Assembly: GCF_014269225.2 (NCBI RefSeq)
Contig: NZ_CP077097.1
Span: 3,421,001-3,485,000, forward strand
Direction: 5' to 3'
Source: Pseudomonas anuradhapurensis
GTDB taxonomy: Bacteria; Pseudomonadota; Gammaproteobacteria; Pseudomonadales; Pseudomonadaceae
DNA length: 64,000 nt
Shown: one piece after another, positions 1 through 64,000 of the stretch
Numbering within the stretch: the first letter of the stretch is position 1
Layout of the letters: the number at the start of each line of letters is the position of its first letter
Program-made: the position numbers and the translations under genes
The notes under the pieces: model-generated
The model's database searches: none
Told to the model about the DNA's origin: nothing
Seen by the model: the letters and a program-made list of their open reading frames with translations, nothing else

Positions 1-148
1 TGTCTGGGGCATGCCGGCATAACAGATGGACGCCGTCGGCGTCCCAGTGGCTTTGCAGGTGCAGGCCGCTGGGATGGGAGCAACCGCAGCCGTAGCAGGT
101 GCCGTCGGGTGCAGCCAGGGCCTGGAGGGAAAGGGGCTGGTCGTTCAT
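1..148 (-). CDS. PaaI-like thioesterase, N-terminal part (runs off window)
   Basis: The first 49 residues are visible; the rest lies beyond position 1. The start MNDQPLSLQAL is followed by CYGCGCSHPSGLHLQSHWD, the Cys-x-x-Cys-G...GL-x-L...W pattern seen at the N terminus of PaaI/hotdog-fold acyl-CoA thioesterases in Pseudomonas. The ATG at 146-148 has an AGGAAG ribosome site just upstream. It lies downstream of the permease on the same strand, separated by a short hairpin. Family inferred from the N-terminal pattern only; the catalytic part is not visible. Confidence 0.6.
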   Translation of the reverse strand, partial: MNDQPLSLQALAAPDGTCYGCGCSHPSGLHLQSHWDADGVHLLCRHAPD

Positions 149-168
149 ACGCTTCCTGTGCTTGTTGG

Positions 169-193
169 AATGGGGGCGGATAACGCCCCCATT
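169..193 (-). terminator. Hairpin between permease and thioesterase genes
   Basis: A perfect 10-bp stem (AATGGGGGCG / CGCCCCCATT) with a 5-base loop sits 13 bases past the permease stop and 21 bases before the thioesterase start. There is no good U-tract on the minus strand, so it may only attenuate transcription or act as a 3' end stabiliser. Confidence 0.45.
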
Positions 194-205
194 TAAGCAG
201 AAACA

Positions 206-1588
206 TCAGGCTGGCTGGGTGACTGCCTTGCCGCCTTTCTGGGTCAGCGACACCAGCAGGATGAACAGCGTCACACCTGCGGTCATCAGCGTCTCGTAGC
301 GGTAGGCATCGCTGAACAGCATGTAGCCCAGGACCATGACGATGGTGCCGATCACCAGCCAGGTCAGGCACGGGAACAGCCACATCTTCAGCTCCAGCTG
401 GCGCCCTTCGCGCTCGGCACGGGCACGCATGCGCAGTTGCGACACGGCAATCACCAGGTACACCAGCAAGGCGATGGCACCGGTGGTGGACAGCAGGAAG
501 CCGAACACCTTGCCGGGGAACACATAGTTGACCAGGCAACCGGCAAAACCGGCCAGGGTCGACAACAGCACCGCCACGGTCGGTACGCCGGCGCCCGAGA
601 TGCGCTTGGTCACGCTCAGCGCCTGGTCACGGGCACCCAGCGAATAGAGCATGCGCGACGCGGTGTACAGGCCCGAGTTCATGCAACTGGTCACCGCCAC
701 CAGCACCACCAGGTCGACCAGCAGCTTGGCACCGGGCACATTCAGCACTTCCAGCACGCGCTGGAACGACCCCACCGCTTTCAGCCCCGGGTCGTTCCAG
801 GCCACCAGCGACACCACCAGGAAGATCGACGCCAGGTAGAAGATGGCGATGCGATACACCACCAGGTTGGTGGCGCGGCGGATCTTGTCTTTCGGGTTGG
901 CGGTTTCGTCGGCGGCAATGGTCACGATCTCGGCGCCGAAGAACGAGAAGATGGTGATCAACACGCCGCCCAGCACCGTGCCGAAGCCGTTGGGCATGAA
1001 GCCGCCGTGGTCCCACAGCCGGCTGACCCCGGACACCTCGGCCAGCGGCCAGGCGCCGAACACCGCCAGGCTGCAGACCACGATGAAGGCGATGATCGCC
1101 ACCACCTTGACCAGGGCGAACCAGTACTCGAAGGCACCGAAGTTCTTCACGCTGATCAGGTTGGTAGCCGACAGCACCAGCATGATCAGGAAGGCGAACA
1201 GCCAGGACGGCACAGCGGGGAAGTAGGCATGCAGGATATCGGCGCCGGCAATCGCCTCGACCGGGATGATCAGCACCCAGAACCACCAGTACAGCCAACC
1301 GATGGTAAAGCCTGCCCAAGGGCCGATGGCCTCGGAGGCATAGGTGGAGAACGAACCGCTGTTGGGGTTGGCGATGGCCATTTCGCCCAGCATGCGCATG
1401 ACCAGCAGCACCAGCAGGCCGGTCATGGCGTAGGAAATGAGGATGGCCGGGCCAGCGGTGGCGATGGCGTTGGAAGAGCCGATGAACAGGCCGGCACCAA
1501 TGATGCCGGCGATGGAAATCATGGAAACCTGACGGGAAGTCAGGCCGTGCTGCAAGGAGCGCTGTTTGTTGTTGTGTAGCGAAGCCAT
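206..1588 (-). CDS. APC-family amino acid permease (GabP/AnsP-like)
   Basis: A 460-residue inner-membrane transporter with about 12 hydrophobic segments. The N terminus carries the amino acid/polyamine/organocation signature: GLTSRQVSMISIAGIIGAGLF, then a proline/glycine-rich first helix pair, and E/D-rich loop ADETANPKDKIRRAT, typical of proton-coupled amino acid permeases such as GabP. The ATG at 1586-1588 is preferred over a TTG two codons earlier because GAGGG lies 6 bases before it. It is divergent from a LysR regulator that is followed by an aminotransferase, suggesting an uptake and deamination module. The substrate (4-aminobutyrate, aminoadipate, lysine-derived or another amino acid) cannot be read from sequence. 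Confidence 0.88.
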   Translation of the reverse strand: MASLHNNKQRSLQHGLTSRQVSMISIAGIIGAGLFIGSSNAIATAGPAILISYAMTGLLVLLVMRMLGEMAIANPNSGSFSTYASEAIGPWAGFTIGWLYWWFWVLIIPVEAIAGADILHAYFPAVPSWLFAFLIMLVLSATNLISVKNFGAFEYWFALVKVVAIIAFIVVCSLAVFGAWPLAEVSGVSRLWDHGGFMPNGFGTVLGGVLITIFSFFGAEIVTIAADETANPKDKIRRATNLVVYRIAIFYLASIFLVVSLVAWNDPGLKAVGSFQRVLEVLNVPGAKLLVDLVVLVAVTSCMNSGLYTASRMLYSLGARDQALSVTKRISGAGVPTVAVLLSTLAGFAGCLVNYVFPGKVFGFLLSTTGAIALLVYLVIAVSQLRMRARAEREGRQLELKMWLFPCLTWLVIGTIVMVLGYMLFSDAYRYETLMTAGVTLFILLVSLTQKGGKAVTQPA

Positions 1589-1793
1589 GAACAACCCTCG
1601 AATGGCTCGGCCGCGGCAAAGCGGCGGAAGATTGAAGCAGAATTCTTGTCAATTTCTGATGTTGGTTATTGTTGTTTTGCAGACGCTGGAAAAAGCCACT
1701 GACCTCCTCTTCGCACAACCGGTTGTCATCGTTGATCGAGGTCAGTATTAATCTATAGGGCGGGGTCAACAAACGACCTTTTCGAAACACATA

Positions 1794-1808
1794 ATTCCGT
1801 TATGGAAT
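1794..1808. promoter_or_regulatory. Candidate LysR-type operator
   Basis: ATTCCGTTATGGAAT is a perfect 5-bp inverted repeat with a 5-base centre and contains the T-N11-A pattern of LysR binding sites. It lies in the 255-bp region between the divergent permease and LysR genes, 35 bp before the LysR start, where an autoregulatory site would be expected. Confidence 0.4.
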
Positions 1809-1843
1809 GAACTCCTTCCTTTTTTGCTCGGTATTTGCCCCTC

Positions 1844-2740
1844 ATGTCCAAACGCCTGATGCCTTCGACCACCGCCCTCCAGTGCTTCGAAGCGGCCGCG
1901 CGCCACCTCAGCTTCACCCGCGCAGCGCAGGAACTGCACCTGACCCAGAGCGCGGTGAGCAAGCAGGTGGCCCAGCTCGAGGACATGCTGGCGCACTCGC
2001 TGTTCCAGCGCATTCGCCGCCGCCTGCACCTGACCCCGGCCGGTGCGCTGTACCTCACCGAAGTGAACAAGATCCTCACCCAGATCGACATTTCCAGCCG
2101 TTACATCCTCAGCTACGGCGACGAGACCGAAGTGCTGCGCATCGCCACCCAGCCCACCTTCGGTGCGCGCTGGCTGGTGCCGCGGCTGAAGGGGTTTGGT
2201 GACCGCCACCCGCGCATTCACCTGGACATCCGCAACGAGCTGGAGCCATTCGACCTGGTCCAGGCCAAGGCCGACATCGCCTTCTTCTTCGGCCAGGGCA
2301 CCTGGCCCGGGGCAACCTGCATCGAGCTGTTCAGCGAAGAAGTGGTACCGGTGTGCAGCCCGCAGCTGCTGGCCAGCCACCGGTTCGACAGTGCCCAGGC
2401 ACTGACCGAACACCGCCTGCTGCAATGCGTGTCGCGCCCGGAGGCCTGGCACGAATGGTTCCTGGGGCTGGGCTTGCACAGCCAGAACAGCTACCACGGG
2501 CCGCGTTTCGACACGTTCTACCTGTGCATTCGCGCGGCCATCGCCGGCTGCGGCATCGCCTTGATCCCGCGCTACCTGGTGGCCGAAGAGCTGAGCGAGG
2601 GCAAGCTGGTGGTGGCCTGGGACCACCCGGTGGCGAGCAATGGCCGGCACTTCATCGCGCATGCCGAGCATGCGGCCGAAGTGCCCAAGATCCGGGCCTT
2701 TGTGCAGTGGATTCGCGAGCGGGTGGCTGAGGGGGATTGA
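1844..2740 (+). CDS. LysR-family transcriptional regulator (GcvA-like)
   Basis: A 298-residue regulator. Residues about 7-66 form the winged helix-turn-helix (LQCFEAAARHLSFTRAAQEL, then LTQSAVSKQVAQLED). The rest is a periplasmic-binding-protein-like effector domain with the GcvA-type opening RIATQPTFGARWLVPRLKGF. The ATG at 1844 is chosen over an in-frame TTG at 1835; neither has a strong ribosome site. It is divergent from the permease and co-oriented with the aminotransferase, with a REP pair between. Likely a local regulator of amino-acid use; the effector is unknown. Confidence 0.9.
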   Translation: MSKRLMPSTTALQCFEAAARHLSFTRAAQELHLTQSAVSKQVAQLEDMLAHSLFQRIRRRLHLTPAGALYLTEVNKILTQIDISSRYILSYGDETEVLRIATQPTFGARWLVPRLKGFGDRHPRIHLDIRNELEPFDLVQAKADIAFFFGQGTWPGATCIELFSEEVVPVCSPQLLASHRFDSAQALTEHRLLQCVSRPEAWHEWFLGLGLHSQNSYHGPRFDTFYLCIRAAIAGCGIALIPRYLVAEELSEGKLVVAWDHPVASNGRHFIAHAEHAAEVPKIRAFVQWIRERVAEGD

Positions 2741-2751
2741 GTTAACCTGTA

Positions 2752-2848
2752 CCGGCCTCTTCGCGGGCTCGCCCGCTCCCACAGGTACTGCACAGTATCC
2801 GAACCTGTGGTGATCCTGTGGGAGCGGGCAAGCCCGCGAAGAGGCCGG
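2752..2848. repeat. REP pair, family A (inverted)
   Basis: Two inverted copies of an approximately 35-base REP unit (CCGGCCTCTTCGCGGGC...GCCCGCTCCCACAGG) separated by about 28 bases. Each unit also folds on itself around GCGGGC/GCCCGC. It lies between the LysR and aminotransferase genes. Confidence 0.9.
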
Positions 2849-2975
2849 CACAGCCAACACAACTCAACGGCCAGATCAAGAATCCATGGAATGACCCCAA
2901 TCAAATAATTCGTTTGCGGAATAACCTGCCGACACGCTTGGATAGTAAGAAACTCGAACAAGGTCCCGCGTGCCC

Positions 2976-4226
2976 ATGAACCAGGAAAGTATCAGCCAGT
3001 CCATTGCCATCGTTCATCCGATCACACTTTCCCATGGCCGTAATGCCGAAGTCTGGGACACCGACGGCAACCGCTACATCGACTTCGTCGGCGGTATCGG
3101 TGTACTCAACCTGGGCCATTGCAACCCGGCGGTGGTCGAGGCGATCCAGGCCCAGGCCAGCCGCCTGACCCACTCTGCCTTCAACGCCGCCCCACACGGC
3201 CCGTACCTGGCGTTGATGGAGCAACTGAGCGAGTTCGTGCCGGTCAGCTATGCACTGGCCGGCATGCTCACCAACAGCGGCGCGGAAGCGGCGGAGAACG
3301 CCCTGAAAGTGGCCCGCGGTGCCACCGGCAAGCGCGCCGTCATCGCCTTCGATGGCGCCTTCCACGGCCGCACCCTGGCCACCCTGAACCTCAACGGCAA
3401 GGTTGCCCCGTACAAGCAACGGGTCGGTGAACTGCCCGGGCCGGTCTATCACCTGCCCTACCCCAGCGCCGACACCGGGGTTACCTGCGAACAGGCACTC
3501 AAGGCCATGGAGCGCCTGTTCAGCGTCGAACTGGCGGTGGAGGACGTGGCTGCGTTCATCCTCGAGCCGGTCCAGGGCGAAGGTGGCTTCCTCGCCCTTG
3601 ACCCGGCTTTCGCCCAGGCCCTGCGCCGCTTCTGCGACGAACACGGCATCCTGATCATCATCGACGAGATCCAGTCGGGCTTCGGCCGCACCGGCCAGCG
3701 CTTCGCCTTCCCCCGCCTGGGCATCGAGCCAGACCTGCTGTTGCTGGCCAAGAGCATTGCCGGTGGCATGCCGCTGGGCGCGGTGGTCGGGCGCAAGGAA
3801 TTGCTCGCGGCACTGCCCAAGGGCGGCCTGGGTGGCACCTATTCGGGCAACCCGATCGCCTGCGCGGCGGCCCTGGCCAGCCTGGCGCAGATGAGCGACG
3901 AGAACATCGCCACCTGGGGTGAGCGCCAGGAGCAGGCGATCGTGCGTCGTTTCGAGCGCTGGAAGGCCACGGGCCTGAGCCAGTTCATCGGGCGCCTGAC
4001 CGGTGTCGGCGCGATGCGCGGCATCGAGCTGGTGAATGCCGACGGCAGCCCGGCGCCAGCGCAACTGGCCAAGGTGCTGGAGGCAGCACGGGCCAGGGGC
4101 CTGCTGCTGATGCCCAGCGGCAAGGCCCGGCACATCATCCGCCTGCTGGCGCCGCTGACCATCGAAGCCGCGGTGCTCGAGGACGGCCTGGACATTCTCG
4201 AGCAGTGCCTGGCGGAGCTGGGCTGA
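2976..4226 (+). CDS. amaC: Class III PLP aminotransferase (2-aminoadipate/4-aminobutyrate type)
   Basis: A 416-residue fold-type I aminotransferase. Visible motifs are NSGAEAAENALK (100-111) for the PLP phosphate, LIIIDEIQSGFGRTG with Asp230 for the pyridine nitrogen, and LLAKSIAGGMPLG with the Schiff-base Lys259. The ATG at 2976 was chosen; a GTG two codons upstream has a slightly better-placed AAGG. The sequence closely resembles what I recall of the P. putida KT2440 protein (PP_4108) linked to D-lysine catabolism as a 2-aminoadipate aminotransferase (AmaC); older annotations call it 4-aminobutyrate transaminase. Substrate assignment is from recalled similarity, not tested here. Confidence 0.85.
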   Translation: MNQESISQSIAIVHPITLSHGRNAEVWDTDGNRYIDFVGGIGVLNLGHCNPAVVEAIQAQASRLTHSAFNAAPHGPYLALMEQLSEFVPVSYALAGMLTNSGAEAAENALKVARGATGKRAVIAFDGAFHGRTLATLNLNGKVAPYKQRVGELPGPVYHLPYPSADTGVTCEQALKAMERLFSVELAVEDVAAFILEPVQGEGGFLALDPAFAQALRRFCDEHGILIIIDEIQSGFGRTGQRFAFPRLGIEPDLLLLAKSIAGGMPLGAVVGRKELLAALPKGGLGGTYSGNPIACAAALASLAQMSDENIATWGERQEQAIVRRFERWKATGLSQFIGRLTGVGAMRGIELVNADGSPAPAQLAKVLEAARARGLLLMPSGKARHIIRLLAPLTIEAAVLEDGLDILEQCLAELG

Positions 4227-4229
4227 CGG

Positions 4230-4532
4230 TTACAGGCCGAGTTCCTGCGGCGTGAGCATGTCGGACTCGAAGGCAATCCAGCCGCCTTCGAGTTCGGCGT
4301 GGCCGTTGACGATCGGGCCGTAGTAGGTCAGGCCGTTTTCCAGGGTCACGCAGATGTGCGTGGCGGACTTTTCCGGGGCTGCGAGCGTACCGACGAAATG
4401 CACCTTCTTCAGGGTTTCGGTCACCGCTTCCAGGCCAACGCGCATGTTGGGGTTTTCCGAGGCCTCGGTGTCGCCGCCACGGTCTTCGGCGCTGATGGTG
4501 ATGGTGGCGATGTACGGGTACTTGGTGCTCAA
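4230..4532 (-). CDS. Conserved hypothetical protein, 100 aa
   Basis: A 100-residue soluble protein (MSTKYPYIATITISAEDRGG...) whose function I do not recognise. It is rich in beta-type residues and has an acidic C terminus. The only possible start is a TTG at 4530-4532: an in-frame TGA lies five codons upstream, and GAGGT sits 8 bases before the TTG. It is tail-to-tail with the aminotransferase, with 3 bases between stops. Confidence 0.7.
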   Translation of the reverse strand: MSTKYPYIATITISAEDRGGDTEASENPNMRVGLEAVTETLKKVHFVGTLAAPEKSATHICVTLENGLTYYGPIVNGHAELEGGWIAFESDMLTPQELGL

Positions 4533-4603
4533 GCGGGGTTACCTCAGTGGGTGTGTAGGCGTATGGGCGCGTAGAGTACGGCAGGTGGTCTCTATTGTCT
4601 CTA

Positions 4604-4702
4604 CTGGCCTCTTCGCGGGTAAACCCGCTCCCACAGGGACCGCACCTTGCCCAAGGCGTGCGCAGTACCTGTGGGAGCGGGTTTACCCGCGAAGAGGCCG
4701 GG
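4604..4702. repeat. REP pair, family A (inverted)
   Basis: Inverted copies of the family A unit (GGCCTCTTCGCGGGTAAACC and its complement) with the variant inner arm GGGTAAACCC, separated by about 29 bases. It lies in the gap between divergently oriented small genes. Confidence 0.9.
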
Positions 4703-4778
4703 CCTGCAAAAGGTGATCTGAAAGGCCCGATCTGTTAGGGTGCCCGCCGATGCAAGACACACCACGCGAGGATCCCGA

Positions 4779-5204
4779 GTGAGCGCCGAAGAACCCCTGA
4801 TCGCCGACCTGTTCGAAGTCGACAAACGCCTGTCCCTCAAGCCTGTGGTGGACTTCAACAGCTTCCTGCGCAATGCCTTCGGCGAAGGCCCGTGCCGCTG
4901 CCATCGCTGCGCCGAAGGTGGCGAGCAGAGCAGCTACAGCCACACCCACACCTTCACCTTCGACGGCCGCCCGTGGCACCGCCGCTTCGCCAGCACCGCC
5001 GCCAGCGACGTCGCCCAGGCCCTGAAAAAGGCCTGGCTGTCGTACACCAAGGCCGACCTCAACCTGGTCGGCAAGCTGGACCTGACCACCCTCAAGACCT
5101 TCACCGAAGCCGCCCTGCACACTCGCCTGCTGGCCCTGCTGCCGGCCAGCGGCCTGGCCCGCGAAGAAGATGGCCAATGGCTGCTGCTGGCCCAGGCTGA
5201 CTGA
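4779..5204 (+). CDS. Conserved hypothetical protein with Cys-x-Cys-x2-Cys cluster
   Basis: A 141-residue protein of unknown function. It starts at GTG 4779 (MSAEEPLIADLFEVDK) with GAGGA 6 bases upstream; an upstream ATG at 4750 lacks such a site. A cysteine cluster (Cys39, Cys41, Cys44, in CRCHRC) followed by His-rich SYSHTHTFTF could bind metal. The C-terminal half is helical. It is 73 bp upstream of fusA2 and co-oriented. Confidence 0.65.
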   Translation: MSAEEPLIADLFEVDKRLSLKPVVDFNSFLRNAFGEGPCRCHRCAEGGEQSSYSHTHTFTFDGRPWHRRFASTAASDVAQALKKAWLSYTKADLNLVGKLDLTTLKTFTEAALHTRLLALLPASGLAREEDGQWLLLAQAD

Positions 5205-5277
5205 CAGCCGGGCGGCACGGCAGGATTCTGCCGGTCTGCTAACGTGGTGGAATCCGCCCATTCGCAGGTAGTCCGCC

Positions 5278-7389
5278 ATGGCCCGCACAACGCCTATCGA
5301 GCTGTACCGCAATATCGGCATCGTCGCTCACGTGGATGCCGGCAAGACCACCACCACCGAGCGGATCCTGTTCTACACCGGGGTCAACCACAAGATGGGC
5401 GAGGTGCACGATGGCGCCGCGACCATGGACTGGATGGCCCAGGAACAGGAACGCGGCATCACCATCACCTCGGCGGCGACCACCGCGTTCTGGCAGGGCT
5501 CGACCAAGCAGTTCGCCCACAAGTACCGCTTCAACATCATCGACACCCCCGGCCACGTCGACTTCACCATCGAGGTGGAGCGCTCGCTGCGCGTACTGGA
5601 TGGCGCAGTGGTGGTATTCAGCGGTGCCGACGGCGTCGAGCCACAGTCCGAGACGGTGTGGCGCCAGGCCAACAAGTACCACGTGCCGCGCCTGGCCTAC
5701 ATCAACAAGATGGACCGCCAGGGCGCCGACTTCCTGCGCGTGGTCAAGCAGATCGACCAGCGCCTGGGCCACCACCCGGTGCCGATCCAGCTGGCCATCG
5801 GCAGCGAGGAAAACTTCCAGGGCCAGATCGACCTGGTAAAGATGAAAGCCATCTACTGGAACGACGCCGACCAGGGCACCAGTTATCGCGAAGAAGCCAT
5901 CCCCGCCGAACTGCAGGCGCTGGCCGATGAATGGCGGGCGCACATGGTCGAGGCGGCGGCCGAGGCCGATGACGAACTGCTCGGCAAGTTTCTCGAAGGC
6001 GAGGAGCTGAGCACCGAGGAGATCAAGGCCGGCCTGCGCAAGCGCACCCTGAACAACGAAATCGTACCGACCATCCTCGGCTCGTCGTTCAAGAACAAGG
6101 GCGTGCCACTGATGCTCGACGCCGTCATCGACTACCTGCCGGCGCCGTCGGAAATACCCGCCATCAAGGGCACCGACCCGGACAACGAAGAGAAACACCT
6201 GGAGCGCCACGCCGACGACAGCGAGCCGTTCTCGGCCCTGGCGTTCAAGATCGCCACCGACCCGTTCGTCGGCACCCTGACCTTCGCCCGGGTCTATTCC
6301 GGCGTGCTCAGCTCCGGCAACGCGGTGCTCAATTCGGTCAAGGGCAAGAAGGAACGCATCGGCCGCATGGTGCAGATGCACGCCAACCAGCGGGCGGAAA
6401 TCAAGGACGTGTGCGCCGGCGATATCGCCGCGCTGATCGGCATGAAGGACGTGACCACCGGCGATACCCTGTGCGACATGGACAAGCCGATCATCCTTGA
6501 GCGCATGGACTTCCCCGACCCGGTGATTTCCGTGGCCGTGGAACCGAAGACCAAGGCCGACCAGGAGAAAATGGGCATCGCCCTGGGCAAGCTGGCCCAG
6601 GAAGACCCGTCATTCCGCGTGCGCACCGACGAAGAGACCGGCCAGACCATCATCTCGGGCATGGGTGAGCTGCACCTGGACATCATCGTCGACCGCATGC
6701 GCCGCGAGTTCAATGTCGAGGCCAATATCGGCAAGCCGCAGGTGGCCTACCGCGAAAAAATACGCAACACCTGCGAGATCGAGGGTCGCTTCGTCCGCCA
6801 GTCTGGCGGCCGTGGCCAGTACGGCCATTGCTGGATCCGCTTCGCCCCCGGCGACGAGGGCAAGGAAGGCCTGGAGTTCATCAACGAGATCGTCGGTGGC
6901 GTGGTTCCGCGCGAGTACATCCCGGCGATCCAGAAGGGTATCGAAGAGCAGATGAAGAACGGCGTGCTCGCTGGCTACCCGCTGATCAATCTGAAGGCTG
7001 CGGTGTACGACGGCTCGTATCACGACGTCGACTCCAACGAAATGGCCTACAAGATCGCTGCCTCGATGGCCACCAAGCAACTGTCGCAGAAAGGCGGCGC
7101 GGTGTTGCTTGAGCCGGTGATGAAAGTCGAGGTGGTAACGCCGGAGGAATACCAGGGTGACATCCTCGGTGACCTCAGCCGGCGCCGCGGGATGATCCAG
7201 GACGGTGATGAAACGCCGGCTGGCAAGGTAATCCGTGCCGAGGTGCCGCTGGGCGAAATGTTCGGCTACGCCACCTCGATGCGCTCGATGACCCAGGGCC
7301 GGGCGAGCTTCTCGATGGAGTTCACCCGCTATGCCGAGGCGCCGGCAAGCATTGCCGATGCCATCGTGAAGAAAAACCGCGGGGAATAA
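5278..7389 (+). CDS. fusA2: Elongation factor G, second copy type
   Basis: A 703-residue translational GTPase of full EF-G length. G1 AHVDAGKT is at 17-24, the switch I/G2 region near [10 protein letters not shown] (59-68), G3 DTPGHVD at 89-95 and G4 NKMD at 143-146. Domains II to V follow, including the domain IV segment [10 protein letters not shown] and the C-terminal [20 protein letters not shown] drives ribosome translocation and, with RRF, recycling. It stands alone here, not in the str operon beside tuf and rps genes, so it is most likely the extra EF-G copy that Pseudomonas carries. Confidence 0.93.
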
Positions 7390-7403
7390 GTCCTTCTCTT
7401 GGA

Positions 7404-7539
7404 CCGGCCTCTTCGCGGGCATGCCCGCTCCCACAAGGGTGAGGTGCACCCCTGATGTTGGACAAAAATCCAACCTCAGGGGCGCAGTCCAAGGGTTATG
7501 CAATCCCTGTGGGAGCGGGCGCGCCCGCGAAGAGGCCAG
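7404..7539. repeat. REP pair, family A, with inner palindrome
   Basis: Two inverted family A units (left about 7404-7438, right about 7504-7539) enclose a further imperfect palindrome, CCCCTGATGTTGGA / TCCAACCTCAGGGG around a CAAAAA loop (about 7449-7482). It lies between convergent fusA2 and the SulP gene, so transcripts from both sides run into it. Confidence 0.85.
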
Positions 7540-7557
7540 CCCAGGCAACAGCCCTTC

Positions 7558-9000
7558 TCACTGCTGCTCCCCCGCCCGCTTCAACAGCTTCTTGCAGCGC
7601 TCCGACAAATGCACCACACGCAGATGCTTGCCCGCCTTGGCATAGCGCTCGCGCAAGGTCTGCAAAGCCGCAATTGCCGAATAGTCGACAAAGCTCAGAT
7701 GCTGGCAGTCCAGCGTGACTCGGGCCGGGTCGTTGGCGCTGTCGAACTGTTCGAGGAACGCGGTGGTCGAGGCAAAGAACAGCGTGCCATGCAGCCGGTA
7801 ATGCTTGCCCCCCTCGCCGTCTTCGTGGCTGTCGGCATACAGCTCCCGCGCATGCTGCCAGGCAAAGTTCAACGCTGCGATGATGATGCCGAACAGCACC
7901 GCCACCGCCAGGTCGGTGAACACCGTGACCACGGTAACCGCAATAATCGCCAGCACATCGTTCAGCGGCACCTTGTGCAGCACCCGCAGGGACGCCCAGG
8001 CAAAGGTCTGCTGCGCCACCACGAACATCACCCCGACCAGCGCTGCCAGCGGAATGCGTTCGATCAGCGGGGCCAGGAACAGCACGAACAGCAGCACCAT
8101 ACCCCCGGCCACCACCCCCGACAGCCGGCCACGGCCATTGGAGCTGAGGTTGATCACCGTCTGGCCGATCATCGCGCAACCGCCCATGCCGCCGCACAGG
8201 CCGGAAACCATGTTGGCCGCACCAAGGGCCACGCACTCACGGTCCGGAAAGCCTCGGCTTTCGGTGATTTCATCGGTCAGGTTGAGAGTAAGCAGGGTTT
8301 CCAGCAGACCGACCATGGCCATCAGCACCGCATAGGGCGCCACGATCTTCAAGGTTTCCAGGTTCCACGGCACGTCCGGCAGGGCCAGCTGCGGCAGGCC
8401 ACCGGCAATCTGCGCCATGTCGCCCAGGGTGCGGGTAGGCAGGCCGAGCAGGTACACCAGCAAGCCGACGCCAAGGATCGCCACCAGCGCCGGCGGCACC
8501 GTGCGGGTCACCTTCGGCAACACGTAGACCACCAGCATGGTCAGGGCCACCAGCCCGACCATCAGGTACAGCGGCGTGCCACTGAGCCACTGCCCGCCTT
8601 GCTTGAAGTGCTCCAGCTGGGCCAGGGCGATGACGATCGCCAGGCCATTGACGAAGCCGAGCATCACCGGATACGGCACAAGGCGCACCAGCTTGCCCAG
8701 GCGCAGCAGGCCAAACAGGATCATCACCGCACCGCCCAGCTGTACCGTCGCCAGCAGGTACTGCACACCGTGTTGCACCACCAGGGCGACGATCACCACC
8801 GCCATCGAGCCGGCCGCCCCAGAAATCATCCCTGGCCGGCCGCCGAACAGCGCCGTCAGGGTGCAGATGATGAACGCCCCGTACAGGCCCATCAGCGGGT
8901 TGAGATGAGCCACCAGGGCGAACGCGATGCATTCGGGCACCAAGGCGAACGAAGTGGTCAGGCCGGCGAGCAGGTCGGCGCGGAGTCGGGCGGGTTTCAT
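7558..9000 (-). CDS. SulP-family anion transporter with STAS domain
   Basis: A 480-residue inner-membrane protein. Residues about 8-380 hold the 10-14 hydrophobic segments of the SulP fold, including GLYGAFIICTLTALFGGRPG and the conserved GLLETLLTLNLTDEITESRG. A C-terminal STAS domain follows (about 395-475, with VTLDCQHLSFVDYSAIAALQ). The family carries sulfate, bicarbonate or dicarboxylates; substrate not assigned. It is convergent with fusA2 and 82 bp downstream of the protease gene on the same strand. Confidence 0.9.
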   Translation of the reverse strand: MKPARLRADLLAGLTTSFALVPECIAFALVAHLNPLMGLYGAFIICTLTALFGGRPGMISGAAGSMAVVIVALVVQHGVQYLLATVQLGGAVMILFGLLRLGKLVRLVPYPVMLGFVNGLAIVIALAQLEHFKQGGQWLSGTPLYLMVGLVALTMLVVYVLPKVTRTVPPALVAILGVGLLVYLLGLPTRTLGDMAQIAGGLPQLALPDVPWNLETLKIVAPYAVLMAMVGLLETLLTLNLTDEITESRGFPDRECVALGAANMVSGLCGGMGGCAMIGQTVINLSSNGRGRLSGVVAGGMVLLFVLFLAPLIERIPLAALVGVMFVVAQQTFAWASLRVLHKVPLNDVLAIIAVTVVTVFTDLAVAVLFGIIIAALNFAWQHARELYADSHEDGEGGKHYRLHGTLFFASTTAFLEQFDSANDPARVTLDCQHLSFVDYSAIAALQTLRERYAKAGKHLRVVHLSERCKKLLKRAGEQQ

Positions 9001-9082
9001 GGGGATCCTGTGGTGCAGTCCGGGGCGGACGGGAAAAACGAGGGGCGCGATGTTACGGAATTTGTCTGCCAGCAGCCACCGT

Positions 9083-10792
9083 TCAGCGCACCCGGTCCCG
9101 GCTTTGTATGGCCAGGTCCAGTGCCCGCTGCATGTCCAGGCGCGCCGAGCGCCCCAGGTCGGGGTGGTCCAGCCGCCCGCCGCGCTCCGACGGCAGTATC
9201 GGCGCGGTCAGGTCTTCGGCATCCATGGCCTCGAAGTCCTGTTCGCTGCCCAGGGTCAGGGCGCTGCGCCGCAACAGCATGCGCACCTGCTGCGGGGTCA
9301 GGGCCGGGTTGATCGCCAGCATGGTCGCCACGGTGGCCGTGACCAACGGGGTGGCGTATGACGTGCCGCAGTGCGGCCGATCGGCGGCGAGCGGGCGAAT
9401 GCACGCGGCAGCACTGATATCCACGCGCATGTCGATGTTCGAGCTGTGGCGCTTGCGGACATGCCGAGGGTCTTCGACCGGCACCGCCTGGTCACTGCGC
9501 TGATGCCCGCCCACTACCAGCAGCTGCTCGGTGACGAACGAGGAAGGCAGCCGATATTCATCGGTGCCCGACCAGGACGCACCATTGCCGGCCGAATTCA
9601 CCACCAGCACATCGGGATGCCTGGCCCGCAGCCAGAGGAAGAATTCTTCGAGCAACTCTTCATAGCCACTCATCGCCAGCCCGGAGCGCACCAGTGACTC
9701 GACCTCATCCCCCTGCACGTTCTTCGCCCCGACCCGGTGGATGCCCCAGCTCCAGTTCAACACCCGCACGCCGTCTTCGACCAGGTTCACCGAGGCAGCG
9801 ACATTGGCGGTGATCCCGGCATCCGAGTTGCGCCCGACAATCACCTCGAAACCCGGACTGTGCTGGCCCAGCCCGGGCAGGAAGCCTTGCCCCCGGGCCG
9901 CCAGGATGCCGGCCACATGGCTGCCATGGCTGCCCGGGCGATCGCCGTCGGGGCCATACAGGCAGGTCTGACCCTTGTTGCAAGCACCCCGGTAGGCGCT
10001 GAATGGCGGCGCGTCAAAGTCCACCTCGCGCTCGATCACGCCCACCCGTACTGGCTGCACCGGCACCCCGGAAGCAGGGATGCGGCGCTGGTAGAAGTAC
10101 AACGCATCCATGAAACGGTTGGCGGCCCACTCGTCTGCCTGGTCGATGGCCGACTGGCCGCCACCATCACCCTCCTCGCCGCGTTCGGGGGCGGATTCTT
10201 CGACAATCACCGCATCCACGCTGACCTCAGTGCCGAGGCGCAGGACCAGCGCATCGCGCTGCACCAGGTCGCGCACCGGCAAGCGCAACTGGTAGACATT
10301 GAGCGGCGGGATGGCACCGACCACCTGGGCACCGTACTTGTCGGCAATGCGCCGGGCTTCGGCGGCGCCATCGTGCTTCTCCTCGATCAACAGGCTGACC
10401 AGGTCGAGGTAGGTGGTCAGGCCATCCATGTTCTTCGCCACTTCGCCAGGCCCTGCGGCGACCACGTGGCTGCGCTGTCGAGTCAGCCAGACGGCGTTGC
10501 TGGTCCGCTCACCGTCTTGCAGCCACAGCGGCGCGCTGCGTTGCTCGTCCTTGGCCAGGGTCAGCCTGAGCATGTCGCCTTGCCGCTCGACGCCGGCCTG
10601 GGCGAGCGGCGATCCACCCAGCCGAACCGTCGGCACAACGGCACCCAGGCCCTCGGCGCGCAAGCACCAGTGCTGTGCGCCTTCGCCCAACAGATCACCG
10701 CAACGCTGCAGTTGCTTGATGCGCAGCGTGTCCGGCTGCGCCGACACGGCACTGCTGAAAATGGCCATCAGAACGATGACATGGCGCTTCAT
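9083..10792 (-). CDS. Exported subtilase-like (S8) protein with Glu at the catalytic Asp position
   Basis: 569 residues with a signal peptide (MKRHVIVLMAIFSSAVSAQ). The subtilisin fold spans about 240-510: SHGSHVAG with His289, the oxyanion region VVNSAGN with Asn403, and GTSYATP with nucleophile Ser478. The usual Asp motif V-I-D-T-G is here VGVIEREVDF, so the catalytic Asp position is Glu254 (Asp258 and Asp260 follow). The roughly 220-residue region before the catalytic domain may act as a propeptide. It is likely periplasmic or secreted; whether it is active with Glu is unknown. It is divergent from the secretin-N-like gene. Confidence 0.85.
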   Translation of the reverse strand: MKRHVIVLMAIFSSAVSAQPDTLRIKQLQRCGDLLGEGAQHWCLRAEGLGAVVPTVRLGGSPLAQAGVERQGDMLRLTLAKDEQRSAPLWLQDGERTSNAVWLTRQRSHVVAAGPGEVAKNMDGLTTYLDLVSLLIEEKHDGAAEARRIADKYGAQVVGAIPPLNVYQLRLPVRDLVQRDALVLRLGTEVSVDAVIVEESAPERGEEGDGGGQSAIDQADEWAANRFMDALYFYQRRIPASGVPVQPVRVGVIEREVDFDAPPFSAYRGACNKGQTCLYGPDGDRPGSHGSHVAGILAARGQGFLPGLGQHSPGFEVIVGRNSDAGITANVAASVNLVEDGVRVLNWSWGIHRVGAKNVQGDEVESLVRSGLAMSGYEELLEEFFLWLRARHPDVLVVNSAGNGASWSGTDEYRLPSSFVTEQLLVVGGHQRSDQAVPVEDPRHVRKRHSSNIDMRVDISAAACIRPLAADRPHCGTSYATPLVTATVATMLAINPALTPQQVRMLLRRSALTLGSEQDFEAMDAEDLTAPILPSERGGRLDHPDLGRSARLDMQRALDLAIQSRDRVR

Positions 10793-10937
10793 GCGATCAG
10801 CCCCCCGCCTTTCCTGTCATTGCGACTGCCCGACCAGCGCCAAGGTTCAGCGGCATGAACAGCAACTTGTGACCTGGGCCCGGCACAAGCGCTACAAATT
10901 TGCCATCATGTTGATTCCACCCGCGGAGATCATCCAC

Positions 10938-11672
10938 ATGCCGCTACGCCCCCTTTTCGCCTCGCTGCTGCTGGCCACCAGCCTTACCGTTCACGCCGCC
11001 ACCGAGGTCGTGCCGCTGCAGCACCGCAGCAGCGCCGAACTGCTGCCGGCAGCGCAGGCGTTCCTCGGCAAGGACGGCAGCGTCACTGCCTTCGAGAACA
11101 AGCTGATCGTCAACGCCAGCGCCGAGCGCATCGACGACCTGCGCGCCCTGCTGCAACAACTGGACACTGTCCCCAAGCGCCTGCTGATCAGCGTCGACAA
11201 CAATGACAGCAACTTCCAGGACAACCGCGGCAACGCGCGCGTCATCCACTACGGCACCAGCAACCGCGACGGTGGCATGCAACAGGTGCAGGCCAGCGAA
11301 GGCCAGCCGGCGTTGATCCAGGTTGGCCAGAGCATCCCGGTTACCAGCACCAGCACCGACAGCTACGGGCGCTTCCAGAGCAACACCGAATACCGCAACG
11401 TGACCCAGGGTTTCTACGTTACGCCAAGCCTGAGCGGCGATACGGTTCGTCTGCAAATAAGCACCAATAATGACCGTATCAGCCAGGAACGTGCCGATGT
11501 AGTGAAAGTGGAGAGCACCGACACGACGGTCACCGGCAAGCTGGGTGAATGGATCACCCTGGCCGGGTTCAACCAACAGAGCCAAGCCGAGCGCAGTGCC
11601 TCCAGCCACAGTTACAGCACCCAGCGCGGTGAAAACATGACTTTGCGGGTAAAAGTCGACCTCGTCGACTGA
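10938..11672 (+). CDS. Exported secretin-N-domain-like protein
   Basis: 244 residues with a signal peptide (MPLRPLFASLLLATSLTVHA). Residues about 20-90 resemble the NolW/secretin N domain: a short beta-alpha module ending ASAERIDDLRALLQQLD, then TVPKRLLISV. The rest resembles the end of a secretin N region plus beta-rich strands (GQSIPVTSTSTDSYGR, LGEWITLAGF), but it is too short for a full pore. I infer a periplasmic or envelope protein related to secretin cores, function unknown. Start ATG with GGAG 9 bases upstream. Confidence 0.75.
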   Translation: MPLRPLFASLLLATSLTVHAATEVVPLQHRSSAELLPAAQAFLGKDGSVTAFENKLIVNASAERIDDLRALLQQLDTVPKRLLISVDNNDSNFQDNRGNARVIHYGTSNRDGGMQQVQASEGQPALIQVGQSIPVTSTSTDSYGRFQSNTEYRNVTQGFYVTPSLSGDTVRLQISTNNDRISQERADVVKVESTDTTVTGKLGEWITLAGFNQQSQAERSASSHSYSTQRGENMTLRVKVDLVD

Positions 11673-11682
11673 TCCCAGGCAA

Positions 11683-11709
11683 TTCAAGGCCTCGACCAAA
11701 GGCCTTGAA
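11683..11709 (+). terminator. Hairpin after secretin-N-like gene
   Basis: Perfect 10-bp stem TTCAAGGCCT / AGGCCTTGAA with a 7-base loop, 10 bases past the stop codon. It lacks a T-tract, so termination is uncertain. Confidence 0.4.
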
Positions 11710-11771
11710 ACTGACTGCCGAGTCGTATTAGACCAAAGATGTAGTAAGCACAAAAAAGCACTACAAAACAT

Positions 11772-11801
11772 TTGACAGGGTCTTTTTGCCAAGGGCATGA
11801 T
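11772..11801 (+). promoter_or_regulatory. Candidate sigma70 promoter for aceA
   Basis: TTGACA (perfect -35), an 18-base spacer and CATGAT (4 of 6 for -10), preceded by A/T-rich sequence that could act as an UP element. It lies about 360 bp before the aceA start. Confidence 0.45.
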
Positions 11802-12162
11802 GGCCTCGCTCCCGCTAATCAGGGGCCCTGGCAAGGGCCTTCGAGGCGCGCTCCTCCCACCCCTGGAGGCGTCTCGTGTCTATACGGCCCACAAGGCGGT
11901 TCGACGGGATTGCGACTGCAACGAAGAAGTTGTCCCGAGGGACGGAAGCGCATCACCGCAGTACTGGCAATCGCGTAGCACCGCAGCAAGGCAACCACGA
12001 GCCGACCTGCCGGAGTTCCTTGCGCCTGGCCTGCATCCCCTTCCCCTTCGAGCCTTCGCGTTCGCCGCCGCACTTCCTCGAACAGGACAGCCGCCAGCTT
12101 CCCTGATCGGCCCCGAGCATCAGCACAATTACCCCAAGATCGATGCGACGAGGTTTATTTCC

Positions 12163-13488
<1,326 letters not shown>

Positions 13489-13508
13489 TAGTGGGTTGCG
13501 ATTGAAGG

Positions 13509-13547
13509 AAGGCCCGGGGCTTGTGAAAGCCCCGGGCCTTTCTTTTT
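13509..13547 (+). terminator. Strong rho-independent terminator of aceA
   Basis: A 14-bp perfect GC-rich stem (AAGGCCCGGGGCTT / AAGCCCCGGGCCTT) with a 4-base loop followed by TCTTTTT, 20 bases after the aceA stop. Confidence 0.9.
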
Positions 13548-13567
13548 CCCATCAGGAGTACACGGAA

Positions 13568-13688
13568 CCTGTAGGAGCGGCCTTGTGTCGCGATAGGGCT
13601 GCGCAGCAGCCCCAGCAATTTGTGCATCCGCGCCAAAATCCCGGGGCTGCTGCGCAGCCCTATCGCGACACAAGGCCGCTCCTACAGG
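13568..13688. repeat. Long inverted repeat, family B
   Basis: Two near-perfect 46-base inverted arms (GTAGGAGCGGCCTTGTGTCG... and complement, each holding GGGCTGCGCAGCAGCCC) separated by 29 bases. The same unit occurs at 35065-35180 and 42989-43111. It is unlike the family A unit in sequence and arm length. Confidence 0.9.
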
Positions 13689-13713
13689 GGTGATCGTGCA
13701 GTCCTGCGGTACC

Positions 13714-13977
13714 TCAGTGCTTCATGCCCAGCTCGGCATCATCCATCAGCGCCTTGGCCATCGCACTCAGGTAGTAGGCAGCCCAGATCATCATCGGCTT
13801 CTCTTCCATCAGGCAAGTGATGGTCAGTTCGCGCACATAGCCCATCAGTTCCGAAGATTGCTCGCGGGCGTCGCGACAGGGAATGCCTGGCTCGATGCGG
13901 AACAGCGGGTGGGTGCCGTTTTCGCCTTGGTAGAAAGTGGTTATGCCGACGGTGAATTGGGTGTCTTCTGTGGTCAT
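13714..13977 (-). CDS. Small DUF3077-like protein
   Basis: 87 residues (MTTEDTQFTVGITTFYQGEN...). The pattern FYQGENGTHPLFRIEPGIPC followed by a helical half with MEEKPMMIWAAYYLSAMAKAL looks like the DUF3077 family of small Pseudomonas proteins, function unknown. ATG at 13975-13977 with GGGGA upstream. It is co-oriented with the DUF6124-like gene, with a REP pair between them, so the two may be a loose pair. Confidence 0.65.
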   Translation of the reverse strand: MTTEDTQFTVGITTFYQGENGTHPLFRIEPGIPCRDAREQSSELMGYVRELTITCLMEEKPMMIWAAYYLSAMAKALMDDAELGMKH

Positions 13978-14011
13978 TGTTGTGTCCCCTGGAATTTCTC
14001 GAATGCCTGGG

Positions 14012-14110
14012 CGGGCCCTTTCGCGGGCGCGCCCGCTCCCACAGGTACTGTGCAAATCTTGAAGACTGTGGTGACCCTGTGGGAGCGGGCAAGCCCGCGA
14101 AAGGGCCGGC
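14012..14110. repeat. REP pair, family A (inverted)
   Basis: Two inverted REP units (GGGCCCTTTCGCGGGCGCGC... and complement) with the variant outer arm GGGCCCTTTCGCGGG in place of GGCCTCTTCGCGGG. It lies between two co-oriented small genes. Confidence 0.9.
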
Positions 14111-14132
14111 CCTGGCAACACATCAATCAGCC

Positions 14133-14375
14133 TTAGTGCAACGTCTTGGGTTCAGCGGGCATCTGCACCTGGATCAATGCCGACTCAAGCAAAGCCCGCA
14201 GGGCCTCAAGCTCATGCATCGAGGTCATCATCAGGATCGAGGCCGGTGATTTGGGTTGCAGCATCAAGGCCTGATGCACCACGGTCGCCGCGCACAGTGC
14301 ATAGTCGGTGGCCTGGATCAGGGTGTCTTCGAGGGAATGGGTGTTGTGGGGTGGATCGGGAACGACTTTCAACAT
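14133..14375 (-). CDS. Small DUF6124-like protein
   Basis: 80 residues: MLKVVPDPPH, then a helical body (LEDTLIQATDYALCAATVV) ending in AEPKTLH. The N-terminal K-x-VPDPP followed by an A/L-rich alpha-helical domain matches my recollection of DUF6124, a Pseudomonas family of unknown role. The ATG at 14373-14375 has GGAAG 5 bases upstream. Confidence 0.6.
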   Translation of the reverse strand: MLKVVPDPPHNTHSLEDTLIQATDYALCAATVVHQALMLQPKSPASILMMTSMHELEALRALLESALIQVQMPAEPKTLH

Positions 14376-14860
14376 AACGACTTCCGCTGGCAGTGCCGCT
14401 ACCCGTCTGCTGTCAAACAGAAGGGTGGCAGCTGTACGTGGGTTGACAGACCGGCGGAAATCGCAAAGTTCCGGCGCACGCAAGCGTGCCCGCACGTACA
14501 GCCACCATAACAATGAGCCGCACACGATTTACCGTCACAGCCTGTCAAAGCTGTATCGTTGATGAGCAACGACAGGCCGAGACTAGAGCGCTGCCAGAGC
14601 AGCGGCAACGGAAAATGCGCGGCAGGAGTATGTTTGGGAAATGGCCTACATGGAAGGGGACAAATCTGCTTTATGCCGAAATTCGGCAGCGCCTGCGCCG
14701 GCCTCTTCGCGGGCGCGCCCGCTCCCACAAGTACTGCGCAATTCCTGAAGGCTGAGGTGATCCTGTGGGAGCGGGCATGCCCGCGAAAGGGCCGGTACAG
14801 GCCAAAGCAAAACCCGGGATCAGGTCTATGCTTGTGGCAGCCCAGCCGCAAGGACCGCCC
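14376..14860. other. 485-bp intergenic region between small genes and YhhN-family gene
   Basis: Divergent spacer. I see no gene. It holds the REP pair at 14698-14795; the remainder shows no strong promoter, operator or terminator by eye. Confidence 0.5.
14698..14795. repeat. REP pair, family A (inverted, mixed outer arms)
   Basis: Left unit CCGGCCTCTTCGCGGGCGCG and right unit ending CCGCGAAAGGGCCGG. The two outer arms belong to different sub-variants (CTCTTCG and CCCTTTCG), so the pair is mixed. Confidence 0.9.
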
Positions 14861-15523
14861 ATGCCCCGTCCAAGCCACCTGACCACAATCGCCCTGGCCG
14901 CCGCCGCCCTCTATATATGTGCACTGGCCAGCGACAACACCCTGCTCGCCCTGCTCGCCAAACCGATCCCGGTACTGGCCCTGATCGCCTGGCTGCGTAG
15001 CGCTCCCGCCACACCTTATCGCCGCTGGATCACCCTCGGCCTGGCCTTCTCGGTACTCGGTGACATCCTGCTGGCCATCCCCGCCGACCTGTTCGTGTTC
15101 GGCCTGGTCGCATTCCTTTGTGCCCACCTGGCCTACCTGCGCGCCTATTGCGGCCAAACCTTGCGCCCCGCCCTGCCCGCATTGCTGTTCAGCGCCCTCA
15201 CCGGCATCACCCTGTTCGGCGTACTCGCCAGCCACGGCCTCGGCCCATTGCTGATCCCGGTCGCAGTGTACGCCCTGGCCATCAGCGCCATGCTCTGGCG
15301 CGCCCTGGCCCGTGGAGGCCTGGCCGCCCTCGGCGCCGGCCTGTTCGTCTGCTCCGACAGCCTGATCGGCATCGACCGCTTCGTCAGCCCGTTTGCCGCC
15401 GCGCCGTACCTGATCATCCTCACCTACTGGCTCGGCCAGTGGGCAATCGCTTCATCGGCCAGTCATCGGCCAATCGGTAAAGTATTGACCCAGCGCGGTG
15501 CGAGCGGTGTCGGAAGTTGCTAG
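14861..15523 (+). CDS. YhhN-family membrane protein (lysoplasmalogenase-like)
   Basis: 220 residues with about 7-8 hydrophobic segments. Features typical of the YhhN family: PIPVLALIAWLRS near the N terminus, LGLAFSVLGDILLAIPADLF, AFLCAHLAYLRAYCG and SDSLIGIDRFVSPF; the eukaryotic relative TMEM86 hydrolyses lysoplasmalogen. The ATG at 14861 follows AAGGA. Family assignment from motifs; activity in bacteria is inferred. Confidence 0.85.
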   Translation: MPRPSHLTTIALAAAALYICALASDNTLLALLAKPIPVLALIAWLRSAPATPYRRWITLGLAFSVLGDILLAIPADLFVFGLVAFLCAHLAYLRAYCGQTLRPALPALLFSALTGITLFGVLASHGLGPLLIPVAVYALAISAMLWRALARGGLAALGAGLFVCSDSLIGIDRFVSPFAAAPYLIILTYWLGQWAIASSASHRPIGKVLTQRGASGVGSC

Positions 15524-15614
15524 AACAGGCGTTTTTCGCGTTTGCAAGTAGGGGCAACCGCCAGATGAACTTTTCAAGGTACAGGACAGCCGAATTATCA
15601 GGGACCAGTTCAAA

Positions 15615-15629
15615 TGATATCAATTATCA
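15615..15629. promoter_or_regulatory. Fur-box-like element upstream of nuoA
   Basis: TGATATC-A-ATTATCA matches the 7-1-7 Fur pattern TGATAAT-N-ATTATCA at 12 of 14 bases, with a perfect right half. It lies about 290 bp before nuoA. Function is inference. Confidence 0.3.
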
Positions 15630-15766
15630 TTACGAACTTTGTCCTTCGTTACCAGCGGCAAGAAACATAATTAACAAAACCGCATGCAATGCCCTAACTT
15701 CAAGGCTTTCAGCCGGTTACGCGCGGGTTTTGTACTTAATCCTACGAATAAATTTGCGACAGAAAT

Positions 15767-15795
15767 TTTACTTGCACCGGGTTTACCCATAAAAT
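15767..15795 (+). promoter_or_regulatory. Candidate sigma70 promoter of the nuo operon
   Basis: TTTACT, a 17-base spacer and TAAAAT (5 of 6 to consensus -10), about 110 bp before the nuoA ATG. Confidence 0.5.
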
Positions 15796-15906
15796 CAGCG
15801 CGATTGATTCAGCTGCGACATTTGGTCACTGCACGTGCGACACCAGGTCGCCGCTCTACACTTATTTCAGACTGCAGAGCTGGGTCTCTGTATAAGGATT
15901 TCTAGC

Positions 15907-16320
15907 ATGTCCGATTCGGCAGGACTCATCGCCCACAACTGGGGCTTTGCCATCTTCCTCCTGGGTGTCGTCGGCCTGTGCGCCTTCATGCTCGGCCTGT
16001 CCAGCCTGCTCGGCAGCAAGGCCTGGGGCCGCGCCAAGAACGAACCCTTCGAATCCGGCATGCTGCCCGTCGGCAGCGCCCGCCTGCGCCTGTCCGCCAA
16101 ATTCTATCTGGTCGCGATGCTGTTCGTGATCTTCGATATCGAAGCCCTCTTTCTCTTTGCATGGTCTGTGTCCGTCCGCGAAAGCGGCTGGACCGGATTC
16201 GTCGAAGCACTCGTTTTCATAGCAATTCTGTTGGCAGGTCTTGTCTACCTTTGGCGCGTCGGGGCACTTGATTGGGCTCCCGAAGGTCGCCGCAAGCGGC
16301 AAGCGAAGCTGAAACAATGA
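15907..16320 (+). CDS. nuoA: NADH-quinone oxidoreductase subunit A
   Basis: 137 residues with three hydrophobic helices. The family signature [20 protein letters not shown] in the loop after helix 1 and [17 protein letters not shown] helix 2 (here [19 protein letters not shown]) identify it. It lies in the membrane arm near the quinone site of complex I. First gene of the operon; AAGGA upstream of ATG; 9 bp before nuoB. Confidence 0.96.
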
Positions 16321-16329
16321 GGCTTTGGC

Positions 16330-17007
16330 ATGCAATACAATCTCACCAGAATCGATCCGGATGCGCCCAACGAGCAGTACCCGGTCGGTGAACGGGAAAC
16401 CGTCACCGATCAACTGCTGGAGGACCAGGTCCACAAGAACATCTTCATGGGCAAGCTCGAAGATGTGCTGCGTGGCGCGGTCAACTGGGGTCGCAAGAAC
16501 TCCCTCTGGCCGTACAACTTCGGCCTGTCCTGCTGCTACGTGGAAATGACCACGGCCTTCACGGCACCCCACGACATCGCCCGCTTCGGCGCCGAAGTCA
16601 TCCGGGCCTCGCCGCGTCAGGCCGACTTCATGGTCATCGCCGGTACCTGTTTCGTCAAAATGGCGCCGATCATCCAGCGCCTGTACGAGCAGATGCTCGA
16701 GCCGAAATGGGTCATTTCCATGGGTTCGTGTGCCAACTCCGGTGGCATGTACGACATCTACTCGGTCGTTCAGGGGGTCGACAAGTTCCTCCCCGTGGAC
16801 GTCTATGTGCCCGGCTGCCCGCCGCGCCCTGAGGCTTTCCTGCAAGGCTTGATGCTGCTGCAGGAGTCGATCGGCCAAGAACGACGCCCGCTTTCCTGGG
16901 TTGTTGGTGATCAAGGCATCTACCGTGCCGAGATGCCAGCCCAGAAGGACCTGCGTCGTGAGCAGCGCATCGCCGTAACCAACCTGCGCAGCCCCGACGA
17001 AGTCTGA
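16330..17007 (+). CDS. nuoB: NADH-quinone oxidoreductase subunit B
   Basis: 225 residues. Ligands of the terminal [4Fe-4S] cluster N2 are visible: the adjacent cysteines of GLSCCYVEM, the Cys of MGSCANSGG and that of PGCPPRPE. N2 passes electrons to quinone. Peripheral arm subunit at the membrane interface. 78 bp separate it from nuoCD. Confidence 0.97.
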
Positions 17008-17067
17008 TCCAGCGACCTGCCGCCCGCTCCCCTGGAGCCGGCGGCCTGGCTTCATTCTTAACGTTGA

Positions 17068-18867
<1,800 letters not shown>

Positions 18868-18869
18868 GC

Positions 18870-19367
18870 ATGAACAGCACGCTTATCCAGACAGACCGTT
18901 TCGCCCTGAGCGAAACCGAGCGCTCGGCCATCGAGCACGAAATGCATCACTACGAGGACCCGCGCGCGGCGTCCATCGAAGCCCTGAAGATCGTCCAGAA
19001 GGAACGTGGCTGGGTACCGGACGGTGCCATCCACGCCATCGGCGAAGTACTGGGCATCCCGGCCAGCGACGTCGAGGGTGTGGCCACCTTCTACAGCCAG
19101 ATCTTCCGTCAGCCGGTCGGCCGCCACATCATCCGCGTGTGCGACAGCATGGTCTGCTACATCGGCGGCCATGAGTCGGTGGTCAGCCAGATCCAGAGCG
19201 AGCTGGGCATCGGCCTCGGCCAGACCACCGCCGACGGTCGCTTCACCCTGCTGCCGGTGTGCTGCCTGGGCAACTGCGACAAGGCCCCGGCGCTGATGAT
19301 CGATGACGACACCTTCGGTGACGTGCAGCCGGCTGGCGTTTCCAAACTGCTGGAGGGTTACGTATGA
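18870..19367 (+). CDS. nuoE: NADH-quinone oxidoreductase subunit E
   Basis: 165 residues with a thioredoxin-like [2Fe-2S] domain. Cluster N1a ligands fit CDSMVC and CCLGNC (C-x4-C and C-x3-C). The segment [15 protein letters not shown] is typical. It forms the NADH dehydrogenase module with NuoF and NuoG. Its stop overlaps the nuoF start by 4 bases, implying translational coupling. Confidence 0.96.
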
Positions 19368-20743
19368 CCATTACTTCCTTCGGCCCGGCCAACCGCATCG
19401 CGCGCACGGCCGAAACCCACCCGCTGACCTGGCGCCTGCGTGACGACGGCGAGCCGGTATGGCTTGCCGAGTACGAATCGAAGAACGGCTACGCTGCTGC
19501 CCGCAAGGCGCTGGCGCAGATGTCGGCCGACGACATCGTGCAAAGCGTCAAGGACTCCGGCCTCAAGGGCCGCGGTGGCGCAGGCTTCCCCACTGGCGTG
19601 AAGTGGGGCCTGATGCCCAAAGACGAATCCATGAACATCCGCTACCTGCTGTGCAACGCGGACGAAATGGAGCCGAACACCTGGAAGGACCGCATGCTGA
19701 TGGAGCAACAGCCCCATCTGCTGGTCGAGGGCATGCTGATCAGCGCCCGCGCCCTGAAGGCCTACCGTGGCTACATCTTCCTGCGTGGCGAATACACCAC
19801 CGCAGCGAAAAACCTCAACCGCGCCATCGAGGAAGCCAAGGCCGCCGGCCTGCTGGGCAAGAACATCCTCGGCAGCGGCTTCGATTTCGAGCTGTTCGTG
19901 CACACCGGTGCCGGCCGCTACATCTGCGGTGAAGAAACCGCGCTGATCAACTCGCTGGAAGGCCGCCGCGCCAACCCGCGCTCGAAGCCGCCCTTCCCTG
20001 CCGCCGTGGGCGTGTGGGGCAAGCCGACCTGCGTCAACAACGTCGAAACCCTGTGCAACGTGCCGGCCATCGTCGCCAACGGCAACGACTGGTACAAGTC
20101 GCTGGCCCGCGAAGGCAGCGAAGACCACGGCACCAAGCTGATGGGCTTCTCCGGCAAGGTGAAGAACCCGGGCCTGTGGGAACTGCCGTTCGGCGTCACC
20201 GCCCGCGAGCTGTTCGAAGACTACGCCGGCGGCATGCGCGACGGCTTCAAGCTCAAGTGCTGGCAGCCAGGCGGCGCCGGTACCGGCTTCCTGCTGCCCG
20301 AGCACCTCGACGCGCAGATGTACGCCGGTGGCATCGCCAAGGTCGGCACCCGCATGGGTACCGGCCTGGCAATGGCGGTGGACGACAGCATCAACATGGT
20401 TTCGCTGCTGCGCAACATGGAAGAGTTCTTCGCCCGCGAGTCGTGCGGCTGGTGCACGCCTTGCCGTGACGGCCTGCCGTGGAGCGTGAAGATGCTGCGC
20501 GCACTGGAAAAAGGCCAGGGCCGCGCCGAAGACATCGAGACGCTGCTGGGCCTGGTCAACTTCCTCGGCCCAGGCCGCACCTTCTGTGCTCACGCACCGG
20601 GTGCCGTCGAGCCGTTGGGCAGTGCCATCAAATACTTCCGCTCCGAGTTCGAGGCCGGGGTCGCTCCAGCATCCGCTGGCGACACCCTGCGCCCGGACCT
20701 GGCCAAGCCAATCCAGGCCGGGCCGATCGTGGTCGGCGCATAA
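19364..20743 (+). CDS. nuoF: NADH-quinone oxidoreductase subunit F (NADH/FMN-binding)
   Basis: 459 residues. The FMN/NADH site motif [14 protein letters not shown] is near 67-80, [19 protein letters not shown] near 183-201, and the N3 [4Fe-4S] ligands are [12 protein letters not shown] plus the Cys of RTFCAHAPG. It oxidises NADH and feeds electrons into the cluster chain. It is followed by an unusual 133-bp gap before nuoG. Confidence 0.97.
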
Positions 20744-20754
20744 CAAGATGATTA

Positions 20755-20778
20755 GGCGAGTGGTCCGTGCCACTCGCC
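20755..20778. other. Hairpin in the nuoF-nuoG gap
   Basis: A perfect 9-bp stem, GGCGAGTGG / CCACTCGCC, with a 6-base loop, 12 bases past the nuoF stop. It has no T-run, so it is unlikely to be a terminator; it could be a processing or mRNA-stability element within the operon. Confidence 0.5.
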
Positions 20779-20876
20779 AGCTTGCCGACAGGCCCGATTC
20801 ATTCGTGGCGTGTCGCAAGCTCACCGATTTCCATTAGCCACGCCCGCTCACGCGGGCCAACGAAGAACTTTGAACA

Positions 20877-23591
20877 ATGGCCACTATCCACGTAGACGGC
20901 AAAGCGCTCGAAGTCAACGGTGCAGACAACCTGTTACAGGCCTGTCTGTCGCTCGGCCTCGACATCCCTTATTTCTGCTGGCACCCGGCGCTCGGTAGCG
21001 TTGGCGCCTGCCGGCAATGCGCGGTCAAGCAGTACACCGACGAGAACGACACCCGTGGTCGTATCGTCATGTCCTGCATGACCCCTGCCTCCGACGGCAC
21101 CTGGATCTCCATCGACGATGAAGAGTCCAAGGCGTTCCGCGCCAGCGTCGTCGAATGGCTGATGACCAACCACCCGCACGACTGCCCGGTGTGCGAGGAA
21201 GGCGGTCACTGCCACCTGCAGGACATGACGGTAATGACCGGCCACAACGAGCGCCGCTACCGTTTCACCAAGCGTACCCACCAGAACCAGGACCTCGGCC
21301 CGTTCATCGCCCATGAGATGAACCGCTGCATCGCCTGCTACCGCTGCGTGCGCTACTACAAGGACTATGCCGGTGGTACCGACCTGGGCGTATACGGCGC
21401 CCACGACAACGTGTACTTCGGCCGCGTCGAAGACGGCGTGCTGGAAAGCGAATTCTCCGGCAACCTGACCGAGGTCTGCCCGACCGGCGTGTTCACCGAC
21501 AAGACCCACTCCGAGCGCTACAACCGCAAGTGGGACATGCAGTTCGCCCCGAGCATCTGCCACGGTTGCTCCAGCGGCTGCAACATCAGCCCGGGCGAGC
21601 GCTACGGCGAACTGCGCCGGGTGGAAAACCGCTTCAACGGTTCGGTCAACCAGTACTTCCTGTGCGACCGTGGCCGCTTCGGCTACGGCTACGTCAACCG
21701 CAAGGATCGCCCACGCCAGCCACAACTGGCCGACGGCACCAAGCTGAGCCTGGACGCTGCCCTGGACAAGGCCGCCGACCTGCTGCGCGGGCGTACCATC
21801 GTCGGTATCGGCTCGCCGCGCGCCAGCCTGGAAAGCAACTACGGCCTGCGTGAGCTGGTCGGCGCCGAGTACTTCTACTCGGGTATGGAAGCCGGCGAGC
21901 TGGCCCGCGTCCGCCTGGCCCTCGACGTGCTGAACAACAGCCCGCTGCCAGTGCCGACCCTGCGCGACATCGAAGACCACGACGCCGTGTTCGTGCTCGG
22001 CGAAGACCTGACCCAGACCGCTGCCCGCGTCGCCCTGGCCGTGCGCCAGGCCACCAAGGGCAAGGCCGAGGCCATGGCCGAAGCGATGAAGGTGCAGCCG
22101 TGGCTCGACGCGGCGGTGAAGAACATCGGCCAGCACGCGCTGTACCCGCTGTTCATCGCTTCGCTGGCGGAAACCAAGCTGGACGACGTCGCCGAAGAAT
22201 GCGTGCACGCCGCCCCGGCCGACCTGGCCCGCATCGGTTTCGCCGTGGCCCACGCCATCGACCCGAGCGCGCCTGCCGTGGCTGGCCTGGACGCCGAAGC
22301 GCAAGCACTGGCCCAGCGCATCGCCGATGCCCTGGTCGCTGCCCAGCGCCCTCTGGTGGTCGCCGGTACCTCGCTGGCCGACCCGGCGCTGATCGAAGCC
22401 GCGGCCAACATCGCCAAGGCCCTGAAGCTGCGTGAGAAGAACGGTTCGCTGAGCCTGGTGGTGCCTGAAGCCAACAGCCTGGGCATGGCCATGCTCGGTG
22501 GCGAGTCCGTCGACGCTGCTCTGGATGCCGTCATCAGCGGCAAGGCCGACGCCATCGTGGTGCTGGAAAACGACCTGTACGCCCGCGTACCGGCCGCCAA
22601 GGTCGACGCAGCCCTGGCCGCGGCCAAGGTGGTGATCGTTGCCGACCACTCGAAAACCGCGACCGTCGACCGCGCGCACCTGGTGCTGCCGGCCGCCTCG
22701 TTCGCCGAAGGCGACGGTACCCTGGTCAGCCAGGAAGGCCGTGCCCAGCGCTTCTTCCAGGTGTTCGACCCGCAGTACCTGGACAGCAGCATCCTGGTTC
22801 ACGAAGGCTGGCGCTGGATGCACGCCCTGCGTGCCACCCTGCTGAACAAGCCGGTCGACTGGACCCAGCTGGACCACGTCACCAGCGCCTGCGCCGAAGC
22901 CGCCCCGCAACTGGCCGGCATCGTCAACGCCGCGCCGTCTGCCGCGTTCCGCATCAAGGGCCTGAAGCTGGCCCGCGAACCGCTGCGCTATTCCGGCCGT
23001 ACCGCCATGCGCGCCAACATCAGCGTGCACGAGCCGCGTACCCCGCAGGACAAGGACACCGCGTTCGCCTTCTCCATGGAAGGCTACTCGGGCTCCGCCG
23101 AACCGCGTCAGCAGGTGCCGTTCGCCTGGTCGCCGGGCTGGAACTCGCCGCAGGCCTGGAACAAGTTCCAGGACGAGGTCGGTGGCCACCTGCGCGCCGG
23201 TGACCCGGGCGTGCGCCTGATCGAATCGCAAGGCGACCGCCTGAACTGGTTCACCCGCATTCCGGGGGCCTTCAACCCGGCCCGTGGTAGCTGGACTGCG
23301 GTGCCGTTCTTCCACCTGTTCGGCAGCGAAGAAAGCTCCTCGCGCGCCGCCCCGGTGCAAGAGCGCATCCCGGCTGCCTACGTGGCCCTGGCCAAGTCCG
23401 AAGCCGACCGCCTGGGTGTCAACGACGGCGCCCTGCTGAGCCTGACGGTCGGCGGTGTGGCCCTGCGCCTGCCGCTGCGCATCAATGAACAGCTGGGCGC
23501 TGGCCTGGTCGCATTGCCGAAAGGCCTGGCCGGCATTCCGCCGGCCATCTTCGGTGCATCCGTCGAAGGTCTGCAGGAGGCAGCACAATGA
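20877..23591 (+). CDS. nuoG: NADH-quinone oxidoreductase subunit G
   Basis: 904 residues. The N-terminal ferredoxin-like domain has N1b ligands ([19 protein letters not shown]). N5/N4 ligands follow: [28 protein letters not shown] and EVCPTGVF. The N7 site is also present (CHGCSSGC with a later Cys in [12 protein letters not shown]), as in E. coli-type complex I. The remaining two-thirds is a molybdopterin-oxidoreductase-like domain without cofactor. Its stop overlaps the nuoH start by 4 bases. Confidence 0.97.
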
Positions 23592-24595
23592 GCTGGTTCA
23601 CCCCCGAAGTGATCGATGTGATCCTCTCCGTGCTGCGGGCCATCGTGGTCCTGCTGGCGGTGGTGGTCTGCGGTGCGCTGCTCAGCTTCGTCGAGCGGCG
23701 CCTGCTGGGCTGGTGGCAGGACCGTTACGGTCCGAACCGCGTCGGCCCGTTCGGCATGTTCCAGATCGCTGCCGACATGCTGAAGATGTTCTTCAAGGAA
23801 GACTGGAACCCACCCTTCGTCGACCGCGTGATCTTCACCCTGGCACCGGTGGTGGCCATGAGCGCCCTGCTGATCGCCTTCGTGGTCATCCCGATCACCC
23901 CGACCTGGGGCGTCGCCGACCTCAACATCGGCCTGCTGTTCTTCTTCGCCATGGCCGGCCTGTCGGTGTACGCGGTGCTGTTCGCCGGCTGGTCGTCGAA
24001 CAACAAGTACGCCCTGCTGGGCAGCTTGCGCGCCTCGGCCCAGACCGTGTCGTACGAAGTGTTCCTGGGCCTGGCGCTGATGGGCGTGGTGGTGCAGGTG
24101 GGCTCGTTCAACATGCGCGACATCGTCGACTACCAGGCACAGAACCTGTGGTTCATCATTCCGCAGTTCTTCGGCTTCTGCACCTTCTTCATCGCTGGCG
24201 TCGCCGTGACCCACCGTCACCCGTTCGACCAGCCGGAAGCGGAACAGGAACTGGCCGACGGCTACCACATCGAGTATGCCGGCATGAAATGGGGCATGTT
24301 CTTCGTCGGTGAGTACATCGGCATCATCCTCATCTCGGCGCTGCTGGTGACCCTGTTCTTCGGCGGCTGGCACGGCCCGTTCGGCATCCTGCCGCAGCTG
24401 TCGTTCCTGTGGTTCGCGCTGAAGACCGCGTTCTTCATCATGCTGTTCATCCTGCTGCGCGCCTCGATCCCGCGCCCACGCTATGACCAGGTGATGGACT
24501 TCAGCTGGAAGTTCTGCCTGCCGCTGACCCTGATCAATTTGCTGGTGACCGCTGCGCTCGTGCTCTACAACGCGCCAGCCGTCGCGGCCCAGTGA
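23588..24595 (+). CDS. nuoH: NADH-quinone oxidoreductase subunit H
   Basis: 335 residues with eight predicted membrane helices. The signature [20 protein letters not shown] follows helix 1, and the loop [15 protein letters not shown] is the conserved glutamate-rich segment near the quinone channel. It links the peripheral arm to the proton pumps. 11 bp before nuoI. Confidence 0.97.
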
Positions 24596-24606
24596 GGATT
24601 TGACCC

Positions 24607-25155
24607 ATGTTCAAGTATATCGGCGACATCGTTAAGGGCACCGGCACCCAGCTGCGCAGCCTGGCCATGGTGTTCTCCCACGGGTTCCGCAAGCGCGATA
24701 CCCTGCAGTACCCCGAAGAACCCGTGTACCTGCCGCCGCGCTACCGCGGCCGCATCGTCCTCACCCGCGACCCCGATGGCGAGGAGCGCTGCGTGGCGTG
24801 CAACCTCTGCGCGGTGGCCTGCCCGGTCGGCTGCATCTCGCTGCAGAAGGCCGAGACCGAGGACGGCCGCTGGTACCCGGAGTTCTTCCGCATCAACTTC
24901 TCGCGCTGCATCTTCTGCGGCCTGTGTGAAGAAGCGTGCCCGACCACCGCGATCCAGCTGACTCCGGATTTCGAAATGGCCGAGTTCAAGCGTCAGGACC
25001 TGGTGTACGAGAAAGAAGATCTGCTGATCTCCGGCCCCGGCAAGAACCCTGACTACAACTTCTACCGTGTTGCGGGTATGGCGATCGCTGGCAAGCCGAA
25101 AGGCGCTGCGCAGAACGAAGCCGAGCCGATCAACGTGAAGAGCTTGCTCCCATAA
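24607..25155 (+). CDS. nuoI: NADH-quinone oxidoreductase subunit I
   Basis: 182 residues with two ferredoxin-type [4Fe-4S] motifs, [15 protein letters not shown] and [15 protein letters not shown] (clusters N6a and N6b), which carry electrons to N2 in NuoB. 10 bp before nuoJ. Confidence 0.97.
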
Positions 25156-25165
25156 GGACAGAAAG

Positions 25166-25666
25166 ATGGAATTCGCTTTCTACTTCGCATCCGGGATCGC
25201 CGTGCTCTCCACCCTTCGGGTGGTGACCGGTACCAACCCCGTGCACGCCTTGCTTTACCTGATCATTTCGCTGATTTCCGTGGCCATGATCTTCTTCGCC
25301 CTGGGTGCGCCGTTCGCCGGCGCCCTGGAAGTGATCGCCTACGCCGGCGCCATCATGGTGCTGTTCGTGTTCGTGGTGATGATGCTCAACCTCGGGCCGG
25401 CTTCGGTCGCCCAGGAACGCGGCTGGCTCAAGCCCGGCATCTGGGCCGGGCCGGTGATCCTCGCCGCCCTGCTGCTGCTGGAGCTGCTGTACGTGCTGTT
25501 CGTCGCCCCGAGCGGCGCCGCCATCAGCGGTACCACCGTGGGCCCGAAAGCCGTGGGCATCAGCCTGTTCGGCCCGTACCTGCTGGTGGTCGAACTGGCT
25601 TCGATGCTGCTGCTGGCTGCAGCCGTCACCGCCTTCCACCTGGGCCGCAACGAGGCGAAGGAGTAA
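25166..25666 (+). CDS. nuoJ: NADH-quinone oxidoreductase subunit J
   Basis: 166 residues, five membrane helices. Typical features are [40 protein letters not shown] (helix 3 with the pi-bulge region of this subunit) and the terminal [13 protein letters not shown]. 3 bp before nuoK. Confidence 0.96.
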
Positions 25667-25669
25667 ATC

Positions 25670-25978
25670 ATGGGTGCTATCCCTCTCGAGCATGGTCTGG
25701 CGGTCGCCGGCATCCTGTTCTGCTTAGGTCTGGTTGGCCTGATGGTCCGCCGCAACATCCTCTTCGTGCTCATGAGCCTGGAAGTCATGATGAACGCCTC
25801 TGCCCTGGCGTTCATCGTCGCCGGTGCCCGTTGGGTCCAGCCCGACGGCCAGGTGATGTTCATTCTGGTGATCAGCCTGGCGGCCGCCGAGGCCAGTATC
25901 GGCCTGGCCATCCTGCTGCAGCTGTATCGCCGCTTCCACACTCTCGACATCGATGCTGCCAGTGAGATGCGCGGATGA
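25670..25978 (+). CDS. nuoK: NADH-quinone oxidoreductase subunit K
   Basis: 102 residues, three helices. The conserved [15 protein letters not shown] holds the membrane glutamate of helix 2, and [18 protein letters not shown] the second glutamate in helix 3; both are in the proton path of complex I. Stop overlaps nuoL start by 4 bases. Confidence 0.96.
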
Positions 25979-27828
25979 ACCTTCTCTTCCTGACTTTCGT
26001 CTTCCCCCTCCTTGGCTTCCTGCTGCTGTCGTTCTCGCGCGGGCGCTTCTCGGAGAACCTGTCGGCCCTGATCGGCGTCGGCTCGGTGGGCCTGTCGGCC
26101 GCCGTGGCTGCCTACGTCATCTGGCAATTCAACGTTGCCCCGCCGGAAGGCGGCGCGTACAGCCAGCTGCTGTGGCAGTGGATGTCGGTGGACGGCTTCG
26201 CGCCGAACTTCACCCTGTACCTGGACGGCCTGTCGGTGACCATGCTCGGCGTGGTCACCGGTGTCGGCTTCCTGATCCACCTGTTCGCCTCCTGGTACAT
26301 GCGTGGCGAAGCCGGTTACTCGCGCTTCTTCGCGTACACCAACCTGTTCATCGCCAGCATGCTGTTCCTGGTGCTGGGCGATAACCTGCTGTTCATCTAC
26401 TTCGGCTGGGAAGGCGTGGGCCTGTGCTCGTACCTGTTGATCGGTTTCTACTACAGCAACCGCAACAACGGTAACGCGGCACTCAAGGCCTTCATCGTCA
26501 CCCGCATCGGCGACGTGTTCATGGCCATCGGCCTGTTCATCCTGTTCGCCCAGCTGGGTACCCTGAACGTGCAGCAGCTGCTGGTGCTGGCTCCGCAGAA
26601 GTTCCAGGCTGGCGACACCTGGATGGTCCTGGCCACGCTGATGCTGCTGGGTGGTGCGGTCGGTAAATCGGCGCAGCTGCCACTGCAGACCTGGCTGGCC
26701 GACGCGATGGCCGGCCCCACTCCGGTCTCGGCACTGATCCACGCGGCAACCATGGTGACCGCGGGCGTGTACCTGATCGCCCGTACCAACGGCCTGTTCC
26801 TGCTGGCCCCGGACATCCTGCACCTGGTCGGCGTGGTCGGTGGCGTGACCCTGGTACTGGCCGGCTTCGCCGCGCTGGTGCAGACCGACATCAAGCGTAT
26901 CCTCGCCTACTCGACCATGAGCCAGATCGGCTATATGTTCCTGGCCCTGGGCGTGGGTGCCTGGGACGCGGCGATCTTCCACCTGATGACCCACGCCTTC
27001 TTCAAGGCCCTGCTGTTCCTGGCTTCCGGTGCGGTGATCGTTGCCTGCCACCACGAGCAGGACATCTTCAAGATGGGCGGCCTGTGGAAGAAACTGCCGC
27101 TGGCCTACGCCAGCTTCGTGGTCGGTGGTGCTGCCCTGGCCGCCCTGCCGATCGTGACCGTGGGCTTCTACTCCAAGGACGAGATCCTCTGGGAAGCCTT
27201 CGCCAGCGGCAACACCGGCCTGCTGTATGCCGGCCTGGTCGGCGCGTTCATGACCTCGCTGTACACCTTCCGCCTGATCTTCATCGCCTTCCACGGCGAA
27301 GCCAAGACCGAAGCCCACGCCGGCCACGGCATCAGCCACTGGCTGCCGCTGGGCGTGCTGATCGTGCTGTCGACCTTCGTCGGCGCCTGGATCACCCCGC
27401 CGCTGGCAGGCGTGCTGCCGGAAAGCGCCGGCCACGCCGGTGGCGAAGCCAAGCACGCGCTGGAGATCACCTCGGGTGCCATCGCCATCGCCGGTATCCT
27501 GCTGTCGGCCCTGCTGTTCCTGGGCAAGCGCCGCTTCGTCAGCGCCGTGGCCAACAGTGGCATCGGCCGTGTCCTGTCGGCCTGGTGGTTCGCTGCCTGG
27601 GGCTTCGACTGGATCTACGACAAGCTCTTTGTCAAACCGTACCTGCTGATCAGCCATATCCTGCGCAAGGACCCGGTTGACCGCACCATCGGCCTGATTC
27701 CTCGGATGGCGCGTGGCGGCCACGTCGCCATGAGCAAGACCGAGACTGGCCAGCTGCGCTGGTACACCGCCTCTATCGCCGTGGGTGCCGTGCTGGTGCT
27801 CGGTGCCGTGGTAGTGGCTGCGGTATGA
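25975..27828 (+). CDS. nuoL: NADH-quinone oxidoreductase subunit L
   Basis: 617-residue antiporter-like proton-pumping subunit, about 16 helices including the long lateral helix at the C terminus. Motifs include [19 protein letters not shown] (key Glu of helix 5), [36 protein letters not shown] and a later [15 protein letters not shown]. 40 bp before nuoM. Confidence 0.97.
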
Positions 27829-27868
27829 CTATGAATCTTGCGACTTTGCCAAAGGAAACCAACCCGTC

Positions 27869-29401
27869 ATGATTTTGCCTTGGCTGATCCTGATCCCCTT
27901 CATCGGCGGCTTCCTGTGCTGGCTGGGTGAGCGCTTCGGCGCCACTCTGCCGCGCTGGATCGCGCTGCTGACCATGTCCCTGCTGCTCGGCATCGGCCTG
28001 TGGCTGTGGGCTAACGGCGACTACACCCTCGCCCCCGCTCCGGGCGCCGAGCCGGCCTGGGCCCTGGAATACAAAGTCCAGTGGATCCAGCGCTTCGGCA
28101 TCAGCATCCACCTGGCCCTCGACGGCCTGTCGCTGCTGATGATCCTGCTCACCGGCCTGCTCGGTGTGCTGTCGGTACTGTGCTCCTGGAAGGAAATCCA
28201 GCGCCACGTCGGCTTCTTCCACCTCAACCTGATGTGGATCCTCGGCGGCGTGGTCGGTGTGTTCCTGGCCCTGGACCTGTTCCTGTTCTTCTTCTTCTGG
28301 GAAATGATGCTGGTGCCGATGTACTTCCTCATCGCGCTCTGGGGTCACAGCTCGGCAGACGGCAAGAAGACCCGGATCTACGCGGCGACCAAGTTCTTCA
28401 TCTTCACCCAGGCCAGCGGCCTGATCATGCTGGTGGCGATCCTTGGCCTGGTGCTGGTCAACTACACCAACACCGGGGTGATCACCTTCAACTACAGCGA
28501 CCTGCTGAAAGCCGAACTGCCAGCCGGTACCGAGTACCTGCTGATGCTGGGCTTCTTCATCGCCTTCGCGGTGAAACTGCCGGTGGTGCCGTTCCACTCC
28601 TGGCTGCCTGACGCCCACGCCCAGGCGCCGACCGCAGGTTCGGTGGACCTCGCTGGTATCTTGCTGAAGACCGCGGCCTACGGCCTGCTGCGCTTCGCCC
28701 TGCCGCTGTTCCCGAATGCCTCGGCCGAGTTCGCGCCAATCGCCATGACCCTGGGCCTGATCGGTATCTTCTACGGTGCCTTCCTGGCCTTCGCGCAAAC
28801 CGACATCAAGCGCCTGGTGGCCTTCTCCAGCGTCTCGCACATGGGCTTCGTGCTGATCGGTATCTACTCCGGCAGCCAGCAGGCCCTGCAAGGCGCGGTG
28901 ATCCAGATGTTGGCCCACGGCCTGTCGGCTGCCGCGCTGTTCATCCTGGCCGGCCAGCTGTACGAGCGCCTGCACACCCGTGACATGCGCGAAATGGGCG
29001 GCCTGTGGCACCGCATCGCCTACCTGCCGGCCATCAGCCTGTTCTTCGCCGCCGCCTCCCTGGGCCTGCCCGGCACCGGCAACTTCGTCGGCGAATTCCT
29101 GATCCTGATCGGCAGCTTCGCCAGCGTGCCGTGGATCACCGTGATCGCCACCACTGGCCTGGTGTTCGGTTCGGTGTACTCGCTGATCATGATCCACCGC
29201 GCCTACTTCGGCCCGGCCAAGGCCGACAACGTGCTGGCCGGCATGGACGGTCGCGAGCTGATCATGGTCCTGGGTCTGGCAGTACTGCTGATCCTGCTGG
29301 GCGTGTATCCGCAGCCGTTCCTCGACACCTCTGCCGCCACCATGAGTGGTGTGCAGCAGTGGCTCGGTTCCGCTTTCACTCAACTCGCTTCGGCCCGGTA
29401 A
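27869..29401 (+). CDS. nuoM: NADH-quinone oxidoreductase subunit M
   Basis: 510-residue antiporter-like proton-pumping subunit. [20 protein letters not shown] has the helix 5 glutamate, and [20 protein letters not shown] followed by [19 protein letters not shown] is the conserved NuoM core. 7 bp before nuoN. Confidence 0.97.
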
Positions 29402-29408
29402 GAGCGCT

Positions 29409-30878
29409 ATGGAATTCACCACTCAACACTTCATCGCATTGGCGCCGATGCTGATCACCACCATCACCACGGTGGTGGTGATGCTGGCGATCGCCTGGAA
29501 GCGCAACCACTCGCAGACCTTCCTGCTGTCCACCGTGGGCCTCAACCTGGCCCTGCTGTCGATCCTGCCGGCGCTGAAGGTCGCGCCGCTGGCGGTCACC
29601 TCGCTGGTGACCATCGACAAGTTCGCCTGCCTGTACATGGCGATCATGCTGGTGGCGACGCTGGCTTGCGTCACCCTCGCCCACGCCTACCTCGGCGAAG
29701 GCTCCAAGGGCTTCCCGGGCAACCGTGAAGAACTCTACCTGCTGCTGCTGATGTCGGCCCTCGGCGGCCTGGTGCTGGTCAGCGCCAACCACCTGGCCGG
29801 CCTGTTCATCGGCCTGGAGCTGCTGTCGGTACCGGTCTACGGCCTGGTGGCATATGCCTTCTTCAACAAGCGCTCGCTCGAGGCCGGCATCAAGTACATG
29901 GTGCTGTCGGCTGCCGGCTCGGCGTTCCTGCTGTTCGGCATGGCCCTGCTGTACGCCGACGCCGGCAGCCTGAGCTTCGACCAGATCGGCAAGGCCCTGG
30001 CCGCCACCAGCATGCCAAGCCTGCTGGCCCAGCTGGGCCTGGCGATGATGCTGGTCGGCCTGGCCTTCAAGCTGTCGCTGGTACCGTTCCACCTGTGGAC
30101 CCCGGACGTCTACGAAGGCGCCCCGGCGCCGGTCGCCGCGTTCCTGGCCACCGCCAGCAAGGTGGCGGTGTTCGCCGTGGTGGTACGCCTGTTCATGCTC
30201 TCCCCTGCTGCCAGCAGCGGCGTGCTGAGCACCGTGCTGGCGGTGATTGCCGTGGCCTCGATCCTGATCGGTAACCTGCTGGCACTGACCCAGAGCAACC
30301 TCAAGCGCCTGCTCGGTTACTCGTCCATCGCCCACTTCGGCTACCTGGTCATCGCCCTGGTTGCCAGCAAGGGCCTGGCCCTGGAAGCCATGGGCGTGTA
30401 CCTGGTCACCTACGTGATCACCAGCCTTGGCGCGTTCGGTGTCATCACCCTGATGTCGTCGCCATACGGCGGCCGTGACGCCGATGCGCTGTACGAGTAC
30501 CGCGGCCTGTTCTGGCGCCGCCCGTACCTGACCGCGGTGCTGACCGTGATGATGCTGTCGCTGGCCGGTATCCCGCTGACCGCCGGCTTCATCGGCAAGT
30601 TCTACATCATCGCCACTGGCGTCGAGTCGCACCTGTGGTGGCTGGTCGGTGCGCTGGTGATCGGTAGCGCGATCGGCGTCTACTACTACCTGCGCGTCAT
30701 GGTCACCCTGTACCTGGTCGAGCCGAACCTGCGTCGCCACGACGCCCCGCTGAAGTGGGAACAGCGCACTGGCGGCGTGATGCTGCTGGCCATCGCCATT
30801 CTCGCCTTCGTGCTTGGCGTGTACCCGCAACCACTGCTGGAAATGGTCCAGCAGGCGGGCCTGCAACTGATCGGCTGA
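29409..30878 (+). CDS. nuoN: NADH-quinone oxidoreductase subunit N
   Basis: 489-residue antiporter-like subunit. The start is the ATG at 29409 ([14 protein letters not shown]), just after the nuoM stop; an upstream in-frame start inside nuoM is not needed. Motifs include [18 protein letters not shown] and [20 protein letters not shown]. Last gene of the operon, followed by a strong terminator. Confidence 0.97.
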
Positions 30879-30896
30879 TCGCCCCGGCAAAACAAG

Positions 30897-30924
30897 ACAC
30901 CCCGCTCATGCGGGGTGTTTTTTT
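30897..30924 (+). terminator. Rho-independent terminator of the nuo operon
   Basis: Perfect 9-bp stem ACACCCCGC / GCGGGGTGT with a TCAT loop and a run of six T, 18 bases after the nuoN stop. Confidence 0.95.
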
Positions 30925-30972
30925 ATCTGCCTTGTTTTCGCTGCAGGTCGTTCCATCGGGTCCAGTGGCAGC

Positions 30973-31236
30973 TCATTCATCAGCAGCTCCCTGAGTTACC
31001 GTCGGCAACGCCGCCCTGCGCAACTCACCATTGGCCGAAGGCAGGTAAACTTCCGGGTTGGGCATGCCGCTGGGTGAGAGTTCGTGGGTCATTTCGAATT
31101 CGGCACGCACTGACCAGCCACACGCCTCGGTTGTGCATTGCAAATAGGCAATGCGCAGGAAAATATGGCGCCCTTCGCTGGTGCGTATGCGCATCCGGCT
31201 GTGGCAATGCGGGCAAACCAGCTTGTAGGTACTCAC
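30973..31236 (-). CDS. Ogr/Delta-like zinc-binding phage activator
   Basis: 87 residues. Cys8-x2-Cys11 and Cys34-x4-Cys39 with the surrounding YKLVCPHCHSRMRIRTSEG and ACGWSV reproduce the Ogr/Delta family, which in P2-like phages switches on late genes through the RNA polymerase alpha subunit. The C-terminal ELSPSGMPNPEVYLP is also Ogr-like. GTG at 31236 is chosen because AGGTA lies about 7 bases upstream; a TTG at 31251 is in frame but lacks a site. In P2, ogr lies at the end of the late region; here it is stranded beside nuoN. Confidence 0.8.
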   Translation of the reverse strand: MSTYKLVCPHCHSRMRIRTSEGRHIFLRIAYLQCTTEACGWSVRAEFEMTHELSPSGMPNPEVYLPSANGELRRAALPTVTQGAADE

Positions 31237-31247
31237 GGCAAGTACCT
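31227..31247. promoter_or_regulatory. Inverted repeat over the ogr-like start codon
   Basis: AGGTACT - 7 bases - AGTACCT, a perfect 7-bp inverted repeat; its centre holds the GTG start codon. It could be an operator or a hairpin that hides the ribosome site. Confidence 0.3.
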
Positions 31248-31275
31248 GCAAGCATGATTCACCGCCAGGCTCTCT

Positions 31276-31328
31276 AAGAATAATCGTTCAGCTGTGTCAG
31301 TATTGGCTGCAAAGTTGAGATTATTCTT
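31276..31328. promoter_or_regulatory. Spaced inverted repeat in the ogr-CI divergent region
   Basis: AAGAATAATC at 31276-31285 and its exact complement GATTATTCTT at 31319-31328, 33 bases apart, in an A/T-rich 200-bp spacer between the divergent ogr-like and CI-like genes. This placement suits repressor operators, but no experimental site is known to me. Confidence 0.4.
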
Positions 31329-31436
31329 CAGTTCAATGTTTCTCATTGCAGAAATGCTCCTTAAAATGCAGGGCTGTATTCATAACGAGTAGTTTAAGCC
31401 CATGGAATATCTTTAAACCAGTCATGGATATCTGTT

Positions 31437-31817
31437 ATGAGTACTCATGTACTTGCTGCAGTGCTCACCCGCCTCAAGCTTCTGACCGGCGCCAAGACCG
31501 ATGCCGAGCTCTCGCGCAAGCTGTCGATCAGCCCGCAGACCCTGAGCAGCTGGAAGGTGCGCGACAGCATTCCCTATTCGCTGTGCGTAGACCTGGCCCG
31601 GCAACATGGTTGCTCGCTGGACTGGCTGCTGCTGGGCGAAGCCGCCCCCGTCACCACAGCCCTGGATGACGCCGACTGGGAGCAAGACGTGCTCACGCGG
31701 CTACGCACGCTAGCGCCGGCTGATCGCCAGGCCATCCTGCTGCTGATCAAGGACAAGCAACGCATCCAGCAACTGGAACAGCAATTGAATGCGCTGGCCG
31801 GATCCGCCACCGGCTAG
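31437..31817 (+). CDS. CI-like phage repressor (HTH) protein
   Basis: 126 residues. The N-terminal half (RLKLLTGAKTDAELSRKLSI then SPQTLSSWKVRDSIPYSLCV) is the Phage_CI_repr helix-turn-helix, followed by ARQHGCSLDWLLLG, typical of P2/HK022-type and tailocin repressors. The C-terminal part is a short helical tail (ADRQAILLLIKDKQRIQQLE), so there is no LexA-like peptidase domain and no obvious RecA-cleavage control. The first codons form the palindrome ATGAGTACTCAT. Its stop overlaps the holin stop by 3 shared bases. Confidence 0.8.
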   Translation: MSTHVLAAVLTRLKLLTGAKTDAELSRKLSISPQTLSSWKVRDSIPYSLCVDLARQHGCSLDWLLLGEAAPVTTALDDADWEQDVLTRLRTLAPADRQAILLLIKDKQRIQQLEQQLNALAGSATG

Positions 31818-32176
31818 CCCCGGTTCCGCCAGCGCTGGATGAGCTCGCGCGGGTCTAGTGTATCCAGCCAGACCATGACCTTGAGGCTGATCGGGATCAC
31901 CACCACCGCAGCCACGAATGCCGCCATGCCGCGTGTCAACAAGGGCGTCAGTGACGACACCAGCGGCTCGAACAAGTGGCCTACCCCGACGGTGACGAAT
32001 ACCAGCAGCAGCTTCTGGCCCAGTTTCAGGCGCCTGGCGGTATTGGTGATCAACCGGTCACGCGCCGCGCTCACCAGCAGTGCACCGAGCAGCGCAGCGA
32101 ACAGCACATCGCCATCCACTTCCAGCAACGCCACGAGCGCGGCGCACGGCGTGTCGAACAGTTCGGTTTCAGGCAT
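31814..32176 (-). CDS. Putative phage holin
   Basis: 120 residues with three hydrophobic segments (about 25-45, 55-78 and 85-110), a class I holin layout. The N terminus (MPETELFDTPCAALVALLEV) and the C-terminal LKVMVWLDTLDPRELIQRW resemble the putative holin of Pseudomonas tailocins and P2-like prophages. The ATG at 32176 has GGAGGG 7 bases upstream. It overlaps the end of the GpL-like gene by 8 bases. No endolysin gene is present beside it. Confidence 0.7.
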   Translation of the reverse strand: MPETELFDTPCAALVALLEVDGDVLFAALLGALLVSAARDRLITNTARRLKLGQKLLLVFVTVGVGHLFEPLVSSLTPLLTRGMAAFVAAVVVIPISLKVMVWLDTLDPRELIQRWRNRG

Positions 32177-32516
32177 GGTTGCGCCCTCCACGTGCAGTGG
32201 GCAAGCACGCCGTCGATCCCAGGTTGTGGCGGACCGCAGCCTCGATAAAGCGCAAGTAGCACACCCGCAATGCGCGCCCATGGTCATGCCTGGCGACATC
32301 CTCGAGGCGCTTGTAACCTCGCCTGCGCAGCACCGCTCGCCAATGGGCGAACTCGCGTGCCGCGTCGATGACCGCGCAACGGGCGGCCACTGCCAGTGCG
32401 GTTTCGCTGACCGACGGCTGCAGCAGCAGCCGCTCGCGCAGGCTGCTGAGGTCTATGCGAGGCCAGAACGGGTCATGGCTGTCGGCAAAACGTGGAAACA
32501 GAGGATCACTGCCCAT
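32169..32516 (-). CDS. GpL-like phage head-completion protein
   Basis: 115 residues. FWPRIDLSSLRERLLLQPSV then AAREFAHWRAVLRRRGYKRLEDVA and RFIEAAVRHNLG follow the pattern of P2 gpL (head completion/stabilisation). It is in the P2 order, upstream of the holin. No terminase, portal or capsid gene is nearby, so it is a leftover rather than part of a working phage. Confidence 0.65.
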   Translation of the reverse strand: MGSDPLFPRFADSHDPFWPRIDLSSLRERLLLQPSVSETALAVAARCAVIDAAREFAHWRAVLRRRGYKRLEDVARHDHGRALRVCYLRFIEAAVRHNLGSTACLPTARGGRNHA

Positions 32517-32525
32517 GTTCGCCCC

Positions 32526-32774
32526 TCACTGCTCGGCCAACATGCCGTAGCGAATGGCCTTGATCACTGCTGCCACCCGTGTGGGCACATCGAACTTGCG
32601 CAGGATGTTCGACACGTGAAAGTTCACCGTCGATTCCTTGCACGCCAGGATCTGGCCGATTTCCCAGGAACTCTTGCCGTAGGCGCACCACAACAGGACT
32701 TGCTGTTCACGTGGCGTCAGGCGAACCGGGGCGTCCGCCAGGGGGTGCTGCGAATGTCGTGCGTGGTCATTCAT
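32526..32774 (-). CDS. HTH-only LuxR-family regulator (no autoinducer domain)
   Basis: 82 residues, essentially the LuxR C-terminal domain: LTPREQQVLLWCAYGKSSWE, IGQILACKESTVNFHVSNIL and RKFDVPTRVAAVIKAI. The wording W-C-A-x-G-K-x-S-W-E-I is that of quorum-sensing LuxR proteins (LasR type), yet the N-terminal AHL-binding domain is absent. The ATG at 32774 has GGAG 8 bases upstream. It is 9 bases before the GpL-like gene and reads into it, so regulator, GpL and holin look like one transcript. It may be a truncated regulator or a working HTH solo. Confidence 0.75.
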   Translation of the reverse strand: MNDHARHSQHPLADAPVRLTPREQQVLLWCAYGKSSWEIGQILACKESTVNFHVSNILRKFDVPTRVAAVIKAIRYGMLAEQ

Positions 32775-32994
32775 GTTTGAACTCCGCAGGTGATTGACAG
32801 AGGCATCGCTGCCGGTCTGCGGCCACCTTACGAAGCGCCTGCCGTGCGGCTCCACCACTGCGGCTTGTAGCGAACTTTCGTACAAAACCACCTGGTGAAA
32901 CCTGCGGCAAATTAGCCGGATTTCTTCGTGCTTCAAGGGCAATTTCGCTCGTCTCAACGCCGTTGTCATTTGCCCTGTCACCTGGAGTCGTACC

Positions 32995-35055
32995 ATGCGT
33001 TGCGTTTTGCCCCTATCGTCCTGCCTCGGCCTGCTGGCTGCCTTGGCTGCCAACCAGCCTGCTGCAGCCTCCTCGGTCGAACTGGACCAGGTGCTGATCA
33101 CCGACGAAGAGCAGAATGACCTGAGCGCAGCCAGCGAACGCCTGCGCGAGGTGCCAGGGGCCAGTAACCTGGTGGACATGCAGCGTGCCGGACAGGGCCG
33201 GCTCGCCAGCAACCAGGACGTGCTGGCCTACCAGCCGGGGGTATTCGCCCAGTCGGCGGGCAACGATGGCATCAAGTTGTCGATCCGCGGCTCGGGCATC
33301 AACCGCGCCCCAGGGGCCCATGGCTCCGGGGTGTACACGATGTTCGACGGCCTGCCCCTGACCGGCCCGGGCGGTACCCCCTACGAACTGTTCGAGCCGC
33401 TGTGGCTGAGCCGTGCCGAAGTGCTGCGCGGCGCCAATGGCTTCGACCACGGCGCGCTGGCCCTGGGCGGAGCGCTCAACTACATCACCCACAGCGGCTA
33501 CGACGCCGCGCCGCTGCAGGTGCGCTACGAAGTCGGCAGCCGTGGCTACCAGCACCGCCAGGTCAGCTCGGGCCAGGTAGTGGGCAATCTCGACTATTAC
33601 CTGGCCTTGACCGATTCCGAATATGACGGCTACCAGGCGCACAGCAGCGGCAGTGCGAAGGGCGTTGCCGCCAACTTTGGCTACCGTTTCAACCCTGACC
33701 TGGAAACCCGCTTCTACCTGCGCTACCGGGAAACCGAGAACCAACTGCCCGGGCGCCTGACCAAGGAGCAGATCAAGCATCACCCGCGCGCTGCCAACCC
33801 GAACTACCTGGCCCGCGATGACAGCCGCCCCCAGCCGGGCAGCACCTGGCTGGGCAACAAGACCACCTTCTACCTCGACGACGATGCACGCCTGGAAGCC
33901 GGCCTGGTCTACCATGACTACCCGATGGACCTGCGCGAAGGCCCGATGCGCCTGAAGGTGGCCTACACCGATGTCAGCGGCACCCTGAACTACTTCCGCC
34001 GCGACACGCTGTTCGGCCATGACAGCAAGACCACCGTCGGCTGGCGCACCACCAAGCACCTGCCCAACAGTGGCGCTTCGCAGTTCGCGCGCACTGGCGA
34101 TATGTTCGGTGCACGCAGCCGAGACTTCACCTACCAGGGTTCGGACACCGTGGTGCATTTCGGCAACGACCTGGAGCTGGTCCCGGACCTGTGGCTGACC
34201 AGCGGCCTGGCGATGATCTACACCCGCCGCGAAAGCGCGGTCACCTACCCTGCCGAGGGCGGCAAGGTGAGCATGCATGACTGGGACTATGCACCTCGCC
34301 TGGGGCTGCGCTATGACATCCGCCCGGACTTGCAGGTGTACGGCAACCTGAGCCGCTCGGTCGAACCGCCACATCCCTGGTCGCTGATCTGGAGTGCGCC
34401 AACCGCCTACCAGCCGATCGAAATGCAGAACCAGACCGCCACCACCCTGGAACTGGGTGCGCGCGGCGATGCGGCAATAGGCCATTGGGACTTGGTCTGG
34501 TACTACGCGCAGGTCCGCCATGAACTGCTCGCCGTGGAAATCATGCAAGGCGCCCCGGCCAAGGAATTCAACGCCAGCGCCACCGTGCACCAGGGGCTGG
34601 AAGCCGGCCTCGACAGCACGCTGTGGGAACGCGCCGGGACTGGCAGGCTCAGCTTGCGCCAGGCCTACACGTTCAGTGACTTCCACTACCGCGACGACGA
34701 CCAGTTCGGCGACAACCGCCTGCCCGGCATCCCGATGCACTACTACCAGGCCGAGCTGCGCTATGACTGGCCAAGTGGCTTCTACGCGGGGGTGAATACG
34801 CAAATGGCGTCGAAGGTGCAGGTGGACTACGCCAACAGCTTCCACGCCGACGCCTATGCCTTGCTCGGCACGCGCCTTGGCTGGAATTCACCGAAACAGG
34901 ACTGGCAGACCTGGCTAGACCTGCGCAACCTGACCAACCAGCGCTATGCGGCAACGGTCACACCCGGCTACAACGATGCAGGCAAGGACGTTGCCCGCTC
35001 GACACCGGGCGAAGGGTTTGCAGTATATGCCGGGGTTTCCTACAGCTTCCGCTGA
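32995..35055 (+). CDS. TonB-dependent outer-membrane receptor (FecA-like group)
   Basis: 686 residues. A signal peptide (MRCVLPLSSCLGLLAALAAN) precedes a plug domain at about 45-165 (DVLAYQPGVFAQSAGNDGIK, then LSIRGSGINRAPGAHGSGVY) and a 22-strand barrel ending VYAGVSYSFR with the terminal aromatic. It imports a ferric chelate or similar ligand using TonB energy; ligand unknown. No clear Fur box was seen in the 220-bp upstream spacer, which holds the short palindrome CACCTGGTG at 32889-32897. It is divergent from the LuxR-HTH gene. Confidence 0.9.
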   Translation: MRCVLPLSSCLGLLAALAANQPAAASSVELDQVLITDEEQNDLSAASERLREVPGASNLVDMQRAGQGRLASNQDVLAYQPGVFAQSAGNDGIKLSIRGSGINRAPGAHGSGVYTMFDGLPLTGPGGTPYELFEPLWLSRAEVLRGANGFDHGALALGGALNYITHSGYDAAPLQVRYEVGSRGYQHRQVSSGQVVGNLDYYLALTDSEYDGYQAHSSGSAKGVAANFGYRFNPDLETRFYLRYRETENQLPGRLTKEQIKHHPRAANPNYLARDDSRPQPGSTWLGNKTTFYLDDDARLEAGLVYHDYPMDLREGPMRLKVAYTDVSGTLNYFRRDTLFGHDSKTTVGWRTTKHLPNSGASQFARTGDMFGARSRDFTYQGSDTVVHFGNDLELVPDLWLTSGLAMIYTRRESAVTYPAEGGKVSMHDWDYAPRLGLRYDIRPDLQVYGNLSRSVEPPHPWSLIWSAPTAYQPIEMQNQTATTLELGARGDAAIGHWDLVWYYAQVRHELLAVEIMQGAPAKEFNASATVHQGLEAGLDSTLWERAGTGRLSLRQAYTFSDFHYRDDDQFGDNRLPGIPMHYYQAELRYDWPSGFYAGVNTQMASKVQVDYANSFHADAYALLGTRLGWNSPKQDWQTWLDLRNLTNQRYAATVTPGYNDAGKDVARSTPGEGFAVYAGVSYSFR

Positions 35056-35064
35056 ACCGCCGTT

Positions 35065-35180
35065 GTAGGAGCGGCCTTGCGTCGCGAAAGGGCTGCGCAG
35101 CAGCCCCGGCAATTCACGTTACGATGCTGAAATTGTGGGGCTGCTGCGCAGCCCGTTCGCGACGCAAGGCCGCTCCTACA
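35065..35180. repeat. Long inverted repeat, family B
   Basis: Inverted arms GTAGGAGCGGCCTTGCGTCG... and complement, about 43 bases each, separated by 29 bases. It lies between convergent TonB receptor and reductase genes. The variant GCGTCGCGAAAGG replaces GTGTCGCGATAGG of the copy at 13568. Confidence 0.9.
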
Positions 35181-35216
35181 GCGGTCGTGCGCTCAGCGCT
35201 GATGGCTGAAGGCAGG

Positions 35217-35777
35217 TCAAACCGCCCTGTTCAATTTCACCCACGAAGCAAACTTGTCGATGAAACCCTGCAGGAATGGCCGAGTCTTGTCGTTGAGCTT
35301 GCCGGCATCATCGAACAGGCTCGCCGCCCCACCAATGTAGGCCTCGGGCATCTGCATACAAGGCATGTCCAGGAAAACCAGCGACTGGCGCACGGCATGG
35401 TTGGCGCCAAAGCCACCAATGGCCCCCGGCGACACACTGACCACAGCCGTCGGCTTGCCACTCCAGGCACTTTGCCCGTAGGGCCGCGAACCGACATCGA
35501 TGGCGTTCTTCAGGCACCCCGGCACCGAACGGTTGTATTCCGGGGTGACGAACAGCACCGCATCGCTGCGGCGGATCTCATCGCGAAAACGCTTCCACGA
35601 TGGCGGTGTCGCATCGGCCTCGACATCCTCGTTGTACAACGGCAAGTCACCGATCTCGACGATCTTCAGCGCCAGGCTGGACGGCGCCAGCTCCGAGAGC
35701 GCGCGGGCAACCTTGCGGTTGTAGGAGTCCTTGCGCAAGCTACCGACGACGACTGCTACCGAATACACCTGGGTCAT
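35217..35777 (-). CDS. chrR: NAD(P)H-dependent FMN reductase, ChrR-type
   Basis: 186-residue flavodoxin-like protein. VVVGSLRKDSYNRKVA holds the FMN phosphate site, TPEYNRSVPGCLKNAIDVGSR the isoalloxazine contact (TPEYN-x-S), and GGFGANHAVRQSL a conserved helix. It matches the P. putida ChrR chromate/quinone reductase closely from memory; the physiological role is two-electron reduction of quinones and protection from oxidative stress. ATG at 35777; convergent with the receptor gene. Confidence 0.9.
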   Translation of the reverse strand: MTQVYSVAVVVGSLRKDSYNRKVARALSELAPSSLALKIVEIGDLPLYNEDVEADATPPSWKRFRDEIRRSDAVLFVTPEYNRSVPGCLKNAIDVGSRPYGQSAWSGKPTAVVSVSPGAIGGFGANHAVRQSLVFLDMPCMQMPEAYIGGAASLFDDAGKLNDKTRPFLQGFIDKFASWVKLNRAV

Positions 35778-35933
35778 GGCAATTCCAACCTTTGCTGGGT
35801 AAAGGGACGTTGTAGTTATAGATGACCGTCGTTCGCCACTTTGGTTTTTTTTCCGCAGGACGAAAACTTCCAACGCGGTTCCACGGTCTATCCGTTCAGA
35901 CATTCCCTACGCAATTCAGAGGTTTTCACCCAA

Positions 35934-36152
35934 ATGGCAGCAGTAATGGTCGGCCAATTCCACGCCCGTGACGCCGAAGGCCGTATCTACCCCGTGCACG
36001 AGTTCCAGGAGTCGACCCTGCAAGTGGACGGCAGCACGCTGGGCGCGCCCATCACCACCTACCGCCTGGCCATCGGTGACAAGGTCAACCACCTGGGTGA
36101 AAACCGCTTCGAACTGGCCCGCAGCGGCGTCGAGATCATTCGCATTCCTTGA
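35934..36152 (+). CDS. Small conserved hypothetical protein, 72 aa
   Basis: 72 residues (MAAVMVGQFHARDAEGRIYP...). I do not recognise a family. It is a compact beta-rich protein without membrane segments. The ATG at 35934 has AGAGG about 11 bases upstream; Met5 is an alternative. Its last 17 bases overlap the end of the convergent lysine decarboxylase gene. Confidence 0.6.
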   Translation: MAAVMVGQFHARDAEGRIYPVHEFQESTLQVDGSTLGAPITTYRLAIGDKVNHLGENRFELARSGVEIIRIP

Positions 36153-38385
36153 TGCAGTCCACCGTGTAGCAGCCACTGTCGTTCTGCAGGCCGTGCACGT
36201 CGGCGACAAAGCCGGGGAAGCCCTGGTTGAACGCCCGGGCAAAGGCCAGGTAGTCGAGTATCGAGCGGGTCGCTTCGGTGAACCGTTCCCCTGGCATGAT
36301 CAAGGGAATGCCCGGCGGGTAGGGCACCAGCATCACCGCCGCCACCCGCCCCGACAGCGCCTCGATCGGTACCGCCTCCACCTCGCCGCGCACCATCAGG
36401 TCATAGGCCCTGGCCGGGCTCACGGCCACTTCCGGCAAGCGGGTGAACAGCCGCTTCAGTTGCTTGGCCGTGGCATTGGCGCGGTAGCAGCCATGCAACT
36501 GGTCGCACAGCTCGCGCAAGCCCATGCCCTGGTAGCGGGACGCATCGGCAGCCATTACGCTGGGCAGGCAGTCGTTTAGTGGTGTATTGCCGTCATAGTG
36601 GCGTTTGAACTCCAGCAACTCGGTGAGCAATGTGCTCCACTTGCCCTTGGTAATGCCCATGGAGAACAGCACCAGGAAGCTGTACAAGCCGGTTTTTTCC
36701 ACCACCAGCCCGCGCTCCCAGAGAAACTTGCTGACCACCGCCGCCGGGATGCCATGTTCGCCCAGCGCACCGCCAGCACTCAGGCCAGGCATTACCAGCG
36801 TCACTTTCAGCGGGTCGAGCAGCACATAGTCATCGGTCACTTCGGCAAACCCATGCCACTCCGCGCCCGGCTGCAGTAGCCAGTCCTGCGCGGCCAGGTG
36901 GTGGATGCCTTCGGCGCCCGGCGGCTGCCAGATGCTGAACCACCAGTCGTCTGCGGCAATGTGCTCGCGCAGGTTGGCCAGGGCGCGGCGAAAGCTCAGG
37001 GCCTCGTCGAACATCTCCTGCAACAGCGAATGCCCGGCCGGGCCCTCCATCATGCTCGAGGCGACATCCAGCGAGGCAAGGATGCTGTACTGCGGCGAGG
37101 TGGAAATGTGCATCATGAACGCTTCGTTGAAGCGGTCACGGTCCAGCTGGCGCCTGGCGCCGTCCTGCACGTGAATCATCGAGGCCTGGCTGAACGCGGC
37201 CAGCAGCTTGTGGGTGGAATGGGTGCTGAACACCAGCGGGCTGTCTGCGCCGCAGGCCGTGCCCATGGCATAGCGCCCGGTGAAGAAGCCGTGGAACGCC
37301 GCGTAGGCGAACCAGGCCTCGTCGAAGTGCAGCACCTCGACACTGGCGCCCAGGGTCTGCTTGATCAGCCCGGCGTGATAGCACAGGCCGTCGTAGGTGG
37401 AGTTGGTCACCACCGCCAGCTTGATGCGCTGCCCGCGGTCGCGCGCGAGCGGGTTGGCCTGTATCTTCGCCTGGATCGACGCCGGGCTGAACTCACTGAG
37501 CGGGATCGGCCCGATGATGCCCAGTTCGTTGCGCTCGGGGCACAGGTACAGCGGGATTGCGCCAGTCATGATGATCGCATGCACCACCGACTTGTGGCAG
37601 TTGCGATCCACCAGCACCAGATCGTCACGGCCAACCATGGCGTGCCAGACGATCTTGTTGGCGGTGGAGGTGCCATTGATCACGAAGAACGTGTGGTCGG
37701 CACCGAAGTTGCGCGCCGCCCTGGCCTCGGCTGCGGCCAGGGGGCCGGTGTGGTCGAGCAGCGAGCCCAGTTCGGGCACCGAAACCGACAGGTCCGAGCG
37801 CAGGGTGTTTTCCCCGAAGAACTGGTGGAAGGCCTGGCCCACCGGGCTTTTACGGTAGGCCACGCCACCGCCGTGGCCCGGCGTGTGCCAGGAATAGTTG
37901 GATTGCGCGGTGTGCTGCACCAGGGCCTTGAAGAACGGCGGCAGCAGGCCATCGAGGTAGCTGTGCGCCGCACGCGCCACTTGGCGCGCGAGAAACGGCA
38001 CGGTGTCTTCGAACAGGTAGAGAATGCCGCGCAGCTGGTTGAGCTCGCTCATGGCTTCGGCGGGGGCGTTTTCCAGGGTGACCTGTTCGCCGAGGGCGAA
38101 GATCGGCAGGTTGGGCGCCCGCAGGCGAGCCAGGCGGATCAGCTCGGCCATGTTCTGCAGCAGGTGGGTATTTTCGGCGACGCCTTCGGCGGCGATCAGC
38201 ATGCAGGCCAGGCCGTGGTGGGTGGTGACCACCAGGCGCGCTTCAGCGTGGTCGGCAGCCTTGATGACGGTAAAGCCGTCCTGGCTCAGCTCCTCGGCGA
38301 TACCACGCACACGCTCGCCAGCGACGCTGTCGGCCTTGATGGCACGATGGACGATGAGGATGGGGAACTTGAGGTCCTTGTACAT
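36136..38385 (-). CDS. ldcA: Lysine/ornithine/arginine decarboxylase, LdcA type
   Basis: 749-residue PLP decarboxylase of fold type I. An N-terminal wing/receiver-like domain (about 1-130) precedes SNYSWHTPGHGGGVAYRKSP, the HFDEAW motif with Asp355, and the cofactor lysine Lys393 in STHSTHKLLAAFSQ. The sequence closely follows P. aeruginosa LdcA, which turns L-lysine into cadaverine. The ATG at 38385 has GGAGGT 9 bases upstream. A hairpin separates it from dnaQ. Substrate given from family resemblance. Confidence 0.92.
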   Translation of the reverse strand: MYKDLKFPILIVHRAIKADSVAGERVRGIAEELSQDGFTVIKAADHAEARLVVTTHHGLACMLIAAEGVAENTHLLQNMAELIRLARLRAPNLPIFALGEQVTLENAPAEAMSELNQLRGILYLFEDTVPFLARQVARAAHSYLDGLLPPFFKALVQHTAQSNYSWHTPGHGGGVAYRKSPVGQAFHQFFGENTLRSDLSVSVPELGSLLDHTGPLAAAEARAARNFGADHTFFVINGTSTANKIVWHAMVGRDDLVLVDRNCHKSVVHAIIMTGAIPLYLCPERNELGIIGPIPLSEFSPASIQAKIQANPLARDRGQRIKLAVVTNSTYDGLCYHAGLIKQTLGASVEVLHFDEAWFAYAAFHGFFTGRYAMGTACGADSPLVFSTHSTHKLLAAFSQASMIHVQDGARRQLDRDRFNEAFMMHISTSPQYSILASLDVASSMMEGPAGHSLLQEMFDEALSFRRALANLREHIAADDWWFSIWQPPGAEGIHHLAAQDWLLQPGAEWHGFAEVTDDYVLLDPLKVTLVMPGLSAGGALGEHGIPAAVVSKFLWERGLVVEKTGLYSFLVLFSMGITKGKWSTLLTELLEFKRHYDGNTPLNDCLPSVMAADASRYQGMGLRELCDQLHGCYRANATAKQLKRLFTRLPEVAVSPARAYDLMVRGEVEAVPIEALSGRVAAVMLVPYPPGIPLIMPGERFTEATRSILDYLAFARAFNQGFPGFVADVHGLQNDSGCYTVDCIKECE

Positions 38386-38464
38386 CAGGTGGCTACCTCC
38401 GAAGGACATGGCGTCCATTTCAGGGTAGTTGACGTGCCTGTCTTGAGGTTGAGGTGGCGCGTAA

Positions 38465-38492
38465 ATCGAGCGCCGCGCGGGCGGCGCTCGAT
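38465..38492 (-). terminator. Hairpin after dnaQ
   Basis: A perfect 12-bp stem ATCGAGCGCCGC / GCGGCGCTCGAT with a 4-base loop, about 33 bases beyond the dnaQ stop. Only TTTA follows on the minus strand, so termination is likely but may be partial. Confidence 0.6.
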
Positions 38493-38524
38493 CTCACCGA
38501 CACCACACAACCCAAGGCGAAAAT

Positions 38525-39283
38525 TCAGCCGGCAGTTGTCTCGGTCAAAGCCTGCCACATTGAGGGCCCACCGGCCGACTTGGCAATCGCTGCCAGGCGC
38601 TCGGCATGCGCTTCCAGCTCCTCGGCAGTGGCCATGATCACCGGCCCGGGCGTACGCCCGACAATCCGGCGGATCTCGCTGCCGCCAGCCGCCTGCCCGT
38701 CACCGTCGGCGTCAGCGCCGTGGCCCGCCAGCGACAGGCTGGTCTGGCCACCGGTCATCGCCAGGTAGACGTCAGCCAGCAGTTCCGAGTCGAGCAGTGC
38801 GCCGTGCAGTTCACGGCCCGAGTTGTCGATGTCGTAGCGTTTGCACAGGGCATCGAGGCTGTTGCGCTGCCCTGGGTGGCGCGCGCGTGCCAGCAGCAGG
38901 GTGTCCAGCACGGTGCAGTGCTGCGAAATGTCCGCGCGCTCGTGCTGGCCCAGCAGGGCGAACTCGTTGTTGATGAAGCCAACGTCGAACGCCGCGTTGT
39001 GGATGACCAGCGTGGCGCCCTGGATGAATTCGAAGAATTCCTCGGCGACATCGGCGAAGCGTGGCTTGCCGACCAGGAAGGCATCGGTGATGCCGTGGAC
39101 GTTGATGGCGCCCTCGTCACTCTCGCGGTCCGGCTGCAGGTAGACGTGGAAATGCCGCCCGGTCAGGCGCCGACCGATCACCTCGACACAGCCGATCTCG
39201 ATGATCCGGTGGCCTTCGCTGACCGGCATACCCGTGGTTTCGGTATCGAGAATGACAAACCGCTTATCTTGCTGCTGCTCCAC
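38525..39283 (-). CDS. dnaQ: DNA polymerase III epsilon subunit (3'-5' exonuclease)
   Basis: 252 residues from GTG 39283. The DEDDh exonuclease motifs are FVILDTETTGMP (Asp13, Glu15), HNAAFDVGFIN and HGALLDSELLADVYL. After the catalytic domain comes a clamp-binding motif, QTSLSL, and a C-terminal tail for binding the alpha subunit. GGAG lies 8 bases before the GTG; the ATG seven codons upstream (39304) has no ribosome site. It proofreads replication. 51 bases downstream of rnhA on the same strand. Confidence 0.93.
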   Translation of the reverse strand: MEQQQDKRFVILDTETTGMPVSEGHRIIEIGCVEVIGRRLTGRHFHVYLQPDRESDEGAINVHGITDAFLVGKPRFADVAEEFFEFIQGATLVIHNAAFDVGFINNEFALLGQHERADISQHCTVLDTLLLARARHPGQRNSLDALCKRYDIDNSGRELHGALLDSELLADVYLAMTGGQTSLSLAGHGADADGDGQAAGGSEIRRIVGRTPGPVIMATAEELEAHAERLAAIAKSAGGPSMWQALTETTAG

Positions 39284-39334
39284 GCAGGGCGCTCCAACTT
39301 GCATCAGTTACAAAGGCGGCGATTGTACCCCAGC

Positions 39335-39781
39335 TCAGCGCTGCGCGCGCACCTCATCGACCCCGCGGTTGGCCAGCTGGTCGGCGCGTTCGTTGCCGGG
39401 GTGGCCGATATGCCCGCGTACCCATTTCCAGGACACCTTGTGGCGGTTGACCTGCTGATCCAACAGCTGCCACAGGTCGGCGTTCTTCACCGGCTCCTTG
39501 CTCGCGGTCTTCCAGCCGCGCTTCTTCCAGTTGGCCATCCATTCATTGATGCCCTTCATCACGTACTGTGAGTCAGTGGTCAGCACCACCTCGCATTCGC
39601 GCTTGAGCGCCATCAGCCCCTGGATCGCCGCCATCAGTTCCATGCGGTTGTTGGTGGTTTCGCGTTCGCCGCCCCACAGTTCCTTTTCGACGCCCTTGTA
39701 GATCATAAGGACTCCCCAGCCGCCCGGGCCAGGGTTGCCCTTGCAGGCACCATCGGTAAACATCTCGACGCTTTCGCTCAT
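39335..39781 (-). CDS. rnhA: Ribonuclease HI
   Basis: 148 residues, typical length. All catalytic carboxylates are present at the standard positions: Asp10 ([17 protein letters not shown]), Glu48 (NNRMELMAA), Asp70 (TTDSQYV) and Asp134 (NERADQLAN), with His124. It removes RNA from RNA-DNA hybrids. It sits between the methyltransferase and dnaQ genes on one strand. Confidence 0.97.
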
Positions 39782-39794
39782 GTACTACTCATGT

Positions 39795-40568
39795 TCAGTG
39801 CTTTTCAGTGTCCGGATTGACCGCTGTGCGGTTGACCTTGGCCAGCGGCAGCGGCAGCAGCTTGCCCATCGGTTCGCGACGTTCAGGGCGCAGCGGCCGC
39901 AGGCCTACCACCATCTTGCGCGCCACCAGCAGGTAGACGCCGCCACCGGAACCCTGCCAGCCCCCAGCCAGGCGTTCCCAGCCCGCCAGGCGCTGCTGCC
40001 AGGCGGCAGAGGCAAGCGGCGGACGATAGCACCCGAAGCGGCGTTTCTCCAGCGCGAAGCCCAGCAGGTTGAGCCAGTCCCCCACCCGCGAAGGCGAGAT
40101 GCAGCGGGCTTTGCGCAAGGCGCCATGGCTGAACAGGTGGCGCACGCCCCAACTGCTCCACGGGTTGATGCCGACGATCAGCAGGTGCCCGCCAGGGCGC
40201 ACCGCGCTGGCCGCCTCGCGCAGCAAGCCATGAGGCGACAGGCTGAAATCCAGGCCATGCTGCAGCACCACCACGTCGGCGGCGTGCTCGCTCAGCGGCC
40301 AGGCCTGTTCTTCACAGACGATCTCCACCCCTGGCAGCGGCGCGCCCAGGCGCACGTTGCGCTGCACCTGCGGGGCGCTGGGTGGCGGCTCGGCGCATGG
40401 CCCATAGTGGACAAGGTAACCGCCGAAGAAGCGCCCGAGCTCTTCTTCCAGCAGTTTTTCCTCCTCCTTGAGCATCAGCTGGCCGAGTGGGCCGTTGAAC
40501 CACTCACGGGCCAGGCTGATCAGCTTGACCCAGTCCGGGTCGGCCTGGGCAAAGGCTTGGTCGGTCAT
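39795..40568 (-). CDS. SAM-dependent methyltransferase-like protein
   Basis: 257 residues. The central part follows a class I methyltransferase (VVVLQHGLDFSLSPHGLLRE, then AASAVRPGGHLLIVGINPWS), a Methyltransf_11-type pattern with the glycine-rich motif I weak or lost. The C terminus is basic (RPLRPERREPMGKLLPLP). ATG at 40568 after GGGAG. Only 13 bp upstream of rnhA; divergent from gloB. Substrate unknown. Confidence 0.75.
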   Translation of the reverse strand: MTDQAFAQADPDWVKLISLAREWFNGPLGQLMLKEEEKLLEEELGRFFGGYLVHYGPCAEPPPSAPQVQRNVRLGAPLPGVEIVCEEQAWPLSEHAADVVVLQHGLDFSLSPHGLLREAASAVRPGGHLLIVGINPWSSWGVRHLFSHGALRKARCISPSRVGDWLNLLGFALEKRRFGCYRPPLASAAWQQRLAGWERLAGGWQGSGGGVYLLVARKMVVGLRPLRPERREPMGKLLPLPLAKVNRTAVNPDTEKH

Positions 40569-40653
40569 TGCGCTCTCCCTCGAAGGTTCTCGCACCGCGC
40601 CATCGCGGCTAAGATGCCCTCATGTGCCACGCTAGGCGAATCGGATCCGCACC

Positions 40654-41433
40654 ATGATACAGATCGATGCTCTCCCCGCTTTCTCCGACAACTACATCTG
40701 GTTGTTACAGGATACTGCCAAACGCCGCTGCGCGGTGGTCGATCCGGGAGATGCCGGCCCAGTGGAAGGCTGGCTGTCGGCGCACCCGGGCTGGGTGCTG
40801 AGCGACATCCTCGTCACCCACCATCACAATGACCACGTCGGCGGCGTGGAACGGCTCAAGCAACTGACCGGGGCGCGGGTGTGCGGCCCGGCCCGGGAAC
40901 GCATTCCCTGCCGTGACCTGGCGCTGGACGACGGCGACCAGGTGGCCGTGCTGGATGTGACCTTCCAGGTACTGGCAGTGCCCGGCCACACCCTCGGCCA
41001 TATCGCCTACTTCAGCGACCAGCCGGCAACGCCCGTGCTGTTCAGTGGCGACACCCTGTTCGCCGCCGGTTGCGGACGCATGTTCGAGGGTACCGCCGAA
41101 CAGATGCAGCCGGCCCTGGCTCGGCTGGCGGCGCTCCCCGCGTCCACCGAAGTGTACTGCGCCCACGAATACACCCTGAGCAACCTGCGCTTCGCCCAGG
41201 CGGTGGAACCGGGCAACCAGCATGTTCAGCAACGGTTCGCTGACGTTGCCCGCTTGCGCGCCGACAATCGCATCAGCTTGCCATCAACGATCGGCCTGGA
41301 ACGCCTGACCAACCCCTTCCTGCGCACCTCTGAAACATTAGTTAAACAAAAAGCAGACGAATGGAAGGGACAATCAAACCCCTCGCATGTCGCTGTTTTT
41401 GCTGCCTTGAGGTCTTGGAAGGACGGCTTCTGA
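40654..41433 (+). CDS. gloB: Hydroxyacylglutathione hydrolase (glyoxalase II)
   Basis: 259 residues with the metallo-beta-lactamase fold. The metal site [10 protein letters not shown] has His56, His58, Asp60 and His61; later ligands are in [25 protein letters not shown] and CAHEYT. The C-terminal helical domain for glutathione thioester binding is present. It hydrolyses S-lactoylglutathione to lactate and glutathione, completing methylglyoxal detoxification. Confidence 0.95.
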
Positions 41434-41468
41434 TAACCCCAAGATATATCGCAAGCGAGGCTCAACGG

Positions 41469-41497
41469 TTGACCCGGCCCGGAGCGGTTTCTAGAAT
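41469..41497 (+). promoter_or_regulatory. Sigma70-like promoter of mltD
   Basis: TTGACC, a 17-base spacer and TAGAAT (5 of 6 matches in each hexamer), 36 bp before the mltD ATG. Confidence 0.7.
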
Positions 41498-41533
41498 CGC
41501 CGAAATTTTTCGCCCGGAAACCTGTGTCAGCCG

Positions 41534-42964
41534 ATGTCTTCACGTAGCCGCAGAACCTCTCATTCCGTCGCCCTGACGCGCCTGGCCCAAATCAGTGCGC
41601 TGGCCCTGGCCGCCACCCTGGTGGGCTGCCAGAGCACCCGTCAGCTCGACGAATCCGATAGCGTTCGCGCGCACAACTACCAAGCACGGATCAAGCACAA
41701 GCCATCCCCGTTGCAGGTCAAGCCGGCCGAGCAGCCGCCACAGGACGTGTGGGAACGCATGCGCCAGGGCTTTGCCCTGCAGGACAACATCGACGTCAAC
41801 CCGCGCATCGAACAGCAGCGCCTGTGGTTCGCCAGCAACCCGAGCTTCATCGAAACCGCCGGCGAGCGCGGCAGCCTCTACCTGCACTACATTGTCGAGC
41901 GCCTTGAAGAGCGCGACATGCCGCTGGAACTGGCCCTGCTGCCAGCCATCGAAAGCGCCTACAACCCGATGGCCTACTCGCGCGCCCACGCCGCGGGCAT
42001 GTGGCAGTTCATCCCGTCCACCGGTCGTCATTTCAACCTGCGCCAGACCAACTTCTACGATGGCCGTCGCGACGTGACCGCCTCGACCAACGCCGCGCTG
42101 GACTACCTCAGCCGCCTGCACGACATGTTCAACGGTGACTGGCTGCTGGCCCTGGCCGCCTACAACGCCGGCGAAGGCACGGTCAGCCGCGCCATCGAAC
42201 GCAACGAACGGCTCGGCCTGCCGACCGACTACTGGAACCTGCCGCTGCCCCAGGAAACCCGCGACTACGTGCCCAAGCTGCTGGCCTTGTCGCAGGTGGT
42301 GCTGACGCCGGAAGCCTATGGCGTGAACCTCAACCCGATCGCCAACGAACCCTACTTCGAGGCGGTGGCCATCAACGACCGCCTCGACCTGTCGCGTGTG
42401 GCCGCCTTCGCCAACATCGACGAAGACGAGCTGATCCAGCTCAACCCGGCGTACAAGAAACGCATGACCGTGGACGGCCCGCAACAACTGCTGGTGCCGA
42501 CCGCAAAAGCGCAGCTGCTGAGCGACAGCCTGTCCAACCTCAAGCCCGAGCAACTGGTCAGCCTGCAGCCGAACCAGGCCGTGTTCGCCCGTGCCGTGGC
42601 CGAAGCCCAGGCACCGGTGGCGGCGCGCAGCTACCGGGTCAAGCGCGGCGACAACCTGGGCAGCATTGCCAAGGCCAACCGCGTTTCGGTCAAGGACATC
42701 AAGCGCTGGAACCGGCTCTCCGGCAATAGCGTACGCGCCGGCCAGGTGCTGGCCCTGCGCGGGGGCAATGCGCCAAGCGCGGCTGCCAACCGGGTAGCGG
42801 CATCCGGCAAGCGTTCCACCCAATACAAGGTGCGCAAGGGCGACTCGCTGTACCTGGTGGCCAAGCGCTTCAACGTTGAAATGCAACACCTCAAGCGCTG
42901 GAACCCGCGTAGCGGTCACGCCCTGAAGCCAGGCCAGACCCTGACCGTCTACCTCTCGCATTGA
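41534..42964 (+). CDS. mltD: Membrane-bound lytic murein transglycosylase D
   Basis: 476 residues. A lipoprotein signal ends at ALAATLVGC (lipidated Cys32), pointing to membrane anchoring. The SLT domain (about 115-240) has the catalytic Glu140 in LLPAIESAYNP and the YNAGEGTVSRAI motif. Two LysM domains follow (about 363-405 and 430-475: YRVKRGDNLGSIAKANRV, YKVRKGDSLYLVAKRFNV), which bind peptidoglycan. It cuts the glycan chain to 1,6-anhydro-muropeptides during wall turnover. Confidence 0.95.
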   Translation: MSSRSRRTSHSVALTRLAQISALALAATLVGCQSTRQLDESDSVRAHNYQARIKHKPSPLQVKPAEQPPQDVWERMRQGFALQDNIDVNPRIEQQRLWFASNPSFIETAGERGSLYLHYIVERLEERDMPLELALLPAIESAYNPMAYSRAHAAGMWQFIPSTGRHFNLRQTNFYDGRRDVTASTNAALDYLSRLHDMFNGDWLLALAAYNAGEGTVSRAIERNERLGLPTDYWNLPLPQETRDYVPKLLALSQVVLTPEAYGVNLNPIANEPYFEAVAINDRLDLSRVAAFANIDEDELIQLNPAYKKRMTVDGPQQLLVPTAKAQLLSDSLSNLKPEQLVSLQPNQAVFARAVAEAQAPVAARSYRVKRGDNLGSIAKANRVSVKDIKRWNRLSGNSVRAGQVLALRGGNAPSAAANRVAASGKRSTQYKVRKGDSLYLVAKRFNVEMQHLKRWNPRSGHALKPGQTLTVYLSH

Positions 42965-42988
42965 TCCTCGCCTGCAGCATTGACCGGT

Positions 42989-43111
42989 AGCTGTAGGAGC
43001 GGCCTTGTGTCGCGACAGGGCTGCGCAGCAGCCCCAGATCATTGAAGGTGATGCCGATATCGCTGGGGCTGCTGCGCAGCCCTGTCGCGACACAAGGCCG
43101 CTCCTACAGCT
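42989..43111. repeat. Long inverted repeat, family B
   Basis: Inverted arms AGCTGTAGGAGCGGCCTTGT... and complement, about 46 bases each, separated by about 31 bases. It lies after mltD and before the peptide transporter operon and could fold into a large stem in the mltD transcript. Confidence 0.9.
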
Positions 43112-43296
43112 TGAACTGCGCCCCAATGATGGACAGGTGTTCAAGATCAAGGGCGCAGGTCAGCTACCGCGTCATGCCCGTTAGGCAGAAGCAGGCAAGC
43201 TCGCCCACCCCACCTTCAAAACCTCTCTTTTTCCAACCCCACCAAGCTGTTACTGTACCCCGATCAAAGCCCAACGCCTCTGGATCGGATGCCGAC

Positions 43297-45126
43297 TTGA
43301 TACGTCCCCTCCTGCTTTCACTCAGCCTGGCCTTGAGCTTTCCCGCAGCCGCGATGGTGAGCGAAAGCCACGGATACGCGCAGTTCGGCACGCTCAAGTA
43401 CCCAGCCACATTCACCCATTTCGACTGGGTCAACCCGCATGCGCCCAAGGGCGGCACCTTGCGGGCGATGGCCTTCGGCACCTTCGACACCCTCAACCCC
43501 TACACCTTCAAGGGGTCGAGCCCGATTACCACGCCCAATTTCCAGCAATACGGCATCAGCGAGCTGAACGAGCCGCTGATGGTCGGCACCGGCCAGTACG
43601 ACCCGTCCGGCGACGAGCCGACCTCCAGCTACGGCCTGATCGCGCGTTCGGTGGAGTACAGCGAGGACCGCAGCTGGGTGGTGTTCAACCTGCGCCCGGA
43701 AGCCCGCTGGCACGACGGCAAGCCGATCACCTCGGCAGACGTGGCCTTCAGCTATCGCACGCTGCTCAAGGACGGCCACCCGATCTACCGCACCAACCTG
43801 CAGGAAGTGCAGCGGGTGGATATCCTCGGCCCGCTGCGCATCCGCTTCGTGTTCAAGCGCGCCGGCAACCCGCTGCTGATCCTGCGCCTGGGCGAGATGC
43901 CGGTACTGCCCAAACACTATTGGCAAACGCGCGACTTCAAGGCCACCACCTTCGAGCCGCCGCTGGGCAGCGGCCCCTACCGCATCACCGAGGTCCAGCC
44001 CGGGCGCCGGCTGGTGTTCGAGCGGGTGAAGAACTACTGGGGCAAGGACCTGGCGGTGAACCGTGGCAAGTACAACTTCAACCGCGTCGAATATGAGTTC
44101 TATCGCGATGCCACGGTGGCCTTCGAAGCGTTCAAGGCCGGCGAGTTCGACATCTATATCGAGCACCAGGCAAAGAACTGGGCCAACGGTTACAACTTCC
44201 CCGCCGTGCGCCGTGGCGAGGTGATCAAGGCGCAGATCCCGCACCGCATCCCGACCCAGACCCAGGGCTTGTTCATGAACAGCCGGCGGGCGACCTTCAG
44301 CGACCCACGGGTGCGCCAGGCATTGGGGCTGATGCTCGACTTCGAGTGGACCAACCGCGCGCTGTTCAGCGGCGCCTACCGCCGCTCGACCAGTTACTAC
44401 CCCAACAGCGATTTCACCGCCAGCGGCCTGCCCACCGGCAAGGAATGGCTGCTGCTGGCACCGTTCCGCGACCAGTTGCCGGCCAGGCTGTTCAGCGAAC
44501 CGTACAAGGTCAGCCAGACCGATGGCCGCGGCATCGGCCGCCAGACCCTGCGCCAGGCCCTCGGCCTGCTCGCCGAAGCCGGCTGGAAGCTCGATGGCCA
44601 GCGCCTGGTCAACAGCAAGGGCCAGCAACTGCGCATGGAGCTGCTGTTGGTCAACCCCAACCTTGAACGCATCCTGCAGCCTTATGTGGAAAACCTGGCC
44701 AGCATCGGCATCGATGCACATTTGCGTACCGTCGACCGCGCCCAGTACAAACAGCGCCTGGACCAGTTCGATTTCGACATGATCCTGATGACCCTGAACC
44801 AGACCCTGAGCCCTGGCCTTGAACAGTGGCTGTACTTCCACTCCAGCCAGGCCACGACCAAGGGCAGCAAGAACTATGCTGGGGTCCGCGACCCGGTGGT
44901 CGACCACCTGCTCGACACCCTGCTCGCCGCCCGCAGCCGCGATGACCAGGTGGCCTCCGCCCGCGCCCTGGACCGCGTGCTGTCATGGCAGTACTACATG
45001 ATCCCCAACTGGTACCTCGATAATCATCGCCTGGCCTACCGCAACCGGTTCGCTTTTGTCACCACGCCGCCCTACACCCTCGGGCTGAACAGCTGGTGGA
45101 TCAAGACTTCGGAGAAAGCCCAATGA
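43297..45126 (+). CDS. Oligopeptide ABC transporter substrate-binding protein (YejA-like), first copy
   Basis: 609 residues from TTG 43297, giving a signal peptide MIRPLLLSLSLALSFPAAA. No in-frame ATG provides a signal sequence, and GGAT lies about 7 bases before the TTG. The body is an SBP_bac_5 (DppA/OppA-type) domain: DWVNPHAPKGGTLR, NLRPEARWHDGKPITSADVA, LGSGPYRI. This long-N-terminus form belongs to the YejA group, for peptides and microcin C-like molecules. ATGA overlap with the second copy. Confidence 0.88.
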   Translation: MIRPLLLSLSLALSFPAAAMVSESHGYAQFGTLKYPATFTHFDWVNPHAPKGGTLRAMAFGTFDTLNPYTFKGSSPITTPNFQQYGISELNEPLMVGTGQYDPSGDEPTSSYGLIARSVEYSEDRSWVVFNLRPEARWHDGKPITSADVAFSYRTLLKDGHPIYRTNLQEVQRVDILGPLRIRFVFKRAGNPLLILRLGEMPVLPKHYWQTRDFKATTFEPPLGSGPYRITEVQPGRRLVFERVKNYWGKDLAVNRGKYNFNRVEYEFYRDATVAFEAFKAGEFDIYIEHQAKNWANGYNFPAVRRGEVIKAQIPHRIPTQTQGLFMNSRRATFSDPRVRQALGLMLDFEWTNRALFSGAYRRSTSYYPNSDFTASGLPTGKEWLLLAPFRDQLPARLFSEPYKVSQTDGRGIGRQTLRQALGLLAEAGWKLDGQRLVNSKGQQLRMELLLVNPNLERILQPYVENLASIGIDAHLRTVDRAQYKQRLDQFDFDMILMTLNQTLSPGLEQWLYFHSSQATTKGSKNYAGVRDPVVDHLLDTLLAARSRDDQVASARALDRVLSWQYYMIPNWYLDNHRLAYRNRFAFVTTPPYTLGLNSWWIKTSEKAQ

Positions 45127-46958
45127 TGCCAACGCACCGCCTGCGCCGGCTGGCCGGCAGCCTGTTGCTTGCCTGCCTGAGCCTTCCCGCCCTGGCCGCA
45201 CCGCAACACGCACTCACCCTGTACGACGAGCCAGCCAAATACCCGGCCGACTTCAAGCACTTCGACTACGTCAACCCCGACGCGCCCAAGGGCGGCACCT
45301 TCCGCCAATCCAGCTTCGGCGGCTTCGACAGCCTCAACCCGTTCATCAACAAGGGCGTGTCGGCCGAGAACATCAGCATCATCTACGACACCCTGATGCG
45401 CCAGAGCCAGGATGAGCCGTTCACGGAATACGGCCTGGTGGCCGGCAAGATCGAGAAGGCCCCGGACAACAGCTGGGTGCGTTTCTACCTGCGCCCCGAA
45501 GCACGCTTCCACGACGGCCACCCGATGCGCGCCGACGATGTGGTATTCACCTTCAACGCCCTGATCAAGGACGGTGCGCCGCTGTACCGCCAGTATTACT
45601 CCGACGTTGCCGAAGTGGTCGCCGAAGACCCGCTGAAGGTGCTGTTCCGCTTCAAGCACCGCAACAACCGCGAGCTGCCGCTTATTCTCGGCCAGCTGCC
45701 GGTACTGCCCAAGCACTGGTACGAAACCCGCGAATTCAACCGCGGCAACCTGGAAATCCCGCTGGGCAGCGGCCCGTACAAGGTCGCCGAAGTGAAAGCC
45801 GGGCGCTCGATACGCTACGAGCGGGTCAAGGATTACTGGGCCAAGGACCTGCCGATCAACCGCGGCTTCTACAACTTCGATGTGATGACCTTCGATTCCT
45901 ACCGCGACACCACGGTCGCCCTCGAAGCATTGAAGGCAGGGGCGTTCGACTATGCGCTGGAGGTCAGCGCGAAGAACTGGGCCACCGCGTACGACATACC
46001 GGCCGTACGTGACGGCCGCCTGATCAAGGAAGAGCTGCCCAACGGCAATCCCACCGGCATGCAGGGCTTCATCTTCAACATCCGCCGCCCAGTGTTCCAG
46101 GATATCCGCGTGCGCCAGGCGCTAAGCCTGCTGCTGGACTACGAGTGGACCAACAAGCAGCTGTTCAACGGCGCCTACACCCGGACCGGCAGCTACTTCG
46201 AGAACTCGGAAATGGCTGCCCGCGGCCTGCCCAGCCCCAGCGAGCTGAAAATCCTCGAGCCGCTGCGCGGCAAAGTGCCCGAGCAAGTATTCAGCGAGAC
46301 CTTCCACAACCCGGTCAGCGACGGTAGCGGCATGATCCGCGAACAGCAGCGCCAGGCCTACAAGCTGCTGCAGGAAGCGGGCTGGAAAATCGTCGATGAC
46401 AAGATGGTCGACGCCCAGGGCAAGCCGGTGAGCATCGAGTTCCTGCTGGCACAGACCGAGTTCGAGCGCATCCTGCTGCCGTTCAAGCGCAACCTCGCCG
46501 ACCTCGGTATCGAGCTGAACATCCGCCGGGTCGACGTGTCCCAGTACATCACTCGCCTGCGTTCACGCGACTACGACATGATCGTCGGCGGCTACCCGCA
46601 GTCCAACTCGCCGGGCAACGAGCAGCGCGAGTTCTGGTCCAGCGCTGCCGCCGACAACCCCGGCAGCCGCAACTTCATCGGCCTGCGCGACCCGGCCATC
46701 GACCAATTGGTGGAACAATTGATCAACGCCGATTCACGCCAGAGCCTGATCGACCACTGCCGCGCCCTCGATCGCGTGTTGCTGTGGGGTTACTACGTGA
46801 TCCCCAACTGGCACATCAAGACCTGGCGCGTGGCCTACTGGAACCACATCGGCCACCCCAAGGTATCGCCCAAGTACGACATCGGCATCGACACCTGGTG
46901 GATCAAGCCCGGCGTGACGCCGGCGGTCAGCGCAACCCCTGCGGACGAGGCCAACTGA
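45123..46958 (+). CDS. Oligopeptide ABC transporter substrate-binding protein (YejA-like), second copy
   Basis: 611 residues with a signal peptide ([20 protein letters not shown]...ALA). The body resembles the first copy ([55 protein letters not shown]) and is clearly a tandem paralogue. The ATG overlaps the previous stop; GGAGAAAG lies just upstream. The two copies probably widen the range of peptides passed to the shared permease. 1 bp before yejB. Confidence 0.9.
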
Positions 46959-46959
46959 G

Positions 46960-48033
46960 ATGCTGGCCTATATCCTGCGCCGCCTGCTGCTGATCATCCC
47001 GACCTTGTTCGGCATCCTGATCATCAACTTCATCATCGTCCAGGCCGCCCCCGGCGGCCCGGTCGAGCAGATGATCGCCAAGCTCGAAGGCTTCGAAGGC
47101 GCCACCAGCCGGATTGCCGGTGGCGGCGCCGAAGTGTCGGTGGCCGGTTCCAACTACCGCGGCGCCCAAGGCCTGGACCCGGCCTTGGTCGCCGAGATCG
47201 AGCGCATGTACGGCTTCGACAAGTCGGCGCCCGAACGCCTGTGGATCATGATCAAGAACTACGCCCGCCTGGACTTCGGCGACAGCTTCTTCCGCGATGC
47301 CAAGGTCATCGACCTGATCATCGAGAAAATGCCGGTGTCGATTTCGCTGGGGCTGTGGAGCACGCTGATCATGTACCTGGTGTCGATCCCGCTGGGTATC
47401 GCCAAGGCCGTACGCCACGGTAGCCACTTCGACGTGTGGACCAGTTCGGCGATCATCGTCGGCTATGCCATCCCGGCGTTCCTCTTTGCCATTCTGCTGA
47501 TCGTGCTGTTCGCCGGCGGCAGCTACTTCGACTGGTTCCCGTTGCGCGGCCTCACCTCCAACAACTTCGACGAGCTGAGCACCACCGGCAAAGTGCTGGA
47601 CTACTTCTGGCACCTGGTCCTGCCAATCACCGCGCTGGTCATCGGCAACTTCGCCACCATGACCTTGCTGACCAAGAACAGCTTCCTCGACGAGATCAAC
47701 AAGCAGTACGTGGTCACCGCCAAGGCCAAGGGCCTGAGCCGACCGCGCGTGCTGTACGGCCACGTGTTCCGCAACGCCATGCTGCTGGTGATCGCCGGGT
47801 TCCCTTCGGCATTCATCGGTATCTTCTTCACCGGCTCGTTGTTGATCGAGGTGATCTTCAGCCTCGACGGCCTGGGCCTGATGAGTTTCGAGGCGGCCAT
47901 CAACCGCGACTACCCGGTGGTCTTCGGCACCCTGTTCATCTTCACCCTGCTGGGGTTGGTGGTGAAACTGATCGGCGACCTGACCTATACCCTGGTCGAT
48001 CCACGCATCGACTTCGCCAGCCGGGAGCACTGA
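46960..48033 (+). CDS. yejB: Peptide ABC transporter permease, YejB type
   Basis: 357 residues, six membrane helices. N terminus [20 protein letters not shown] is characteristic; a large periplasmic loop (about 30-110) is typical of YejB. The cytoplasmic coupling segment is [22 protein letters not shown]. Followed 1 bp later by yejE. Confidence 0.92.
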
Positions 48034-48034
48034 C

Positions 48035-49054
48035 ATGGCCCTGTCCCCCCTCAACCGTCGGCGCTTCGAGCGCTTCAAGGCCAACCGCCGTGGCTGGTGG
48101 TCGCTGTGGCTGTTCCTGATCCTGTTCGGCCTGAGCCTGGGCGCCGAGCTGATCGCCAACGACAAGCCGATTGCCGTGCGCTACGACGGCGCCTGGTACT
48201 TCCCGGCGTTCAAGCGCTACCCGGAAACCACCTTCGGCGGCGAATTCCCGCTGGAGGCCAACTACAAGAGCCCGTACATCCGCGACCTGCTGGCGAAGAA
48301 GGACAGCTGGGTGCTGTGGGCGCCGATCCCGTTCAGCTACCAGAGCATCAACTACGACCTGCGTGTACCGGCCCCGGCGCCGCCGTCGGCGGACAACTGG
48401 CTGGGCACCGATGACCAGGGCCGCGACGTGCTGGCACGGGTGATCTACGGCTTCCGTATTTCGGTGCTGTTCGCCCTGACCCTGACCCTGCTCAGTTCCA
48501 TCGTCGGCGTGATCGCCGGGGCCCTGCAGGGCTTCTATGGTGGCTGGGTCGACCTGGCCGGGCAGCGCTTTTTGGAAGTCTGGTCCGGCCTGCCGGTGCT
48601 GTACCTGCTGATTATCCTGGCCAGTTTCGTGCAGCCGAATTTCTGGTGGCTGCTGGGCATCATGCTGCTGTTTTCATGGATGAGCCTGGTGGACGTGGTA
48701 CGCGCCGAATTCCTCCGCGGGCGCAACCTGGAATACGTGCGCGCCGCCCGTGCCCTGGGCATGCGCAATGGCGCGATCATGTACCGGCACATCCTGCCCA
48801 ATGCCATGATCTCGACCATGACCTTCATGCCGTTCATCCTCACCGGCGCCATCGGCACCCTCACCGCGCTGGACTTCCTCGGTTTCGGCCTGCCGCCTGG
48901 CGCACCGTCGCTGGGCGAGCTGGTTGCCCAGGGCAAGTCCAACCTGCAGGCGCCATGGCTGGGCATCAGCGCCTTCGCCGTGCTGGCGCTGATGCTGAGC
49001 CTGCTGGTGTTCATCGGCGAATCCGCCCGCGATGCCTTCGACCCGAGGAAGTGA
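48035..49054 (+). CDS. yejE: Peptide ABC transporter permease, YejE type
   Basis: 339 residues. An N-terminal helix (WSLWLFLILFGLSLGAELIA) and a periplasmic insert precede WLGTDDQGRDVLARVIYG, the motif of DppC/YejE permeases; the coupling segment is YVRAARALGMRNGAIMYRHI. Overlaps by none; 1 bp before the ATP-binding gene's start region. Confidence 0.92.
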   Translation: MALSPLNRRRFERFKANRRGWWSLWLFLILFGLSLGAELIANDKPIAVRYDGAWYFPAFKRYPETTFGGEFPLEANYKSPYIRDLLAKKDSWVLWAPIPFSYQSINYDLRVPAPAPPSADNWLGTDDQGRDVLARVIYGFRISVLFALTLTLLSSIVGVIAGALQGFYGGWVDLAGQRFLEVWSGLPVLYLLIILASFVQPNFWWLLGIMLLFSWMSLVDVVRAEFLRGRNLEYVRAARALGMRNGAIMYRHILPNAMISTMTFMPFILTGAIGTLTALDFLGFGLPPGAPSLGELVAQGKSNLQAPWLGISAFAVLALMLSLLVFIGESARDAFDPRK

Positions 49055-49055
49055 C

Positions 49056-50663
49056 ATGAGTGAACAGAACCTGATCGAAGTGCGCGACCTGGCGGTGGAG
49101 TTCGTCACCGGGGAGCAGGTCAACCGCGTGGTGGATGGCATCAGCTTCGATATCCGCAAGGGCGAGACGCTGGCCCTGGTCGGCGAAAGCGGCTCGGGCA
49201 AGTCGGTGACCGCGCACTCGATCCTGCGCCTGCTGCCCTACCCCCTCGCCCGGCACCCCAGCGGCAGCATCCGCTTCGAGGGCAAGGACCTCCTGCAGCA
49301 GAACGAGAAGAGCCTGCAACGCATCCGCGGCAACCGCATTGCGATGATCTTTCAGGAGCCGATGACCTCGCTGAACCCGTTGCACTGCATCGAGAAGCAG
49401 ATCAACGAGATTCTGCTGCTGCACAAGGGCTTGACCGGCAAGGAAGCGACGGCACGTACGCTGGAGCTGCTGGACATGGTCGGCATCCCCGAGCCACGCA
49501 AGCGCCTGAAGGCCCTGCCCCACGAGCTATCGGGCGGGCAGCGCCAGCGGGTGATGATCGCCATGGCGCTGGCCAACGAACCCGACCTGCTGATTGCCGA
49601 CGAACCGACCACGGCGCTGGATGTAACCGTGCAGTTGAAGATCCTCGACCTGCTCAAGGAGCTCCAGGCGCGCCTGGGCATGGCCCTGCTGCTGATCAGC
49701 CACGACCTCAACCTGGTGCGGCGCATCGCCCACCGGGTGTGCGTGATGCAACGCGGACAGATCGTCGAGCAGGCTGAATGCAGCCGATTGTTCAGCGCCC
49801 CGCAGCACCACTACACGCAGATGCTGATCAATGCCGAGCCCAGCGGGCTGCCGGCCCACAACCCGGTAGGCGCGCCCTTGCTGGAGGTGGATGACCTCAA
49901 GGTGTGGTTCCCGATCAAGAAAGGCTTGCTGCGGCGTACGGTTGATCATGTGAAGGCCGTGGACGGGGTCAACTTCAGCCTGCCGCAGGGGCAGACGCTG
50001 GGGATTGTCGGCGAGTCCGGCTCGGGCAAGTCGACGCTGGGCCTGGCGATCCTGCGGCTGATTGCCAGCCAGGGCGGGATTCGCTTCCACGGGCAACAGC
50101 TCGAATGCCTCAACCAGAAGGCAGTACGGCCATTACGGCGGGAAATGCAGGTGGTGTTCCAGGACCCGTTCGGCAGCCTGAGCCCACGCATGTGCGTGGC
50201 GGATATCGTCGGTGAAGGGCTGCGTATTCACCGCATCGGCACAGCGCAGGAGCAGGAAGCAGCGATTATTGCCGCGCTGGAGGAAGTCGGGCTGGACCCG
50301 CGCACCCGGCATCGCTACCCGCATGAGTTTTCCGGTGGGCAGCGCCAGCGCATTGCCATTGCCCGGGCCCTGGTATTGAAGCCGGCGCTGATCCTGCTGG
50401 ATGAACCGACATCGGCGCTGGACCGTACGGTGCAGCGGCAGGTGGTGGAACTGCTGCGCAACCTGCAGCAGAAATACAACCTGACCTACCTGTTCATCAG
50501 CCATGACCTGGCGGTGATCAAGGCGCTGAGCCACCAGTTGATGGTGATCAAGCATGGCCAGGTGGTGGAGCAAGGGGACGCGCAGGCGATCTTCCACGCG
50601 CCGCAGCATCCGTATACCCGGCAGTTGCTGGAGGCGGCGTTTCTGGAGGTGGAGGCGTCGTAG
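49056..50663 (+). CDS. yejF: Peptide ABC transporter ATP-binding protein, fused YejF type
   Basis: 535 residues with two complete ABC domains. The first has Walker A GESGSGKS (about 42-49), signature LSGGQRQRVMIAMAL and Walker B LLIADEPTTALD. The second has GESGSGKS (about 316-323), FSGGQRQRIAIARAL and LILLDEPTSALD. Both halves look competent, so one polypeptide can drive the YejB/YejE pore. The ATG at 49056 follows GAGGAAG. Confidence 0.94.
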   Translation: MSEQNLIEVRDLAVEFVTGEQVNRVVDGISFDIRKGETLALVGESGSGKSVTAHSILRLLPYPLARHPSGSIRFEGKDLLQQNEKSLQRIRGNRIAMIFQEPMTSLNPLHCIEKQINEILLLHKGLTGKEATARTLELLDMVGIPEPRKRLKALPHELSGGQRQRVMIAMALANEPDLLIADEPTTALDVTVQLKILDLLKELQARLGMALLLISHDLNLVRRIAHRVCVMQRGQIVEQAECSRLFSAPQHHYTQMLINAEPSGLPAHNPVGAPLLEVDDLKVWFPIKKGLLRRTVDHVKAVDGVNFSLPQGQTLGIVGESGSGKSTLGLAILRLIASQGGIRFHGQQLECLNQKAVRPLRREMQVVFQDPFGSLSPRMCVADIVGEGLRIHRIGTAQEQEAAIIAALEEVGLDPRTRHRYPHEFSGGQRQRIAIARALVLKPALILLDEPTSALDRTVQRQVVELLRNLQQKYNLTYLFISHDLAVIKALSHQLMVIKHGQVVEQGDAQAIFHAPQHPYTRQLLEAAFLEVEAS

Positions 50664-50682
50664 CCAGCCACCGCCAGGGCGG

Positions 50683-50714
50683 GCCCCTTTGCGGCTAGAC
50701 CGGCGAAGGGGCCG
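50683..50714. terminator. REP-like hairpin between convergent genes
   Basis: GGCCCCTTTGCGG / CCGGCGAAGGGGCC form a nearly perfect stem around CTAGA between convergent yejF and the siderophore receptor. No T-tract; it may terminate both transcripts partially. A variant of the REP theme. Confidence 0.55.
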
Positions 50715-50763
50715 GCACTGGCACGCCACGAGCTTCTGTGAAGCCAGCGCCCCGGTCGGCTAC

Positions 50764-52953
50764 TCAGAAATCGATAGTGCCCGAGAACTTCACCAGCCGC
50801 GGATCGCCCTGGGTCAGGTAGCCGCCATTGGCCGAAGCCCAGTAATTCTTGTCGGTCAGGTTTTCCACGTTGACCCGCAAGGTCAGGTCTTTCTCCGCCA
50901 CTTTCAGCGTGTAGCGACCACCGATGTCGAAACGGTTCCAGGTCGGCAGGCTGACGTTGTTCGCCGCATCGACGAACTGCCCACCGGTACGTAGCATCCG
51001 CGCATTCAGCGCCAGCCCCGGCACACCCGGCACGTCCCAGTCGACACTGGCATTGAGCTGGAAGGTCGGCACACCGATGGCGTGGTTGCCGTCATTGCTG
51101 CCGTTGGCGGTGTTCTTCTGCTCCGAGCTCATGCGGGTACCACCGGCCATCAGGCGCAGGCCTTCGACGGGCTCGCCGAACAGGCTCAATTCCAGGCCTT
51201 TGTTGACCTGTTCGCCGTCGCGGATGAAGACATTGTTCAAGGTGTAGCCGTCCGACGGCTTCTCGATGCGGAACACGGCCAGGTTCGCGCCAAAGGTCTG
51301 CCGGTCAAGCTTGATACCGGCTTCAAGCTGCTTGGTCCGCCCGGGGGGGAACATCTCGCTGGCGTTGGAGACGTTGGCAGGCGCCGTTGGCCCCTGGGCG
51401 AGACCTTCGATACGGTTGGCGTACAGCGAGACGCTGTCGCTGGCTTTGAACACGACGCCGTATACCGGCGTGGTGATCGACTTGTCGTAGGGGTCGCCAC
51501 TGCGGCTGCCGTCCGTACTCGGCCGGCCAGGCGTGACAGGACCGCTGCCGTCGTAGGAATAGCTTTGCATACGCAGCTGCTGGCGGCGCACGCCGTAGGT
51601 CAGCAACAGGCGGTCGTCGAACAGGCCAACCGTGTCGGAAATCGCCAGGCTGCGGGTGCGGGTCTTGGCGGTTACCCCCGGGTCGCCCATGTCACCGCCC
51701 CAGCGGGTGACCTTCGCAGGCTTGGCTTGCTGCACGGTGTCGTAGATGTTGCTGCTGATCGGCGCATAGAAGGTGTAGGCGTTTTCCGCCTGGGCCCACA
51801 GGGTGTTCGCCCCCACGGCGATCTGGTGGCTGATTGCTCCGGTCTGCAAACGGCCATTGAGGCCGGCACTGAAGCTGCTGTTGTCTTCCCCATGGACAAT
51901 ATCGGAAGGGGTAATCGTCGCCGCGCCGCTGTTGCCGACCAGCACCGGGGTACCATAGGTGCCGTGTTCGCGGGTATGCCGTGCCCCGCCGGCCAGGTAG
52001 GCCGTCCAGCTGTCGTTCAGGTCCCATTCGCCGCGCGCCATGCCAAAGGTGTCTTCCGACTCGCTGTAGCTCCAGGCCTGGCCATAGTTGTGGCTGGCAT
52101 CCGGCGCGGTCGGCAGGCGGGTGGTGGTGCCACCCAGGCGCACCGAATTGCGCAGGTGGTTGATGCGCTGCTTCTGGTAGCCGATGTCGGTCGACAGGCG
52201 GAAGGTGTCACCGCGGTAGTCCAGGCCCGCGGTAAACAGCTTGGTGCGCTGGTCCTGGTCGTCGACCGCCGTTTCGCCTTCGCGCTGGCTGAGGTTCAGC
52301 CGCGCCCCGAAGCGGTTGTTTTCACCAAAGCGCTGGCCGATATCCAGGTGCTCGCCCATGCGGCCATCAGCGCTGATGTCCTGGGTGTAGCGGCGTGTCG
52401 GCAGGTCTTCGGCGCGCTTGGGCCGCAGGTTGACGTTGCCGCCCAGGCCGGTGCCGGTCGGGCTGACACCATTGAGAAAAGCGTTCGGCCCCTTGAACAC
52501 TTCGACCCGTTCCACGCCATCGGTGGACATCACCTGGCGCGGCAGGATGCCGTACAGGCCGTTGAAGGAAATGTCATCGCCCGCCAGCGGCAGTCCCCTG
52601 ATCACGAACACCTTGGACTGGTTGCCAAAGCCGTACGACTCGCGCACCGAAGGGTCGTTGGCCAGCACGTCGCCGATGTCTTCGGCCTGCTGGTCCTCGA
52701 TGACCTTGGCGGTGTAGCTGGTCATGGTGAAGGGCACATCCATGTAGTCCTGATCGCCCAGCACCCCCATCTGCCCGCCACGGGCAACCTGGCCACCGGC
52801 GAACGCCTCGGGTATTGCGCCTGGCCGCACCTTGAGGGCGTCGGCATTGATGTCGATAGCCTCCAGCTGGATCGGTTCGCCAGCGTGGGCCAGCAGCGGG
52901 ACGAAACAGCAGAACGCCAGCAGAGCTGGGCGTGACAGTGGCGGCGAAGGCAT
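50764..52953 (-). CDS. TonB-dependent siderophore receptor
   Basis: 729 residues. A signal peptide (MPSPPLSRPALLAFCCFVPL...) is followed by a plug domain: VIEDQQAEDIGDVLANDPSV, RGLPLAGDDISFNG, then GVERVEVFKGPNAFLNGVSP (the siderophore receptor pattern), and a 22-strand barrel ending LVKFSGTIDF. The TonB-dependent siderophore receptor group. The ATG at 52953 was chosen over a TTG at 52971. A Fur-box-like site lies just upstream, suggesting iron repression. Ligand unknown. Confidence 0.92.
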   Translation of the reverse strand: MPSPPLSRPALLAFCCFVPLLAHAGEPIQLEAIDINADALKVRPGAIPEAFAGGQVARGGQMGVLGDQDYMDVPFTMTSYTAKVIEDQQAEDIGDVLANDPSVRESYGFGNQSKVFVIRGLPLAGDDISFNGLYGILPRQVMSTDGVERVEVFKGPNAFLNGVSPTGTGLGGNVNLRPKRAEDLPTRRYTQDISADGRMGEHLDIGQRFGENNRFGARLNLSQREGETAVDDQDQRTKLFTAGLDYRGDTFRLSTDIGYQKQRINHLRNSVRLGGTTTRLPTAPDASHNYGQAWSYSESEDTFGMARGEWDLNDSWTAYLAGGARHTREHGTYGTPVLVGNSGAATITPSDIVHGEDNSSFSAGLNGRLQTGAISHQIAVGANTLWAQAENAYTFYAPISSNIYDTVQQAKPAKVTRWGGDMGDPGVTAKTRTRSLAISDTVGLFDDRLLLTYGVRRQQLRMQSYSYDGSGPVTPGRPSTDGSRSGDPYDKSITTPVYGVVFKASDSVSLYANRIEGLAQGPTAPANVSNASEMFPPGRTKQLEAGIKLDRQTFGANLAVFRIEKPSDGYTLNNVFIRDGEQVNKGLELSLFGEPVEGLRLMAGGTRMSSEQKNTANGSNDGNHAIGVPTFQLNASVDWDVPGVPGLALNARMLRTGGQFVDAANNVSLPTWNRFDIGGRYTLKVAEKDLTLRVNVENLTDKNYWASANGGYLTQGDPRLVKFSGTIDF

Positions 52954-52984
52954 GACGGATATCCGGAGCAAGATTAATGAGCTT

Positions 52985-53003
52985 GCTAATGCTAATGCTT
53001 CGC
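52985..53003 (-). promoter_or_regulatory. Fur-box-like site upstream of siderophore receptor
   Basis: On the plus strand GCTAATGCTAATGCTTCGC matches the 19-base consensus GATAATGATAATCATTATC at about 13 positions, with two TAAT hexamers in phase. It lies 32-50 bp before the receptor ATG. Confidence 0.5.
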
Positions 53004-53041
53004 AAACACATATGGCAAATGCGACCGCCCTGCCGCTCTGT

Positions 53042-54154
53042 CTAGCCCAGGTCTTCGCTTACCCGCTCCACCGCATCCACCACCTTGCGCGCCCCGGCCT
53101 GGATGGCGCTGATGGCAGTACCGGCCTGGAGCGCCAACTGCAATGCGCTGGCCGCCTCCATCCGGCTGCGCTCGACCTCGCTGACTGCCTGGCTGGCCAG
53201 GACCTGGTTACGTGCGACCACGGCATCGATCTCGGCGGTGGCCGTGCTGGTGCGCGCCGCCAGCTTGCGTACCTCATCGGCCACCACTGCAAAGCCTCGG
53301 CCCTGCTCGCCGGCACGTGCCGCCTCGATGGCCGCGTTGAGTGCCAGCAGGTTGGTCTGCGCGGCAATCCCGCCAATGGTCTGCACGATGGCGCTGATGC
53401 TGGTCGATTGCTCGCCCAGCGCACTGATGGTGACCCCCGCAGCCTGCATCTGGCGAGCCACGTCCTGCATGGTCTGCTCCATGGCGTGCATCACCGCCAC
53501 GCCTTCGCTGGCACCGGCGTCGGTGCTGCGGGAAACGTCCAGCGCCACCTGCGCGGCACGCTTGACCTCCGCCTCACGCCGCACCTGGTCAGTCACCACC
53601 GAGGCGAACTTGACCACCTTCACCAGGCGCCCCCGGGCGTCACTGACCGGGTTGTAGCTGGCTTCCAGCCAGACCTCACGGCCTTGCCGGTCCAGGCGGC
53701 AGAAGCGACCCGCCACATAACGCCCGGTATTGAGCGTCTGCCAGAACACGGCGTAGTCAGGGCTGCTGGCCTGCGCGGCGCTGCAGAACATCTGGTGATG
53801 CCTGCCCACCACCTGTTCGAGCCGATAGCCCATGGCCTCGAGAAACATCGGGTTGGCATCCAGCACAGTGCCATCGAGCCCGAACTGGATCACCGCCGTC
53901 GAACGCAGCAACGCGTCAAGCAGCGCCTGGCCCTGCTGGGCCGGGCTCGGCAGCCACTGCGCCAGCAGCTGGCCAACGGCACTGTCGGGCTCTGCGCCCA
54001 GGGCGGCAGCGCACGCCGGGTTGAGTTCCAGCACGCGGCCCTGGGCATCCAGCCTCATGAAAGGTCCCTGTTCGATCTGGGCCAGACGCTGGCGAAGGCT
54101 CAGTATTTGCGCATCGCGCTCGGCGAGCGCGGCTTTGAGGTGCCGATTGAACAT
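53042..54154 (-). CDS. Soluble PAS-PAS-MCP signalling protein (BdlA/Aer-like)
   Basis: 370 residues, no membrane segments. PAS 1 is at about 25-80 ([20 protein letters not shown]), PAS 2 at about 85-195 ([20 protein letters not shown], then [11 protein letters not shown]). The MCP signalling hairpin is at about 263-300 ([37 protein letters not shown]). The layout recalls P. aeruginosa BdlA, involved in biofilm dispersal. The C terminus is short, without a pentapeptide for CheR/CheB. It follows the EAL gene by 29 bp, so the pair is probably one operon. Confidence 0.85.
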
Positions 54155-54183
54155 GGAAGTACCTGCGTAATGACAAGATGTGA

Positions 54184-55965
54184 TCAGGCCAACGGGCCCG
54201 CCAACCGGGTGCGGCAGTACCACTGCCGGAACACCTCGACCGGCATTGGCCTGGCGATGTGGTAGCCCTGCGCCTCGGCACAGCCCCAATCCTTGGCCTG
54301 GGCAAGCTGCTCGGCCGTTTCGATACCCTCGGCGGCCACCTGATAACCCAGGCTGCTGGCCAGGCTGACGACCGACTGCACCAGCAAGGCCTCCTTGCCA
54401 CCACGCGCGGACCGCTGCACAAGGCTTCTGTCCAGTTTGACCAGCGAGGCCGGAAGGCGAGTGAGGTAGGCCCAGTTGCTGTAACCGGTACCGAAGTCGT
54501 CGATGGCGACAGCAATGCCGGCCTGGCCGGCGCGTTGCAATTGCTGGTGCACCTCTTCGGGCTGCTCCATCAGCACACTTTCGGTGAACTCCAGCTGTAC
54601 GCGGCCCGGCGCGACCGCCTGGCGTTGCAGTTCGGCCAGCAAGGTGTCCATGAACGTCGCGCTTTCCAGGTCTCGCGCGGTGACGTTGAAGCTGACGCTG
54701 AAATCCAGGCCGCGGGTGCACTGCAGGATGCGCAGCACGGCACGCATTACCCAGAGGCTGAGGTTGGCCATCAGCGCGGTTTGTTCTGCCAGCGGGATGA
54801 ACTCGCCGGGCGAAACGTCACCCAGCAGCGGGTGGCGCCAACGCAACAAGGCCTCGGCAGAGCGACACTCGCCGCTGGGCAGCTCGACCCGCGGCTGCAG
54901 GTGCAGGCTCAGTTCATCCTCGCTGTGCAACGCCTGCGCCAGCGATGTGAGCAACATGAACGCACGACGTTGGGCCGCGTCCACCTCGGTCTGGTACCAG
55001 GCATGCCGCCCCGCACTGCGCCGTGCCGTGTCGGCAGCGGCCACGGCGCGGCGCAGCCACTCCAGGCTGTTGCGCTCATCCTCCAGCGGGGTGATGGGCG
55101 CGATGCCGATGCCTGCGTCGAGCAGCACGGGTATCTGGTGACACTGGGCTGGCGCCTGGAGCGCCTGGAGGATGCGCTGGCAAAGCGGCAGGACAGCAGC
55201 GGCATCCTCGAGCAGCACGGCGAACCGGGTGGGGCTGATCTTGTACAACGACAAGCCGCTTTGCAGCTGGCTGGCGATGCGCGACTTGGCCTGCAAGGTC
55301 AAGTCATGGGCAAAGTTGTACCCCAGCCCGCGAATCAGCTCGCTCAGCGCCTCTGCCGACATGATGTCGACGGCCAGCAGTGTCATCGACTGGCCGCGAT
55401 CCAGCCCCGCGCCGACGTCACATTCGAGCTTCAGGCGGTTGAACAGCCCTGTGGCCTGGTCGTGGAAGTTGTTGCGGCGCATGCCGGCGATGATCTGCAT
55501 GGCCATGTCGGCGAAGGCCAGCAGCATCCCGCGCTGAGCGTCGTCCAGCGCTGCGCGCGGTGCGGTGTCGATGATGCAGAAACTGCCAATCGCCACCCGC
55601 TGCTCGACCCGTAGCGGCGCACCGCAGTAGTAGCGAATGCCCGGTTCACCGGTCACCAGCGGGTTGTCCGCGAAGCGCGGGTCGGCAGCAGCGTCGAGTA
55701 TCTCCAGCGGCTGCGCCTGCAAGATGGTGTGGGCACAGAACGATACGTCCCTGGCCGTGCCCGGTGTCTGCAGGCCAGCACGGGCGGTGAACCATTGCTG
55801 ACATTCACCGACAATCGAAACCAGGCAGATGGGTGCGGAAAAGTAATGCCGGGCCAGCTCTACCAGCGCACGCAATTCACTGCTCTGCTCCTGATGCTGC
55901 ACGCACCATTCGGCAACTGTGGCCAGGCGCTCGTGCTCGTTGCTCGGAACGGGCGCAACCTTCAT
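54184..55965 (-). CDS. GAF - degenerate GGDEF - EAL protein, likely c-di-GMP phosphodiesterase
   Basis: 593 residues. GAF at about 25-160 (the [11 protein letters not shown] pattern). A GGDEF-like domain spans about 170-320, but the active site reads [14 protein letters not shown], with SPTRF (244-248) in place of GGDEF, so it should not synthesise c-di-GMP. The EAL domain (about 345-590) keeps EALLRW (Glu371), [18 protein letters not shown] (489-496), KLD (Lys510) and EGIET (Glu546), consistent with active phosphodiesterase. The first gene of a pair with the PAS-MCP protein; likely feeds c-di-GMP turnover into the same response. Confidence 0.9.
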
Positions 55966-56028
55966 GTCGTTTCACCTGTCCCACAGGGGGAGCCAAGAAA
56001 GTAATAGCACTACGCTACACCCAATATG

Positions 56029-56054
56029 TGTACAAGACAAAGTAATTGTACAAG
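56029..56054. promoter_or_regulatory. Direct repeat TGTACAAG pair in divergent spacer
   Basis: TGTACAAG at 56029-56036 and again at 56047-56054, an 18-bp period; the second copy is inside the palindrome TTGTACAA. It lies between the divergent EAL and aminotransferase-fusion genes, a plausible site for a regulator such as the LysR encoded at 59186. Confidence 0.35.
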
Positions 56055-56114
56055 TTTTGTATAGGTTTCGTGACCGCCGGCGATGGGGATCATTGTGCAG
56101 TCATCAGAAAAATT

Positions 56115-56127
56115 GACGATTATCGTC
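56115..56127. promoter_or_regulatory. Short palindrome upstream of aminotransferase fusion
   Basis: GACGATTATCGTC, a perfect 5-bp inverted repeat around TTA, about 65 bp before the fusion gene start. Regulator unknown. Confidence 0.3.
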
Positions 56128-56192
56128 TTTCATCATCAATCAAAACCCGCATAAATTTTCTACCGCCCTCTTTCAGCGAACACGGTAGAGCC

Positions 56193-59123
56193 ATGCCCAC
56201 CCAGCCAGTAACGCCCGCTTCCTCCGTCATTGACATCCTGGCCCAGCGTTCCAGCCTGCCGAACCCGGCGCTCGACCCATGCCAGGCCAGCGATCTGTTG
56301 CTGGCCCATTACGGAATTGCCGGCGAACTGTCGGCCATGGGCAGCCAGCAGGACCTGAACCTGCGGGTCGATACAGCCCAAGGCAGGTACGTGCTCAAGG
56401 CGTGCCACGGCAGCTATGCACGGGTCGAGCTTGAAGCCCAGCATGCAGCGCTGGCTTACCTGCGCGAACAGGGCCTGCCGGTACCGGCCGTGCGCGCAGC
56501 CAATGATGGCCAGGCCTTGCTGGAAGTGGACGTGAACGGCCAGGCGCTGCGCATTCGCCTGCTCGACTACGTCGAAGGCCAGCCGCTGACCCGCCTCGGG
56601 CATATGCCGGCGTACCTGATGGCCGAGCTGGGCGGCCTCTGCGCCAGGCTGGACAAAGCCCTCGCCGGCTTCGACCACCCAGGCCTGTCGCGCACCCTGC
56701 AATGGGACCCGCAACACGCCCAGGCGCTGATCCACCACCTGTTGCCGGTACTGTCCGACCCGGCACGACGCGCGCGTGTCGAACAGGCCACCAGCGTGGC
56801 AGCCGCGCATCTGGCCCCGCTCGCCGCGCACCTGCCGATCCAGGCCGTGCACCTGGACATCACTGACGACAACTCGGTCTGGGCCCGCGACGCCGCGCGC
56901 CAATGGCAGCTGCAGGGCGTGATCGATTTCGGCGACCTGCTGCGCACCTGGCGTATCGCCGACCTGTCGGTAACCTGCGCCGCGCTGCTGCACCACGCCG
57001 AGGGCGACCCGCTGCGCATCCTGCCGGCCGTGCGTGCCTATCACGCGCTCAACCCACTGGGTGAAGCCGAGCTACGCGCCCTGTGGCCACTGGTGGTCAA
57101 CCGCGCCGCCGTGTTAGTGCTCAGCAGCGAGCAGCAGCTCAGCGTCGGCCCGGGCAACCAGTACATCCGCGCCAACATCGCCCATGAATGGGAGATCTTC
57201 GACACCGCCACTGCCGTGCCTTTCGCGCTGATGGAAATGGCCATCCTGCAAGCAGCGGGGCTGCAACCTGCCACGCCGGACCTGGGCACCTGCGCGCTCC
57301 TGCTCCCGGAGCTGAATGAACAGCCCGTCACGCGCGTAGACCTCGGCGTGCTCAGCGTGCATTACCAGGCGGGCAACTGGGAGCAACCGGGCTTCGACCA
57401 GCACCTGCTGAGCGCGCAGCCAGCCCCGGCCTGCAGCCTGCACGGGCAGTATCGCCTGTCGCAAACCCATATCGACCGCCCCGAAGAGCCCGCCACCTGC
57501 GCCCTCGGCGTCGAATTGCATGTGCCCAATGGCAGCCTGGTGCAGGCACCAGAAGCCGGCACCTGGCAGCGCCATGGCGACAGCCGTGGCTGCCTGCGCA
57601 GCGCGCATTGGAGCTTGTGGCTGCAAGGCCTGGAAGGCGCCCCCGCCGATGGCCAGGTCGTGGAAAAAGGCCAGTCGCTGGGTAGCAGCTGTGGCTTCCT
57701 CAGCGTGCAGCTGTGCCTGGACAGCAGCATTCAGCCGCCGTTCTTCGCCACCCCGTCGCATGCCCCGGCCTGGCTGGCCCTGTGCCCGTCGCCGGCGGCG
57801 CTGCTGGGCTTCGACTGCGATGCCGAACCGCTGCCGGACCCGCAGGCCCTGCTGGCCCGCCGCGACGCCAGCTTCGCCCGCTCGCAGAAGCACTACTACG
57901 CGCAACCGCCGCACATCGAGCGCGGCTGGCGCAACTACCTGATCGACATGCAGGGCCGCTCGTACCTGGACATGCTCAACAACGTCGCCGTGCTGGGCCA
58001 CGGCCACCCGCGCATGGTCGCCGAATCGGCGCGGCAGTGGTCGCTGCTGAACACCAACTCGCGCTTTCATTATGCGGCCATCAGCGAGTTCTCCGAACGC
58101 CTGCTGGCGCTGGCACCCGCAGGCTTCGACCGGGTGTTCATGGTCAACAGCGGCACCGAAGCCAACGACCTGGCCATTCGCCTGGCCTGGGCCTACAGCG
58201 GCGGGCGCGACATGCTCAGCGTGCTGGAGGCCTACCATGGCTGGTCGGTGGCCACCGATGCCATCTCCACTTCGATCGCCGACAACCCGCAGGCCCTGGA
58301 AACCCGCCCGGACTGGGTGCACCCGGTGGAAGCGCCGAACACCTTCCGCGGCCGCTTCCGCGGTGCCGACAGCGCCGCGCAGTACCTGCGCGATGTCGAC
58401 GCCAAGCTGGCCGACCTCGACGCCCGTGGCCGCCAACTGGCAGGCATCATCTGCGAGCCGGTATATGGCAACGCCGGGGGCATCGCGTTGCCGGCCGGTT
58501 ACCTGCGCGAGGCCTATGCCAAAGTCCGCGCCCGCGGCGGGGTATGCATTGCCGACGAAGTACAGGTCGGTTATGGCCGCCTGGGCGAATACTTCTGGGG
58601 CTTCGAGGAACAGGGCGTGGTGCCCGATATCATCACCATGGCCAAGGGCATGGGCAACGGCCAGCCGCTTGGCGTGGTCATCACCCGCCGCGAAATTGCC
58701 GAAGCCCTGGAGGCCGAAGGCTACTTCTTCTCCTCGGCCGGCGGCAGCCCGGTCAGCTGCCGCATCGGCATGGCGGTGCTGGACGTGATGCAGGAGGAAG
58801 GCCTGTGGGACAACGCCCGCGACACCGGGCGCTACTTCAAGGCACGCCTGCAAGCGTTGGTGGACAAGCACCCGCTGGCTGGCGCGGCGCATGGCTCGGG
58901 CTTCTACCTGGGGCTGGAGCTGGTGCGCGACCGCGACACGCTCGAACCGGCCACCGAGGAAACCGCGGCGCTGTGCGACCGCCTGCGTGACCTGGGCATT
59001 TTCATGCAGCCGACCGGCGATTACCTGAACATCCTCAAGATCAAGCCACCGATGTGCACTACCCGGGCAAGCGTCGACTACTTCGTCGACAGCATTGACC
59101 GGGTGCTGGGCGAAGGCCTGTAG
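56193..59123 (+). CDS. Kinase-like / M23-like / class III aminotransferase fusion
   Basis: 976 residues in three parts. Residues about 30-350 form an APH/choline-kinase-like fold, with the catalytic-loop motif HLDITDDN (220-227) and IDFGD (244-248), the usual HxDxxxxN and DFG-type motifs. Residues about 380-540 resemble an M23 beta-sheet module (LGVELHVPNGSLVQAPEAG), but the HxxxD metal motif is lost. Residues about 560-976 form a PLP aminotransferase (NSGTEANDLAI, IADEVQVGYGR with Asp788, TMAKGMGNGQPLG with Lys818). The aminotransferase part resembles ethanolamine-phosphate phospho-lyase-type enzymes. Substrate unknown; a kinase then transaminase or lyase on one amino-alcohol is an inference. 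Confidence 0.85.
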   Translation: MPTQPVTPASSVIDILAQRSSLPNPALDPCQASDLLLAHYGIAGELSAMGSQQDLNLRVDTAQGRYVLKACHGSYARVELEAQHAALAYLREQGLPVPAVRAANDGQALLEVDVNGQALRIRLLDYVEGQPLTRLGHMPAYLMAELGGLCARLDKALAGFDHPGLSRTLQWDPQHAQALIHHLLPVLSDPARRARVEQATSVAAAHLAPLAAHLPIQAVHLDITDDNSVWARDAARQWQLQGVIDFGDLLRTWRIADLSVTCAALLHHAEGDPLRILPAVRAYHALNPLGEAELRALWPLVVNRAAVLVLSSEQQLSVGPGNQYIRANIAHEWEIFDTATAVPFALMEMAILQAAGLQPATPDLGTCALLLPELNEQPVTRVDLGVLSVHYQAGNWEQPGFDQHLLSAQPAPACSLHGQYRLSQTHIDRPEEPATCALGVELHVPNGSLVQAPEAGTWQRHGDSRGCLRSAHWSLWLQGLEGAPADGQVVEKGQSLGSSCGFLSVQLCLDSSIQPPFFATPSHAPAWLALCPSPAALLGFDCDAEPLPDPQALLARRDASFARSQKHYYAQPPHIERGWRNYLIDMQGRSYLDMLNNVAVLGHGHPRMVAESARQWSLLNTNSRFHYAAISEFSERLLALAPAGFDRVFMVNSGTEANDLAIRLAWAYSGGRDMLSVLEAYHGWSVATDAISTSIADNPQALETRPDWVHPVEAPNTFRGRFRGADSAAQYLRDVDAKLADLDARGRQLAGIICEPVYGNAGGIALPAGYLREAYAKVRARGGVCIADEVQVGYGRLGEYFWGFEEQGVVPDIITMAKGMGNGQPLGVVITRREIAEALEAEGYFFSSAGGSPVSCRIGMAVLDVMQEEGLWDNARDTGRYFKARLQALVDKHPLAGAAHGSGFYLGLELVRDRDTLEPATEETAALCDRLRDLGIFMQPTGDYLNILKIKPPMCTTRASVDYFVDSIDRVLGEGL

Positions 59124-59185
59124 GGGGCTGTCAAGCGGGCCGGCGAAAAGTCATAATTTCCGGCCCGATCATCAGGTTTGCCGCC

Positions 59186-60091
59186 ATGGCCTTCAGCAGT
59201 GATTCCCTGGCTATCTTCCTCGCCGTGCTGGAGGCGGGTTCGTTCTCCGCCGCCGCGCGCAAGCTGGGGCGCGTGCCTTCCGCCGTGAGCATGGCGATCG
59301 CCCAGCTCGAGGCCGAGCTCGACCTGGTGCTGTTCGACCGGGCCACGCGCAAGGCCTTGCCCACCAGTGCCGCCCTGGCATTGGAGCCCCAGGCCAGGCA
59401 GGTGATGTGCCAGCTCAACCTGCTCGATGCGCAGGCCCTGCAGTTGCACAAGGGCCTGGAAAAACGCCTGACCATTGCCATGGCGCCCGAGTTGCAGACC
59501 GGCCGCTGGAGCCAGCCACTGGAAATCCTCGCCGAGGAATTCCCCAGCCTGGAAATCGAGGTGCGCTCGGCCACCCAGACCGAAGCCATTCGCCTACTGC
59601 ATGACGGCAGCGTGCAACTGGCGCTGGTGTTCGAACGTCCCGGCATCGACGAGCGCGAGTCGTTCCTGGAGGCTGGCAGCCAACTGCTGGTGGCAGTCGC
59701 TTCACCGCGCCATCCGGCCGGGCAGAACAGCGCCACACCGCTGCCTGAAGAGGTATTCGCCGAACAACGGCAGATCATCGTGGCCTCGGGCAAGGCTACC
59801 GGCTCGGACCCACGCATGGTGCTGTCGCGGCGCATCTGGCTGACCGACAGCTACCTGGCCACGCTGGACCTGGTGCAGTCCGGGCTGGGCTGGGCCTACC
59901 TGCCGCAGCCGCTAGTGGAACCGCTGATTGCTTCGGGTGCGTTGGCAGAAGTGCGCTTCGACAACATGGCCAGCCGCTTGCGCCTGTGGGTCGATATCAT
60001 CTGGGTCAAGCCGCGCCCGCTGGGGCTGGGTGCGCGGCGCTACCTGGAGGTCATGCGCCAGCTGTTCGAGAAGGAGCCGCCGCGGGCCTGA
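59186..60091 (+). CDS. LysR-family transcriptional regulator
   Basis: 301 residues with an N-terminal winged HTH (FLAVLEAGSFSAAARKLGRV, PSAVSMAIAQLEAEL) and a type 2 effector-binding domain (LTIAMAPELQTGRWSQPLEI...). It lies 62 bp downstream of the fusion gene on the same strand. Likely local regulator of the fusion gene or divergent neighbours; effector unknown. Confidence 0.9.
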   Translation: MAFSSDSLAIFLAVLEAGSFSAAARKLGRVPSAVSMAIAQLEAELDLVLFDRATRKALPTSAALALEPQARQVMCQLNLLDAQALQLHKGLEKRLTIAMAPELQTGRWSQPLEILAEEFPSLEIEVRSATQTEAIRLLHDGSVQLALVFERPGIDERESFLEAGSQLLVAVASPRHPAGQNSATPLPEEVFAEQRQIIVASGKATGSDPRMVLSRRIWLTDSYLATLDLVQSGLGWAYLPQPLVEPLIASGALAEVRFDNMASRLRLWVDIIWVKPRPLGLGARRYLEVMRQLFEKEPPRA

Positions 60092-60254
60092 TTCTGCTTG
60101 CTCGCCCAGGCCCCAAGCATCCGATAATGCAAGGAGCGAAACTTCCTACAAGCTTTCGCGAAGCCGAAACCTCCCCTGCGAATTGATTCCTCGCTAGTGT
60201 TCTGCCCTCCCAGCGGACGCCATTCAAGGTGCACTAGCCGAAAAGGAATTTTCC

Positions 60255-61220
60255 ATGCAGAGCCAGGCAGAACCGGCCACTCGCTACCCACAGCGCCTCC
60301 ATGACTTCGCCACCCGGCAGCGCAATCCAGAAGAAGCCCTCTATCTTCTACTCGACCCTTTTGCCGGGTGTCCGCCCGAGCACCCCTTGAGCGTTCCGGC
60401 CCTCATCGACGCGCTAGGCAGTGAAGCGGTAACCCGTATCGACTGCTCCGGGCTGGTCCGGGACCTGCAATACTGGCCAGCCCTGGTCCAGCTCGCCAAA
60501 CCTGGCTCAGTGCCGCCAGCCCTGGCCGCTGTCAGCGCAGCCTGCGCCGCCCGTGAGGCAACGACCAGCCGGCACCATGTGTGTGGCTGGCTGCTCAGCG
60601 AGCAACCCGCCGCCCTCATCGGCCGGCACATCAGCCAGCAATGCCAGGTGCTGCATCAGCCGCCACCGCATGGCATCACGGCCTGGTTCCAGCCTGTACG
60701 CCTGGCCTTGCTGCGCGTGAGCATGAGCAACGCCGGCGAGGTACTCGGGCCCATTCGTAGCTGGTTACACCCGGATGGCCGTGGCAGTTGCGCGGTGTTT
60801 GAACGGCAACCATTGGCTGGCGAGTTGGTCGTCCCCGACGCCGTGAGGGCGACGCAGCACGTCGCACCGCAGATCATTCAACTGCTGGTTGCCTGGCGTC
60901 GCCTGAACGCCGTGCAGCAAACCTATGCTCCCTGGCACTTCGCAGGCGCAGCGGGTTTGCCGGACCACGCGCCCGCCCATGCCATGAACCTGATCCTCAA
61001 AGCCTTCAGACAAGGCCTGCGCGACCGCGCCGATCTGCAGTGCATGTGTTTGCACATGCTGATGATTCACCCACTGCTCCTGCAGCACCCGACCATCCAG
61101 CGCGATGTGGCACAGGCGGCGGCCGGCGAACAACGCCTGGCCGCCTGCTTCGCCCGCTATGACGACTGCACCTGGTCGCACATCGTTGCGGCTTTGCCGC
61201 AGGCAAGGAGTTACTCGTGA
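60255..61220 (+). CDS. DUF4123-like T6SS adaptor (VasW/Tap-like)
   Basis: 321 residues. The N-terminal half (NPEEALYLLLDPFAGCPPEH, ALGSEAVTRIDCSGLVRDLQ) follows the DUF4123 pattern of adaptor proteins that load type VI secretion effectors onto VgrG. The C-terminal half is helical and His/Ala-rich. The gene ends within the start of the VasX-like gene (GTGA overlap), the usual adaptor-effector order. Family call is moderate; what is certain is the translational coupling to the effector. Confidence 0.6.
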   Translation: MQSQAEPATRYPQRLHDFATRQRNPEEALYLLLDPFAGCPPEHPLSVPALIDALGSEAVTRIDCSGLVRDLQYWPALVQLAKPGSVPPALAAVSAACAAREATTSRHHVCGWLLSEQPAALIGRHISQQCQVLHQPPPHGITAWFQPVRLALLRVSMSNAGEVLGPIRSWLHPDGRGSCAVFERQPLAGELVVPDAVRATQHVAPQIIQLLVAWRRLNAVQQTYAPWHFAGAAGLPDHAPAHAMNLILKAFRQGLRDRADLQCMCLHMLMIHPLLLQHPTIQRDVAQAAAGEQRLAACFARYDDCTWSHIVAALPQARSYS

Positions 61221-64000
61221 GCATCAGCAAAGCCATCCACATCGCCATGCAGGAAGAGATCCCCAACACCTACGGCCACTGCAATGCCTGCGGACGGCTC
61301 GGCCTGCCGATCCTGCTGTTGCGCCAGGCCTACGCCCCGCGCCCGGATAGCGAGCGCCCCTATCGCCTGGCGGAAGACAGCGAGATCACCTTCCATCCGA
61401 TGCACACCGACCAGTTGCGCCTGCTGCGCCAGGGTTACGTCTACGTGCTGCTCGACCAGGAAATCTGGCAAGCCTACGAGGTCGCGGCAGCCGGGACCCT
61501 GCAGCGCTTCCCAGTGTCGCAGATGCCCCTGGCGCCACCCAGGCCATTGCCCAAGTGGTGCGCCACCGAGGGCCATGACGTCATCGCCTCGTTCATCAAC
61601 ATCGATACCCGGCTCTACCGCAAAGCCTGGATCGCCTTCGCCAACGACCCCTGGCCGCGGGCAGTCCTCGACCGCTACCGGCAAGGCATCACCAGCGCTG
61701 ACCCGGGCACCCTCGCCCGCTTTGTCGAGGTGGACCTGGACACCGCGCGCAACGACCCTGCCAGCCTCGGCCTCGCCATGACCGACAGCTTCCGCTTCGG
61801 CCTGGAGGATGTGCTGGAGTTCTCGACGTTTTCCTCTGCCAGGTATGCCAGCGTGCATGGCTTCTACAGCCGCCTGGGGCGCTGGCATGAAACCCGCACC
61901 CATGTATGCAATGTCATCCAGCGCGAACAACTGCCCAACGGCATACTGGCGCTGACCCTGCCCGACCCGGTCGGCCTGGTGATGGAGCTGAATGCACAGC
62001 GCACGGGCTGGGTCCAGGCCATGCAGGAATGGCGCGCGCAGCCGCAGCGGCACTTCGAATACTTCACCTCGCAGGCGCTGCTGGGCATCCGCGAGCTGCA
62101 CGCCGCCACTGCCGCCGCGCAGGGTGCCGAGGACGCACGGCGCGAGGCGCGAGAGGTCGAGCAGTGGAACCACAGCCCGCTGGCCGGCAAGGCGCCTCTG
62201 CCGGCGGTGGACATCGACGCAAGGAGCGAACGCAACATCGCGCGCAAACAGCAGGAAGCCCGCGAGCGCCTGGAAGAGCGTTACGACGAAAGCGCCCGCG
62301 CCGCGTTCCAGGCCGATTACGATCGCGAGCTGAAGAACTGGCAGTCGATGATCGACCAGGTCGGTGATCTGTATGCACGGCACTACGCTGCGCGCGCGTT
62401 TCAACAAATCGGTTACTTCGACTATGACGCGGCAGATCCTGTATCGGTCGAGTATTTCATCCAGATGATGGCGGCCTGCCTGGCCGGTGGCCCCAGCGAG
62501 ACCCTGCCCCAGGACGATCAGCCGCTCGGAAGCACCCAGCATATCTGGCAGCAGCTGCTGGAAGACGAGCAGAGCCTGCTGTACCAGGCCCTGCTGGCCA
62601 AGCACCAGGGGCTGATGCAGCAAGTGGTCGCGGCGCTGTCCGGGGACGACTTCGGCAAGGTGCACGACATCATCAAGGGCATCGCCGGGACTGGCGACGG
62701 CCAGCTGTTGATGATCAAGCCGATACAGGATGCCGTCGGCCAGCTGCTGGGCGCGACCAACAGTGCGGGGAACGCACTCAGCCAGCACCTCAGTGAGCGG
62801 GCCAAGAGACTGATCGGCCACGTGCACCGCTCGGCGTTGGCACTGTTCGCCGGGCAGCAGGTGACCCCGTTCCGGCTCTCGCTGACCCTGGGTGAATACA
62901 TGAGCCTGCTCGACGAGGCTGTGCAGGCACGTACCGATGCGTTCTTGCAGCAGATCGACCAGCAGTTCCGCGATCCCCTGGGCCGCAAGGTGCGGGCCAT
63001 GGTGCTGAGCGGGGCGATCAATATTGCCGCGCCGGGCAATCGCAACCGGATGATTGAGGTGGTGCTGTGGACGTTCGAAAGCGCCGAGACGCTGCAGGCG
63101 CGGCTGGCGCAGTTACGCGAAGGGGCAGCCGATGGGGTCGGAGCGCTGGTACGGAATATCGCGATAGGTGCGGGTACGCTGCATACCCAGGTCACGGAGG
63201 GGTTGATGATCAGTTCACAGGCCGCGCAAAGCGTGGCCAGCGACGCCATGCGCAGCCTGCGCGATGCCGCCGCCAATGGCGGCAGCGTCGGCTTGCTGTT
63301 TGCCCTGGGCAGCCTGTGGTTTCACCAGGACAGCCTGGGCAGGAACTATCGGGCATTGCAGGAAACGCATCAGAACAACCCGGAAGCGCTGGCGGCGATC
63401 TGGTCTTCGTCGCTTGGGTTGCTGGGGGTTGGGGTTGAAGTGGCTGGGGGTGTCGTCGCGGTAGTACGCCCAAAGATACCGTGGCCCGGGACGGTAACTG
63501 AGGCAACACTGGGAAAGAACCTGGCCAGGTATGGCGGTGCCATTACCGCGCTCGCGGGTGTCATGGATGCAGCGCAGTATGTGAATGCGCTCCTCCGGAC
63601 TAACAGCCAAGGGGACAGGGCTTCAACTAGGGGGTACCTGTTCGCGGCCGGGACAGCCACAACTTCCGCTGTCTTTGGCATTTACGCTGCGCTATTCGCC
63701 AACACACTGCTCGGCCCCTTAGGCATTGCGTTGATCCTTGGTTTGGCAGCCTACACGCTGGCAACGAGTGCAAAAAACCAAGAATCTTCACCATTAGAAT
63801 TATGGTCGCGGCACAGTAGATGGGGAACCCCAGAGGTCCATCGACGCTGGATAAACCCGCAAGATCTGGATACGTCAATCGGCGCACTGAACGCGGCGAT
63901 CTTGGGTGTACAGGCACATGCATCAATTGATAATAGATTTCAATCATCTCACGATGGGCAAATGCCAGGCCAAATAGGAGCCTTTATCGGCGATGGCGTT
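61217..64000 (+). CDS. VasX-like T6SS effector, partial (open at window end)
   Basis: 928 residues are visible without a stop. It starts at GTG 61217 with AGGAG 6 bases upstream, overlapping the adaptor stop. Residues about 20-90 (CNACGRLGLPILLLRQAYAP, LLRQGYVYVLLDQEIWQAYE) fit the VasX N-terminal region. The middle (about 300-640) is helical, with a charged coiled-coil-like stretch near 330-390. From about 690 come four or more hydrophobic segments (about 690-703, 724-750, 770-795 and 805-848), fitting a pore-forming toxin. An immunity gene would be expected beyond 64000. Confidence 0.75.
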   Translation, partial: MSISKAIHIAMQEEIPNTYGHCNACGRLGLPILLLRQAYAPRPDSERPYRLAEDSEITFHPMHTDQLRLLRQGYVYVLLDQEIWQAYEVAAAGTLQRFPVSQMPLAPPRPLPKWCATEGHDVIASFINIDTRLYRKAWIAFANDPWPRAVLDRYRQGITSADPGTLARFVEVDLDTARNDPASLGLAMTDSFRFGLEDVLEFSTFSSARYASVHGFYSRLGRWHETRTHVCNVIQREQLPNGILALTLPDPVGLVMELNAQRTGWVQAMQEWRAQPQRHFEYFTSQALLGIRELHAATAAAQGAEDARREAREVEQWNHSPLAGKAPLPAVDIDARSERNIARKQQEARERLEERYDESARAAFQADYDRELKNWQSMIDQVGDLYARHYAARAFQQIGYFDYDAADPVSVEYFIQMMAACLAGGPSETLPQDDQPLGSTQHIWQQLLEDEQSLLYQALLAKHQGLMQQVVAALSGDDFGKVHDIIKGIAGTGDGQLLMIKPIQDAVGQLLGATNSAGNALSQHLSERAKRLIGHVHRSALALFAGQQVTPFRLSLTLGEYMSLLDEAVQARTDAFLQQIDQQFRDPLGRKVRAMVLSGAINIAAPGNRNRMIEVVLWTFESAETLQARLAQLREGAADGVGALVRNIAIGAGTLHTQVTEGLMISSQAAQSVASDAMRSLRDAAANGGSVGLLFALGSLWFHQDSLGRNYRALQETHQNNPEALAAIWSSSLGLLGVGVEVAGGVVAVVRPKIPWPGTVTEATLGKNLARYGGAITALAGVMDAAQYVNALLRTNSQGDRASTRGYLFAAGTATTSAVFGIYAALFANTLLGPLGIALILGLAAYTLATSAKNQESSPLELWSRHSRWGTPEVHRRWINPQDLDTSIGALNAAILGVQAHASIDNRFQSSHDGQMPGQIGAFIGDGV

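Follow-up and report, generated by a model that had tools for sequence, protein, structure and literature searches.

What are five phage-type genes, all of them intact, doing between nuoN and a TonB-dependent receptor gene of Pseudomonas anuradhapurensis, and how did they come to be there? The window analyzed here, a 64,000-nucleotide stretch of DNA from this species, holds five short intact open reading frames (ORFs) at this position, and the listings of open-access literature searches contained no description of such a cassette. Prophage parts that hosts have domesticated are familiar mainly as complete machines (tailocins) or as single genes. At this locus, a phage decision switch and a late promoter appear to have been retained together as a 1.9-kb host unit across a wide part of Pseudomonas.

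Five phage-type genes behind nuoN

The features of the cassette, in order along the window, are as follows.

30897..30924, no strand assigned: terminator-like hairpin and T run, 3' of nuoN and facing the convergent ogr; read directly from the sequence
30973..31236, minus strand: ogr, Ogr/Delta zinc-finger late-gene activator, 87 amino acids from GTG; PF04606, 61.2 bits (scored from TTG)
31377..31391, no strand assigned: candidate CI operator TATTC-N5-GAGTA, upstream of ci; motif search
31437..31817, plus strand: ci, short CI-type helix-turn-helix (HTH) repressor, divergent from ogr; Phage_CI_repr PF07022, 56.5 bits
31814..32176, minus strand: holin, 120 amino acids, same family as the holin that comes first behind gpL in Citexvirus; phrog_198, 1.9e-11
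32169..32516, minus strand: gpL, truncated head-completion protein GpL; Phage_GPL PF05926, 36.5 bits, profile positions 4-66 of 139
32526..32774, minus strand: luxR, stand-alone LuxR/GerE HTH protein, 82 amino acids; GerE PF00196, 70.5 bits, HTH only
32825..32830, minus strand: -10-like hexamer TAAGGT of the luxR promoter, inside CACCTTAC (plus strand)
32865..32885, minus strand: putative Ogr box TTGTA-N11-TACAA (equivalent to TGT-N13-ACA); motif search

The genes luxR, gpL, and holin lie head-to-tail on the minus strand, with luxR presumed to be the first gene of their common transcript, while ci converges on holin and diverges from ogr. Profile scans with Pfam and phrog upheld the five intact ORFs and the family assignments that an earlier note on this DNA had proposed, and they assigned no capsid, tail, terminase, or integrase gene between nuoN and the TonB gene and no endolysin gene within the cassette, as that note had also claimed. 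No NCBIfam model reached its cut-off for any of the five proteins. The extent of 30973..32774 drawn in the note holds for the genes and falls short at its upper limit, where a promoter with a palindrome adds 32825-32885. On the nuoN side, the hairpin is a candidate terminator and cassette boundary. The TonB-dependent receptor gene (32995-35055, plus strand), which runs divergently to luxR, scores highest in NCBIfam against PqqU, at 107.1 bits where the cut-off is 1200.

The start of ogr is probably the GTG at 31236 rather than the TTG at 31251, because a ribosome-site-like sequence, read by eye, precedes this GTG in relatives. The encoded protein carries the C4 zinc motif CX2CX22CX4C; the zinc motif of P2 Ogr is described in a passage of PMC3931495. 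In CI, only the HTH was matched by Pfam and no peptidase domain was found, so direct RecA-triggered cleavage of this repressor would not be expected. The holin yielded nothing above the cut-off in Pfam. Its phrog_198 profile match and its hydrophobic segments at about 10-40, 52-74, and 76-107 (hydropathy) mark it as a probable phage holin, with membrane permeabilization as the predicted activity. GpL is an N-terminal part rather than a full-length domain, as its profile positions indicate, and the conserved C-terminal block of phage GpL is absent when the two are aligned.

Kinship with Citexvirus phages

The P2-type phage origin suggested earlier was confirmed by matches to named phage families and by collinearity with Citexvirus. 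In Dobby (Citexvirus, Peduoviridae), the late part runs from a GpL-family head-tail adaptor through a baseplate hub, two holins, an endolysin, Rz, and tail genes to gp31, and is followed by a repressor divergent from an HTH gene, gp37, Ogr, gp39, primase, and integrase. With the exception of luxR, the cassette order gpL-holin(-holin2)-ci|ogr(-X) is collinear with this map, and gp39 belongs to phrog_3461, as does the gene after ogr in the two other types of cassette locus described below. The cassette is thus what deletions left long ago of a Citexvirus-like (phiCTX/P2-type, Peduoviridae) prophage, which lost the block that starts with the endolysin and ends with the last tail gene, the primase-to-integrase genes, and everything upstream of gpL. 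The mixture of late genes with early-control genes, which the earlier note had regarded as an oddity, no longer appears as one, since removal of the endolysin-to-tail block and the flanks would leave the two sets side by side in the phage order.

The exception, luxR, occupies a place different from that of gp31, to which its HTH is 33% identical over 45 residues. Dobby gp31 itself (L153 16947-17486) is a regulator of the LuxR type (GerE), encoded after the last tail gene and before the repressor. Searching with LuxR returned 104 relatives at E <= 1e-8, of 46-136 amino acids, and those with names come from Pseudomonas or from a compost metagenome. The CI profile picked out 35 viral contigs, of which 25 match ogr on the strand opposite ci and none matches luxR, holin, or gpL at 1e-4; a tblastn search of 50,697 phage records with GpL and the holin gave no match at 1e-5. 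Pseudomonas prophages encode Ogr proteins that share 67-86% identity with that of the window or of a cassette at another site (L080), and those of phages with names reach 49% at most (33 records). In a tree built on 77 columns, with weak support, long-branch warnings, and the G161 Ogr left out, the cassette Ogr proteins of the nuoN locus and of the two other locus types share a single clade (SH-aLRT 82) nested among those of Pseudomonas prophages, and the Ogr proteins of three further reduced units (G043, G196, and G132) group with prophages.

A tailocin remnant, the alternative named in the earlier note, is not what the locus holds. The cassette has no tail sheath or tube gene, and the one sheath match of the genome, at 1331833, lies in another cluster, a tailocin at about 1.324-1.339 Mb (L150:5895 to L151:1854) between mutS and cinA (neighbors named by eye). 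That cluster encodes its own holin (PF16085), GH19 lysin (PF00182), and Rz (PF03245), together with an S24-type repressor, and the cassette is therefore not needed as its missing lysis module. Cooperation between the two is possible; the GH19 lysin could be released by the cassette holin. A TGT-N12-ACA palindrome lies at L150:6973, some 300 bp before the tailocin holin.

Conservation of the cassette and of its control regions

The cassette was traced through the genus by way of three of its proteins. A GpL search of 199 genus genomes found a match in 44, and in 20 further genomes among these (L003-L022) the cassette genes stand in the same order, although no holin was detected in L017. Scanning GTDB genomes with the CI profile gave 124 relatives; in 50 of the best 80 of the 124, which were kept, the cassette lies after nuoN and before the TonB gene, in some cases with genes missing, and the carriers include P. 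monteilii, P. plecoglossicida, P. mosselii, P. fulva, P. japonica, and P. entomophila. The conserved gene order anticipated for relatives is therefore present. Pooling of the two sets gives 71 nuoN-type loci (60 with all five genes, 9 without gpL, and 2 without holin), in which losses of gpL and ci are under-counted because it was GpL or CI that led to these loci.

Searching these 199 genomes with Ogr instead provides a less biased sample. In the putida clade, taken as the 35 genomes with nuoN identity of at least 92% among the matches listed, ogr adjoins nuoN in 23, and in 10 (all 10 loci fetched) nuoN is followed directly by the TonB gene. Of the remaining two, G127 ends 181 bp past nuoN, and in G076 the contig ends 741 bp after nuoN, an interval that contains neither the cassette nor a TonB gene. 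Among the 23 nuoN-type genomes, all have luxR, 22 have ci, and holin and gpL occur in 21 each, the holin being absent from G193 and G170, gpL from G170 and G009, and ci from G170. The genomes examined thus show after nuoN either the cassette, a smaller form (G170, with ogr and luxR only), or nothing of it, and none shows the larger, decaying prophage that would have argued against the earlier note. The cassette is an old, stable chromosomal unit and not fresh debris.

The same unit occupies two further, lineage-specific sites. The TPM type, 27 of the best 80 CI relatives and including P. jessenii, P. mandelii, and P. lini, has luxR-holin-ci-ogr flanked by TPM-domain genes and a methyltransferase gene; in 17 of the 27 loci ci and holin are 329-352 bp apart, an interval that in L080 contains a second holin (phrog_217), and the other 10 have no such gap. 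The ung type, with two of the best 80 (P. helleri and P. saxonica), has the cassette with gpL between ung and an AbrB-family gene. One more of the best 80, from Azotobacter vinelandii (L081), matches ci only. The 199-genome set adds G172, G021, G038, G088, and G128 to the TPM type and G198, G106, and G116 to the ung type. The gene after ogr is phrog_3461 in L080 and L101, and it is matched by tblastn in 27/27 TPM-type loci of the best 80 CI relatives and in L101, L105, L168, and L197; it has no tblastn match in L166 and was not seen in nuoN-type loci. In G106 (L168 6480-6900), the ung-type luxR is frame-disrupted, or the assembly is in error, in this one case; G106 also has a related prophage on another contig.

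Four of the 199 genomes have reduced units without a recognizable luxR, and these have in common a repressor, ogr, and a holin. The G043 unit is holin-ci-ogr; in G196 and G132, a box some 220-250 bp ahead of the holin is accompanied by another repressor and ogr; and G161 has a box, a gpL-like gene, a holin of another family (phrog_126), another repressor, and ogr. Because repressors, holin families, and neighbors differ between them, the units suggest separate reductions, and they apparently arose independently.

Selection, which the earlier note had suspected from the intact frames, is evident in all five genes. Pairwise NG86 comparison of 15 putida-group loci (L002-L016), in which pairs share branches and are not independent, gave median dN/dS values of 0.095 for ogr (98 of 105 pairs usable), 0.119 for luxR (93), 0.186 for holin (101), 0.206 for ci (91), and 0.226 for gpL (85). 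No pair reached dN/dS >= 1 among the 468 usable of 525, at median dS of 0.76-1.20. All five genes are under purifying selection.

Footprinting of the regions upstream of luxR exposed the palindrome TTGTA-N11-TACAA, which is new here. All 101/101 loci (71 nuoN-, 27 TPM-, and 3 ung-type; not independent, as some species probably appear twice in the two pooled sets) carry TGT-N13-ACA in the 150 bp upstream of luxR, against a maximum of 28/101 for any other spacing between 6 and 21. The exact TTGTA-N11-TACAA is found at two places in the 5.39-Mb genome and its reversed control at none; no regulon emerges from this, as the other match, upstream of a chaC-like gene, was judged to be chance. That second occurrence is at genome position 3042689 (L148 1501-1521), about 90 bp upstream of the chaC-like gene (named by eye). 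Neither TGT-N13-ACA nor CACCTTAC is present in the 10/10 empty sites, which keep the TonB gene, and the box is present at TPM and ung loci with no TonB match following, both of which rule it out as part of the TonB gene promoter. CACCTTAC is common in nuoN-type loci, and one cassette-bearing locus (L165) has the box and not the exact CACCTTAC.

Ogr/Delta activators have their cognate box near -55, and with TAAGGT as the predicted -10, the box upstream of luxR is centered at about -57. Citexvirus-like prophages provide the closest comparison. In stretches, some of them partial, from G175, G098, G160, G026, G176 (two), G130, G041, and G028, with boxes read by position, an N13 box lies shortly upstream of 7/8 V starts and 8/9 FI starts (15/17); an N12 box occurs at none of these 17. 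The FI start of G175 and the truncated V start of G176, which have no N13 box, count against the explanation preferred below. The distance from box to -10-like sequence is alike in phage and cassette, as judged by eye from 14 phage promoters that were themselves chosen by eye. These placements make TGT-N13-ACA a candidate Ogr-binding site. A passage of PMC3931495 describes the boxes of P2 as TGT-N12-ACA, one base shorter, and the N13 spacing looks like a trait of this Pseudomonas lineage.

The region between ci and ogr carries a different signal. TA[CT][TG]C-N5-G[AC][AGC]TA is found within 130 bp upstream of ci in 83/101 loci, a frequency that is descriptive because the motif was defined on the same sequences; the control is the contrast with spacings of 1-4 and 6-11, which reach at most 1/101. 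The pattern occurs in 1/101 luxR promoters, and conversely TGTA-N11-TACA in 0/101 ci/ogr intergenic regions. The inverted repeat at 31377..31391 is thus a candidate CI operator. The 18/101 loci without the pattern as written count against the preferred explanation.

Candidate functions and known systems

On balance, we consider it probable that the cassette is a domesticated Citexvirus-like remnant in which a CI/Ogr switch and the front of a late/lysis operon drive a holin. A prophage would have been cut down long ago to these two parts. The divergent ci and ogr would share a control region with the CI operator, through which CI would keep ogr off. Once ogr is expressed, Ogr would bind the TGT-N13-ACA box and turn on the inherited late promoter, from which luxR, gpL, and holin would be co-transcribed, and the holin would permeabilize the membrane, either killing the cell or giving passage to the endolysin of the resident tailocin or to others. 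Because the box is the same as in Pseudomonas prophage late promoters, this promoter should also respond to the Ogr of a related phage, whether infecting or induced, and the cassette would in that case be a host-owned sensor of phage late gene expression. Such cross-activation has a precedent, since P4 delta and P2 ogr each promote the late genes of both elements according to a passage of PMC8628076. The benefit to the host may be that of a lysis- or defence-related device, as the earlier note had supposed. Other observations weigh against this explanation: the clean absence of the cassette from 10 putida-clade genomes; the G043 holin, upstream of which no N13 box was found; the N12 spacing of the P2 boxes; the few columns and long-branch warnings of the Ogr tree; and the Ogr identity of at most 49% reached by phages with names.

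The output might instead be LuxR. Ogr would then turn on luxR, LuxR would act on host genes elsewhere, and gpL and holin would be passengers being lost. This regulatory relay is possible but rather unlikely. It accords with the lowest dN/dS values, those of ogr and luxR, and with the presence of luxR in 23/23 nuoN-type genomes found via ogr, of which G170 keeps only ogr, luxR, the box, and CACCTTAC; the two of these 23 without a holin indicate that the holin is not always the kept output, which counts against the preferred explanation. A passenger role fits poorly, however, with a holin retained in 21/23 under purifying selection and with the G043, G196/G132, and G161 units, which have a holin and no recognizable luxR. 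As these units share repressor, ogr, and holin, we rank the holin above LuxR as the output.

An extension of the holin-driving switch to a recurrently domesticated phage-sensing suicide switch, in which Ogr of an infecting or induced Citexvirus-type phage would fire the holin early and abort phage growth, and which would have been distilled from different prophages more than once, strikes us as doubtful. PADLOC assigned no defence family to four of the proteins and gave only weak matches for the LuxR HTH (two CARF models and one homing endonuclease). Reduced units occur in 35 of the 199 genomes, prophage-type regions in 24, and both in 2, which is not a significant depletion (Fisher p = 0.26); this count covers Ogr matches at E <= 1e-12 only, and for 13 of the 24 the prophage was deduced from a phage-type GpL located at 16-27 kb from Ogr within one contig.

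It is improbable that the cassette serves immunity only, with CI blocking related incoming phages and the remainder left over. The CI HTH is conserved and comes with an operator-like repeat, and the CI proteins of three prophages (G175, G098, and G026) are 41-45% identical to that of L080. Five other prophages (G106, G130, G160, G041, and G028) have a gp35-type repressor instead, G170 lost ci yet kept ogr and luxR, and immunity leaves unexplained the selection on luxR, holin, and gpL and the box in 101/101 loci. A neutral relic, slowly decaying without function, would suit the absence from 10/35 putida-clade genomes, the loss of genes one by one, and the frame-disrupted luxR of G106, but is already disfavored and improbable given median dN/dS of 0.095-0.226 in all five genes at the dS reported above, with box spacing strictly kept.

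The cassette, with its predicted switch, has an ordinary origin, a deleted prophage, and an unusual fate, that of a conserved, promoter-complete switch, which occupies three lineage-specific sites and has comparable reduced units in other lineages. With Citexvirus/phiCTX-like phages such as Dobby it shares the Ogr, holin, and GpL families, their relative order, the divergent repressor|Ogr region, and, in related prophages, the N13 late-promoter boxes. Unlike these phages, it has no packaging, capsid, tail, endolysin, replication, or integrase genes, and hence lacks the capsid, tail, terminase, and integrase of a functional Peduoviridae prophage; unlike Dobby, it has luxR directly before gpL, a truncated GpL, and a CI of another subtype than gp35. 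R/F-type tailocins of Pseudomonas (mutS-cinA) resemble it in that phage lysis genes and a repressor have been domesticated at one fixed site of the chromosome, as set out in part of PMC2647930, which also reports that the tailocin holin PFL_1211, from another Pseudomonas element and of a family not compared with the cassette holin, is lethal upon expression in E. coli. Unlike them, the cassette has no tail genes or lysin and is separate from the tailocin cluster of its own genome. It differs from the P2-P4 helper-satellite pair in that none of its five genes is an integrase, alpha, or psu/sid gene, the P4-like satellite genes listed in a passage of PMC8628076, in that nothing suggests mobilization, and in a box of N13 rather than N12; what it has in common with that pair is an Ogr/Delta activator and a late promoter that the activator of a related phage could use.
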